Shown: positions 1 to 64,000 of the stretch, piece by piece | How the letters are laid out: each line of letters opens with the position of its first letter | How positions within the stretch are numbered: the first letter of the stretch is position 1 | Assembly: GCF_964355755.1 (NCBI RefSeq) | Contig: NC_092677.1 | Span: 6,205,001 to 6,269,000 of the forward strand | DNA: 64,000 nucleotides | Direction: 5' to 3' | Origin: Antedon mediterranea | Taxonomy: Eukaryota; Echinodermata; Crinoidea; Comatulida; Antedonidae | Translations under genes and position numbers: made by a program | Notes under the pieces: generated by a model | What the model was told of the DNA's origin: nothing | The model's input: only the letters and a program-made list of their open reading frames with translations | Database searches by the model: none

Positions 1-526
1 AAGTCATCCATTCGCGATCAGAATTCTTTTTTGGACAGAATATTTTTCGACAAATTGCACTGATTAAAAACCATAGTGCGATGTTTGTGGAAAGTAAAAG
101 ATGGATTCCCATACAAATATAGGAAAACAAAACTATTTTATATGGTTCGGCAGAAATTAATGTAGCACCTAAAGGGTAACATAACTGAGCGCTTAGTAGG
201 ACTGTAAATAATACACATTTCCATATAACCTGGAAACGACCTTTATATAAGCTAGGCCGTCTGATTGGCAATATTCCTCTCCTCGCGGCAGATTGCTTCC
301 CTGTCGCATCGTGATGGCCTGCCTGCTGGGCTGGGTATAATTGCGACAGATTACGCCAAATAAAAAGTGATCCTAACGATAGAAGGGATTCAATAAATAT
401 GACGATTTGGAATCGTAAAACCAAGGATCGAGTTTTTCGGTCAGAATTTCGAACAGCAAAAGAACTTAGCAAAAGAAAGAGCACTAAAGAACAGAACAAC
501 ACCGACAACTTTTTAACGCCAGGCAT
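1..526 (-). CDS. multi-pass membrane protein, 5' part, runs off window start
   Basis: Reading the minus strand from the ATG at 526-524, the frame stays open to base 1 (about 175 codons), very unlikely by chance at this AT content. The product is hydrophobic with four apparent membrane segments: near residues 8-24 (starting VLFCSLVLFLLL), 37-55, 106-125 and 132-158. Basic loops lie between them (RRGILPIRRPSLYKGR), and a Cys/Lys-rich stretch (CRKIFCPKK) follows the last helix. The same frame is also open upstream to about 706, so the ATG at 526 may be internal and the exon may begin near 706. I do not recognise the family; a receptor or transporter-like protein is possible. The 3' part lies outside the window. 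Confidence 0.55.
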   Translation of the reverse strand, partial: MPGVKKLSVLFCSLVLFLLLSSFAVRNSDRKTRSLVLRFQIVIFIESLLSLGSLFIWRNLSQLYPAQQAGHHDATGKQSAARRGILPIRRPSLYKGRFQVIWKCVLFTVLLSAQLCYPLGATLISAEPYKIVLFSYICMGIHLLLSTNIALWFLISAICRKIFCPKKNSDREWMT

Positions 527-706
527 GATAATGATGATAAAAATAACAACTGTTGGTAACTTAGTTAAGTTCAGATAGATTACAAAACGCGATCGTTCCC
601 TACCGCAATAACCCCATGTTTTATCAGAATCAATAATGAAGCATATTGCCGACGTATTTTTTCTTTTTCCCGCGCGAAGTCTCAATGTATAATTTATCAA
701 GTAATG

Positions 707-1157
707 CTAATATAACCATATCCTCCATGTGCTAACTTTATAAGAAAAGCAAAAAATCTCAGCCAGGTCTACTCATATGAGTTACGTAGGGTCCAAAACT
801 TGAAACCATTTATTAATGTATTAATTACCTCTGTAGTGTATGTTCTAACTAATAAAAATATGAACAACTAGAATTTGCAGTTACATTTTTTTTTAATAAC
901 AATTTTTCAGAAACTTTCTATTATTAATATTACAGTTTCACAGATTTTTTTTTACAATTTTTGTTCAAAGGAATCAATATTTGTGAATGGGCATTATAAC
1001 CAAAAACAAATTATTTTAAAACAAGAAATAACGCCGTAAAATAAGCTTACAATTTATTTTAAGTAAGATTTTGCTGTGTATTGACGATTTTTAATGATTT
1101 TGCAATATATTTTAATTTATTTTGTTATAGTATTATATGCATTTTTATATGTTTATA
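707..1157. other. AT-rich intergenic spacer
   Basis: AT-rich DNA with T-runs between the membrane-protein exon and the left end of the transposon. No coding potential, RNA gene or repeat was recognised. It ends with GTTTATA, the left copy of the transposon's target duplication (1151-1157). Confidence 0.6.
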
Positions 1158-1189
1158 CTGAGACAACAATCAAAGAGATTGGAAACGCT
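1158..1189 (+). repeat. left terminal inverted repeat of P-like transposon
   Basis: 32 bp, exactly the reverse complement of 6688-6719. It starts CTGAGACAAC and ends GGAAACGCT. The flanking target copy GTTTATA lies at 1151-1157. A weaker inverted match (TTCCCTTTG) continues inward to about 1204. Confidence 0.95.
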
Positions 1190-1325
1190 AGCGATTTCCC
1201 TTTGTGTGGCACTTGCCGCCAGGTTCAGTGTAGTATACCTCTTTGTTATGCAAATTAGCTAAGTCACCGGCCAATCAGCGAATTCGCGCAAGCGCAGATT
1301 AACTGTTTATCAAAATCAGTGATCC

Positions 1326-2855
1326 ATGAAAAAAGTTTTTGGAGGGGTTTTTAAATCTCACGAGCAGGAGATAAACAACGAAATATACGGTAAGACTATA
1401 GGTGTTTATAAACATTATTTATGTTGTTTAAAAATGTTAAATTAGGTATTAATTTTTTTCTGTAAAAATGATTATTAACACCAGAGTACAACACTACAAG
1501 AATTAATTGGAAAAAAAAAAAGATTTCTTTGGGATAATTATCAAATATTAGCCTACATATAATAGGCCTACAGCAGTAGCCTAGTAGGCCTATTCATTTA
1601 GCCAGCCCAGCATATTTATTATTAATTATTTTATTAGGCCCCTATTATAGGCCTAGGCTAATTATTAATAAATACTAGGCCAAGGCCCTAGCCTATAGGT
1701 GTAGTAGTATAGTAGGCCTAGAGGTTAGGTTCAATAAGGCATTCATTCATTCTTAAGTGTATGCCTATAATTATTAGGCTATGTCACATAATGTTAATAA
1801 TTTTAAATCAGGGTAAATTAAAGAGCAATATACGATATAAATAAATGAGAAAGCTCGTCAATTAGGTTTTTTTTTTTTCAGTTATGGCAACAAAATCAAC
1901 AGCCTGTAGGCCTAGTCCTTTACCACTTACCACTGCCAAGGAAATTAATGAAGATTTGCCACACATGGTGACAGATGCACTGAACATATTAGTAACCGAT
2001 GACATTCACCATGCATCATGGTCCAAGTGTGGTTCAGGTGTGATCTCAATTGCAAAATCAATATTAGAGAATCAATCTGAAATAAATATGTTTTTATCGG
2101 AAGAGATTATGGATAGTCTGCTGCAGCCCACAGCTGCAGATATCCTAAAAGCTGTTTTCCAGCTGAGGATAAACAGAAAGTTTATTCATGATTTTTTGAA
2201 TAAGATAATTACTAATATTAATAATACAGAAACTGAAAAGGAGGCTTTTGTTCAAAGATTTTTGACCTGCATAACTACATCATTTTTTAAACGACAAAAT
2301 GAAAAAATTGAAGTAAGATATAATATGGAAATAGAGTTAGTAACTACAGCAGACAAGCAAATCATCCATCATATTACAGGTTCTATTATAAGAAAATTGA
2401 AAAAAAGGTACATGAACAAGCCAGTTGAAAGAGAGATGCTTAGCAATCTGACCACTGATAATGGTGTAGACAGTAGATGTTCATGGACACAAAGTTTGGA
2501 CAGAGGCGGTTTGATTTACCCCTCAACAAAATTTCTTAATTTAATTATTTTAATTGAGCGTTGGATTAGGGAGTTAATAAACAGTGAAAGTTTACAACAT
2601 GATTCTTTAATTAACATAAAGTCTACAATACTAAAGTATAAACTGGTAACACATATATGGAGTAACCTTATAACCTCACCAAATACACAGAAATGGATAG
2701 TGTTGGACAATGTTGTTGAGTTATTTTTAAAAATTAGAGGGTTTGCTTTAACTGAACAACTTAAAAGCAAAATGCAAAAAAAACAAAAGCAACAAAAACT
2801 TGCTGCCGGAACTAAAAAAGCATTAAGAAAAGAACTAAAAGAATTAAACAAGTAA
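1326..2855 (+). CDS. transposon accessory protein with P/THAP9 C-terminal-like domain (two exons)
   Basis: Exon 1 is 1326-1389 (ATG AAA AAA GTT...; donor GTAAGACT at 1390) and exon 2 is 1882-2855 (acceptor T-run plus CAG at 1879-1881). The junction makes a Val codon and keeps frame, adding 22 residues (MKKVFGGVFKSHEQ...) before the ATG at 1884; total about 345 residues. The protein is mostly helical and ends in a Lys/Gln-rich basic tail. Its second half carries a tract like IIRKLKKRY, then CSWTQSLDRGGLIYPS followed by a hydrophobic helix. In P/THAP9-type transposases, as I know them, a similar 'RKL...DRGGLxYPS' region follows the catalytic core in the same polypeptide; here it is a separate gene on the opposite strand. 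Role inferred: a transposase partner or split-off C-terminal domain. No catalytic motif was seen. Confidence 0.75.
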
Positions 2856-2881
2856 AATGAAAAATAAGCTATATGCTGTAA

Positions 2882-2922
2882 TTTATTAACTGGAGTACTG
2901 TAAATGTTTTGTGCAAAATAAA
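2882..2922. terminator. overlapping convergent polyadenylation signals
   Basis: AATAAA on plus at 2917-2922 lies 62 bases after the accessory-gene stop. TTTATT at 2882-2887 reads AATAAA on minus, 67 bases past the transposase stop. The two transcripts therefore probably overlap tail-to-tail, which could generate antisense 3' ends. Confidence 0.6.
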
Positions 2923-2954
2923 AAAAAAGTCAAATTTACTATTATAAAATGCTA

Positions 2955-5592
2955 TTAAGACTTTTTTACTCTGCGTTTAAGTGGAATGTTTAAATTTTCT
3001 TTGTCCAATTCAGACATAATTCGCTTAGTGTTGCCTCTTATGGGTGCAACTGCTGCTGACCCAACAACCCTAAGTGTATTTAATGTATGTCGAACATTAT
3101 CAATTGTTGGATTGTCACCTGCTCCCTGTTTGTGTCTATAATGTCCAAAGTGCTGTTCGAGTACATCTTGATTAAACACACACGTATTTACAAATTTGGC
3201 TCCTTTTCCCAACAAATAACGAACACATGCTACAATAGAATTAATGGTGATATGAAAGCCATGTATGGTTTGCTGACTTAGTAACATACGCTTTCTTTCT
3301 GCATCAGCAAATTTTCCTACTCGTTCTTTTACATCATTTTCCCATTGCTCAAGGTATCCTAAAAACTCTGTCTCTAAATATGAAAGTCTTGGATCATGGA
3401 TGTCTTTGTATGGATTTAAGTCTGTGTTTCTGGATAACTTACCAGCGTTATTGTTTCTTGTATTTAAGCAATCAAAAAAGCGATTCATGTGAGTTATGAA
3501 GGTGATTGTTTCTCTTGCACTGTCACCATATACTTCTTTCATGTGCTGTGCAACTCTGTTACTGAAAACTTGAGCAGCTAAATTGACTTTCATCACACTG
3601 AAAGGGGTGAGGTCAATATGTGCTCTTGTTAGTTTTGTTTTTTTATACAATTTTCCTTCTGTGTGTTCTTCAAACAGTTGAACTAAACTCATCCATGAAA
3701 TGTTCTGTCCACCTTTCCACAGATTTCTTGATTTTTTGTGACTACCAGAATTTGAAAAACAATTTCTAGCTGTTTTTAGCAGATGAGGGACATCTGAAAT
3801 AAAATATAGATTCCGATTTGGAGCAAAAGGATTTGTACAACTAAACTTGTTTTTAAGCCCATGAGAATCAAAAAATGATCTATTCTGGCTAGCACCATCA
3901 CATGTAAGATACAAAACTTTCAGTCCAACATCTATTTCAAGTAGTTCAATGGCTCTCCATAAAATTGTGTGGAGATCTTCAGAACGTAGTCCATTTGTTG
4001 CAAAAACTGCCAATGGAAATTTTAAGTTACTTGTTGCCCCTCGTACCATAATAACTAATGCACTTTTTGCCATCTCATTGGTGATTTCATTTTTCTTATT
4101 TTCAATTTTGTGAATCTCATTGCTTATGTTATCTAAATTTGTAAATCCAATCAATTCATTAGTGGAGGCAGAATATACCAAGTCTTCTTTTATTTTAATT
4201 TCATCCTGTAAAATTCCAACATATGATCGCCATTCTTCAGTAAAGAGTCCTTTTCTTTTAGCCTCCTCGTGTAGCATTTCTAAAACTTCTTTCTGGTAAC
4301 CTAATTTACTATCAATGACGTGGCTATAATCATATAATGTTCTTTCACTTGGTAAACTTATAAAACCAGTTTCTCTCAGTGCTTGATATGCAGTTGAAGA
4401 TTTAGATTTCAAGTACAAAGCCCATTTCACAATAATAGGATGCCACCTCATCTGTCTTTTCTCTTTTAACTTGTTGAATTTTAATTGTTCTTCCCAAAAT
4501 ATTCTTTGAAATGAATCAGGATCTCGAAACAAATTGTTGAAAGCATTTTCTCCTTCTTGAATAATAGTTTCTAGGTCACCATTAGAATCATCTGTCAGTT
4601 CATTGTTCTTATATTTTTGATTAATTTCCTGATTAATTAATATTTGCTTTTTTTTTCTTTCAACACTTTGACATTGTTTTTTTAGCATCTTACTTTTAAT
4701 TAATAAATCATTTTTAGTCAAACTGGTATTAGGCCTTTTAGATGACAATAATACTTCAAATGACTGATTGTGTTTCATAGATTTTCGCAATGATCGTCTG
4801 TATGTTGCACAATGGGGGCACCTGTTTGTTAAAGTAGTTAAAAGGAAGCAGCGATCAGTTCGGATTGTTTGTGTGTATTCTGCTCCACAGTCATGTTCCA
4901 CATACTTGTTTTCCTGCAATGCAGTTAAGTCAGGATTTCCTATGCACACAGTATATTTATCAAACAAGAATTTTAAAAACATGAATAAATGATTAAACAC
5001 ATGCACCTTCCGTATACTTTCAAATATTGTATGATTATCAGGTAAGCGCTTGTTATGAACGATTACGGTTATATTCAAGTTTTTGTCAATAGTAACTGCC
5101 ATCTTAACAGAAAAAAAACGTTTCTCATAGAACTGAATGAGTGTCAGATCACTAGTTGCCTTAATGACTTCAAAACCAATGTTATTCAGCTTTTCTTGTT
5201 TCCTTGTGCAATCAAATCGCAACTGCTGGTATGTCACATAATTGATGTTATCTTCTGTCTCAAGTTTTGTCAATGAAGATCCAAGTACTAAATAACTCTC
5301 AATTGGTTCCTTATGTTCCTGCAATACACACAGAAACACTCATTTATAACCACACTATAATGATTAAATACTTTATACAATCTTTTTACACAACCTATGT
5401 ACTTACTTCAAGCAGTGGTTCATTGTGTACACTATGAACAACACAATCACAATTTGCAAAATTTCCAGTGAAGTCACAATGCTTAACTTGCTCAATTGGC
5501 TGACGAGTGAGTGGTTTTCGTTGAGATGGAAGACCATTAACACAATATTTGTATCGTCTACCAATTAATGCTTTTCTTTTTTTTCTTGTCAT
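2955..5592 (-). CDS. P-superfamily-like transposase (two exons)
   Basis: Exon 1 is 5592-5407 (62 codons, donor GTAAGT) and exon 2 is 5318-2955 (acceptor TATTGCAG). The 88-bp intron is phase 0, giving about 849 residues. The N-terminus is basic (MTRKKRK) with clustered Cys/His (C39, C48, C50, H53, H56), possibly zinc-binding, but no canonical THAP pattern is seen. A second Cys cluster reads NRCPHCATYRRSLRK. The core matches the P/THAP9 order: W-H-P-I-I then LPSERTL; an Asp in LQDEIKIKEDL (near residue 433); Asp in LTCDGASQNR; the DVPHLLKTARN block; KLTRAHIDLTPFSVMKVNLA; and, near the C-terminus, NQDVLEQHFGHYR, where the third acidic residue (Glu) is expected. The fold assignment is family knowledge; activity is inferred from the intact frame. 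An acceptor-like ACAG just before the ATG suggests a further 5' non-coding exon. Confidence 0.85.
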
Positions 5593-6687
5593 GATCTGTT
5601 ATAAATAAAAGAAAACATTGATCATTGGTTTGCACTGGTTTCTGTACATGCATTTCAGGCACTTACTTCTAGGCAAGAAACACTAAAGCCCCACTAAGCA
5701 ATATAATAATCCCCCTCACCCTCACCCCCCTCACCCTCACTTCCCCAACCAATTTTGTTTGACCCCACCCAACTACCATTCCATACTACTGCACACCAAA
5801 TAGAGCAGTAAAAACAAGTTTGGAAATAGGATCAATTTGATTTGACAAGGTAAAAGCTAGCCTAGCCTAGACTTAATTTAGGCGAAATTACGCTAATGAA
5901 TGCATATGAATCCCTGTGACTAGCCCTGGCTAAATAAGGCCATGCGATGACATTGGGCCTACTCTAAGGAAAATATATTGAATAAATACAAATTTCAAAT
6001 GATTAAAAAATACACGCATACCAACATTTATATATTTAACTATCATTAAAAGGTAAGTAAGTGATACAATATCATAAATAAGATAAAGATTTTTTTGTTC
6101 CAAATGTGACACAATTACGATTGTGTATTTAGCGTATTTAGCGAAAACTTTAAAAAACCAGTAAAATCATCATACTTAATTACATATTAAACATTACTTT
6201 TTCCTAATAAATTGTACATCATACCACAGAAAAATAGTTATTCTATCATAATAAAACTCATTAATTACACAAGAGTGTCTTTTAGTAAAATTGCAATGCT
6301 CTCAAAAACTGGTGTTTTAAGTAGCCGTTCCGACAACGACACACTAACCCAGTCTAGATGGGGTAGTCCATCTACGGTTGTCTACGAGTCTAGAACTACC
6401 CTACTTTGCAGACCAAGTTCTACTAAAACAAGATTAATTTTTCTTTTAAAAAACAGTTAAATACCAAACATTATTTAAAACTCTTACCTTTTAATATCCT
6501 AAAAATATAATTTGAAGTTCAAATTAAGCGTAATTTGCTGAAGGAAATCTGGTAAACTGTTACTGTCTCGTATATTGCGAAGCGATCGCGTGCGATCTCC
6601 GTCGAGTGGATTTTTCTCGAGCGCACACTTAATTTACATAACAATGAAACTACTAAGACGAAATAAGTAGATCAAAGGGAACCGACA

Positions 6688-6719
6688 AGCGTTTCCAATC
6701 TCTTTGATTGTTGTCTCAG
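6688..6719 (-). repeat. right terminal inverted repeat of P-like transposon
   Basis: Perfect 32-bp reverse complement of 1158-1189, ending TTGTTGTCTCAG. The target copy GTTTATA follows at 6720-6726. Confidence 0.95.
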
Positions 6720-6978
6720 GTTTATACAAATTTTATTCTAAATGTTTTTTATACAATCAGTGACCTAGGCCTACTACCCTAGGCCTAGATAGTGATTAAG
6801 TTCGCTTTTTAGGAATCCTGTCTCTGCCTGGTTTTGTGTGATGTTTTCTTGTTATTTGTCCATGTTTTTTTTATTGTATAAATTTATGAGAGAAAATAAA
6901 TGAAATGAAATGAAAAAAAGCCACAGTTAACACCGGTCTCCAACTTCACAGACATCACACCGCGCCGCTCCGCGCCGG

Positions 6979-6987
6979 TATAAAAAG
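6979..6987 (+). promoter_or_regulatory. putative TATA box of the OSGIN-like gene
   Basis: TATAAAAAG sits in a short GC-rich island (CGCGCCGCTCCGCGCCGG just upstream). A plausible non-coding first exon would run from about 7010 to 7402, where GTAAGATT forms a donor, and would splice to the acceptor at 9351-9352 (TCATCGACAG) before the coding ATG at 9372. No transcript evidence is available. The P-like transposon ends about 260 bp upstream. Confidence 0.45.
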
Positions 6988-8077
6988 CAGGTCGAGAGGG
7001 CGACAAACAACATTAACGTGTCATTTTTTTATGATGAGATGAGATGATCTGATCATCATTGGATCTCTCTGATCCTCTCTGATCACCACGCGTTCGTCGT
7101 GTGTCTCTCTTTCCATCCAACAGGCCTAGGGATACGGTACCACCACACCTTTCTCGGCATCGTAGGTTATTTCTTCTACCCATCATCCCCATCCATGCAA
7201 AATGTGAGTCGATTGGAAGGAAGGAGAAGAAAGGCTACTGTCTGTCGTTTATTGTTTTAATGTTGGTCACTGATTACTTTTAATTTGGATTTTTGTATCG
7301 TGTAGCAGCAGCACACAGTCACAGACAGTCAGTAGGCTACTACTACTACTAGCCTAGTAGTGCTAGCTGGCCTGCTGAGAGACTCGGACTGAGTTGAGGA
7401 GGGTAAGATTTTACTTTTCGTCAACGCATAGCTAGGCCTACCACCGACTCTAGTAGTAGGCCTAGGCTTAGTAGTAGTAGTAGGCTAGCTAGGACTAGTA
7501 CTCTAGGCCTAGCTAGGCCTAGCCTAGTAGTAGTAGGCTAGGTCTGTATGTATGTATGTAAAACATCACAGAGGGATTTTGTTACCTCTCTCTAGCTAGG
7601 TAGGCCCATGATGGCCTAACTAAATAAACCTGAAGGAATTCATTCATCTGAATGAGTCCGTCACTTCAATCCATCAATAATCATAATGCCAATATGGTAG
7701 GCCTATATTGTACCTAGGCCCGCCTTTCTATTATAATAGCCTAATTATTGAGAGTGAGACGTATAATAATAAAAATAACTAAAATCATAATCATGACCGC
7801 CGGCGTTGATTAAAATCTAAATATATGGCAAAAATGTATCCGATGTCAAACGCAACTGAGGATATGATAAACCGATGTAGGCCGTAGTGGCGCCTTATTA
7901 TTATACAATTAAAATATACTGGATGTTGATTTTATTGCGACCAATTTCAACTTTCACCGAATTACTGCATTGCACTCCAATGAACCACAGTGAACCCATT
8001 GCTTTATTTACCATCGTCTTTTCTCACTAATTTCCTAGAGCGACACATTTCCACTTTTAATAATTTACTGTAGTGTA

Positions 8078-8256
8078 CAGGGAAAAATTTCATTTAAAAA
8101 TTTTGTTTAGCAAAATTGCTAATCAAACTGATTGTTGAGTCGAGAAAGAGAAAGAGTTTTGTATTGCATTTTTTGCTACACAATTTGCGAAATGTGTAGC
8201 AATAAGGTTGTTTTGTATAGCTTTTTGCTATGCTACACTGGCGAAATTATTCCCTG
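8078..8256 (+). mobile_element. MITE with CAGGGAA termini and 5-bp target duplication (copy 1)
   Basis: Starts CAGGGAAAAATTTC and ends CGAAATTATTCCCTG. It is flanked by GTGTA at 8073-8077 and 8257-8261. A reverse-oriented relative occupies 32446-32620. It has no coding capacity and lies in the 5' intron of the OSGIN-like gene. Confidence 0.75.
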
Positions 8257-9371
8257 GTGTATTAACTGTACAGTCCAACCCAATGAACCGAACTGCAATG
8301 AACCACACTTTGTAGTAGGCCTTTGATATTAAAATCTACAATTCTCTAGTGTGAAATAAATAATCATAATACTATAGATATACAATGTACATTTAATCAC
8401 TTTTTTATACATTATGATTTGTTATAATAATTCTCAAAAGAAAATCTCAGAATTTATAATGTACAGTATTAATTTGAAAAATGAAAAAAATAATGTTTAT
8501 TTGAATTTAAGTGTAAAAATCGTATTTTAATTGTTTGTATGCTCCAGGGAAGAACAACCATATATTTTGATCTGGGTCTCTGTGGTTAAATAAAGTTAAA
8601 TTGAATTGGTTCTCAAAAAAATTTCTTTGTTTTTTACGAAATTTTATATTATAGTTTCAGTTTTCCATTGTTTTGTATAGTATATTTTAAGTTTTTTTTT
8701 ACATTTTTGTAATTGTATGGACGCACCACCATTTATGCATTGTGTGTTACTGTTATTTGTGAAAAAAGTTGATCACCCATGATAATTTATATAGATTCAA
8801 ATCCACCCTCAAATTTTTACAATTGAGATTGCACAACACACTTGTAAAAATACATAAATTGAGTAGTATCCTCAATAACCAACTGTACTTTTAATAGAAT
8901 TTGTTCTAGAAATTCTTTTTAATATATTTATTCTAGAAAAATGTAATTGATATACTGTGTGCTTGATTTTTATAGTGTATGTTTGTTAATATTTTGATTG
9001 AATATAAAATGCTGAGTCATTTTCAGCAAACCAATCAATACACACTTCTGCTTAATCAGACTATGAATATTCATTATTACCAGCTTGCCAGCCAATGAAT
9101 TAGTTCAATCTAGTTGATTATGAATTATTTAGAATTCTTTGTTTATCAACAGCCAATAAGGTGGCAGGGATTTAATCTGTCATGAATATTCATCATTGGT
9201 TTATGACATGTTTTTTGGTATCTGGACATATGAGGCTTAAGTGGGTAGTTAGACCTACAGTACCTAGTCCAGAGTGCTGAACATCACACTTCTTTTTGTC
9301 TGATCAATCAGTCATCTATTGGACCATACATTAATACCTTTATCATCGACAGGCCTAGAAGCTGTCGAGGA

Positions 9372-12300
9372 ATGGCTAATAATGTAGCCAGTAGTGATTG
9401 TGAAATTCGTTGCTGCTGTGAGATTGACCACTGTTATACACAAGTTGTTGTTATAGGTAAGTTAATGATTGATCACGAATGTAAATATTATGTGTGTTTT
9501 TGCTTGTGTTTTTCTGCCAAGAAAACAATTATCATTATAAATATACTATGTATGAATGACTTAATAAATCGAATCTGACCTGACTTTAATGGTCTATATA
9601 ATTTTGTGGCCTGTTGCCTGTTAGTATGTTAAAATACTGTAGATAAGTTTTTAGTTGAAGGAAGATCGTGTAAAGTATAGATGTACAATATTTTTCATTA
9701 GATAGCAGATACCCAAAACATACAAAACACATCCTGAGTAATTAATATCAATCATTTGACAGTTACTACTGTGATAATGATAATGTAATGATAATCAATT
9801 CATTATAAAGTCCATGTAAAAATGAAAAAACAAATGTGATAGGGAAGATAGTATAAAAATAGCCCACTTCCATATCTTACTAAGTCTGCTAAATTCTTAA
9901 TTGTTTTGTCTCCCATCTTTAGATTTTCACCTCCGACACTCATTGCGAACGTTTTCAATTTGCTGCTAAATTTTTTAATTTTTTGTTTGTATGAAATTGT
10001 TTGATGGTTTTAATTAAAGGCCTTTTGTAAAAAAATCCTCAATCCAGCTTTTTGGCTGCTACAGATTTTTATTTGCCTTAGTGAATTATTTTTGATGTTC
10101 TTTTTTAAATGGAAATAAAGATACCGATATATATATATTGTTCCATAGTCATTAGCAGTAGTTTGTCAACCCATTGAGGCTGTAGGACTGTACAGTACCA
10201 ACTGGCAACTAAATGAAAAATGGAATCAAATTTAATTTGTCTTTTGTTGTAAAAATTCACTGAAATTACTCAGCTGTTAAATTATGAAAATTTGTATTGA
10301 ACTTTATTAAATTAAAGATGTATTGTCCCCCAAAACACGAAAAATGAAGATTAATTAAATCAGACTTTGAATATGTTATTTTGTAGTTTTAATATTTAAA
10401 GTTAATCACTTCCATAGAAAAAAAAAATTGTTTCACTTATAAATTGATAAAATAAATGGTTAAATTCAACCAAAAACCGACTTGCTGGCAGCCAATTTTT
10501 TTTGCTTTAAATTACAGATTTTTGTCAGGTAAATGCATTTTTTTTCTATCCAATTTTTGGTCAAAGTGGATAACTATTATTTTACATTAAAATGGCATAT
10601 TCAACAAAAATTTTAATTTTTTTCAGGGGGACAATACATTATGATCTTTAAATATTAATTATAAAGTAGACGATTTATTTATTAAAATTAATAAGTTTAT
10701 ATATATAAATAAATAAATAAATAAAATTCAGTTTGTAATTAGCATGCAATGTTCAAGAAAATGACACAAAAAAATGTTTAAATTAAGCAAATTTTATCTT
10801 TGTTACATTTGGTTAATAAATTCTTGTAAATGAGGTGTTTTTTTCAGGGTTTTTAACCATTGTGTGAAATGCACATCAATGTAGGTAACACATTAGAAGT
10901 TTCATGCTTCACCTCCTATTATTTATTGTTTGTTCTGTTCATTTTCATATTTGTAGGAAACGGTCCATCAGGGATATGCCTATCATATTTTCTGTCTGGC
11001 AATTGGCCATATTACAACGGAAAGCCACATCAACTTGAGTTCTTGCAAGAAAGGCTCAATGAGAACCAAACACTATCAATTTTAAAACAGGTAATTTAGC
11101 ACCTGCTGTGTGTACATCATTAACATTACAATAATATTAATTTAATATAGCACCTTTCTATGTAGAGTATTATTTGCGATGGCGCTCAGAAAAATATCGT
11201 TTTAAGGTCATTATAAATGTAACTATTAACTGGGTACTATTCTGATTGAATTACAATTGTGAACATTTTTACTTGGAATGTTGTATTAACAATAGCTAAT
11301 AATAAATCTGAAGTAAATAGGATTTATGATTTAATGAATGTGTGGTAAATTATGTAGCATTATGTATTGGGATCATACCCAATATTTATCATGTACAGTA
11401 GGCACTGAATTGAATATGCCTGTCAGTCCCAACCTTTGTGACAGGTGAGCTGTCATTAAGCCAAATTGTGTTAATAAATGACTTGAGCATTGCAATTATA
11501 GATCAGTTTGACAATCAACCATCACTTTTTTTTTTAAATGCTTTTTATTTGACAGGATTTAGAGTACCTTAGTAACGGTCTAGAGGGTAGATCATCCAAT
11601 CCTGTGTCTCTCTTATTTGACAATCTACATCATCCCAATGCTGACTTAGGACTTGAGGAGGAGTCCTGCTTACAATGGATTTATGATAAAAACAAACAAA
11701 TACCTCATATTGTTCTTGGAAGTGGAATACCAGGAGGAGCTTGGCAGGTAAGATTTTGACTAAGTCTCTCTCTAATTACAAACTATTACACAAGGTACTG
11801 CACTGTACAGTAGCACTGCGACTGGCTCTCTCTAATTAAAGAAATGGCAACTGTATCACTGCCAAGCCATATTCAAGTATAAACAGTTCTATACTACTGT
11901 ATATTGTATTAAATCTCATTTTGATACAAAAAAAATGATACACACACAATTGTGTGTCTCATACCTATAACAATAATACTAAATGTATTGCAGTAATATT
12001 ATAATAGCAATAGCAGAGTACAGATACAGATACAGATTCATTTACGGTATTGTCCAAAAGATTAATGGAAATTACAGTGCTCATAAACCTTGGCTTGCCT
12101 TCCTAAAATAAATATAAATAAAAAGGGGGACTATCTAACAAATGTTTTGTTAAAATGCCTTATCCCAGCTGGGTAGAACGTGATGTATGCATCAAATTCA
12201 CTGCCTGCCAATGTAAATTGCATTTTCGGTTTCATTTTAATTCAAGTGTGTTTACCTATCAATATTCAATAGTTACGAAATTTGATATTGTTGATTTGAT

Positions 12301-15300
12301 TTTGTTAACATTGAACTAATCCGGAATGAGCTAGCTATTCTTCAGTCCATTTGGACTAAACTCAAAGTGGTGAATACAGCAACACAATATGCACTTTTGG
12401 ACTAAACTCAAAGTGGTGAATACAGCAACACAATATGCACCATTGTATGCATGTGATTTTTAAAACAATTTCTCAACACTTTACCCAAAAAGAAGATTAC
12501 AGGAGAGGTCAAATATGTATATAAACCAGGATATAATCTTTGTTATCGAGGTCACTGTTAGATAACATGCGTCTATGCCCATTCTCTTTACTGTATTCTT
12601 TAAAATAAAATCTTATGACTACTATTATTAGTAGTAAAAAAATGATAATTTTATTAATAATTGAATGTATACTGTACACTGTACTAGATTGTACTGTAGT
12701 AACACTTTCTAGTCTTACTACTGTAGTTGGTAGGACAAAAACAGTCCCATACAAGAAAACAGAAAATATACGCAATATTTATTTCAGAATGATAATTTTT
12801 TCTCGTTGGGTTACACTTTTATTTTGAAAAGGAAGCATATAATTCAACAAAATACACAGAGAGACTCAAATTTTTAGTAGTACTTCCCTTCTTTGAGGTT
12901 GAGTGAGTTGAATTCTAAAAAATAAATGCCTATAAAAACTGAAAAAGTTCAAGTACAACCATGCTGTGGCCACGTCCTTTAGGTTTAGTGGGTTATTACT
13001 TCTTATAATTTCCTTTGGGTTTTTTTTCATATAAATATATGGGTTAAATGTACCATTTAAAATAAATGAATGATACTTCTGTTCCAACTACAAACAAGCA
13101 ACGTGATAATAAACTCACATGTACAGTATTGTATATTGTTTTTATTGGTATAGTATCCAGTACTGTATGGAAAGTTTCAGATTTTATTGTGGCATATTTA
13201 TTCAATCTTTATTTATTTTATAAAATTTAAATATGCAGATCATGAATGGTTTTAAAAACTAAACTTTCAATCAATTGATTAGAATGAGGCTTGTGCCTTT
13301 AACCATTAGCATTAAACAGATGGGTAAATCTATCAAAACTATCACCAATACCGTACAATAATAATAGTATGATATTCTGTAGTTTACTGGTAATTGTACT
13401 GTAATTCACACCAGCATTGCAGTTAAAAATCAATACGGCATGGCATACAGTCTATACTCACAAATAATTCTACTGTGTAATATTCTGATGTTTTGTTTTG
13501 ACATTCCATTATTTAATCATCATTTCAATTTTACCATTGAAGCATAAGACACTGCACACACAAGAGATTTACCATAAATGGTTGGCAATGTGAAAAGTTC
13601 AGGTTTTCACTTATTTACACTGTATACCACCACCATATATCCTCTGGTATAATCCCACCCCACTATACCCTGGTTCAGGAAAAACAACGATTGATAAGCA
13701 TTTCTTGTAAAAACTCATCTGAACTGGCTAAAGAGAGGCCTACAGTACATCCAGACCAAAAGTCAATACTGGGGATACAGTATGCCTGAAATAAGACATA
13801 AAGTAGGAGGTGGGGTTTAAACCGAAGTGGGATTAGACCTGATGTGGGATTATAGTTACTGCGGATACTGTTTATATGGTGAACAAACATTTTCAATTTG
13901 GAAACATTTATTGTGTGTATTAAACTATGTTATTAAACTATTGTTAAACTTTTCTCATGATTGTATTCACATACACTTACATAATTTTGCACGTCCTTTT
14001 TTTACATACCTTCCTCTTCCAATTCTTTCCATATGGTATGTAACATTGATTATCTACTGGGGCTGTATTGCCACCAGCAGGTGTATACATTTTGCAATCA
14101 AATTTGCATTTGTGGGAAAAACTCTGTGATTAAGCTGGATGTAGAATTTTGTTTTCATACAATATTTCAAGTACACCGAATCAACTCTTCCAAACCAAAT
14201 GGCTAAATTCTTTCTTACAATACACCTCCTTTGGGACACCTATTCAGTGGACACATTCCCATGAAACAAACAAGGAAAATATATTTGGGGGATACTTTAT
14301 TGGGTTCCGACAGGGTTCCCTTTAATTCTGCATAGTATTGAAACTGTTTGACATTCTTGGCCTAGCTTAAGGTACAGTTTTAGAGAGTTTAAATAAGTAT
14401 CTATTGTTTACTGAAAAGTGTTAAATAATGAACGTGCCTTTTTATGTAACCGCAGGCACTGAAGCTTTATTATGTACAGTACTTTGTTTACTTTGCAAAA
14501 TGCTCAAAACAGCCACCCCTTAATGTCTTGTTTGCTATGGACTAAGAGCATATATCTACAGTACAACCACACAAATACAAATTTGTCATGTTATCATAGT
14601 TGTGTTTGATCTGTCATTACTGATCAAGTGTTTGTTGTCACGAGCCTCTTCTACTCTGGACGGCTTATCTACGTGATGAGCTATTAATATCTTCTCTAAA
14701 AACTGCAAATCATAACCTACTGCACTCAACATGCAGTACATTATCACAGAGTGATATCACTATCACAGTGATCACTTTTATCATAGTGATATGACTATCA
14801 CAGTGTTGTCAATGACGTTTTAATAATATTTTGCAATACTGAACTTTGAAACATATTTTTATGTAATTTCTCTTAATTTGTTATGTTTTATGTTTGTAAT
14901 ATTCATGTAATCTTTGTAAGTGCTGTATTTGCTTTTTTTACTGATAACTACAGTTAGTAATAATGATTGCAATATTGTCTGCCAATTGTAGTGTGATGTT
15001 GCAGGTACCATATACATACATATACTGTACAGTGAACTTTTACTACCCTGGACTCTATTATTAAAGCTACATTGTTTTTGGTTTTATAAGTTTTATAATA
15101 AGAGTAAGGGTGATATTGCATATATTTTTTTTATAGAAAATGGACGATACCTTACTAACGTTGAGTCTAAGTAATTGGATGGAACTTCCGGGTATGGAAT
15201 TTAAGAAATGGCTGCAAGAAACACGGTTAGTAATAGTACTGTACTACACTAATATACTACAGTATTAAGATGTCTTGATTCCTATTAATAATGCACAAAT

Positions 15301-16629
15301 CAAAGCTTAAAAAACAGTTCATAGGCTTAAAGTTCACCTAAATTATGCTACAGTACATTCACCCAGAGGGCAATTTCTTAAATTATTTTTTAGAATTTAG
15401 TTCAATTAACTCCCATGCTTAAATTCCATTACCTATACACATGAACCATGTTTCTAATGCATTATGGGAGTATGTTTTCATACGTGTTTGACTTGAATGG
15501 GGTAATAATGTTCAGCGCTGAGAGGTTTCACAACATTAGGCGCTATAAATCCAGGATCTTATTATTATAGTATTTTGCATCTTTAATCTTGTCTATCAAC
15601 AGATTAGGACAGGGAGATAATTCAGGCCAAACTGATAATGGAAACCGTGCAAAGGTGACAGAGGTCGCCCAGTACTATAAAGATTATGTGCAACATATGG
15701 GTCTTGGTGAGAACTTTTACTCAAACGTGACAGTGACATCAGTAAAAAAGCTGACAGGAATGCGTGTAATTAACTCGGAGAATGGAGAACCTGAAATCGC
15801 ATGCCAACGCTGTCGTCGACTTGAAGGAGAAAACATGTTTGAGGTGAAAGGACTTGCGCGACATAATGACATGGGTACTGAAGAACCTTTTTGTATTTTT
15901 ACACCAAATGTTGTGATTGCTACCGGAACTAGTGATTACCCAAACAGACTCAATGTACCAGGAGAGAATTTAAATTATGTTTCTCATAATTTAAAGAAAT
16001 TGGAAGAAACTATAATGAGCGAAGAAATATGTGCAAGTTCGGATCCGGTGTTAATAGTCGGAGCCGGACTTAGTGCAGCTGACGCAATAATATTTGCACA
16101 GAATAACAATATTCCAGTTACGCATGCATTCAGGCGCAAGTCGAATAACAAAGGTCAACCATTACGAAATCTACCAAAACTTTTGTATCCGGAGTACAAT
16201 AAAATCTACACTATGATGAATAGTGGGCCAGAATCTAATACTAATTATCTGAATCTACCACAACATACTATAGTGGAATTCAGACCAGATCGAACTGTAG
16301 TATTACAAGATTCAAATGGGAATCAAACTTCTGTAAAAGTATCTCATGCATGTGTTCTTATTGGTTCAAAACCAAAGTTAGACTTTTTACCAAATTATGG
16401 CAAGTCGTATAGTTTACATAAGAATATGCTAGTTAGTTGTAAGAATAATCCGTTGGACGTTGATCCGTACACAATGGAAAGCAATGTGGAACCAAGTCTT
16501 TATGCAATTGGTCCATTAGTTGGAGACAACTTCGTTCGATTTCTTCAAGGAGGTGCGCTGGCTGTAGCATCAAATTTAATCCAGAAGAAAATTCCAACAC
16601 CACCGCCTTCTCCATTCAGAGGGCAATAA
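9372..16629 (+). CDS. OSGIN: OSGIN-type FAD-dependent monooxygenase-like protein (oxidative stress-induced growth inhibitor), five coding exons
   Basis: Coding exons 9372-9456, 10957-11090, 11556-11747, 15137-15225 and 15603-16629 join in frame to 508 residues, close to vertebrate OSGIN1/OSGIN2 length. The dinucleotide-binding loop GNGPSG (residues 29-34) spans the first intron, followed by ICLSYFLSGNWPYY, a hallmark of OSGIN proteins. A second Rossmann signature, VGAGLSAADA, lies about 150 residues into the last exon. SIPGGAW-type and ATGTSDYPNRL segments also fit flavin-dependent monooxygenases. OSGIN proteins are stress-responsive (NRF2/p53 targets in mammals) and restrain growth; whether this protein is enzymatically active is not visible here. 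The ATG at 9372 is chosen as the first Met after an acceptor, but the frame is open back to 9353. The sequence does not decide between OSGIN1 and OSGIN2 orthology. Confidence 0.9.
10312..10651. mobile_element. TTAA-flanked MITE in OSGIN intron
   Basis: Inverted ends TTAAAGATGTATTGTCCCC and GGGGACAATACATTATGATC...TTTAA, with TTAA at both termini (10312-10315, 10648-10651). Related terminal or internal pieces (GGCAGCCAA..., ACAATACATCTTTAA) recur near 36978-37375, 58731-58820 and 60306-60850. The TTAA target resembles piggyBac or Kolobok targets; no transposase is present. Confidence 0.6.
12351..12442. repeat. tandem duplication of a 46-bp unit
   Basis: Two near-identical head-to-tail copies starting TTGGACTAAACTCAAAGTGG at 12351 and 12397, in an OSGIN intron. 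Probably a recent slippage or unequal-exchange product. Confidence 0.85.
15450..15525 (+). mobile_element. SINE fragment (same family as 28696-28965)
   Basis: Shares GCATTATGGGAGTATGTTT, ATACGTGTTTGA and GGGGTAATAATG, in order, with the reverse complement of the SINE at 28696-28965. It lies in the last OSGIN intron. The head and tail are missing. Confidence 0.6.
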
Positions 16630-19600
16630 GGCAATGACAATTTCTGTGAATGAAGTTATATGGAAGGTTGTATAATTACAACAACAAAAACAGTAAGCAT
16701 ACAGTCTCTGGTCACTCAGGACTTTTGCAGCTCTGCATTTTTCATAATATAGCCTATAATTTGGCCTTGGGGGTGGGCATATAGCAAATAACCAAAGTGT
16801 GTGGTTACAGTAACTCAAAACCATTGGGATGGGATCTCAAATGAAGCTTTATACCCAAATGAAATATTTTATTAAGTTGTAATTGTAAAAGATTTCTACT
16901 TAATTTTTATTGGTTTCTGTTGATAATTTAAACAAAATTTTGTTTTAAATCTAAATTTTTATTAGCATCTTTTCAAGAGCCATTAGTGCCTTATTCTGTT
17001 ATAGTATACTGTATAATAATAAAATAATAATTATTATTTGATAGCCATTGAAAAATAACTGAAACCTTGGAAACAGAACAACTCTATAAATAACAACCAG
17101 ATATTACTTTACAAAAACAGCATAAAAGACTCCGCATACAATATGCCAGGAGTGCTGTAAAGACTATTGATTCTCTTAAAAAAAAAAATTATTGTTCAAT
17201 TTTAAAGCTCTCTACAAAAGAGTAGGGAAAATCATTTTGGAAATTTAATTTCAGATCTTCATTTAAACATGTATTATGTTCACAAAATATTTGTTCGTGT
17301 TTGGTGTCACTGATATACATCTTTTTTCTTGTATGTAATATTCATGCTATGTGCAAATAAAGAAATATAAATATATTTTTATCTGGCTCTAAATTGAATG
17401 TGTAACTATTGGATAATGAAATTATATATTAAACCATGTAATGGGAACTATTTTATTTAATTGTTGTAAATGTGATATTCATATGAAAAATCTGGAATTC
17501 TTAAAATAAATGACATTGTGGCTTCTTGGGAGTATTAGTAAATGTTGAACTACTGAGGGTAAAAATCAATGATCCTAAACAACTCATTCATTCAAGTTTA
17601 GGCCTAGATAAAGTAGAGCCACTACTGAAATCTAAAATCAAGCTATATTTTAATAACTAAAGTTTTAAATTTGTGTAATATTATAATTTGTTTACATTTG
17701 TTATGTTTAAAACAGTAATATTTACTAAACTTTGTGTTAAATCTACAGTATGTATCTAAAATAGTTAAATATGAAAAAAACGAGCCTTGTGCGTACGCTA
17801 ACCTGACTTAGGGTCAAAGTTCACTAGCACCGATATCTATTCCTATTTTAAGTATTATATTACTTTGTTTATTAATACTTTGTTTTACATAGATTTGATT
17901 GTATAATTATTTCATATTTTCAATTACTTGATTTTATATATTGTCAATAGAAGGAATTTAATTTATATGTTATGTGTGTGAAATAATTGCGACTGCTTTT
18001 CAATATTTAAAGTAATCATGAGATGTTGGTTCCATACAATATAATTAAAATTGCATTTATAATAAGCGTACTCCATGCTAGTATCTTTATGAATTATTTA
18101 AAGATTATATGTATAAAACTTCTTTATCTATTATGAATATAGTAGTAGGCCAATAATTAGATCATTTATGGAACTGAATACTGAAATGCCCCGTCGATTC
18201 TAAAACGTATGTGCTCAAAAGTACTTTTTGACATAGAATAGAAATGTTAATTAACGTTCACCAAATCCAGAAACTCTATGGAGACCTAACAAATACACCA
18301 AATATTAATTCACATGCAAATTAAACATGTTCGCAAGTATGTGAATTTAAAGGCTAAGCAATGAGTTTATAATGTTGTAGTAAGATGCCTATTTTTTTAA
18401 TAGTACATCAGCCCAAAACTTTCTATTGCGAGATTGTACTTTTTTTTCCAAACTGTGGACTAGGCAAGTATTATGGTTTAGGAGGACTGAATCTTTTAAT
18501 ATAATAATTACCTCACAAATGTCAGAATGTTTTTTACTTGTTGCAGGCAAAATAACAATATTTGTATTTTCATGTTTCATAACCGTAAAAATAAATATGT
18601 GAATTAAATTTTATATTTTGTGTAATACATTAAAGTACCAACAAAATGTTATTCTTCATATTTCCAGACAGCATCTTGTGAGTCGACTCTTCCATACTAA
18701 ACTCTGAAAACCGGAAACTTTCCCAATACCAAACTCTACTTTGTATAAATTAGTTTTATTTATAGGTCCATGGTATGACAAACATAAGCAAGTATAGCAT
18801 ATTTTTGTGTACATGAATACACAAGTGTCGCTTCCTATCCAGAATGAAATATTATTATTCAATGTTTGGCATGGATGAAGTCCATGGTATCGGTAGCGTA
18901 ACAGCTGTGAGCGCTCCCTGGCTAAACCCAGAAGTTTAAGGGGCCCAGAGCATGAGGAGCTCATTGGACGGACCCTTAGAAGTGTCCACTGCATAGTATA
19001 ATTATAGAATAGGTCCACGATCTGAAAAGCAGTTGTCAACATTATTGGTATTGGTTCAAACAGAACAAACATACCCAGCCCTGCAATGAATAGTTCAGCA
19101 GGTTAATAGGGCACAGGGTTACCAGATGAATAATTTAGGCAAAACAAACAGTAAAGATTGAAATTGTAACTGCTCAGAAATATTATTTTTACCCATATTC
19201 CCACCACATATGTATATTTATAATCGGCCAATTACAGTAAATTTCAGTCTTAAAAGTACTGTATCTATTTGTGCAAAGTTGCATATACTGTACCATGGAT
19301 ATCCTCTGGATGGCCTCAAACTTGTCCATGAATAAATGACAAAGGCAAACGCAAACAAAACAGCTGGTTTATATTTATAGAAGCAGCAATTCGCTTTAAT
19401 AATAATTTCAAGTGAAAATGCAGATTCATGGGAAATGTGTAAGAATTATATAACATCATCCTGTAATTTAATGAACATCCTATTCATGTTTTATGTCTAG
19501 CCTACTGCTCTATTTTTCCAAAATTATTTGCATTTCATAGGCAAATTCTGCCATAGGAAATGTATAAATAAGAATCATATAACATCATTTAATGAGCAAT

Positions 19601-22273
19601 TCCTATTCTATTTTATGCCTTTATTAATAGGCTATGTACTAGACCTACTGTGTATAAATATACCTACAGTACATCATATAAACTAACTCTTTGGAATGTT
19701 TTGGCCAAGGTAATCAAGGCCTGGACTGAAGGCCTAACACTGTAATAACACAGAAATAGACCCATGTCTACTACCCCAGGAATTAGGCCAAGGCCCATGA
19801 TCTGCCTTGAAAATGTTAACTTACTGGTTTTACTATAGCATACATTACTTTTTATAATCTCTATTATACAATTTTGGCTATTGCAATGCAGTTTCTGATG
19901 GTTTTCAACAGGACGGCGATAACATCAAGAAAACTGTTGTGTGATTAGCAAGCAGTTACGATTTCCTACCGTAAAAAAATGCAAAGTGTTTGTGACAAAT
20001 CAAAGACTATTACTACTTTTTCTATTGGTACAAGACAAAATAGTTTTAACATAAAAAATGTTGATGGAAATGACCGTGTACCTTGCAGTCATCTTTAACA
20101 CAAAACACAACATCTTACATTAAACTTTTCTTGTACTGTATTATACAAACAATATACAGTATCTTAAACTAACAAGGAAGTCAAGTTGGCCGAGTTCTCT
20201 CTACAACTTCAGTAACCACTCCTCTTCTTACACCGTCATATTTTTTCAACAATAGTGTTGTCACTGAATTGCATTCCACATTCAATCAAAACCAAAAGAA
20301 CTTCTATGTGAGTTATAAATGTGGAAGAAAACTGAATTGTAAATCTGGATAACATTTTGTTTTTAAACAGCAACTCTGGAAATTCTACAGTCTGCTATGC
20401 ACACATGGTCATTGGATTGCAACTAGATGGTAGATGATTTTGCAGCATCTTGGAAAGTTGGTAAATAAAAACAGCACCGATCATTAATTGAAATCTGAAA
20501 AGACAAATGTATTGTATTTGTTTAGGACACCATAATACATTAATTGAAATAATAGTATACAAGAACAAAAGCATGCCAGGTGGTTTTGTTTTAGAGAAAA
20601 GGTCGCAATGAAGATCAATCAATAGAAATAGTTTAACAGGTTTCAAACATCTATTACTGTAGTTTTCATCCCAATAAATGTACAAGGAGATAGATTATAT
20701 ATATAGAATATATAGAATGGAATATAGACTATAGAATACTGTTCCCCCTCCCGTCTTAACCATCTCCCCGATGACACATTAATGGGGATCATGTTAGCTG
20801 CATTATTTGTATGATAGCTTCAGAATATAAATTGTAATCATGTCTAGGCATTCGGTATGTTCAGTGGTGCCACTCAATGAGCTTTAATGTAGATCTGTTG
20901 CCCTCGATGCAGATTCTTGCATTAATACTTCAAATGCAAATGTTAATGCAAAAAGGGCTCTTTTTTGTTGTAAGCTTTAAAAAAAAAACCAGACAAGATT
21001 GGTGGAATAATTTATCGCATAAACTTGCCTGTTGAAAGTTTGCCCAAGAAGATCGACCACATTATTGAACATACGAATAACCTAGTCAAACCTTTTACGT
21101 ACTCATCATAAGCCATTTAAATGGAGATTTTTAAGCTTTAATTCCACTGTTCTTCCACTAAAGAATAAATCATAATCCTAGTCTTTTATGTTATGCGAAT
21201 TGATATTAGCAAACAGTATGGGACAGGCAATGGGCTGGTAAAATGACAGGTTTACCATGAAACTAAGCATTGATAACAGTTTCATGCAATTGCCACTAGA
21301 TTACATAGTGTACTATACTATCTGACTGTTTAGGTTCAAACATAGTTTTAAAAACCTTCTCAGTACAATTCTGGTAATTTTGATATCGCATGCATGCAAT
21401 ACAGTGAGTATAGAAAAATATTGTATAGAATAACCCTACTCTGTCTATCATAGTAGTATACAGTAGATGGCGTGTTTGCCAATAATGAAGTGCTTACATA
21501 AAGTACATGTGACTCAGCATATAAATACCACTCATTGTTAAGCAAACAATACCTGACAGTCGGCATCAAATTTTCTATACCTACTCAAATAATGGTTCTT
21601 CCCACAATAAAGACTGACCTGCAAATTTAATACTGAATACACTAAATTTATACTTGGAGGAAGAATTCAACAAAAACTATATTTACATTTAAATTTCCAA
21701 TTAGAATGCATCAGTAGCCATTTAAAATTAGGTAAAATATAGCCTCAAGTTTAATATTGTACATTTGTTTGCAAAAAACCACAATAAAAAAAATTCCTTA
21801 AGCACACATTCATACACATTCTTGTACCAATTCATTGCAAATTTAATTTGTACTTTTTTCTTATACACAAAAATATTTTTATTTCATTTGAGTCTTAATT
21901 TAGTTAAAGAAACTTAAATCTGAATGTTCTTGCATACAAAATCTTTTTTTTTTATAAAAATGTGTGCAAATTTAAATCGATCAATCAATAAATAAAACCG
22001 ACACATGTTCAGAAACTTTGATTGTCAAACATCTTTGTTACGGTCTATTGGTTTCATTTGGAAGCTTTCCCTAGCACTTTAGCAGCTTTATCAGAATAAT
22101 CGAAAATGTATAGATTGTGTGTATTGTTATTAGACATTCAAAATCAATAACCAACCGTGTACAAATTTATAGGCCAAGGTAAACAATTTTATTCCACATG
22201 GGTTGAATAAAATCATATTTTTCAGTGCTGCTATTTTAAACAAAACTGGAATTTTTTTTACCTTTTTTATCTA
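16630..22273. other. OSGIN 3' UTR and intergenic region between convergent genes
   Basis: Candidate OSGIN polyadenylation signals occur near 17020 and at 17356-17361 (AATAAA). On the other side, TTTATT at 22188-22193 reads AATAAA on minus, about 80 bases past the nibrin stop. The 4.8 kb between is AT-rich with short uncorrelated open frames. I see no supported gene, RNA gene or structured repeat. Confidence 0.6.
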
Positions 22274-25200
22274 TCAAAATTTTTTTCTTTTTGTCTTCAC
22301 TGGAACGTTCTTGAATAATTCATCAGCTATTTGACTAAATTCACATTTGTCTTCATCAGCCTTCAATGTGTAAAAGAGAAATAATTACCAACACTTAAAA
22401 ACACTATTTTATATAGAAAAAGTTTAAACAAATAAAACTATGGTACTTGGTAATGAATACCAATGAGTAGGCCTATTAACATAGCCTTTTTTGCCATTGT
22501 AATCTCAATGGGCCCTCACTAAATGAATACCTACCTGACCTCGAAACATTTCCTTCACATCTTCCGGCACCTCGTTGTAATGAGTGACAAGATCATCGCC
22601 ACCAATGATGCGTGGCATACTCTGTTGCCCAGGATATGACCCCTAGTTAAAATGAACAAATTTCAGTCAATAATGTGGAGGAATTGGAAAATGCTTCTTT
22701 AACTCGGTTTTGCCAGATTCTAGGTTTTGGCAACAACCAATAACGCAATACTGTGGTGTACTGCTGAGGTTTGAGGTCACTGATGTAGGGACACTAAGTG
22801 GCCCTCTAACGCTGTCATATTCTAATGCATTTTTCCCTCCGGACCTTGCTCAGCCAGAGAGCGCTCATACCTGCTATGCCTCTGAATAAAGTACCCCTAC
22901 TGTAGGCCATCATAATTAAAAGTTCCATGGTTGATGGCCAGAGTGGGTTTGATGTCTTGAAATAATAACATAACTAAAGCATAAACTACAATATTTAACA
23001 TAATTATTTTGTAAATCTACCTTTTTAAAACGCTTGAAGTTTTTGACATTTAACAGCATAACGTCTTGATTTTGAATCCTGTGGTTATTTGGTCGACGGT
23101 AAACCAGTACAGTTTCACTTGTCTTCACTAAGTTAGTGGGGAGATCGTCTAATTCTGGTTTTATAGCATCATCAGGGCTAATCTTGAAGCATTCCTGGTT
23201 AAAAATACAAAAATTTGTAAATTCAATATTTAATTTAAAAAACAATACTGGTTTGTTTAGGCACATGTTCACATCAAGCATACATATTTATTATAAAATA
23301 TTGATTGTTATAAAAACAGTGTTAAATGAATGTTGTGAGTTCAAACATCATTAAAACATATTAGAAAACATTAGTTTTTAATCTTCAACAATTTTCAACA
23401 TAAAAAACATAGAGAGAAGAGTATGTCTGTTTCAACAAAAAACACACACAAAAGCACAATTTGTTTACACAATAAAATGTTCAAAATAAACAAGAGAAAA
23501 GAGAGAGAGGAGGGTATGTGCCATAAACTATTAAACAAACAATAACATGTGAGTGTGCTGTTAAATAGTTTATGAATTGCTTTAATTATGCTATATTATT
23601 TTTAACACCAAATTGTTAGAAATTGTAGTAAATTTTTAAAGAATTTAAATACTCTCACCAATTTGTTGCCTTGTTCTCTGTATGGTACTGTACTAATGTT
23701 TTGAGTTTAGGAAAACTATTTAAAACATAGATGGTCATTCCCACTCTCTACAGTAAAGCCTCCATCTATTCCAATGGGAGACTCATGAATGAAAGCCTAA
23801 TTAATAGAGGAGACTAAATTGGGAGAGCACACATGTTTTCTGTGTATTTACTACTGTATATACAAAACTATATATTGAGTATATATATATTATTATTTCT
23901 GCAATGCCCTCTTCTCTCTCACTTCCCAGTATTAAGTAAACTATTTTATTATTAACATCTTTAAATGTGTTTAAACTTAATGTGACCAAAAAAAGTGATG
24001 TGCCGATTTTTGGACACAATGACATCATATCAAGTATTTGGGCACATTTTTTTTGGTCAAACGAGTTTGAAAAAAAAAATAGATAAATAAATTTAAAATT
24101 TAAATGAACATTAAGTTGAGAATGTAGTAAATATTTCTCACTTAGTCTCTATCAAAATTATCAGACTAAAATATATAAGTTTTATTTAATTCGACAATTA
24201 CAGTAAATTAAACTCCTAGAAACTTTTATCTGTGACAAGGGTAAAACAAGTCTGGAAAAACTAAATTGAAACAATATTTCATGTAATAGATATTTTATTA
24301 ATTGAAGAATTGAAAAAAAAAATGCAAAACTAATTGACTGAAAAAAACATATTTCTATATGGAAAAAACAGCTTCATTCTTTATAAAAACAAACTCATTT
24401 TAATCATCTTGTAAAACTTCCTCTGTACTCAAAAGGTCGCGATCCTCTAGTTATTGGGAGCATTCGATTTATGCTATGTACAAGAAATGATGTGCCTCGC
24501 TTATTCAAGTGGAGACCATGCCAAGTAAATTTTGTAGAATCAATGCCATTTTCATTAGTAAAAACACTGGTATGGTCGATGAACAACTCTCCATATTCAT
24601 TCTTCAACATATCGTTAGCCTTCGAAACGCATTCATTGTAATTAAGGTTGTCTGAGCGAGGGCATATGCCTGATATAAACACATGGCCAGATATTTCCTG
24701 CTTAAGATGAGATGTAAACTCCTGGAAATCCTTGCACAGGTTATCCACTGTAAAACCATAATTACTGCAATCATTCGTACCAGCATGGATAACTACATTC
24801 ACCACTTTTGTCAAATCAATTTTCTTGACAGCTGCGAAGATTTGACGAACAACGGCCCCTCGCATACATTTGATAGAAGTATCAGCTAACCCATAGACGT
24901 TGATATGTTTTATCATTGAGTCACCAATAATAAAATTCTTCGTAGTAATAACCTCATCAAATGACCTTTGTCTCGAAATATTCTTGTTAGAGCTATGTGT
25001 TAATTCAATGTTCACTAAAATAGTTGACTTTTCTTCCGCCGAAAATACCTCTCCTCCTTCACTTTCAGATGAAGTATCAAATGAACGCCTCTGTCGGTAA
25101 GTGGATAAAGGATTGACTGGTTTATTAAATAAATTCTTCTTTATTACCTGAGCTTGGACACTGATGAATCCACCAGACAAGGTCCTTGGGCGTCCTGCTT

Positions 25201-28200
25201 GGTGTTTGTTTTTTTCCGTCTCTGAATCTTCCTGAAAATACAAATTATTTTATTTTTTATTTCATGTCTTTAGGCAATGTGGCCAAGGATTACCAATAGT
25301 GAATTAATCACTGTCCTATCAGATAGGTGGTAATAATCCCCCTGATACAGGGGCTATTTTGTGAACCAGTTCACCGGGGTAACCCCCTACTCTTTTCGAA
25401 TAATGAACTGGGTTCTTTAAAGTGCACACAGGTTATAACTGTGTACACTGGACCTACGGTTTATAGTCCTTATCCGAGAAGACTTGTTCCACCACCAGAA
25501 CTAGGAGCGAGTCGGCCTCGAACCCTTGCCGACGTTGTTGGCTTTTTAGGTACAGTAAACGGCGCCCCTGCCTTAACCGCTCGGCCATTTGACTCGCTTA
25601 TAAAGGTGTGTTTTGAAAGAAAAATATTTCCATACATAGTTGCTTCATCATGTTTTTAGTTTACTAACTTGAGATGGTTACCAACCTACATGCAAAAAAA
25701 ACCTTAACCAAAGCTCTGTCTATACTATCAAACTTTACGCGACAATGTGATGTGCCCATATACTGTATACCCATGATGTCATATCAATACCATATTTGGG
25801 CACATCACACTTTTTGTAAACTAGTTTGATAGTGTAGACTAATAAAGCATATTAAATGATGCTACCACTTGCTACCTGTTTTATTAATTATTGTTCACAT
25901 GCAATAAAATATTTACTGCAAAAGACGAACAGGACCGAGAAATTAACAACTGAATACTGAAAAAAAACATACCTCAAATTCAATTTTAATTTTCTTTTTC
26001 CACAATCCAGTGCTGTCATCAGTATTACCACATTCCTTTCTCTTTGGTGTCCGCTTACTCTTACTTGTTGATGGTTCTTCAAGTGTCACATCTGGTTCCT
26101 TTGCCTCTCTGCTAGCTTGTCTTGAATCTTTACAAGTTTTTAACAAGTCAGACTTTCTTTTCCCTTTCTTTTCTTCTGTAGAATCTTTGTGCACAACTTC
26201 TTTTTCTGGAAACATATTTTCATCTGCATCATCTGAAGAAGGAATCTCTTTTTTATTTATTTCCATGTCAACCTCGCTTGCTGCTTCAGACAATGTGTCA
26301 GCATCAGTTGATGTTTCTATCAAGGTTGTTGAAGGTTGAAGGAAGGAGTTCAGGTTACTCTGTTTGCTATTTTTCTTCGTAACATTACTTTTAGGCAAGA
26401 GTTCTTTGGTTTTTGCTGCTTTAAGATTACTAGACATGGATTCATTTCTTTCTGTTTTCTGGGATTCAAAACGAGCCATTTTATTTGGAGATTGGAAATC
26501 ATGGTCCTGATCCTGTCTATTTCTAAAGAAGTATAAATTAGAAAAGAGAAATAAATTGAATATATATGAATCAAAATATTGCGATGCTTTAATGTGTAAA
26601 AAGAATATAAATATAAAATATCATGCAAACAAAATAGCAAATAAACCTCTTTTTGTTATCAGACTTTTCAAGGCGTGTTTCATCGATGATGCTCACTTCC
26701 CCAACAGCCTTTGTTCTTGCAATTCTTTTACTACTTTGTTGGGGTGTTTGTGTCTCAGGGGCTAGAACGACTTGGGTGTCAAGAGTCTGAGAAGCTCGTG
26801 CATACATAAGATTAAGCCCACCTAAGATGATCGAGAAAAAAAAAATATAGTTAATACAATAATATCCTATGAAAAGACACTCATTAAACACTGGCCTAGT
26901 ACTCCAACACAAACTGTTTTCTTTTGCCTTCCCTTAGGAAACATTAAATTGGCTACTGCCACCCACTTACTTTGAGACACTGCTGGGTTGCAATGAAGCT
27001 CTGTAGAACAGTAGAGGACTGCTAATCCAATCTCCTGGTTTTGAATAGGTCGCAAGTCACTCCTAAAATAACAAAGTAAATTCAAAGAATGAAGAGAATG
27101 AGGAATAATGGAACAAAATGAATGCATCATTCATTCTTTAAGCAAACAAAGAAAATAGGAAAGTGTCAATAAAGGGAGTAGGCTAACAGATGACAGATAC
27201 CTCTAAAACAGCTTCACCCCAATTTTCACACATATTTATTTTTTGAATACTTTTAAATAAAACAAAGTAGGTAATAAAGTACTAATCAAAGTCTACATCT
27301 AGTACACCTGTGACACGAAAGACATATTTGAATAGATAACGTGATGATGATGCAATTCTTATATTGCCTGGCAAGGCATTCCACATAAACACACCATTTC
27401 AGCTATGAAAATGAAAATGTCTTAATTTACTTACTGTTCTAAGATTGCATAAACTTTTCCAGCCCATTGCTGATGACTAGGCAACCCTGCCTGTGTGTCT
27501 TCATCAGGGCTTGAGCAAACTACACATGTACCAGACTGGGTCAAAACTTTAACATCTTTTGTGGGTTCATCCATTAACATGCATTGCCCACCGCCAAATG
27601 AAACAGCAGTCTTCATTGTAGTGTACTACAATGATAATACATCAGATTTAAAATTTAAATACAAATTAATGCTTTTATTGTAGAACTTTTTATTGAAACT
27701 TATAAACAATATTTTGGAATTTAAAACTAAATAAGTTTGAAAAAAAAAAGTATATATATATATATACTATACAGTTGGAGTGGGGAGGCATTCATAGGTA
27801 TAATAATAAAATAAATTGAATAAATTATGGGTAAAGTTTATTATAGATTTATTTTATTTTAATCAAAACCAACCGCGATAATTACGCCACTAACAGGTTT
27901 TATACAAACAAAGCCAGGAATGTTTAAAGCACCTTGATTAATCCTAACATTGATCCAGGGCTTCTCTCATCCAGTGCCCACATTGACCAGAGGTCTGAGG
28001 CAGATACTAGATGCAGGGACTGCAAGTCAGCAATAAAAATAGTGGGGGTGAGGATACTGCAAGTAACTAGGCAGGCATACTGTATTGTAAAATCTAACCT
28101 CTTTTTCGGTTAAAAAAACAAACTTTTTGTCTTTGAAGACCTTTTTCCTGAGTGGATTAGCCTGGAAAGATACTTCATCTTTGCGTATGTTAGCCTCAAC

Positions 28201-31200
28201 AACGTCCGGAAGGAATCTTCAAGAAAATTAATTAGCAAAAATAAACATCAAGAATTGAACAATATGGAAAATTACTAACCATATATACATGACCATCCAG
28301 TACATGTCATGTACTGTTTATATATAAAGTATCATCATTATGTCACGTAAAAAGTATACTGGAGAGTAAAATCTCTTGCACATTTAATAACACCTCTCTT
28401 TCAGGGAGTAGTAGCAATAGTAAGACTGTATTTTTATTAAATTTAAATAAATTTATTAAATTAAATGTACATACTGGCTGATATTTGGTAAACTAGTTTG
28501 ACTTTCTGCTGCTTTGATCAGTTTGTTCAGGTATTCCAAGGTAACTATAGGACAACAGGATACCAGAGCACAAATCACCTAGCATGGAGAAACAAATGAT
28601 ATTGTTAATTCTGAGCATTTGTTCAGTGGGGTTATGTCCATCTCAGCTGCCGGTTACAGAACACGATATTGTATTGAGCACCAGAAGTGCCCGTTATGGT
28701 AATAATAATAATAATACCACATTTATATAGCGCCCTTTTCATGAGTAATCATGCTCAAAGGCGCTTTACAAGCATTATTACCCCAGTATTTTTTTTGGGA
28801 TCAAACACGTATGGAAACATACTCCCATAATGCAGCCGGTAACCAGCGCAAAGTTGTGTGTAGATCTAACTGGGTACCCATTTATACACCTGGGTGGAGA
28901 GAGGCAACGTAAGTAAAGTATCTTGCCTACGGATACAAGCAATGCGGCGAGAGTTGGATTCGAACCTAATAATAATAAATGATAATAAATGAAAACTTAT
29001 ATAGCGCCGGTATCCTCCACCCATGTGGCGCTCATGGCGCTTTGTGCATTAACAACGTGCGAGAACATCAGCGAATAGCGACGTCTTTAGGTTGGTCTTG
29101 AAACTGTTTAGACTAGTTGAGCATTTAACTGTTGCTGGTAAGCTGTTCCATACACTTGCGGCCGCAACGTAAAAAGATCTCTGACCCCACTGATTTTTCG
29201 CTCTACGCTCTTGAAGAAGGTTTTGTGACAATGATCGTAGGCCTCTGCGGGATGATTCGTAACGATCCACAAGGTCAGATAAATAAGCAGGAGCACTGTC
29301 ATTTAGGATCTTGAATACAAACAACGCAAGTTTGTACTTAACACGTTGTTGAACAGGCAACCAATGCAAATCCATCAGGACAGGAGTTATGTGAGCGTTT
29401 GATTTTGTATAAGTTACAATTCTAGCTGCCATATTTTGCAAGCGCTGCAAACGTTGTATTTGAGATTTTGGTATGCCAAACAACAAGGCATTACCAATGT
29501 CAATTTTAGAAGTGACAAATGAGTGTACAATCAATTCAGCTGTTTTCTTGTTAAGATTACCGCGAATACGACCAAGGTTCCTAATCGATATGCATGCTGC
29601 TTTGGATACAGTTGTTATTTGTGCTTCCATAGTGAGATTACTATCCAGCATGATTCCCAGGTCTGACGATCGGTAGTCCAACGTCCAACACACTGCGCCA
29701 CACGCCCTTATGGTAGTGTAGCAGTGATGTATAGTGTACAATTCGGTTTTTTAATTCGGCAGCCGAGATGGATCTAACCCATTCAGTATACCAATAAGGC
29801 CAATTTTGCTTAACGGTGGCTTTACTATGGAATACTAACCTTCACTGTGACACTGATTTCAGACATCACAAGGTGTGTGCATTCTTTACTCCAGTTAGTA
29901 ACATAGTGACCACCCAATTTCAACAAATTAGCTTTCAAAACAGTTTTATTTGCACCAGACAATGAAGAACCAGCACAAACCAGTGGCTGATATTCAACTC
30001 TAACAAATAAAATTAATACAGTACTGTAAACATCCAAATGTAAAGATATCAGGTGGTTTCTCATGGCCAAACACAGTGTAACAATACACTTGGTCACATA
30101 CCACCTCACGGAGTGGAGTTGTGGCTTGGTGGTTATGATGCTTGGCTACCAATTCAAGGATCCTGTATATATGTAAGGATTTTTTCTAATGACAAATTAC
30201 AACTCGACTCCCAAAGACTTGTAATAAGACTTTGTTTATGTAGAGCATCTTGTGTATGTTTGTCTTGTGAACAGGATTGCCACTTTTAAGAAGGATAGTG
30301 AATGAATTCGCTTATGGTTATCCTTGGCAATTTGCCTAAACATATAATAAAATTAAAATACTTAGTTTGTTGATCTACATGTCATAAAGTAAACACACAC
30401 AATTGAAAGACTTTCTACCAAGCTTATACATAGGAAAACTCTCTAATTTAATACAACCTTTAAGTACTTTCTACCAACAGTAATTTTGTCTGCACCCTTA
30501 CCTCCAGGAGTTCGTACTAAGTGACCCAAACTCAATTTCGTCTCCATGTTTAAGGTCTGTTGAGCTATTGGTATTCACTTTTATCTTGTTGACAATTGTG
30601 CCATACTTGGAAGAGTCTTTCAGTGTGATAGCGGGTAGTCTTTCAGGATGTTTCTAGAATACGAATATTGTAGAAGGTGAACTGTATCACATCCAACAAA
30701 CTGGTGTGTGCAATTCAGATTCTTTAATCAAATTTTATTCATTCATTCTTTAATTCGTAAACAAGTAAATATATAAACAAAATAAATGAATACAACACTT
30801 TTAGTCGCGTCCAACCACGACTCTACAGCTCACTATGTCGGTCGGTTAACACTAACTCAAATTTGAGCATGCGACTGCAGCCATGGCCTTGTTAAAAAGA
30901 GTGGCCTAATATATAGATTGCGGTTTCTTCCAGTCAAATGCTTTAAGCCAAGTGGAAGAATTAGGTGCATATGCTATGTGGACACATTAATATCATGTTT
31001 ATAAACTCCTTAACCTACTAGATTGTCCTTTGAATGAGACACTGCAAAAGTAGCATGCTTCCTACTGATGGACTGGTCATTGGTGATGAGTATTGGGCAA
31101 CCTGATGATGAATAATACATTTGTTAAAGGGCTCTATTCTTAAACAAGAAGTTATGGCATTAAATATATCACACAATTGTTTGGTATATTTTGATTTAAC

Positions 31201-32870
31201 AATCATATTTCAGTTTAAACATGATACAGTACTATTTTAACCAAAGAATCTTACCTTTCCTCCCCACAATGCATTCAAGACCTACCAAAAAACTGTAAGA
31301 TTGATCTAAAAAAAAAAAAATTAAATACAGTAATTACTACTGTATTCATTGCAGCATTACATTATCAATATTTACATTATATAATAAGCATTTAAACCAT
31401 ACAAAATTAACAATTTTGTTCGACTAACACCCAGTACTGGTCACACCATTGACTTACAAATACATAAACTTCATTACTATACTAAACAGTACAAGACTAG
31501 TACTACTGTACTAGCTATCTAAGTCTAGGGATTAGAGGGCACCTTCTAGCCAGACTTTATTATTATTGGATTTATTTAGCTAGGCTGACAACCGCTCTAC
31601 TCATAGATAGTTTAGACTAGAGGGACTATCTACCTAACCTAGGCTAAGCTACTAGGTAAGATAGGACCTACTATTCCTCGCCATGCACTGGACTGTCACT
31701 TGCTTGACAGTCAGTGACTGGTGCGCAACAGGCGATCGGGTCCATTTCTTATGGGCCCAAACGTCTTATACGTTGAGCCCAATCGTCTTAGAGGTAGGTG
31801 TTGGTCCCGATAGTCTTAATCGTTGAGTTGAGCTCGACAGTTCCAACATTAGTGAAATATTGTGTTATTACAGTAATTTTGATCGTATGTGTGTGGGACC
31901 CACTGACTGTGCCTCCTCCAGCTTCCGGAGACTTGATTGGTGTGCTTTTATTTCATTCTATTTTGCTACCAAAAATATACCATCTAGCAGAAACAGGCCT
32001 TATGAATGGTTTAGTAATACTAATACTTATTATTATTATGCGCACAACACCATGTGCCAAATGTTAGAAAATGTGCACAGAAAAATTTAATATTAATAAA
32101 ACTAGGCTTATTCTTAAAAAATATTTTATAATTCTTTTACATACATATAGGCCTAGTAGTAGGCCCCACCCTAGCCTAGCTAGTTACTATGGTTTACTAG
32201 GCTAGGGCCTAGCAGTAGTACTAGGCCTACCTAGGCCGGATTTAGTAGTAGTCTACGCCTACTAGCTAGATAGAGGTAGGGGCCTAGAGAGGCTAGGCCT
32301 AGATTATGAATTATAATTACATTTGTATCATCACAATACATTCACTAACGAACTTCTTGAAAGAACACCTTATTTATTCAATTATTAATTCAATTCATTT
32401 TCGTGAGCCCAATCGTCTTTTAAACTTTATTTTAGAATGGGCCCGCAGGGAACATTTTCGCCAGTGTAGCGTAGCAAAAAGCTATACAAAACAACCTTAT
32501 TGCTACACATTTTGAAAATTGTGTAGCAAAAAATACAATACAAAACTATGTTTCTCGACTTAAAAATCAGTTTGATTAGCAATATTGCTAAACAAAATTT
32601 TTAAATGAAAATTTTCCCTGGCCCGATCTTCTAATTATGTTGGGCCTGAACGTTCACACGAGTTCAATCGTCTTGGAATGGGCCCGCCGATCGTCTGGGT
32701 TGGGTGAGCCCGATCGTCTGACAATAATCGCAAAGCCAGCTAGAGGGCCTAGCCACTAGGATATAAGAAGAGGTCTGCCTATCGGTAAACAGGCAACTTA
32801 TTTGCAGTGCAGATTTTAAAATGTCATACCACTCCTTAAACTCCGCAAAATCCACATCTTCCCATTTCAT
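22274..32870 (-). CDS. NBN: nibrin (MRE11-RAD50-NBN complex subunit), 14 coding exons
   Basis: Coding exons on minus: 32870-32830, 31292-31255, 31101-31019, 30653-30502, 29999-29840, 28578-28475, 28216-28099, 27625-27435, 27062-26971, 26821-26647, 26522-25973, 23194-23021, 22642-22535 and 22360-22274. All junctions are GT-AG and in phase, giving 690 residues (human about 754). The FHA domain shows VGRKGCPILITNDQSISRKH and LKDSSKYGTIVN. Tandem BRCT follows (KLGGHYVTNWSKECTHLVM; VICALVSCCPIV; AVSFGGGQC). A long acidic/basic linker leads to the MRE11-binding block (NVKNFKRFKK, MPRIIGGDDLV) and a C-terminal ATM-interaction-like FSQIADELF before a KTKRKK tail. It senses DNA double-strand breaks and recruits ATM. 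The first exon (MKWEDVDFAEFKE) is the least certain; it is supported by phase, donor and promoter position. Confidence 0.93.
23977..24075. mobile_element. degraded MITE of the TCTACACTATCAAAC family
   Basis: Retains GTGATGTGCC, GACATCATATCAAG, TTTGGGCACA and TTTGGTCAAACGAGTTTG from the central part of the family seen intact at 34949-35090. Terminal repeats are eroded. Located in a nibrin intron. Confidence 0.5.
24404..25231 (-). CDS. SGNH/GDSL hydrolase-like exon, possible alternative last exon of nibrin
   Basis: A 276-codon open stretch lies in the nibrin intron between exons ending 25973 and starting 23194. It begins at a good acceptor (ATTTGTATTTTCAG then GAA GAT) and its phase 0 matches the upstream nibrin donor, so splicing would append it in frame. 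It has its own stop at 24406-24404 and AATAAA on minus (24299-24294). Residues after an 80-aa Ser-rich linker form an SGNH fold signature: GDSMIKH (nucleophile Ser), RGAVVRQI, HAGTNDC, then WHGLHLNKRG where DxxH is usual, so the catalytic Asp appears replaced by His. Such domains are also found in retroelement ORFs, so a domesticated or inserted element is an alternative. The in-frame Met near 25243 lies in intron sequence and is not a credible start. Confidence 0.6.
   Translation of the reverse strand, partial: EDSETEKNKHQAGRPRTLSGGFISVQAQVIKKNLFNKPVNPLSTYRQRRSFDTSSESEGGEVFSAEEKSTILVNIELTHSSNKNISRQRSFDEVITTKNFIIGDSMIKHINVYGLADTSIKCMRGAVVRQIFAAVKKIDLTKVVNVVIHAGTNDCSNYGFTVDNLCKDFQEFTSHLKQEISGHVFISGICPRSDNLNYNECVSKANDMLKNEYGELFIDHTSVFTNENGIDSTKFTWHGLHLNKRGTSFLVHSINRMLPITRGSRPFEYRGSFTR
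25300..25597 (-). mobile_element. tRNA-derived SINE
   Basis: Read on minus, 25597-25507 is tRNA-like: a 7-bp acceptor pair (GCGAGTC/GACTCGC), A box TGGCCGAGCGGTTAAGGC and B box GGTTCGAGGCC. A non-tRNA body follows, with TTCGAAAAGAGTAGGGGGTT and a tail near 25320. Pol III promoter boxes are intact. Located between nibrin exons. Confidence 0.75.
25711..25848. mobile_element. palindromic MITE, TCTACACTATCAAAC family
   Basis: Begins AAGCTCTGTCTATACTATCA and ends TTTGATAGTGTAGACT. The centre contains GATGTGCCCATA and TTTGGGCACATCACAC. About 140 bp and non-coding; it lies in a nibrin intron. Other copies are listed separately. Confidence 0.75.
28696..28965 (-). mobile_element. SINE with LINE-like 3' tail
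   Basis: On minus it starts at a B-box-like GGTTCGAATCC (the A-box half is missing). It continues through TTGCCTCTCTCCACCCAG and GCATTATGGGAGTATG, and ends AAAGCGCCTTTGAGCATG...GGGCGCTATATAAATG plus (ATT)n. Its 3' tail resembles that of the adjacent LINE (AAAGCGCC...GGCGCTATATAAG), suggesting the LINE machinery mobilised it. Confidence 0.7.
28966..29700 (-). pseudogene. 5'-truncated CR1/L2-type LINE, C-terminal reverse transcriptase remnant
   Basis: An open frame down to 29049 encodes the thumb and C-terminal region of a non-LTR reverse transcriptase: LGIMLDSNLTMEAQI, LQRLQNMAARI, HITPVLMDLHWLPVQQR, and WNSLPATVK near the end. The catalytic FADD segment and everything 5' are absent. The 3' end is a GGCGCTATATAAG stretch plus an AATAAATG-type tail at about 28966-29000. 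It sits in nibrin intron 5, in the same orientation as the gene. Confidence 0.85.
30105..30350 (+). mobile_element. tRNA-like SINE, family C, copy 1
   Basis: Starts near GTGGCTTGGTGGTTATGATG, resembling a tRNA A box. Later tracts are GTAGAGCATCTTGTGTATG, TCTTGTGAACAGGATTGCCA and AGTGAATGAATTCGCTTATG, ending in an A-rich tail. The same order recurs at 42288-42470. It lies in nibrin intron 4, antisense to the gene. Confidence 0.65.
31725..32735. repeat. reiterated GAGCCCAATCGTCTT motif upstream of nibrin exon 2
   Basis: Variants of (G/T)(A/G)GCCC(A/G)ATCGTCTT occur near 31730, 31748, 31775, 31806, 32406, 32440, 32622, 32660 and 32707, some as GGGCCCGxx. They lie in nibrin intron 1, interrupted by a MITE. 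This may be a decayed tandem array; function unknown. Confidence 0.5.
32446..32620 (-). mobile_element. MITE with CAGGGAA termini and 5-bp target duplication (copy 2)
   Basis: Inverted relative of 8078-8256, with the same internal GTGTAGCAATAAGG and GCTATACAAAAC tracts in reverse. Ends CAGGGAAC and TTCCCTG. Flanked by GCCCG at 32441-32445 and 32621-32625. It landed inside one unit of the GAGCCC...GTCTT repeat. Confidence 0.8.
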
Positions 32871-33133
32871 TTTCCTTTCAATCTAGGCTATAAATCTCTC
32901 TCGTGTGCTCCCAAACCTCTCGCGCGCTCAAGTTTCTGAAAAAAACCAACCATGTGCGGGTTTTTTTCTGACGTATGACGTGACATCAGACGGCTAGAGT
33001 GTAGCTAGCTAGCTAGCTGCTACACAATTTCAAAATTAGAGGGCGATGTTTTATTTTTTTGTGTGTGGCCGCCGTCCGTATTGTTGAGCCGTACTGCACG
33101 GAAAGAAACATTTGGAAGAACATTTAATTGAAA
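32871..33133. promoter_or_regulatory. divergent promoter between nibrin and the Gln-rich nuclear protein gene
   Basis: Only 263 bp separate the two start codons, which face outward. The interval contains a CRE-like cluster TGACGTATGACGTGACATCA (32969-32988), an AGCT microsatellite (33003-33019) and no TATA box. The arrangement suggests a shared bidirectional promoter; co-regulation is inferred. Confidence 0.6.
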
Positions 33134-34926
33134 ATGTCTGAAAATACAATAAATCAAAATAATTATGGTTTGGTAGACAACGAAACCAGTCATAGAAACA
33201 TTGAAGTTGCGTTTTCAAAGGATATGTCACCAATAAGTAAGTCCACTGTCAGACAAACGAAGGAAAGTGATGTAAAACCAGGCCTAGATTTCCAAATTCT
33301 TGAAACACTAGCTTCAGTGGCCACGACAAGCGACCCGACAAGCCTGCTAATTCAACAGCAACAACAACAGCATCAACCGACATACCCGGTCGGCTTGCCC
33401 CATTCAGATAAACATGAACTAGTTGATGCCTTAAACAGGGGTGATCTGACTCTTATGGAAATTCCACCTAAAAATCCACCAACAATCCTCGATTCTAGGC
33501 CTAGTCATTGTGGATTTAATCTGGAATCATCAGAAGCCAACAAAATGGTGAAGAAACGAAAAAGAAAAAACATGCTGCAGAAATTAAAAACAGAAAAGTG
33601 TGGTCCTGAAAACCGTAGTAAAATAGGAAAAAAGAAAACTGGATCGAAGAAGAAGAAAATGAAGTTAGTGGGAATCTCACCAGAAATGAGCACTTCACGG
33701 ATGCCTTCAGCAAGTGCCATTCTTGATACACCCCCAAGAGAAGGCATGGACAAAGAGATTGAATTAATCCGAAATTTCAAATGCGAGTGTAAATATGGCG
33801 GAGAGGGAGAATCGTGCATTAGACAATTTAATAATTCTGCTGTCTTGCAGCTTAGGTACTCTATGTCAGATGTAACCTCATATGAGAAAGACTTGCTACT
33901 TCTTGGAAAGTTAAGTTGTACAATAAATGTTTCTAGATTAACAAATTGTACCCGAAGACGAGAGCAGAAAGAAAGGCAACAACAGAGAATATTGTATTAT
34001 GTTGAGAATCATAGAGTTTGCAGAGCGACATTTAAATTTATGCACAAGTAAGCAAACATTTTATAAATAACCCTATTGGGCTATTTTTTCATTGTGGTAA
34101 TCCAAAACAAAGCCTAGAGAAAATGAATATTGTGTCTTATAGTCAAACGGTACTGTATCTAAAAAACTTTCATGATAGATACGTGTAGGTTAATTCTGAA
34201 AGTGGTTCTTACAAGCTAAAATAGACCTAGTTGATATTTATAAACAAAGTTTTATAATTATAGACTTTATGCATATTGACTTCGATAATACTTTAATACA
34301 TATTTCACTTTTTTTCTTGTAGAATTAGTCAAAATAAATTAACAGCTCTCATCAAGTGGTACAAAGATCATGGGTTAACCCCGAGAAAGAAGCGTATCGG
34401 AGGAAAAAAAATTTCCAAAGATGTCACAGATCGTAAATTGCCAAAAAAGAAACCCAGCCCTCCTGAATCACCGATTGCTATGCCCAAAACTGATGTTACA
34501 GCGCAACAACAGCAGACACAACAGAAACAGCAGCAACAAAAACGTCAAAAGCAGGTACCACCACAGCAACATCTTCAACAACCACCACAACTGCAAGCTC
34601 CACCTGTAATTCAGCAGGTTTCGCAACCTCAACGTGTGGCGATCAGTCAAACCCAGCAACCGACATCACAACCACACCAGCATCAACAACAACATGTCCA
34701 ACAAGTCCAACAAGTTCAACATGTCCAACATGCATTCCTTCAGCAGAGTTTGATGCGCCAGACAGGACCACAGCAGATGGCAGCGATGCAAGTGCACCAA
34801 CAGCACCCATCTCAGCAGTACATCCCTCCGCAATTCCATCATCACGGTCAGCCAATGCAGTACCACCATCTACTAACACCACAACAACAGGCTTATTCAA
34901 TGCCACAGCCAAACTACATGCAGTAG
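33134..34926 (+). CDS. basic, glutamine-rich nuclear protein of unknown function (two exons)
   Basis: Exons 33134-34047 and 34323-34926 (donor GTAAGC, acceptor TTCTTGTAG) join in frame to 505 residues. Order: a polar N-terminus with a short Gln run (near residues 75-80); a lysine-rich, nuclear-localisation-like centre (KKRKRK, GKKKTGSKKKKMK); then a conserved-looking segment with CECKYGGEGESC and VCRATFKFMHK; then, across the intron, LIKWYKDHGLTPRKKRIGG. The C-terminal 160 residues are Gln/His/Pro-rich low complexity. The 'VCRxxFxxMHxI...L..WY..HGLTPR' block resembles one I associate with integrase- or transposase-related invertebrate proteins, so transposon ancestry is possible. No enzymatic core is present. 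Likely chromatin or transcription related, by composition only. The start is the first ATG; the preceding in-frame TTG is not credible. Confidence 0.75.
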
Positions 34927-34948
34927 TAGCAAGTTCGCTGTGTTATTA

Positions 34949-35090
34949 TAGCTCTGTCTACACTATCAAACTGGTTTGACAAAAAAAGTGTGATGTGCTC
35001 AAATATGGTAGCGATATGACATCATCATGTCCATGATGGGCACATCGCATTTTTTGTCACATAAAGTTTGATAGTGTAGACAAAGCTTTA
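34949..35090. mobile_element. palindromic MITE, TCTACACTATCAAAC family, best copy
   Basis: Ends TAGCTCTGTCTACACTATCA and TTTGATAGTGTAGACAAAGC are inverted. The centre has GTGATGTGCTC and GGGCACATCGCA, also inverted, so nearly the whole 140 bp folds back. It lies just 3' of the Gln-rich protein gene and may supply its 3' UTR. Confidence 0.8.
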
Positions 35091-35789
35091 TATTACTAAT
35101 TATCAGTATTGATCATTGATCATATGAATGATATTTACAAAGATAATAGTGATAACTTTTAGTATTACTTATTAATTGTTTAATACTACTAGGCCTACTA
35201 TTCAACTACATGCCAGATGAGTACAATCTGCAAAAGGATAAAAAGTGACTCTTTTGATTTGCCAATAAGTAGCTTTTCACATGGCATGTATCCAATGTAT
35301 GAGTCAGATAAGTAAATCAACATTGTGTGACCTTTTACGTCAACAGTTGCTTGTTAAATTGTGCAATGAGTGAGACACAAAATGGTGGATTTAAATCAAC
35401 TTGGTAGCTTAAATTAAATATTTCTTTAATTAATTAAGAATTGGAACAGTAATTAGGTTGCTAAACGTAATTTTCTGACAATAATTATTACTGTTTATAG
35501 GTACAATATTGTGGATTGTAAGTTATTTATTATAATTAATATTCTTTAGGTATATTTTTTAATTGATTTAATTCATTATTTAAATTAATATTCATTATTA
35601 TAGAATGGTTCTATGTCAATTTGAATTCATACTTTTTGTTTGCTGCCCTCAGTAAATTATTAGCAATATTTGAGAAATTTATATAATTAACTAAAAATAA
35701 AACCTGCACTGTAAATCTAAAATCCCAAAAGAAACATATTAAATGTTTTTTTTTTTTTTATTAGAAAGCTTCATGAGTTCCCTAAAATC

Positions 35790-35920
35790 AGCTATTTCTA
35801 CACTATCAAACTATATGTGACAAAAATGTGATGTGTCCATATATGGACACGGTGCTATCACTACCCTATTTGAGCACATGACACTTGTCCAACTAGTTTG
35901 ATAGTGTAGACTGAGCTTTA
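35790..35920. mobile_element. palindromic MITE, TCTACACTATCAAAC family
   Basis: Starts TTTCTACACTATCAAAC and ends AGTTTGATAGTGTAGACTGA. The centre carries GATGTGTCCATA and TTTGAGCACATGACAC. Non-coding. Confidence 0.75.
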
Positions 35921-37598
35921 TGGTTTCTTCGCAATAGTGAGCATTTTATATTTTGGAGTAAAAGCAAAGAACTTATAAGTTCTTTGGTAAAAGATGTTAA
36001 ATAGAAATTGTTGTTTGCTGTATGTTTTAGTATAAATGCAAAACTATATGCTTTCATAATAATAGGCCTACAGTAATAATACTAGTGTTTTAACATTTTG
36101 ACTTCCAAGATCAGTGCAGAAGTATGGTGCAATTAGGTATCAGTATAAGTACCACATTGTGTAGAAAGAAAGTATGCAGTGAAACAAAGTTTCTGGAAAC
36201 TGAATACTTATATTTACTTTCTTTGATTCAAGCAACATTGCTCAATTCTTTTATATCATAGGCCTAATACATGATTTTTTTTTATGTTTAAAACATGTAT
36301 ACATTAGAAGATGTTTTTGCAAATTCTGATGAATATTGTACAGAATACTAATTGGTGAAAACATTGCTCAACATACATGAATAGTTTTAAAATAACTTAA
36401 CTAGAATTTTATACCAAAGAATCATTTTTGTTTACTATTTTATTGTTCTACTAAACCAAGTAAAGTTCTACACATTTAGATAGATTTAGATACCACACAC
36501 ATTCAATCTACAAAATAAATCAAATTATTATTCCTAGCTCAAGGTACATAGAGGCTTCTTTGCCTGGGGTACATAAATATTTGCCTTTAAAAAAAGTCAT
36601 GAAATTAATGTAATCATCTTGAATTTCAATCAATTAAAAAGTTTTAATGCATGAATTGAATTCCTGTTTTTCTTTATCAGGGTTTCATTTTTTCCCAAAT
36701 GTGTGAAAGGCAAAAAAGGTAGGCTACCACATGCCGAAACCATGCCTGCATATGTAAAGACTTTTTGGCCCGTTTTTTCATTCAAAATCCAGGATGTCTT
36801 ATCCTCCTAGGCCTGATCCATGGCCCAGTGCTGTATAGAGAATTGAAGAAGATAACGAGGTGCGTGTGTGTAAAAAATGAATGTTTCTGGTTGGTCAGTA
36901 ATTCTTTCTCGTGTAACGACGACGGCGCGGCAAAAATATAGGCTGATCGTCAATGAAGATGTAGATATTGAATTTTAAAGATCTATTGTCCCCAGAGAGA
37001 GACACACCTTACCGGTGACAGCGTTTTGTTTAATGCTTTTGTCTCTCCTCGGCTTCGTGTCTTGTATTTCATATATATATATATATATATTTTTATGTTT
37101 TTTGTAATTATTATTTTATGTTTATTGCCGAAATGAATAAAATAAAATAAAAATAAAAATGAAAACATTTTTTTTTTATTATGCCACTTTGAATGTTCCA
37201 CAAAAACCTGTAATTTAAAGGGGGAACATTTGGCTGCCAGCCAATGGGTTTTGGTTGAACTTATTTATGTTGTTTTTTGTCTGCGGAAGTGATTAACTAC
37301 AAAATGGCCTATTCAAAATATGTTTGTAGGCCTATGATCTCATGTTTTTGGAGGACAATATAACTTTAATCATCCAGAATGTCGAAATATTAATGTCATG
37401 CTACTGACCAATAAACTTCGCCTACCAATACCTTATAGCGCCATCTACATAAGAAGCCAGACAACATCAGAGGAACATACTTCATATCCTTTGTAATTTC
37501 TTTGCAACTTGCAAACGGATGTACTGTATTATGAGGAACATTGACCACAAGAATTAAATTGAAAATCGGCAAATTACATATTTTTGTGCAAAATTACA
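35921..37598. other. intergenic DNA with MITE remnant and microsatellite
   Basis: AT-rich. (TA)n lies near 37070-37090. A degraded TTAA-type MITE spans about 36978-37375 (AAAGATCTATTGTCCCC at one end, GGACAATATAAC at the other; GGCTGCCAGCCAATGGGTTT in the middle). No gene is supported. Confidence 0.5.
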
Positions 37599-37678
37599 GA
37601 AGGTAGTGTGACTTTCGTTGAAGCGCATGTGATAGGTGAACTGAATTCCACTTTACAGATAGCAACAAAACACCGAAC

Positions 37679-39639
37679 ATGCTTCAACAGAATGTCAAGA
37701 ATTATGGCTTTTACATTTTTCTTTGGAATATTTGTTTACAACAAGTTCATGCACAAGGTAGGTTTGTTATGAACAATATCGTGGGTGTGGAAAAGATAGA
37801 AGTATATGCCTACTGTATACACTGTTTGCTTCTTGTCGTGTGTCACTTGTATTTAAAGGATCGAGGCAGTGACATTAACACATAACAGTCTTCACATAAT
37901 ATGTCATCCTTTGTTGTTCAAACATGTTTAACTTCATTCTTCAATCTGTATTCATTATAATTTTGACATGACCAGACGCAAACAAAAGTAAAAAGAAGTT
38001 AACAAATGTTGGAAAAGAGTTTATTCGTGATGAACGTACGTGTCGCCTGAAAGAACCTTCGTTTTATGATATACCACTTTTTGCCTCTGGATTCCACTGA
38101 TACTCTAAATTTAAAAACAAAACCACACACACACATTTTGAGGCATAGGCCCTATATAATGTTTTTTTTTGTTTCATTTTACAGTAGGCCTATCGTACTG
38201 ATAGTAGTAGGCATTTTGAAACAATAGCTAACACTTTTATACATGCTCCATCCATCCATTAGTCATGGATGTTTAGTCAGATCCAGATGAATTTCAATCA
38301 TTTTAATTAATCCGCGTATTGACATAACATCAAATAAACACTTTCAAAAACATCAGGGAGAAGTGGAACTCACTATATTGACAAGCATGACTAAAACGTC
38401 AATATTCAAGTCTAACGAGTTAGTCCTTTCCATCATTTTAAAATTAATCACCGAATTTAATTCTCCTAAATGCATTGAAAAGGTAATGTATCTTGGACCT
38501 AAACTAAATGTTAGCTTGTATTGAAATATTAATAAAGATGCCTTAATAAGCAATTTGCTCAACGGGTTCGGTATCTTTATTTTATCACAAAAGAAAATAC
38601 AACACAGCATAAATCGCTGAATTGCATTATTTGTACAAAAATGATTAGAATAGTAAACATGCAAAGAAAGACAGCAGGGGCCCACGACGAAACACACAAT
38701 AGCCGCGGTCTCTTGATATGAATTTAAAATCATCATGCATACAAAAAGGAAAATATTAACTTCGTTTTGTTTATTTTAAGATTTTGATCGTCCCGACTTT
38801 CCTTACATGATACTGATCGTTGGAGTACTCTTGCCTGCACTGGTTATAGTTGCATTGGTTATTGGAACTGCTGTTTACTTCTACTGTAATACATGTGACA
38901 AGGGTACACACAGGGGCGTAGTAAAAAGAAACATTAACATGCCAGTTAAGGGATTGTATCCGATACAGTCCAGATATCCAGCAAGTAAGTGCCATGGTTT
39001 ATATATTTTAAATTATATAACACCTAAATAAATTACTGTCATTTGATTGAACGATTGTGGGTCACATGGCGTGCAATAGTACGCACTATTCATTATGCGT
39101 ATACTATATTAACTTCTAACAAAACTACGGAGAACACCTATTCAGGCGACATCCACGATAGGGGCACTGGTTGGATCCTGGGTGTCTCCCTTAAGCTCTG
39201 TCTACATCAAATTTTATGTGATAAAAAATGTGATGTGCCCATGGACAAGATGATACCATAAGAATTGGGGATATCACACTTTTTTTGTGAAACTAGTTTG
39301 TTTATACAGAGGTTTAGGGGTTATATTATGGTGAATGCATTTAATTTCAACAACATTATTAAGCAAATGGACCGATGTTCAATTCATCAATACAAACAAA
39401 GATGGCATATTAAAATGAGGTTTGTAGCGGTTAAGTTAACAGTAGTTGATGTAACTTTTTTTTCTGTGAAGTTAATATAAATTTGTTTTATAGGTGTCGA
39501 TGAAGCATTGCAAGAAAAAGAAGCAGCTAATTCACCAGAGAAGAAATCACGTTTCAAAATGCCAAATATCCGACGAAACAAGAAAGACAAAAATAAAGGA
39601 GAGTCTCAGAAGACAGAAGATGGTATGATAATACCATAA
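37679..39639 (+). CDS. small single-pass (type I) membrane protein, three exons
   Basis: Exons 37679-37757, 38781-38984 and 39494-39639 join in frame (GT-AG) to 142 residues. The N-terminal 26 residues look like a signal peptide (FYIFLWNICLQQVHAQ). A very short ectodomain (DFDRPDFPY) precedes a strong membrane helix (near residues 36-57, ILIVGVLLPALVIVALVIG). The cytoplasmic part begins YCNTCDK and is lysine-rich with a KKDKNK cluster. No family is recognised; an adaptor or small receptor stub is possible. An acceptor at about 37598 suggests an upstream non-coding exon. The terminal codons GGT ATG could instead be a donor (GTATGATA at 39622), so a longer form with further exons cannot be excluded. 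Confidence 0.6.
39193..39311. mobile_element. degraded MITE, TCTACACTATCAAAC family
   Basis: AAGCTCTGTCTACATCAAAT at the start, GTGATGTGCCCATGGACAAG in the middle, and ACTAGTTTGTTTATACAGAG at the diverged end. In intron 2 of the small membrane protein gene. Confidence 0.6.
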
Positions 39640-42600
39640 ATTGACAAAGCCTGTGAGATGAATGAATATAGATTATTAATAATGTTCGTTGTGAAAAATG
39701 TTTAATTAAAAGCAATACAATCCTTAATAATTAAGGACAATGATGTACCAACACAATGGAACTTAATGAGACATTAACATTGCTTTATGTCGGTCGTTGA
39801 CGTTTGAATTTTCTTTTTTTTGATTGAGTCACTTCTTTCGCCATTTGGTGTACTGGAAATTACTGGGGATATTACTGTATGTAAATGTAGGTTTCTCGTT
39901 TTGCTAAAGTACACATGAATGTATTTCCTTGTAAAATGGCTGTAGTTTGGTTGATTCATCTATCTATACGTTTTTCTTTGTTTTGGTTGGAATAAAAATA
40001 TAAATATGTTTAAATCTAATACATTAATCATAGTTTTATTCATGGCATTTAGTAGAAGGGAAATAGAGAAGTTCGATAAGTATTTCTTCTTTTTTTCACA
40101 GTGACAAGTAAAATAACAATATAAATAAGGCCTATATATCATGTTATCTACAATGCGGAAATTATGTTTTAATTAAGATTTGATTTGGAGGTACAGATTT
40201 CACCACACAGAAACCCTTCATTAAGGTAATATGGTTGCTTTATCATGGAAATGGTTAATACACCAAATTGATGACTAATTGTGACCGACCTGTATCCGCT
40301 CAAAATAGAAAGAACAGCTGATATTAATTGTTCCCTCCTCTAATGTAAAAGAATATAAGTCATATGATTTCAAACAATGTAAATATCACAATAACCATTG
40401 ACAGATGCAGGCATCTTGTTGAAAAAAAGGGAAAAAATAAATTTTAAAAAGAATGTGTCGTTGTGTGAAAAAAATGGGTGTAAAAACTTATTATTGTTAT
40501 ACAGATTCCAATGTTTAATCAAATAGAATGATATGATATTGTTGTTATTAATTTTTAATAGTTATTTAATAATGTCCCGTGCCAGAATAATTCTGAACCT
40601 AGGGAGAATACTCTAGGCTTTGGAAAAAACCCTCGACATACTGGGCATTTAACCGGCGCCTCAGAAGTTTAGGTTCAAAAGTTTGTTATTAGTAAGCTGA
40701 TAGAGATACCCGAATCAGTCTTTTTTAGAGGATGAGGTGATTATAACATTTCCGTTAACAGGTTCGCCATGACGTCATGAATGCCAAACTGGTTTGTAAA
40801 AACCGTTTTAATGATGTGGAGATTTTAGAAAGTTTTTGGTTATTTTTATGTTAATGTGTAAAAAATAACACCCTTTTCGTATAGGCCTACGTATTAATCG
40901 ATACTGTGTTGTTAATATTTATTATTAGTTAATGTTATCATTGTATGATTATATAATACATTCGTTTATTGATTTCACATTAAAACTACAAAATAATAAC
41001 ATATAACTTGTTTTTCTTTAAATTGAGGTTCCGTGGAAACCTGGGAAGAGTGAGATAACATTTCATTATAGGCCCTATAGTATTTAATAAACAAAGTATT
41101 AGTATGGTGGTGTTTTTTCTTGAGTATATCTGTCCTATCATCGTCACTAATACAAAATATATAATATTTATAACTTCTATATTTATAATTTCTAGCAACT
41201 ACACTGTCTTCATACCATGCTATTAAAGAATTATATATAGTTACTTTTTTATGCGCTTTTAAAAAAGTTCTGTAACTTTATTATTGTGCGAGGTAAATAA
41301 CAATACTGTACTTAACAAAAGAATATTACAGAATATTTAGAATACAAATGTGAATGAACCGAATACATTTAGCGTACCATGCTTCAGAGTGTATCTATTA
41401 AAACAGGAAAACGTTTATACGATGAATCAACTCAAAACTGAATTAATCATATCAGTTTTTAGGAGTGTTTTATTTTAATAACGGTATGTTAGTCAGCCGC
41501 CGTAGAGAAAAGTTTAAGAAATTGTGTTTCTAAAGCTCTGTTTCACGTACTATCAAAATGTATGTGACAACACAATGTGATGTGACATTATGAACACGAT
41601 GTCGTCCCACTATCATATTTGAGAACATTTTTTTGTGTCCAAACTTAACAACTTATTCTGCCATCCATTTTCGAGCTACCCTTTTAAAATTCAATACTGA
41701 CGGGGCTGAAGATAACCATACGAGTCCTCGTGTATCCCCTTCGATGGATATTATTGCACATTTCTGACTGTTCAATTCAATATTTTCCAATCAAATATTG
41801 TTTTGTTTTGTTGATGTTGTTTGGAATTATTTGACATCGGTTTCAATTCTTAAGATCCCAAACCCCATTGCATCGCTATAGAGTTGCCAAGAACACTTGG
41901 TAGATAACGCAGAGAAGACAATAGTTTCTACGAGAATTCTACCACTAAACACTAAACTAAATTGATGCTTCACGACACAACGACAAGCTGTTAAAATGAA
42001 CGACGTACTTTTACTATAGAGGCTCTGTACTCAAGTTTTAATTAAACATTGTATCTAAACGGGAAGGAGATACCCATTTTGTAATTTCCACAATTTCCCA
42101 ATAACTAGGCCGAAAGTTTAAAATGGAAAGTCGTTAGTTGCATTATCGTGCGTTAGTAGTATAATATATCGGAGATGGTAAATAAAAAAAATGGTTCTAT
42201 AGAACATTTTTTGTTAAATATATAGACTACTACTTATTGGGCATTGGAGCTGAGCAACGTAAACATCATGTTCAACATGTGCGAGGAGTGGATTTGTGGC
42301 TTGGTGGCTATGATGCTTGCTAACCCCACTTCCAAAGACTTATAAGACTTGTGTACGTAGAGCATCGTGTGTATGTTGGTCTTGTGAACAGGATTGCCAC
42401 CTTTAAGGATAGTGAATGAATTCGCTTATGGTTATTCCTTGGCAATTTTCCTAAATATATAAAAACATTGGGGTATGAATTTCTAGTTTGTGTGTGACGG
42501 GGGGGGGGGGGGGGACCGTTAGTTAGTACAGAAAAAAATAGGATGGGATTACAGTTAGTAAAAGTTGCCAATATTTATCATTCCATGTGTCAATGAATGC

Positions 42601-43773
42601 ATACAATATATAGAGCACAAAGTACAAAGCAAAAGTAGCGATTCATAACATTGTGTAGAAAAATGGAAAATAACTGCTCCCACCTGTTTCCGGCACGGTC
42701 TTGGCGCCGGCAAATCAAACGTCAATGTTTCATTTTTCGCGTAGATCGATTGGCGCGGCGTGGACCCTCAAATCACGCATTCAGTGACGTATCCAATTAA
42801 CAAAAACTAATTTCAATATATTTAACACCAAACGCTCACTTTATTGCATGTCAATCACTAACTCTGTACACATCAATATTCTATGACTGAGAGAATTCAG
42901 TGTTAACAAATTGTTGTGTAGATTGTAGAAAAACACGTTAGTAACAGAAGATACTTAGATATGAATATCAGGCAACTAATTTTTTCTATTTCTAACCAAC
43001 CAAGTATGTGTTAACTTAATCGAAATATCGAATATTAATATTGTTAGAATTATTGTTACCTTTAATAACTTTTTTTAGACTTTAGACGTCATAGTAAACA
43101 ATTAATTATCATAGTCATCTATTGAGAATGTTCACAGCTTTTGAGGTAATTAATGGTAACATTTACTGAAATTGTTTATGTTTCATACTAAATTTTTAGC
43201 CGAATTGGTAAAATTATAGCACAATAAAATAACTCCATTTTCATTAGATACAGTATTTAAATATGTTATACATTAAAAGGAAACTCCAGTTTTAAAATTA
43301 ATAATTTTTTAAAAGATTGTTTTATTTCATTGTGTTTTTAAACATTTTTGTCTTGAATGACTCCTACTGTTTTAACAGAAGATGTAACGATTGTCTACAA
43401 ATTGAGAATAATAAACTATACTGTACAATTAATATGGATATTAGAATAATGAATGCACGTTGAGAATGACATGTTTAACAAACTGTATTTAGAATTTTAA
43501 AAATTATTAGATGTTCTGCCATTCCATATTAATAATTGCTTTGAAGCTCATTTACAATTTACAACAGGTAAATAGTACATGTTTTTGTTAAATCTATTTT
43601 TAAAAGTGATCTGTATGACAGTTAAGTAATATAGAAATTTGTTTAATGTGTAAGTAGCATTGAAATTATAATTTTTGTGTAAAATTTGGAATAGATTTAA
43701 CAATTTCATGTTCAGTTACCGTGTATATTGAAATTCCGCATCAAACAAAGTCTATTTCTATTCATAATTAACA
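39640..43773. other. intergenic region with scattered repeats
   Basis: AT-rich. It contains a degraded MITE at about 41533-41650 (AAGCTCTGTTTCACGTACTA, GTGATGTGACATTATG), a SINE at 42288-42470 and a G homopolymer near 42500-42516. A short GC-richer patch at 42690-42780 (CGCGTAGATCGATTGGCGCG) has no recognisable function. No gene is supported. Confidence 0.5.
42288..42475 (+). mobile_element. tRNA-like SINE, family C, copy 2
   Basis: TGTGGCTTGGTGGCTATGAT opens the copy. GTAGAGCATCGTGTGTATG, CTTGTGAACAGGATTGCCAC and AGTGAATGAATTCGCTTATG follow in the same order as at 30105-30350. Slightly shorter than copy 1. Confidence 0.65.
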
Positions 43774-46700
43774 TTATGCCGGTGGCTTGTATGCAATTTT
43801 TCTTGTTTTCAGTACGGACCATCTCGACTTTTTCATGTAAAATGCACCTCCTATAAGTACGCTCATTATCATCAACATCTAAAATAATAATAATAATATT
43901 AAATACTACCATATTTGGGCACATCACATTTTTTTTTGTCAAATTGATCTTTTTAATTTTTTTTTCAATCTATGTTTTACACAAATTTCACTTCTCCCTT
44001 TTTCTATAAACAAACAGGATAAACCCAAGTATTGTTAAGTCTAGCCAGGATTTTTACAGGAAGTTTCTTTTTCCAAAAATAGGGAAAAAATGTCATGAGC
44101 TAGGCTGGGGATAGAAGCAATTAATCTACTACTATGCCTTGTATTAATTTGTATTCTCTTAATTTCATCTATAGTAACTTTAGTAATTTGATTTTTACCT
44201 TAATTCCCATCAATTTGCGTGTGTCATGTTCTGGTTCAGCGGCCCACCGTAGGAATGTGCAAACATCCTTGGCAAGTTGACTTAAGGTAGCTGGAGTACC
44301 TGAAATGAAATAGATAAAACATACCAATGTCAATAAAGGGGAAGGAGGAAAATTGCAAAAGGCTTCCTACTTTCTAGGAGTTTTATATGGTTAAGTTATC
44401 TGCTGAAAATTCTTTAAAGTCATTAATCAATCTTTAATTTTTAATATGGGACTGTTAAGTGTTAGGTAGGCCTACTAGGAATAGCAACCTTTTAGTGGTC
44501 TTAATAGACCATTAATAAAGATAGTTGACATTGGTTTAACAAATCTCAAATCCCTATCTAAACATGATAGATTAATGACTAGTGTTGATTTTGCTAATTT
44601 TCATTGTAAAGTTTAAGTCTGTTATTTTGGGTTGCGTGTGATTCAAGGAAACATGCTGTAGCGACATTAACACACAAATTGAATGTAATACAGGATGAGG
44701 TATTTGGAGAATGTCCTCAGGAAGTTCTCAAATGGACACAGCGGGCAACTAGTTGCAGGAAAAAACTATTTGAACAGACTTGGAGAAACGAAACCTAAAC
44801 AACAGTATTTTATACAGTATATTTTTGGCAGCAGAAAGAAAGCCTGTGAGCGGTTGCAATCTTGAATGTAATTAATACACTCTTACACCATATACACGAT
44901 TAAATATAAACGCACATACCATCTTCATATTCAATAATTTCATTATATAGTGCTGGAGCCATAGCTATAGCTTGTCCAGGGAAGTATGGGTGATAGTAAA
45001 GGCCTTCACGGACCTCAACACCTGCTGGGGGATCGCAGTATCCCGTCAGTATAGCATATAAGTAATCCTCACTGCCATGACGGGCAAGAGCTATGTAACT
45101 TAAATCCGGGGGTAAAGCACCTATGAAACAAAAGAGAATGGAAATTTATAGCTTTTTAAAATATTTGTTTACTTACAGTGAAAAATGTTAGAAACTGCCT
45201 TTATGGGAAGGTGTTGATGATGACTTATTCCATTCAACTAAATTCAGTTTAATTTTTTTTTAGTGTTTTTAGAATACTATCGAACCTTAAATAGGGGTAT
45301 CCTTATTCAGAGGACACCTCTATTAGGGGGACACAATGTCTAGCATAATTACAAAAAAATCCAAAACTTTATAAAAGGTTTTGAATAACTGAACTTTTTA
45401 GAAACCTAAAGATATTCATAGTCATGTACACACCACTGTTTGCTGCTCTAGCTTCTTCTTCATTCTTGTACGGATTTGGAAAGTAGTCGGAGAGCTTGCC
45501 AGGTCGTTCAAACATCTCCCCTGTATCATCTGGACCATCTTTGATCATATACTATAATAAAACATAGTTTAGAGCCCAGGATTTATCAGCCAACGTTTAT
45601 TTGAATTTAAATTTGAAGCTATTTTTCAAAAGAGCATACATACCTCTTCAGCAATTGTCTTAGCTTCTGCCTCTGTGTGTGATACTCCGATTAAATTACG
45701 GAAAGCTAAGAAATTCATGCTATGGCAGGCTGAACAAACGTCTTTGTATACCTGATAGCCTCGTCGTACACTGAGAAAAAAAGAAAACCATTGAAACACA
45801 TTCTATTTAAGTAGAATACAGTAAAACCTCGAAAAGCAGCCTTCCTCTTTGGTCTGCAAACGTAAGAAAAGAAGCTCTAAATCAAGCTCATTGGGCTTCA
45901 TTTCAAGAGAATATTGGTTTCTTTTCAAGAGAGTATGGGCTTCTTTTCAAGAGTATGGGCTTCTTTTCAAGAGAGTATGGGTTTCTTTTCAAAGAGTATG
46001 GGTTTCTTTTCAAGAGAGTATGGGCTTCTTTTCAAGAGAGTATGGGCTTCTTTTCAAGAAAATATGGGCTTTTTTTCAAGAGAATATGGGCTTCTTTTCA
46101 AGAGAGTATGGGCTTCTTTTCAAGAGAGTATGGGCTTCTTTTCAAGAGAATATGGGCTTCTTTTCAAGAGAGTATGGGCTTCTTTTCAAGAGAATATGGG
46201 CTTCTTTTCAAGAGAGTATGGGCTTCTTTTCAAGAGAGTATGGGCTTCTTTTCAAGAGAATATGGGCTTCTTTTAAAGAAAATATGGGCTTCTTTTCAAG
46301 AGAATATGGGCTTCTTTTCAAGAGAGTATGGGCTTCTTTTCAAGAGAGCATGGGCTTCTTTTGAAGAAAATATGGGCTTCTTTTCAAGAGAATATGGGCT
46401 TCTTTTCAAGAGAGTATGGGTTTCTTTTCAAGAGAGTATGGGGTTTTTTGTAGAGAGTATGGGCTTCTTTTCAAGAGAGTATGGGCTTCTTTTCAAGAGT
46501 ATGGGCTTCTTTTCAAGAGTATGGGCTTCTTTTCAAAAGAGTATGGGCTTCTTTTCAAGAGTATGGGCTTCTTTTCAAGAGTATGGCCTCTTTTCAAGAG
46601 AATATGGGCTTCTTTTTTAGACTATTTGAATATCAAAGGAACACAAGTGATTTAATGCCAGATAACTTGTGATGCAGATTTAATTTATTTGACAGTTTAA

Positions 46701-47916
46701 AATGATATTTGGATCAGAAAATAAATAAAATTGGTAGGTATATGTCTATGAAATCCTATTATTGTAGTAACAATTCACAAAATACAGCATTCTTTAGTTT
46801 GCGAAAGTAATCTTGAAAGTAGCCTGTATCCCTGAAAAGAAGCCCATCTTGTAAAGAAGCCCACCCAAGAGTACAAAAAATGGGCTTCTTTTCAAGGTTT
46901 TACGGTGATCTAAGGATTTGTGAGATGCACGCAGTCATAGCGTCATAAACTGATCAAACTTGACTTTACCTTGAGTGGTCCAATGATTGAAACATGCCCC
47001 TATGGGACCATGGGAACTTTGGAGGATGAAGAATGGCATCATCAGCTGAAACTGCAATAGTAAGAGCAGTTGCAAGGCCAGCAGCTCCTGCAGTTGCAGC
47101 ACCTAAAGCTCCAAGTGCCTGTGAAAATAAATATCCAAAAAGAGGTATTATAAACTCCTACCCTTTCAATTTGAATATAATTTCCTCTCCTATGACAGGT
47201 TGATTAAGTTTCATTCATTTGCCGCCTATAGGCGTATCGTTTAAATTAGTAAACGGAGAATATTAATATTATTATTAAATCAAATGAAAGAAGACTCATT
47301 TTGATTGAACTTTTCCACGATATGGAAGAATGCTTCCCTGCACAGCATTGTTCGTCATCGATCAATATTTTTTTTCATATTGTGAAAAGGGTAATAATAA
47401 TTTAATTAACTTACCAATTTCTTACTTCTTGATAATCGAGCAGTTGATAAATTTGACTGATAAAAACAATTAACAGTTATTATTATAAATACTAAATAGG
47501 CCTAGGCTAGGCCTACTACTAGGCTAGGCTAGTTTAGTCTACTAGTACTAGCTAGGAGTCCAGACATAATAAATAGTATAAATACTAGTATGACATAACA
47601 AGTCCCATTACAAAATGTTCTGCTACTAGTACCAGGCAGTGTTTCAGTATTGACCTAGGCTAGGCCTACTAAATATACTCATTACCCCTAGGCGGCGGCC
47701 TATCAACTGACCGACCGTGGCCGCCCGGCATGCGTACTGTCGGCGAGGTGTGCAGACAAAACGCCGGTGGGGTAAATAATACACGAATACATAACTTTCT
47801 TTTAAATATAACTGACCAACTATATAAATTAAAATAATATATGATTTGTTTACCTTTGGACTTAAAACTGCAGTACTTATACGTAGAAATTTTGTGGGAT
47901 TTCTTAAGGCCGCCAT
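43774..47916 (-). CDS. CYC1: cytochrome c1, heme protein of respiratory complex III, eight exons
   Basis: Exons on minus: 47916-47854, 47456-47415, 47118-46970, 45770-45644, 45551-45434, 45120-44920, 44299-44199 and 43878-43774; all junctions GT-AG and in phase, 301 residues (human 325). A mitochondrial presequence ([14 protein letters not shown]...) and a hydrophobic Ala/Gly/Leu sorting segment ([19 protein letters not shown]) precede the mature part, which begins around [18 protein letters not shown]. The covalent heme site is CSACH (97-101). The axial Met lies in [17 protein letters not shown]; other signatures are [12 protein letters not shown] and [16 protein letters not shown]-terminal membrane anchor ([15 protein letters not shown]) and [10 protein letters not shown] tail follow. 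It passes electrons from the Rieske protein to cytochrome c at the inner membrane. No missing residues. Confidence 0.97.
43908..43945. mobile_element. MITE fragment, TCTACACTATCAAAC family
   Basis: ACTACCATATTTGGGCACAT and CACATTTTTTTTTGTCAAA match the right half of intact family members. It lies in the last CYC1 intron. Confidence 0.45.
45819..46907. mobile_element. TIR-bounded element containing a 22-bp minisatellite
   Basis: Flanks CAGTAAAACCTCGAAAAG (45819-45836) and, inverted, CTTTTCAAGGTTTTACGGTG (about 46888-46907) look like pogo/Tigger-type ends. Between them, about 45893-46620 is roughly 33 head-to-tail copies of a 22-bp unit (ATGGGCTTCTTTTCAAGAGA plus GT), with units of 19-22 bp. 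Inverted unit fragments (AAAAGAAGCCCA) lie at 46837-46875. The unit matches the inner TIR sequence, suggesting the array grew from the element end. It occupies CYC1 intron 3. Long open frames here (up to about 220 codons in three frames) are repeat artefacts. Confidence 0.8.
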
Positions 47917-47921
47917 TTTGA
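47904..47921 (-). promoter_or_regulatory. YY1/TISU-like initiator overlapping the CYC1 start codon
   Basis: On minus the start context is CAAAATGGCGGCC, one mismatch from the TISU consensus SAASATGGCGGC. In animals this element serves both YY1-driven transcription and initiation from very short 5' UTRs, and is common in genes for mitochondrial proteins. Function inferred from sequence only. Confidence 0.55.
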
Positions 47922-48312
47922 TTAACTTCTGTTACAACAGCGCCATCAATAGCTTATGTAACTTTGCAAAATAATATTGTTTTGTGATCCGGCCATCCAC
48001 ACAAGGAAGGATCTAAATCTCCCTACTCCAATCCATGAGATCTTCTACGCATGTGTACATATTTACTACGTCATCATATATGTATCGTATTTTACTTGCG
48101 GTCCGGCCATGCAGTATTTACTCACACGTCGCTTATTTTATACCGTATTACAGTACTGTACTTAAATATATGTATATCGCTTTCCAAGACATCCCACAGC
48201 TATATAGGTTAATATACATGGAATTAAAGTGTAGGCCTACCAAACATTTTTGAAAAAGACGGGTTATGTTTATGCTGTAGGAAAAAGGAGAATCAACGTA
48301 AACGAATACTAA

Positions 48313-48727
48313 TCTATGCCTACTATGATTCCGGCAAATCCACTGTACATAGCCGTACCTGCCCTGACGTATGACAGATAAGACATTTATTATTTGTCAG
48401 CCGTCAGGGCAGGTTATTGTATGATTCCACTGTACATAGCCGTATACCAGCCCTGACGTATATGACAAATAAGATATTGATTATTTGTCATCCTTCAGGG
48501 CAGGTATTGTATGATTCCACTGTACATAGCCGTACACCTGCCCTGACGTATGACAAATAAGACATTTATTATTTGTCATCCTTCAGGGCAGGTATTTTAT
48601 TATTCCACTGTACATAGTCGTATACCTGCCCTGACGTATGACAAATAAGACATTTATTATTTGTCAGCCGTCAGGGCAGGTTATTGTATGATTCCACTGT
48701 ACATAGCCGTATACCAGCCCTGACGTA
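48313..48727. repeat. 88-bp dyad-containing satellite array, left segment
   Basis: About four copies of an 88-bp unit. Each has CCTGCCCTGACG, then ATGACAAATAAGACATTTAT and its inverse TTATTTGTCA, then CGTCAGGGCAGG, and a spacer GATTCCACTGTACATAGCCG. The array is cut by the Helitron after ...CCCTGACGTA and resumes at 54815 with TGACAAATAAG. Confidence 0.9.
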
Positions 48728-49838
48728 TCTATATTATAAGTGAGAGAGCTTGTCTGTTTGTTTGTTTGTCTGTTTGTTCGTTATACAAAATTTTGTTACT
48801 GCACGTAATCTTACATATGGGGTATCAAAATGACCACAATTGTACCGGGAATGTTCTAAGCTATATTTCAACATCATCCGCCACCTAGGATCCAAGTTAG
48901 GGAACAAAATGTGGTCAAAACCCCCACTTTCGATGTTTGTTCGTTATACAAATTTCTCTTTCTGCACGTAACCATACGTATGGGGTATCAAAATGATGGC
49001 AATTGTACCCGGAAGGTTTTAAACTACATTTAAAAAAATTCCCCCGACTCCTGGGGTTTTTGTGGGAGGGGTGGGTGGTGTGGTGGTTTGTGATGTCACA
49101 TTTTAGCTAGGGCTTGGGGTTGTAGGCTATCGAATCGTAAAATATATACTACAAAAGTTTTACAGTATTTGAATTATCCTCAGCAAGGCGTTTGGGGAAA
49201 TATAGATATAGATATACACATTTTATTCATTAACCAATATGACACCTATTCAATTACACATTTAGCAAAGTACTTTAACCATGTCCATGCTATGTATCGG
49301 TCTCTTGGATTGTCTCATTACAGACATCCATACCTGTGTGAACATACACATGTTGTTTACTGTTACTGTGTTCAACTACATCACCAATCCTCCAAGAAAA
49401 AAACGTCAATTGTGAGAGAGTGGGGTTGGGAGATAGGATTTGGGTTCAGGGGATAGTGGGGATTTTGCTTACACCAGAATTGTGGTTGGAAAATGTATTT
49501 AATCATCCCTGGGAAGCGGATGGGAGTTTGGAGTGGGGATGTAGGCCTATCACCATGACCGAAACTGTATTTGGAATGTTTTAAACTACATTTGAAAACT
49601 GCCACTGAGGGATTATGGGTTGGGAGTGATAATAACATAATTTGTACTGCAACCGGCTTCAACACATCACCCAGTGTATCTGGGGTGTGTTTGTAGGGGT
49701 AGGAGGAGCGAAAATACTAGCGTAATGAAGTAGCCTATTATTGGATTGTACTAGGAAAAGGTACTAAATTTGAACTGTCCAGGGGAGGAGTTAAGGTTTG
49801 TTGATGGTGGCTGGGGTGGTGAAAGGAGAGAGAGAGGG

Positions 49839-49851
49839 GGGGGGGGGGGTT
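49839..49851. repeat. G homopolymer
   Basis: GAGAGAGAG followed by a long G run in the Helitron interior. A likely sequencing and length-variation hotspot. Confidence 0.8.
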
Positions 49852-50276
49852 TCAGTATCTAAATTACATATTTTAATTATCAGCCAATATGACACCTATT
49901 CATTTACACAATTTACAACGTACTTCAACCATTATTAGACCCATCCATGGATTAAAGAATAGAAGGATATGCATCGACGTGAGATCAAGGGTTCCTTGAC
50001 TCTCGCCGACAGACCGCGGACCGCCCACAATGTTACAGTTTAATTAACCGCATGGTAACAACGAAACGGTCGCGTGCCTAATATATTGTTTACTGCACAT
50101 GTGCAACGACATTTAACCTTGTTGGCTACTACGCTTCTTTCGCGCGTTCTTTGGTGGCATGATGTTTGTAGATGGTCAACTATTGACTATGTTGGTTTCT
50201 GCCGCGATTGATCTACGCTAATGATTTTTTTATGATGATTAAAGTAGCATTTTATGACCTGTAGTAGCCCTACATC

Positions 50277-51563
50277 TGAGACAATAACTATTAGGCCAAA
50301 TAAAAAAATATACTTGTTAAGCGTCACACCCTCATAAATTTTCAGGGGCGGGGGGACGGTTTTTTTTTTTTTTTTTACTTTTTATAGAGGTATATTTTTG
50401 CGCGGTGGACGTTTTGCCCCACTTTTTTAGGACGAAACGTCAAACTTTTAAAATGCGAAACAGAACAAAATTGACTATGTATGAAATATTATTGCTTATG
50501 ACAAAATTGAGTTTTGTATTGTTTATATCCAGACGTAATTAAAACATTAAATTTAATTGCCACCAAGCGAAATTGTAGGCCCTAGGCTAACTAATCCGTC
50601 CAAGGTGCTACCCCAACCTCACTCATCGGCCATCCGCCGTCTCTCGCTCGACTCATCTATCCAGGAAATTCCCTATCGCGAGAAGCATGATTTGGTGGTC
50701 TCAATAATACTAAATAGTGGGCTGATTTATAGTTTGAAAACAGCTTACGGCATTTCTTAAGTGAATTTTTATTCAACGTATTCATTCTTCTTTGATGAAT
50801 CCTTTGCCAATTGCTGTGTAAATCAGTATTTAAAGTTGTGATGCAAAAAGTGTATGTAATTATTCCAGGCAGGTAAACCAGGCATAAGGAAACCCATCGC
50901 CCAACAGGACCTCGTGGTGTGCCGATCTCGAGCGCGAGATCATCGTAAACAAAATTGGTAGAGTCCATTATGTATGGGGTGTTTCCTATTTACGAACCTA
51001 TAAAAAAACGCGCTTCGACCACTGTGTAGGCAAAATATTTATTTCGTTAAATCCCTAAATTGATAATCGCGTATTCTGTAATCACGTGACTGATGATGTA
51101 ATCCTCAGCGACGTACTAAATGCACATGATTTAATGTGTTGGGGAAAAAGCTTGCTGTTTACCACATTACATGATTCACGGTGCTATTCGCGTTGCCTTT
51201 ACGTAAATCGGCGGCGTGTAAATGAAACAATTGTTTTCACCAATTTGCCGTTGTCGACATAGAGCGATCGACGGCTAGCGTTGTCTAAGCTAAAAAGTAT
51301 GTATTTTTTCAAAAATTACACTAGCCTAACAAACATTTGCTAGTTTTGAAATTTTCAAATAGCAATTATGAAGAATCTACTAGCAAAATGCTAGTTTGCT
51401 AGCGTGAATTTCGAGCCCTACTCTGGAGCTGGGTCGGGCCGCTGAACTTTCCGTTGTATATTGGTAAAAAAAAAATAAAAATAAAAAGAGAGGCGGCTGG
51501 ATAATCAGGAGCGGGCGGTGACGCTTAACAAGTATGTTTTTTTATTTGGCCTTAGTTGTCTCA
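50277..51563. mobile_element. 1.3-kb TIR element with TGAGACAA ends, nested
   Basis: Left TGAGACAATAACTATTAGGC with CAAATAAAAAAATATACTTG and TTAAGCGTCAC; the right end is the inverse (GTGACGCTTAACAAGTATG ... GGCCTTAGTTGTCTCA). The first eight bases equal those of the P-like transposon at 1158-6719 after its initial C. No matching target duplication was found, and no transposase. Confidence 0.65.
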
Positions 51564-51885
51564 TTTGTTGTAAAATTACAAAATCAGCAAGAATGCTAGC
51601 CTAGCTAGGCCCAGGCCTTGTACTAACTAGGCTAAACTGGGCTAGTAAACCCTATGATTTGCCGACATTGATACTGCCTAGGTAGGCCTAGGCTAATCTT
51701 AAATACTCACCGTTGTCTTACTTCTTGTGTGAATAATAATAATAGGTAGGCCTACTTCGTTTGTTCGTGATCAAGTTTGCCCTGCGTGTACTTTTCAAAA
51801 CGACCACCGCTAGGTAACGAATCGCAACTATACATAGCCAGCCAATCCCGGATCAGGGATCGCTGTTTTCATTCAATTAGGCCCG

Positions 51886-53556
51886 GTGATTGGATGTGAT
51901 GTGGATGACATAACCTTAAGTAATGATTTGTCAAATGTTGACTGGACTAGTATTTATAACTCCAATGAACCCAATGAGGCATACGCTTTATTCAACGACA
52001 TATTTAGTACATTATATAATAACAACATTAAAACCACTCGTTCCAGACGAAATATTCGGAAAGAAAAAAAACCTTGGATAACTAAATGCTTAATTAAATC
52101 TATCGACAAAAAACACAAATTATATAAAACATTTCTTATATCTAAAAAGCAAAAGGACAAAGATAAATATGTTAAATATCGAAATGTACTTACCAAAATC
52201 CTTCGTACTGCCCAAAAGAATTACTTCAGTGACAAATTTGAATTCCATAAAAATAACATCCAAAAAACCTGGCAAACAATAAATGGAGTCCTTGGCAAGA
52301 AATCTCGTAAACCGTTTCCTTCTCACTTTATTAACAATGACATTGAATTAAATAATCCTCAACAAATTGCAACTGAATTCAATAATTATTTTACTAGTAT
52401 AGGGCCAAATTTAGTTAACAAAATACATGTGTCGGATAATGATAATTATACTTCTACCCTACCTCGTCCATGTGTGCACTCTCTCTTTCTTAGTCCTGTA
52501 ACCGAACATGAAGTTGTCAGTATAATACTTTCCCTCAAAGATAATAAATCTCCTGGGTTTGATGGGTTTTCCAATAAAATTATTAAACGTGTTTCTAATT
52601 TTATATGCAAACCCTTAACTCACATTTTTAATACATACATTTTTATACCAAACAGCTCTAAATTACTAAATTTTATCTTATTTGCTGACGACACAAATAT
52701 TTTTTTCTCTCATCCTAAATTAAATACCTTGTTTAAAATTGTCAATGATGAGTTACTTAAAGTTTCAAATTGGCTCAAACACAATAAATTAACTCTTAAT
52801 ACATTCAAAACGAACTATATAATATTTTCTAAACGTAAAATTTCAAATTCTTTAAATGAACAAATATACATTGATAATAAAATGATCAAACGAGTTAATG
52901 AAACACAATTTTTAGGAGTAACCATAGATGCCTCTCTGACTTGGAAACTACATATAAATAAAATCAGTAATCTAGTTTCTAGAAATGTTGGAATATTGAA
53001 CAAATTAAAACATATCTTCCCTCAAAAAACCTTATTAACCCTTTATAATACTTTAGTTTTGCCTTACCTTTCTTATGCCAATTTATGTTGGGCAATTACT
53101 CTAGATAAATTTAATACGTTATGCCCCTGGACAAGTCTAGAGAAAACTCAAATTGACCGCCTTTTTAAACTACAAAAACGTGCACTTCGGATTTGCGCGG
53201 GAGAATCATTTAGAGCCCATACAAAATTACTTTTTAAAAGATTTAATGTTTTAAACATTTATGATTTAAATAAATTACAAGTTGCCTCATTTATGTACCG
53301 TTTATCTAACAATTTACTGCCTTCACATTTTAATGCTTTATTTACAAGAATTGACGAACGCCATTCCTATAAAACCCGATCCTCTGTTAACAATTATATC
53401 CTTGATAATTTAAATGTTAAGGCTCGACGATTTTCTATGTATTATTTTGGTCCCAAACTTTGGACTTCACTCTCAAATGAACTTAAACAGAAATCTTCCT
53501 TTTCTAGTTTTAAATCTAATTTCAAACACAAAATGGTGTCAGAATATGCTACATAA
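51886..53556 (+). pseudogene. non-LTR retrotransposon (CR1/L2-like) reverse transcriptase with internal deletion
   Basis: An open frame of about 556 codons. It covers the end of an endonuclease linker, then the RT entry (SLKDNKSPGFDGFSNKIIKR), then jumps to ILFADDTNIFFSH, the catalytic FADD box, and continues through thumb motifs (NETQFLGVTIDASLTW) to the C-terminus (FGPKLWTSL). Between KPLTHIFNTYIF and PNSSKLLNF the fingers and palm core, with the first catalytic Asp, is missing (roughly 170 residues by comparison with full elements). The deletion preserved frame. The 5' end is truncated. 3' sequence continues to a (TA)n and AAATAAACGAA tail near 53940-54000. It cannot be active as it stands. 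Confidence 0.85.
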
Positions 53557-54785
53557 TTTTTCGCCGATCTTTTATCCTTATTTATTTGGTGGTGATACAT
53601 GGCATTAAATCCTTCACCCTGGTATTCAATAATCTCCGCTACATTGTATCGTTATACTTGTTATTATACCATATTTAATTATATCTCATATTGTACTCTA
53701 ATTGTTATCATTATCCCTTTTATCATATATTATATAATTGCCTGGTTTATCTTAACTTCTATAATTTAAAATTTTTTTATTTTCTTTATTTTATGTACTT
53801 TCACTATTATATATTCATATTTTAGTCTACTCTGTAGCAATGTTAGTATACTTAGGCATACGGGAGTCACGACTTAAAGTTCAGTGAACTTACTGTGACT
53901 TCCATCCACCCACATTTAATATATGTTATGTAAATGTAAATGATATATATATATATATATAAGTGAGTGGAAAAAATAAATAAACGAAATAAACGAACCA
54001 CTAGCCAATCACCAGGCACTACAGTTTAAATATAATCACATCGATAATTAAGGAGATTTATGAAGAAACCACTGCTTAGCCATATATTAAAAAACACGAT
54101 TGTTGTATGTCTGAACACCGGCCACGCTAACAACATACATGGTCAAATGCATAATTTAATATTCTATAGATTAACGCAATTTTTAATGACAGAAGATGGC
54201 AGGCAAATAATGATAATTCAAATATAAAAATGGCATATTTTATTAATATTACCAACTACCTAAAATTACCAGTCGTAAGAAAGTGAACTTTTCGTAGTCC
54301 GATTGTGATGAAACTAAAACAGAATTATTCAGCAATATATGTTTGTTATCAATTAATCATCGACGCAGACATGTCAATAGAACATTCAGACTGCGCATAC
54401 GATTTCTACATGGTTACGTTTTGGTCTAAAAAAATGTAACAGTTGATTCGCAGCGTTTTACAGAGGGCCGCGGTTAGAGACACGGAGTTCAATGAACGTG
54501 TTTGTTTGATTGGCAGCAGTGCTTTAGTATAGGCAAGCGCGTTGTAAAATCGTTTGATGTCACCGTCGATGCATATCCTTCTATTCTTTAATCCATGACC
54601 CATCGTAGCTATGCATACTCCTCTCAATTCGAAGCTTAGGTTGAATTGAATTTGTCCATCACTGGGAAGAATTTGTTTTTAAGAAAGAGTATGGGGTGTT
54701 ACTGAATAGGGGTGGAGGTTGGTGAGTATAGACAGATACTGGCGTCGGGTATTATGTACTGAGAAGGCTGTAAACTAATTTTGAA

Positions 54786-54814
54786 ACCCGCCCTGGGGCG
54801 GGTATAATTGCTAG
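54786..54814 (+). terminator. Helitron 3' terminal hairpin and CTAG
   Basis: ACCCGCCC (54786-54793), loop TG, GGGCGGGT (54796-54803), seven spacer bases, then CTAG (54811-54814). This is the typical Helitron transposition terminator. Confidence 0.9.
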
Positions 54815-55585
54815 TGACAAATAAGATATTGATTATTTGTCATCCTTCAGGGCAGGTATTGTATGATTCCACTGTACATAGCCGTACACCTGCCCTGACG
54901 TATGACAAATAAGACATTTATTATTTGTCATCCTTCAGGGCAGGTATTTTATTATTCCACTGTACATAGTCGTATACCTGCCCTGACGTATGACAAATAA
55001 GACATTTATTATTTTTCAGCCGTCAGGGCAGGTTATTGTATGATTCCACTGTACATAGCCGTATACCAGCCCTGACGTATGACAAATAAGATATTGATTA
55101 TTTGTCATCCTTCAGGGCAGGTATTGTATGATTCCACTGTACATAGCCGTATACCTGCCCTGACGTATGACAAATAAGAAATTTATTATTTGTCAGCCGT
55201 CAGGGCAGGTATTGTATGATTCCACTGTACATAGCCGTATACCTGCCCTGACGTATGACAAATAAGACATTTATTATTTGTCAGCCTTCAGGGCAGGTAT
55301 TGTATGGTTCCACTGCACATAGCCGTATACCTGCCCTGACGTATTACAAATAAGACATTTATTATTTGTCAGCCTTCAGGGCAGGTATTGTATGGTTCCA
55401 CTGTACATAGCCGTATACCTGCCCTGACGTATTACAAATAAGACATTTATTATTTGTCATCCTTCAGGGCAGGTATTGTATGATTCCACTGTACATAGCC
55501 GTATACCTGCCCTGACGTATGACAAATAAGACATTTATTATTTGTCATCCTTCAGGGCAGGTATTTTATTATTCCACTGTATTAA
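54815..55585. repeat. 88-bp dyad-containing satellite array, right segment
   Basis: About nine units of the same repeat as 48313-48727, continuing in register from the Helitron insertion point. The first units here match those at 48466-48727 almost base for base, pointing to duplication or homogenisation within the array. The array ends at ATTCCACTGTATTAATTGAT. Confidence 0.9.
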
Positions 55586-56562
55586 TTGATTAATTGCATC
55601 AAAGTGCTGAAAATGGTGAAAAAAAAGGCCTTTTTAAAATGAATATAACTCTTCAGAATGGCAGGCAGGACCCCCAATTTTTTTAACTTATTCGGGAAGA
55701 AATTGGGTTGTAGATACATATTCATGTACACATTAGACGTACAAAATGGTATGACGTCATCAAATGGCCACTTGAATTTAAAAATTAGTAATTTTTATCT
55801 TTTTGTGTGGGTTATCACATTCAATAGAGCGCATCTCCGTTATTTGAGCCCGATCTTCGCTGAAATTTTAGTATGTGCTTGCTCAATTAATTATCTTTCT
55901 CATGAGTTGTCAACATTTTTATTTGATGACGTCATCACGCGTAAAAACTTGAATAAACTAGGTCGTGTAATTTCAGCTACACTATACATTTGAATATCTT
56001 ATAGCTCTTCAGAATTAAAGGTGACCTTGAAGATTATAACTTATTATAAAAGCTGATGAAATGTAGATATGAATTCATATTAAAATTAAGCCTATCGGAT
56101 GTAGTGATGTCATCATATGGCCAGTTGAAGTTAAAAAGTAGTTTTTAAATTTCGTTAGTCGTAGTTGATAAAATTTCAAAGAGCGTGCATTGCGCTTCTA
56201 CGTGTCAAATTCTCTTCCAATCCTTATATTTATTTGCTTAATTCATTATCTTTCAAAATTGTCATCTTCGAGTTTATTTTGATAATTCCATTATACCAAA
56301 AAATTAGAACACGATATGAGTCCCGTAATTTCACCTATGCTACACTGTATATAGATATACAGTATATACTGTACATATTGTATATGACACATAATAGGTA
56401 CAACTCAGCGCTATAAGTGTATATGCATCATGTCATAGGATGGCGTACATCAACTTTTTACGATGGTATGTTAACGTACGTGCATGTTTAAAAAATGTTA
56501 ATTTCATTAAAATGATCAAAATGATCACCCATAATTCGTCAAAGTGACGAATTAAATTCTAG
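55586..56562 (+). mobile_element. probable Helitron-like 3' region ending in hairpin-CTAG
   Basis: The terminal 30 bases are a perfect 9-bp stem AATTCGTCA/TGACGAATT (56533-56541, 56545-56553), five spacer bases, then CTAG (56559-56562) followed by T. Upstream are two diverged internal copies of a module (GACGTCATCAAATGGCCACT and GATGTCATCATATGGCCAGT). The 5' end may be the TC at 48313-48314 after A, in which case the satellite array would be part of this older element. That pairing is inference. Confidence 0.5.
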
Positions 56563-56991
56563 TTTGTATTTGTATTGTACTTCAGGCTACTACCTATATT
56601 TCTGTACTGTATAGTAATCATTAATTTAAATAATATTTAATCATTTGCCCATCTACAACAGACGTACCACCATTTTCAAAATTCAATATATTGTAGCAAT
56701 ACTTCGAATTCGTAAATAACAATGGACTTTCTTTTTGGACTTCAGATTAGGCCTAGACGTACGTAACACTTGCGAGTGTATTTAAAATATAGTGCAAACT
56801 GTTGAATTGTATTTAATTTTGTTACAATGAATTTTACTGACTGCATACATTGTATATTTATAAGCATTTAGCCTACCGTGACTTTCTTTCAATTCTTTGA
56901 ATCTTTTGTGACAATTGTGTACAAATGGATTTGAAACATAAAAGGCGACTGATAATAATTCGCAATTATTACATATTATTATTTTACATAC

Positions 56992-57149
56992 GTTTGGTAA
57001 GTTTTCTTGACGCGGTTGAAATCAGCGGGGCTCACACCACCATCGAAAACGGGTACTAATGCTAGTACAAAATAACAAACACGAACAACAAGTAAACAAA
57101 TAAGCCACTTTTTAAAATTTACTTTTTTATTTGTTGACGAAAAAATCAT
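56992..57149 (-). CDS. possible first coding exon of an unidentified secreted or membrane protein
   Basis: Open on minus from ATG at 57149 to a donor-like GTATGT at 56991. About 52 codons with a basic start, a hydrophobic helix (WLICLLVVRVCYFVLALV) and then FDGGVSPADFNRVKK. It resembles a signal-anchor exon, but no partner exon was found downstream and the family is unknown. It could be a chance open frame. Confidence 0.25.
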
Positions 57150-57445
57150 GGCCACGATCAGAACAGTACAATCGAATATGGACATCAATTTTACCAAATA
57201 TTGAACATCACCTATGCTTCTTGCAAACCTGGGCTAAACAAGTTGACGTCGCCAAGGAGTAGCCTACACACAACTCAATCCGATGACATAGAAAAATATA
57301 TTGCTTTTAAAAATGATAATTTAATATGCTGATCCTTATTTGAGTTGGAATGCACACGTAAATGAAATTCATTGTATGCAGCTATCGTAATCATCAAAGA
57401 TAAGATCTTTAAATATAATTTTTTTTTTATTGCAACTTATATTAT

Positions 57446-60008
57446 CTATTCAGTATAGTCGTATGGCGATTTTATACGAATTAAACGTTTTATAGCCTCA
57501 AAGTAAAGCGTTGAATCTTTAGTGTAATTTGCCATTATTTGTGTTCGAACTAAACTTGCTCCTGCATCATCCAACTCAGAAAGTTTAGCTCCTGAAGACA
57601 TTGCCAAAATCTGTATAAATGAATATATTATTAATTATCCCTTCTATGAAAGTTATTTGTAATTAAAAATGTAACAGTTTTTTTTGTATCGTCCTCAAGC
57701 TTAACTTGAAACTGGGAAATTCGGATAGTATATGGATACGTAACCAGCAGTCCCTGCCAATTTATTATACCACCAGAGAAACACAGTTTAGGTTTTAGTA
57801 CATACATTCAATCAGTAATAATAGATGCTCTTAAGAGAGATCACAGAGCGTCTTGATAGACAATTACGGTACGGCACACAATAATCTCCGACACGCTACA
57901 CTGCAATAATACACTCAATACTCCAATAATGTAAGTGTTTTTTTAAACAATTTCTATACCGGCGGCTCAATTATATTTGTCAAATTTCAAAAGAAAAAAT
58001 GACAGGATCACTGTATTATTCTGTGTAAGAAAATAGGGCAATGTTGTCAGTAGGGTCGGTTGAATGGTTGTCTTTGTGTTATTTTTCTATATAACAAATA
58101 CTTGATATTATGCTTCAACAACTGTTAAGCTCTGTCTACACTATCAAACTAACTTAACAAAAAACATATGATATGCCCAAAAATATGGTAGTGATATTCT
58201 CAAATAGGTATGACATCATCATGTCCATATAATATGAGCACATCACACTATTTTTGTCACATAAAGTTTGATAGTGTAGACGGAGCTGTATAGTATTTAG
58301 TCAGTAGACTTATTTTTGTATAATTTTATACGTATTATGCCTACATTTTATGGACCACAGAATCCGAAATAAAATATTGAATGTACATTATAAAAGTAAT
58401 TTTTTGTCTGTATGTTTGTATAAATGTGTTTAATTAATTAATAAAATGTAACTATGTATACATACTTGAACCATTGCTGCTCTTTCCAAATAGTATGTTG
58501 TATTAAATGCACGTGCTACGGTTTTGTCGGTTACTAATATTCCATGATTACCCATTATTAACACAGATTTTCCACTCATAATCCTAGCTAACCTACACCC
58601 TTCCTCTGTGTCCATTGCAAGACCCTCGTAACCATCATCATAGGCAACGTCACCGAAAAAACGAGCTGAATTTTGATGAATCATTCGCAAGGTGGGATCT
58701 TGAAGGCATGCTGAAAGGGAATGGCTGTCATTAAAGATGTATTATCCCTCTGAAAAAATAATTATTCATCATCATCAATTCTTCATTTTTCATGTTTTAG
58801 AGGAACAATACATCTTTAAAGGTTTGTCCTGAAAACATTTTTTTGAATAGGCCGATAATATATTTATCGGTTCGTCGATATACCTAAAAATAGTCAAATT
58901 GGCTGCCAGCAATGGGGTTTTGGTTTTGTTATAGGCCTACAGGTAGGCCTAAGTGAACATTATTTTACTGTGTTTTTTTCAATGCAGATGATAAATACTG
59001 TATTTACATAGTGCTGAACAATACGGTGTATGCAGATGGAATACTGTGTTTATAGAAGATCCACTTTTGAGGGCCTCTTGATAAACTTGGCAATGAATAT
59101 TTACAGCTGTAGTTTCTGGTTCACCAACACCTTCTACAACAGTACCACTCGCCATGTCCACACCCACTAAACGGCTAGCTGTCACCTGTGATATATTACA
59201 ACTTTTAAATTAAATCTGAATAGTAGTAGTAAAAACGATATTTTATAGGCCTAGAACAGTCTCTGTCCCTCCACTCTCTCCTCTATATAATAAAGGTCAT
59301 TCTCATCTCCCTGATATTCAAATTGCACTCAATTTTAAATAATTTTGTACTATTTTTTTTCTAGTATGTATTTTTCTGTTTTTTTTAGGCAGATGCTACT
59401 GTATTTGCCCGAGATGGCATCGGTTGTAGCTATTTGAATTGAACTAGGCCATAGGCTTACTTACTTGGACCCGACATTTTTGACCTACAACAATACACAA
59501 ACCACAACAAAAAGTAGGCCTTCCAGTCCACTAGCTACGTGACCAAAAACAACAGGCAGATAATCTTTGAACAAAGGACCTATTTAAGTAGTGTACGAAG
59601 TAAACTAGAAGTACAGTATTACTTCTTGTTAGTAGTTAGGACCTAGCCTATAGTTATACATACTTCATTCCAATGAAGTCCGTACGGGAAAAGTAGGATA
59701 ACCTCTCCTTTTCCATTTCGTGCAGGTGCTTTGGTTGATAGATGATTGTTAATTCCTTCAGAAAGACCAAAGGAATCTAATGCTTGATAGGCAGCTGCAA
59801 GCTCTTCCCGTTGTTGTTTATTCATTTCAACACAACTGGCCTCTTCAGACCATGTTGCCCGTCCGCGATGTGACCTCCTTTCCCATGCGAGAATCGGCCT
59901 AGGCCTAGAAAGCCTAGGCCTAGCCGAATACATCCTACGAGTACTAATGTTCAGACACTGCCACCGATATAAACTAGTTAAAAGCTTTTGCACACACCCA
60001 ACTGACAT
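57446..60008 (-). CDS. class II aldolase / adducin-head family protein, probably mitochondrial, four exons
   Basis: Exons on minus 60008-59664, 59185-59008, 58710-58466 and 57610-57446 join in phase to 310 residues. The N-terminus (MSVGCVQKLLTSLYRWQCLN...) is Arg-rich without acidic residues for about 50 positions, like a mitochondrial presequence. The aldolase_II domain shows LSEGINNHLSTKAP, the zinc ligands HLH in VFHLHTPYCSAL (H165, H167) and a third His in LIMGNHGILV (H230), plus FFGDVAYDDGYEG. Zinc ligands are intact, so a lyase/epimerase-type enzyme on small sugars or acids is plausible; the substrate cannot be read from sequence. It is far shorter than true adducins and lacks their tail. 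A MITE lies in the last intron. Confidence 0.85.
58127..58290. mobile_element. palindromic MITE, TCTACACTATCAAAC family
   Basis: AAGCTCTGTCTACACTATCA to TTTGATAGTGTAGACGGAGC. The centre contains GACATCATCATGTCCATA and GAGCACATCACAC. About 164 bp, in the last intron of the aldolase-like gene. Confidence 0.8.
58731..58820. mobile_element. short TTAA-type MITE relative
   Basis: TTAAAGATGTATTATCCCTC at the left and GAGGAACAATACATCTTTAA at the right form an inverted pair about 90 bp apart, like the ends of the element at 10312-10651. It lies just 3' of an aldolase exon, in the intron. Confidence 0.6.
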
Positions 60009-60390
60009 ATTTATAAGTTAATGTCTTCGTGTTTATCACTGTAATTTTAAAAGCACATTGATCAGAATTTTTTCCGATCACAAACTAACCAAAACATAAA
60101 ATATTATTGTTGTAGGCCTGTATAAACGGCGGCGCCGCCAACCACCAATTACAGATCGAAGAAGATAAATCGAGGCCGCATATATATCGATGTGTGCGTT
60201 CTTTTTACCAGTTTTATTTATTTGTTGACCTTGAATCGAATGGCACTCACAATGTGGTGCGTTAAAAAAAAGGAAAATATTTTGAAGGGTAAAAAGAAAA
60301 CATGCATTATTAAAGATGTATAAATTGTTCCTCTGAAAAAATATTTATAAAAATTGTTTTGTTGAATATATCAAATTGTGAAAAGAGCTG

Positions 60391-60439
60391 GTAGACCCAG
60401 GGAAGAGTTAAATGTAATTTAACTCTTCCCTGGTAGACC
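60391..60439. mobile_element. 35-bp perfect foldback flanked by 7-bp direct repeats
   Basis: GTAGACC at 60391-60397 and 60433-60439 flank a palindrome: CAGGGAAGAGTTAAAT, loop GTA, then the exact inverse. The ends CAGGGAA/TTCCCTG match the MITEs at 8078 and 32446, suggesting a minimal end-to-end deletion derivative. Confidence 0.6.
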
Positions 60440-60869
60440 TAAACTTATAGGCGATATAAATCTGCTTGGATAATTATATACAGTAATGATAGATCAATAC
60501 AGGCTGCTTTGCGTATAATGGGTGATGACAAGATGTATTATACAATCATAACCTACTTTTAATGTATCTTTGTGGGTATTTTGTTGTAATCTTCTGAATT
60601 TGTATAGTATATATTTTTTTATATTTCATGCCAATTTCAAATGAATTTCCATTTATATTACTATGGACAATAAAATAATATCAGTATCAGTATTTTAATG
60701 TCACATAATAGTTACAGTAAGTATTCATTTTGACCAAAAATTAGAATGGAAAAAAATGATTACCTGAAAAAACTGTAATATAGCAAAAATAGCCAATGGG
60801 TTGTTGGTTGAATTGAACAGTTTATTTTATCATTTTATAAGTTAAACATTATTTTGCAGTCAGTCTTGC

Positions 60870-63282
60870 CAGGCCCGTAGCCAGGGAGGGTTTTTATGGT
60901 TCGGGCGAACCCCCCTTTACAGCGACACCCCCCCCCCCCCCTTAACCGACTGCGAACCCCTATCCCCGACATCCACAATACCTCACCACACCCTCATCTC
61001 TGAAAATCCTCCAAATACGTGCCCCACAATACAAAAGGTTGTTTGTAAATTGAAAAATTTGTAAACTCGTTCGTGAATAACTCATACCTTATTATTAAAC
61101 AAATGAATTGGTTGCCGATTTTCACCTGAAAAATAATACGAATTTTTGGTCCCAGGATGTAACATGATATTGACGCGAGCTTGGGCACGAACTAATCGTA
61201 CAAAGAACACCGCTAGACAACCGCGTACCTATTGTTTCGATCACTGGCAGTCAGCATGCATAAAGTATATAGCCTTCCGACGTACATCAAAAAATGGAAC
61301 GCTGCGGTTACCTACAATATTTATGTGTGGCTATGAAGTATAGTGTATCATCATCATCAGGCCCGTAGCCAGAATGCATCTGAGGGGGGTTTTCTTGACA
61401 CCAAGTATTTTGCGAGCGCAGCGAGCAACTGTAGGCTGGGGGCCAGGGGGCCGCCAAGGGCCCCCGGTCGGGGTCCAGGGGGCGAAGGCCCCTGGAAGCT
61501 TTGGCTCTCAGAGCAATTTCGGTTGTTTTAATAAGCTTACAGAGACATTTTTTACCTACTAAAATCTGAGTTATGCAGAGAAATTATATAGTACAGTATT
61601 ATGGAAGTTAGTATAGTACTGATCATGAAATACAGCTTTATTGTTGCAAAAAAGTATATTATATTAGGCCCTTAAATAATTTCTTATCCTATAAACATAA
61701 AAAACAAATAGTACCGTATATTTCGGTGTACAAGTCGCACCTGTGTATAAGACGCACCCATAAAACGGAGACTGAAATATTAGTATTTTTTATGTAGTCG
61801 ATGCATAAGACGCACTTATTTCTAGGCCGAAATTTAAACATTAATTTACAATCAAAACAATGGTATTTTAATAATAAAACAACGATATTTGAGACATATT
61901 TATTAGAATCAAATGATATAATTTTGTTTGATTGCCTTTATTACATCGTAATCAGTCTCTACTTCAACTGAACCTTCAATGAAAAGGGAAATCCCCATAT
62001 TGTTTCAGTTACGATGCACTGTGTGGGTAGGGCTGCCTATGTCTATTTAAGTAACTTTAATTTCATATTATTTAAATATATACCTTCTTATTGTGTGTAT
62101 GACCATTATAAAATCAATCCAAATGATGTTCAGTTTTTTGGGCTGATAATGAACCAGGAATATCATGTTGGGTAGGCCTATATGAAAATCTTTCTTATTT
62201 CCATGCATGCATTACAGCAATATGAGGAGAGGAGAGCACCAACCATGTGCTCCTTGCCTGGTGTCCAGCACTGTTGGCCATATGCACTATGAGATTAGGG
62301 GAAGCTACTTAACACAATAACAACACACTCTTTTAGATATCGCTTGACATACGAACTATTGCCTACATGATTATAAAATTATGTGATTGTTGACATAGAG
62401 ATGTAATAAAAATAAACCACCGTGATCAAGGGAAATAGTTATTGTGTAATTAAAATGTGACACCACCGTAATTAATGGACTCTTCCATAAATGTGTTGCG
62501 CTGTGATGCTGCATGCTGCTAGAATACACACCCGCGAGTTCAGAGAGTATTACTAGGCCTGTGTAGAATATCTAATGCGTACTTAACTGTAATATTAATT
62601 AATACAGTCGAGGATGACAATTTACCTTAACTAAAAATTCAATAAACTTGTTACCACACTGTGGTTAGACAGGAGTGAGTAACTAGCTAGGCCTACATTG
62701 CAGAGTAGTACACTATTTTTAATTAATTTAAATATTAGTAGGTAATTAAATTAATTAGGGTAACATTTAGAGGTCAAATTTGCGTGTCAAAAGTGCGTCT
62801 TATACACCGAAATATACGGTAGGCCTACGTACACGTACTAATTTAACTCAGCACCATTTTTATTCAAGTTTACACAGTGAAATTCTTTGGTTTAATGAAA
62901 AATATTTCCAGGAAAAAAATAAAAATCCCCAAAAAGATTGAACTGAACTGAACGTGATCTTGTGCGTTCCGAAAAGCCCGGCCGAAGCACGCGATTGGTC
63001 AGTCCATTTTTCTGTCATATTTATAACCGTCATCAACAATCTCTCGATCTCACGCTCAGCAGTGACTTTGACATCGGACAATCTGTATATTCGATCGATT
63101 TAAACATAGTCAATAGAAGTAAAATGACTAAAAAATCTGATATAATTGATAATTAATTGCACGATTTTGGAAGTGGGGCCTTTGTTTTTCAAGGGGGGTT
63201 CGCTGGTAAAAGGGGGGTTCGCGCAAAAGGGGGGGGGGGGGGTTCGCCCGAACCCCAAAAAACCCCCCTGGCTACGGGCCTG
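60870..63282. mobile_element. TIR element with CAGGCCCGTAGCCAGG ends, composite
   Basis: Left CAGGCCCGTAGCCAGGGAGG with GGTTCGGGCGAACCCCCC. The right end is the inverse (GGTTCGCCCGAACCCC...CCCCCTGGCTACGGGCCTG). An additional left-type end starts at 61358 (CAGGCCCGTAGCCAGAATGC), followed by GGGGGCCAGGGGGCC, so two elements may be nested. The ends are hAT-like. No clean 8-bp target duplication is seen (right flank ATCATAGA; left flank of the inner end ATCATCAT). There is no transposase. C and G homopolymers lie near both ends (about 60927-60941 and 63229-63242). Confidence 0.65.
61712..62821. mobile_element. 1.1-kb TIR element, TACCGTATATTTCGG ends
   Basis: TACCGTATATTTCGGTGTA followed by TATAAGACGCACC at the left; the inverse (GTGCGTCTTATACACCGAAA ... 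ATACGGTA) at the right. It is nested inside 60870-63282. No coding region or clear target duplication is seen. Confidence 0.65.
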
Positions 63283-64000
63283 ATCATAGAGGATTACAGT
63301 GAATTTAATATATTACACTATAATATCTATGGTATCATGTACTGTAGTTTACATTAGGCCTATGGCATTCGATTATTTTTTTCTAGACCACCAGCCGATA
63401 CGTAGGCCTACTCAACTGTATCAATACCACCTATTTACATTGATATATTTAGTTTCCTCAACAAATTGCTGTAAATAAATATAGATAGAGCTATCAGGGG
63501 CGGTCGCAGGACTATTTTAAGAGGGTTGCCCAAAGACTCCAGGGCTGTAGACACTGAGTATTTGAGCAAGCAAATTGTTAAATGACACCCCTAGATGGCC
63601 GCAAATAGTACTCTCGCACGTAAATTTATGATAAATTTTTTTTCGTTCAATGCAAACGTCGCGGGGAAGTCTCCGATTAAGGTACTTTTGGTACGGTAAT
63701 ACATTCTAATAACTGTACTCAATTAATGTAAATTAATTATCAATTAATAATTTTAAAAAGTTGTACAAAAAATATGAAGCAGTTGCTATAAATATATTGA
63801 GCAAAAGGTTAAATTGTATAATTTGGAATTTTAATTCATTTAAAAATGCTAAATAAAGTCAGATGTTAAAACCACATTTTCCAAAAATTCATTTTCATTT
63901 ATCCACTATAAACTTTACAAAAGTGTTGTTTTAAACCACACTCCAAATAAAACAAAGAAAATAATGATAGAAAGAAAGCAAACTTTGCTCTGTTACCGGT
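63283..64000. other. terminal intergenic DNA
   Basis: AT-rich. It includes one end of a further hAT-like repeat near 63495 (CAGGGGCGGTCGCAGGACTA) whose partner is outside or lost. Nothing else was recognised. Confidence 0.5.

Follow-up and report, generated by a model that had tools for sequence, protein, structure and literature searches.

The stretch of DNA analysed here (hereafter the window) comprises 64,000 nucleotides of Antedon mediterranea (contig NC_092677.1 of assembly GCF_964355755.1, positions 6,205,001 to 6,269,000) and contains a complete transposon at window positions 1158-6719, in which two intact, convergent genes with predicted splicing lie within 32-bp terminal inverted repeats (TIRs). 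It raises the question of whether the transposase of a P-superfamily element can be divided between two genes. Published descriptions of P transposases, to our knowledge, present them as one polypeptide of six domains. The preferred reading, to which we assign a probability of roughly 75%, is that the element is an autonomous, recently active P-superfamily transposon with a transposase divided between its two genes.

The left TIR (1158-1189, plus strand) and the right TIR (6688-6719, minus strand) are identical over 32 bp, and the similarity of the two ends reaches 47 nt at 89%. A 7-bp target site duplication (TSD), GTTTATA, is present on both flanks (1151-1157 and 6720-6726). Two other full copies were found at C3:37947660-37953233 (TSD GCTAGCT, 7 bp) and C1:2820999-2826549 (TSD CGGACAC, 7 bp), which are 99.0% and 99.4% identical to the window element, respectively; because the same structure recurs there at such identities, its presence in the window is not due to chance. 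The three full copies show 21 substitutions in total. Both reading frames are open in the window and C1 copies, and the C3 copy carries a 1-bp frameshift within exon 1 of the transposase. A decayed copy (C1:26931458-26937380) still has both genes, now disrupted; a truncated copy on C4 retains one end and the plus-strand gene. The original prediction of perfect 32-bp TIRs, a target duplication, two intact spliced genes and overlapping tail-to-tail poly(A) signals (AATAAA at 2917 on the plus strand, 2887-2882 on the minus strand) thus describes the element correctly, the splicing being predicted from sequence. No relatives of the element were found in the viral contigs searched. TIR-like ends related to the window family occur singly at C1:9771668 (L047) and C7:8639549 (L048), with no transposase or plus-strand gene found within 9.5 kb of them.

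The minus-strand gene encodes a P-superfamily transposase. Its exon 1 (5407-5592) encodes 62 aa without a match to THAP or any other Pfam domain, and is separated by a predicted intron of 88 bp (5319-5406, GTAAGT..CAG) from exon 2 (2955-5318), the 787 aa of which contain an HTH-like region, a split RNase H domain and a GTP-binding insertion domain (GBD); the poly(A) signal lies at 2882-2887. The predicted spliced product (exons 5592-5407 and 5318-2955) has 849 aa and no stops. Pfam matches were obtained for TNP-like_RNaseH_N (3e-26) and the GBD (6e-18), the matches to RNaseH_C and HTH being sub-threshold, and the Drosophila P transposase structure (PDB 6p5a) was matched with E=1.4e-14. The catalytic residues are D372, D474 and E721, plus D509-x-x-H512 (exon-2 numbering), the first D having been assigned by reading the sequence (D372 in LQDEIKI). 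In the alignment to 6p5a, D303, E531 and D339-x-x-H342 are identical in the window transposase, as are all eight of the GTP contacts listed in PMC7776569 (D528, K385, K400, V401, S409, F443, D444 and N447). No Pfam match to a THAP domain was found in the predicted exon 1 or the N-terminus of exon 2, and a further upstream exon is possible. The protein extends only 66 aa beyond the catalytic E721, i.e., it stops soon after the last catalytic block, as had been claimed. The core features of the P superfamily are all found: a DDE RNase H with D(2)H, a GBD with the GTP contacts, and TIRs with a 7-bp TSD.

The plus-strand gene, here termed B, probably begins with a coding exon of 21 aa (1326-1389), which keeps the frame of exon 2 and is also present in the full C1 and C3 copies. 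A predicted intron with canonical sites (1390-1881, GTAAG..TTTTCAG) is followed by exon 2 (1882-2855), which contains a 323-aa open reading frame from the ATG at 1884 (1884-2855); with the 5' exon spliced in, the predicted protein has 345 aa. The poly(A) signal AATAAA (2917-2922) interlocks with that of the transposase, so that both 3' ends would overlap. Residues 153-323 (2340-2852) are the part homologous to the C-terminal domain (CTD) of P transposases, with the motifs ITGSIIRKL, RGGLIYPSTKF and KIRGFA and a basic tail, and are preceded by approximately 150 residues without assigned homology. The last 33 residues include 12 K/R versus 3 D/E, and a conserved basic tail terminates all four aligned B proteins.

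In the solved Drosophila structure the CTD touches both the transposon and the target DNA, and a disordered linker connects it to the catalytic part (PMC7776569); the 6p5a entry gives it as a chain of its own, chain B, with chain A extending to 569. A profile built from four B proteins was aligned with hhalign to chain B, represented by two HMMER-printed fragments joined by an X-filled gap, and yielded a probability of 88 and E=3e-6, with a score of 40.9 versus a maximum of 20.7 among 200 shuffles. Window B alone gave a weaker result (E=0.0018; 0 of 200 shuffles as high). When it was compared with the fused CTD of a THAP9-like element of the same genome (L037), one of 200 shuffles equalled the score. 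The L037 CTD, located on the transposase strand, in turn matches chain B (6p5a_B) at 0.0078 and, weakly, Pfam THAP9_C and Tnp_P_element_C, so that B is linked to the fly CTD both via L037 and by direct hhalign. The motifs can be paired as YIAGYVIKKL and GGLIKPSEKF in the fly versus HHITGSIIRKL and GGLIYPSTKF in window B. In the THAP9-like loci L036 and L031 the CTD motif is likewise on the transposase strand; the AGY/GGL motifs of THAP9-like elements are positioned downstream of the catalytic exons, which backs the equation of B with the CTD. Several searches were negative: B alone had no Pfam match, THAP9_C gave only two weak places across the genome (B not among them), and the B profile by itself did not match a P transposase in PDB. 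Single-sequence AlphaFold models were of low confidence (pLDDT 41 for B, 54 for its CTD part), and Foldseek with the model of the CTD part found no significant match. On profile evidence, B is homologous to the CTD that is absent from the window transposase, which bears out the original recognition of its DRGGLIYPS region as a transposase C-terminus.

The same homology bears on the idea that the transposon acquired B from its host as an unrelated gene. The missing Pfam match for B would fit such an origin, against which stand the hhalign result and the orientation of the B genes: 19 B loci were compared, and in all 11 with a detected transposase within 1.3 kb the two genes are convergent. With CTD homology and consistent convergence, host-gene capture was rejected as very improbable, and the protein does not fall into an unrelated host gene family. 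No neighbouring transposase was detected at the remaining 8 of the 19 loci, among which L066 is internally deleted and the C4 copy truncated.

At least four diverged families, all from this one genome, carry a transposase together with a convergent B (L053, L054/L055, L056 and L057), a recurrence that backs the proposed split. Their transposases are only 27-29% identical to exon 2 of the window element, and L053 is bounded by 32-bp TIRs of its own and a 7-bp TSD. No clearly mobile full copy lacking B was found; L058, a transposase locus at which no B was detected, is decayed. A PHD finger is encoded by an exon preceding B in L053 and L057, where it passes the Pfam cut-off, and in L054, where it falls short of it; no PHD-encoding frame was seen in the window copy. 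The N-termini of the relatives' transposases resemble zf-AD below the Pfam cut-off, and in L056 (C5:14659303-14659620) and L057 (C5:16166600-16166818) the RAG1 importin-binding domain PF12560 was found above the cut-off at the transposase N-terminus; the window family has neither a zf-AD-like nor a RAG1-type N-terminal domain. Inside the transposase gene region of L056, an open frame of 1330 aa (5251-9240) looks like an LTR retrotransposon polyprotein.

Empty-site footprints of the window family occur at 14 places in the genome, compared with 0 for a control pattern. They retain 10-17 nt per TIR and never 18, and a perfect 7-bp TSD flanks six of the seven examined; as three of these six are copies of one event, four are independent. 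Since the 5' cut of Drosophila P is made 17 bp into the TIR (PMC7776569), the ceiling of 17 nt supports excision of the two-gene element by a P-type staggered cut, as judged from the genome sequence alone, and indirectly provides the 17-nt staggered cut as a further feature of the superfamily. Together with the three near-identical copies bearing different TSDs, the footprints mark the element as evidently recently active. For the L053/L054 families, the pattern CATGGAGGTA..TACCTCCATG detected 491 footprint-like short palindromes genome-wide (control 0), which suggests very heavy past excision; one footprint of this type, located in L066, was checked and has the 7-bp TSD GTATTAA, the empty site being found in L054. 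An identical 32-bp palindrome-like unit, CTGAGACAATAACTATTTATTTGTTGTCTCAG, is repeated on many contigs and is probably an old footprint carried within another dispersed repeat.

The best reading of these data is a two-gene P lineage in which the CTD would work in trans and B is presumably required. The minus-strand gene would provide the catalytic domain (split RNase H), the GTP-binding insertion and a DNA-binding N-terminus. B would contribute the helical CTD as a protein of its own, extended on its N-terminal side. The catalytic subunit would pair the TIRs, cut both beyond the element and 17 nt within it, and join the 3' ends to target DNA at points 7 bp apart. B would dock in trans onto the RNase H and GTP-binding domains, and its basic tail may hold the transposon overhang and the target DNA as the linked CTD does in Drosophila. 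As the split falls at the disordered linker, it would be the least disruptive division of the protein, and the basic tail conserved in B is in keeping with a CTD supplied in trans. Where B of related families has a PHD finger, this finger probably anchors the complex on chromatin. With separately transcribed subunits, the expression of B could gate transposition. The original prediction had proposed either a divided transposase or an accessory factor; the identification of B as the CTD, encoded by a separate gene and recurring in four families, has held up, with a divided transposase the more probable of the two.

Accessory function is the core of a different explanation, in which B descended from a P-transposase CTD and is now a regulator (a repressor, a titrating partner or a chromatin-targeting factor), while the short transposase works alone. 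L066 (C1:3219801-3224300; intact TIRs, 7-bp TSD GTGAAAT) has lost most of its transposase and kept the PHD and B region, and a second B copy at C11:6725460 is deleted in the same way. Drosophila P has internally deleted copies that make repressors, and the transposase-less B copies recall these; the PHD fingers of the relatives also suggest chromatin binding. However, the window transposase is without a CTD exactly where the solved enzyme has one, the fly CTD touches transposon and target DNA (PMC7776569), and B has been retained in families with transposases as distant as 27-29% identity. We therefore consider a purely regulatory B unlikely. Regarding the direction of evolution, the two-gene layout may be ancestral, single-gene P and THAP9 forms having arisen via fusion of B to the transposase, which would be compatible with a transposase split between two genes. 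A branch with 100/100 support separates the two-gene from the fused elements in the catalytic-core tree, and divergence within the two-gene group is very high (window branch 1.1), as such an origin would suggest; the tree is unrooted and drawn from one genome and cannot give direction, and single-gene forms have been reported from insects, vertebrates and Ciona (PMC7776569). An ancestral two-gene state is thus offered as a tentative possibility.

The element shares with Drosophila P the DDE core, the GTP-binding insertion with all listed contacts, a similar TIR length, the CTD (as B) and a footprint ceiling equal to the 17-nt staggered cut, and differs from its one gene, THAP domain and fused CTD. 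THAP9, zebrafish Pdre2 and L031, L036 and L037 are alike in catalytic family and CTD motifs, whereas their CTD is on the transposase strand, a THAP N-terminus is reported for THAP9, and the THAP9-like elements are separated from the window transposase by the 100/100 branch. Galileo, a Drosophila member of the P superfamily, also has a TSD of 7 bp (PMC4168063), that of P being 8 bp (PMC7776569), but has very long TIRs, a single gene and a THAP domain. By the type of its catalytic core, the window element is best placed in the P superfamily and, with no THAP match and no fused CTD, outside the canonical single-gene P/THAP9 elements. The open-access full texts covered contained no description of a two-gene P element, in agreement with the earlier impression that the arrangement was undescribed.

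RAG-like transposons (ProtoRAG, RAG1L/RAG2L) also combine a transposase with a convergent second gene; the likeness goes further only in relatives, whose transposases or second genes can bear a RAG1-type N-terminal domain or a PHD finger, respectively, neither of which was seen in the window copy. The Transib-type core, 5-bp TSD and Kelch-type RAG2 of RAG-like transposons were not seen here, and the P-type core and 7-bp TSD place the window element outside their definition. Among transposons, the Chapa finger of the RAG1 N-terminus has been reported only from Chapaev and TransibSU (PMC4411706). N-RAG-TP of Aplysia was considered as an earlier example and set aside; according to a review it consists solely of RAG1 N-terminal-like sequence. 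PIF/Harbinger elements likewise encode two proteins (PMC2836001), but their transposase is unrelated and their second protein does not correspond to a transposase CTD; the window element has neither a Harbinger transposase nor a 3-bp TSD. A far-reaching scenario, which we regard as quite improbable, is an obligate hetero-oligomeric P transpososome that in most lineages would receive its CTD in trans from a PHD-bearing partner, with modules exchanged with the RAG lineage, so that the RAG1-RAG2 layout would have arisen twice or by module sharing. Relatives in which a convergent PHD gene accompanies a P core with a RAG1-type N-terminal domain are relevant to the assembly of RAG1-RAG2. With a natural split at the catalytic-CTD linker, the role of the CTD becomes testable by adding or omitting one protein, and the split offers a two-key transposon system.

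Elsewhere in the window, a 22-bp minisatellite of 33 copies (45892-46616) lies within an open frame of 269 aa (45811-46620). Two arrays (48339-48728 and 54815-55581) apparently consist of one 88-bp unit, which contains the palindrome TGACAAATAA..TTATTTGTCA. Positions 15571-16629 hold an exon of a gene for a pyridine nucleotide-disulphide oxidoreductase (PF13738).
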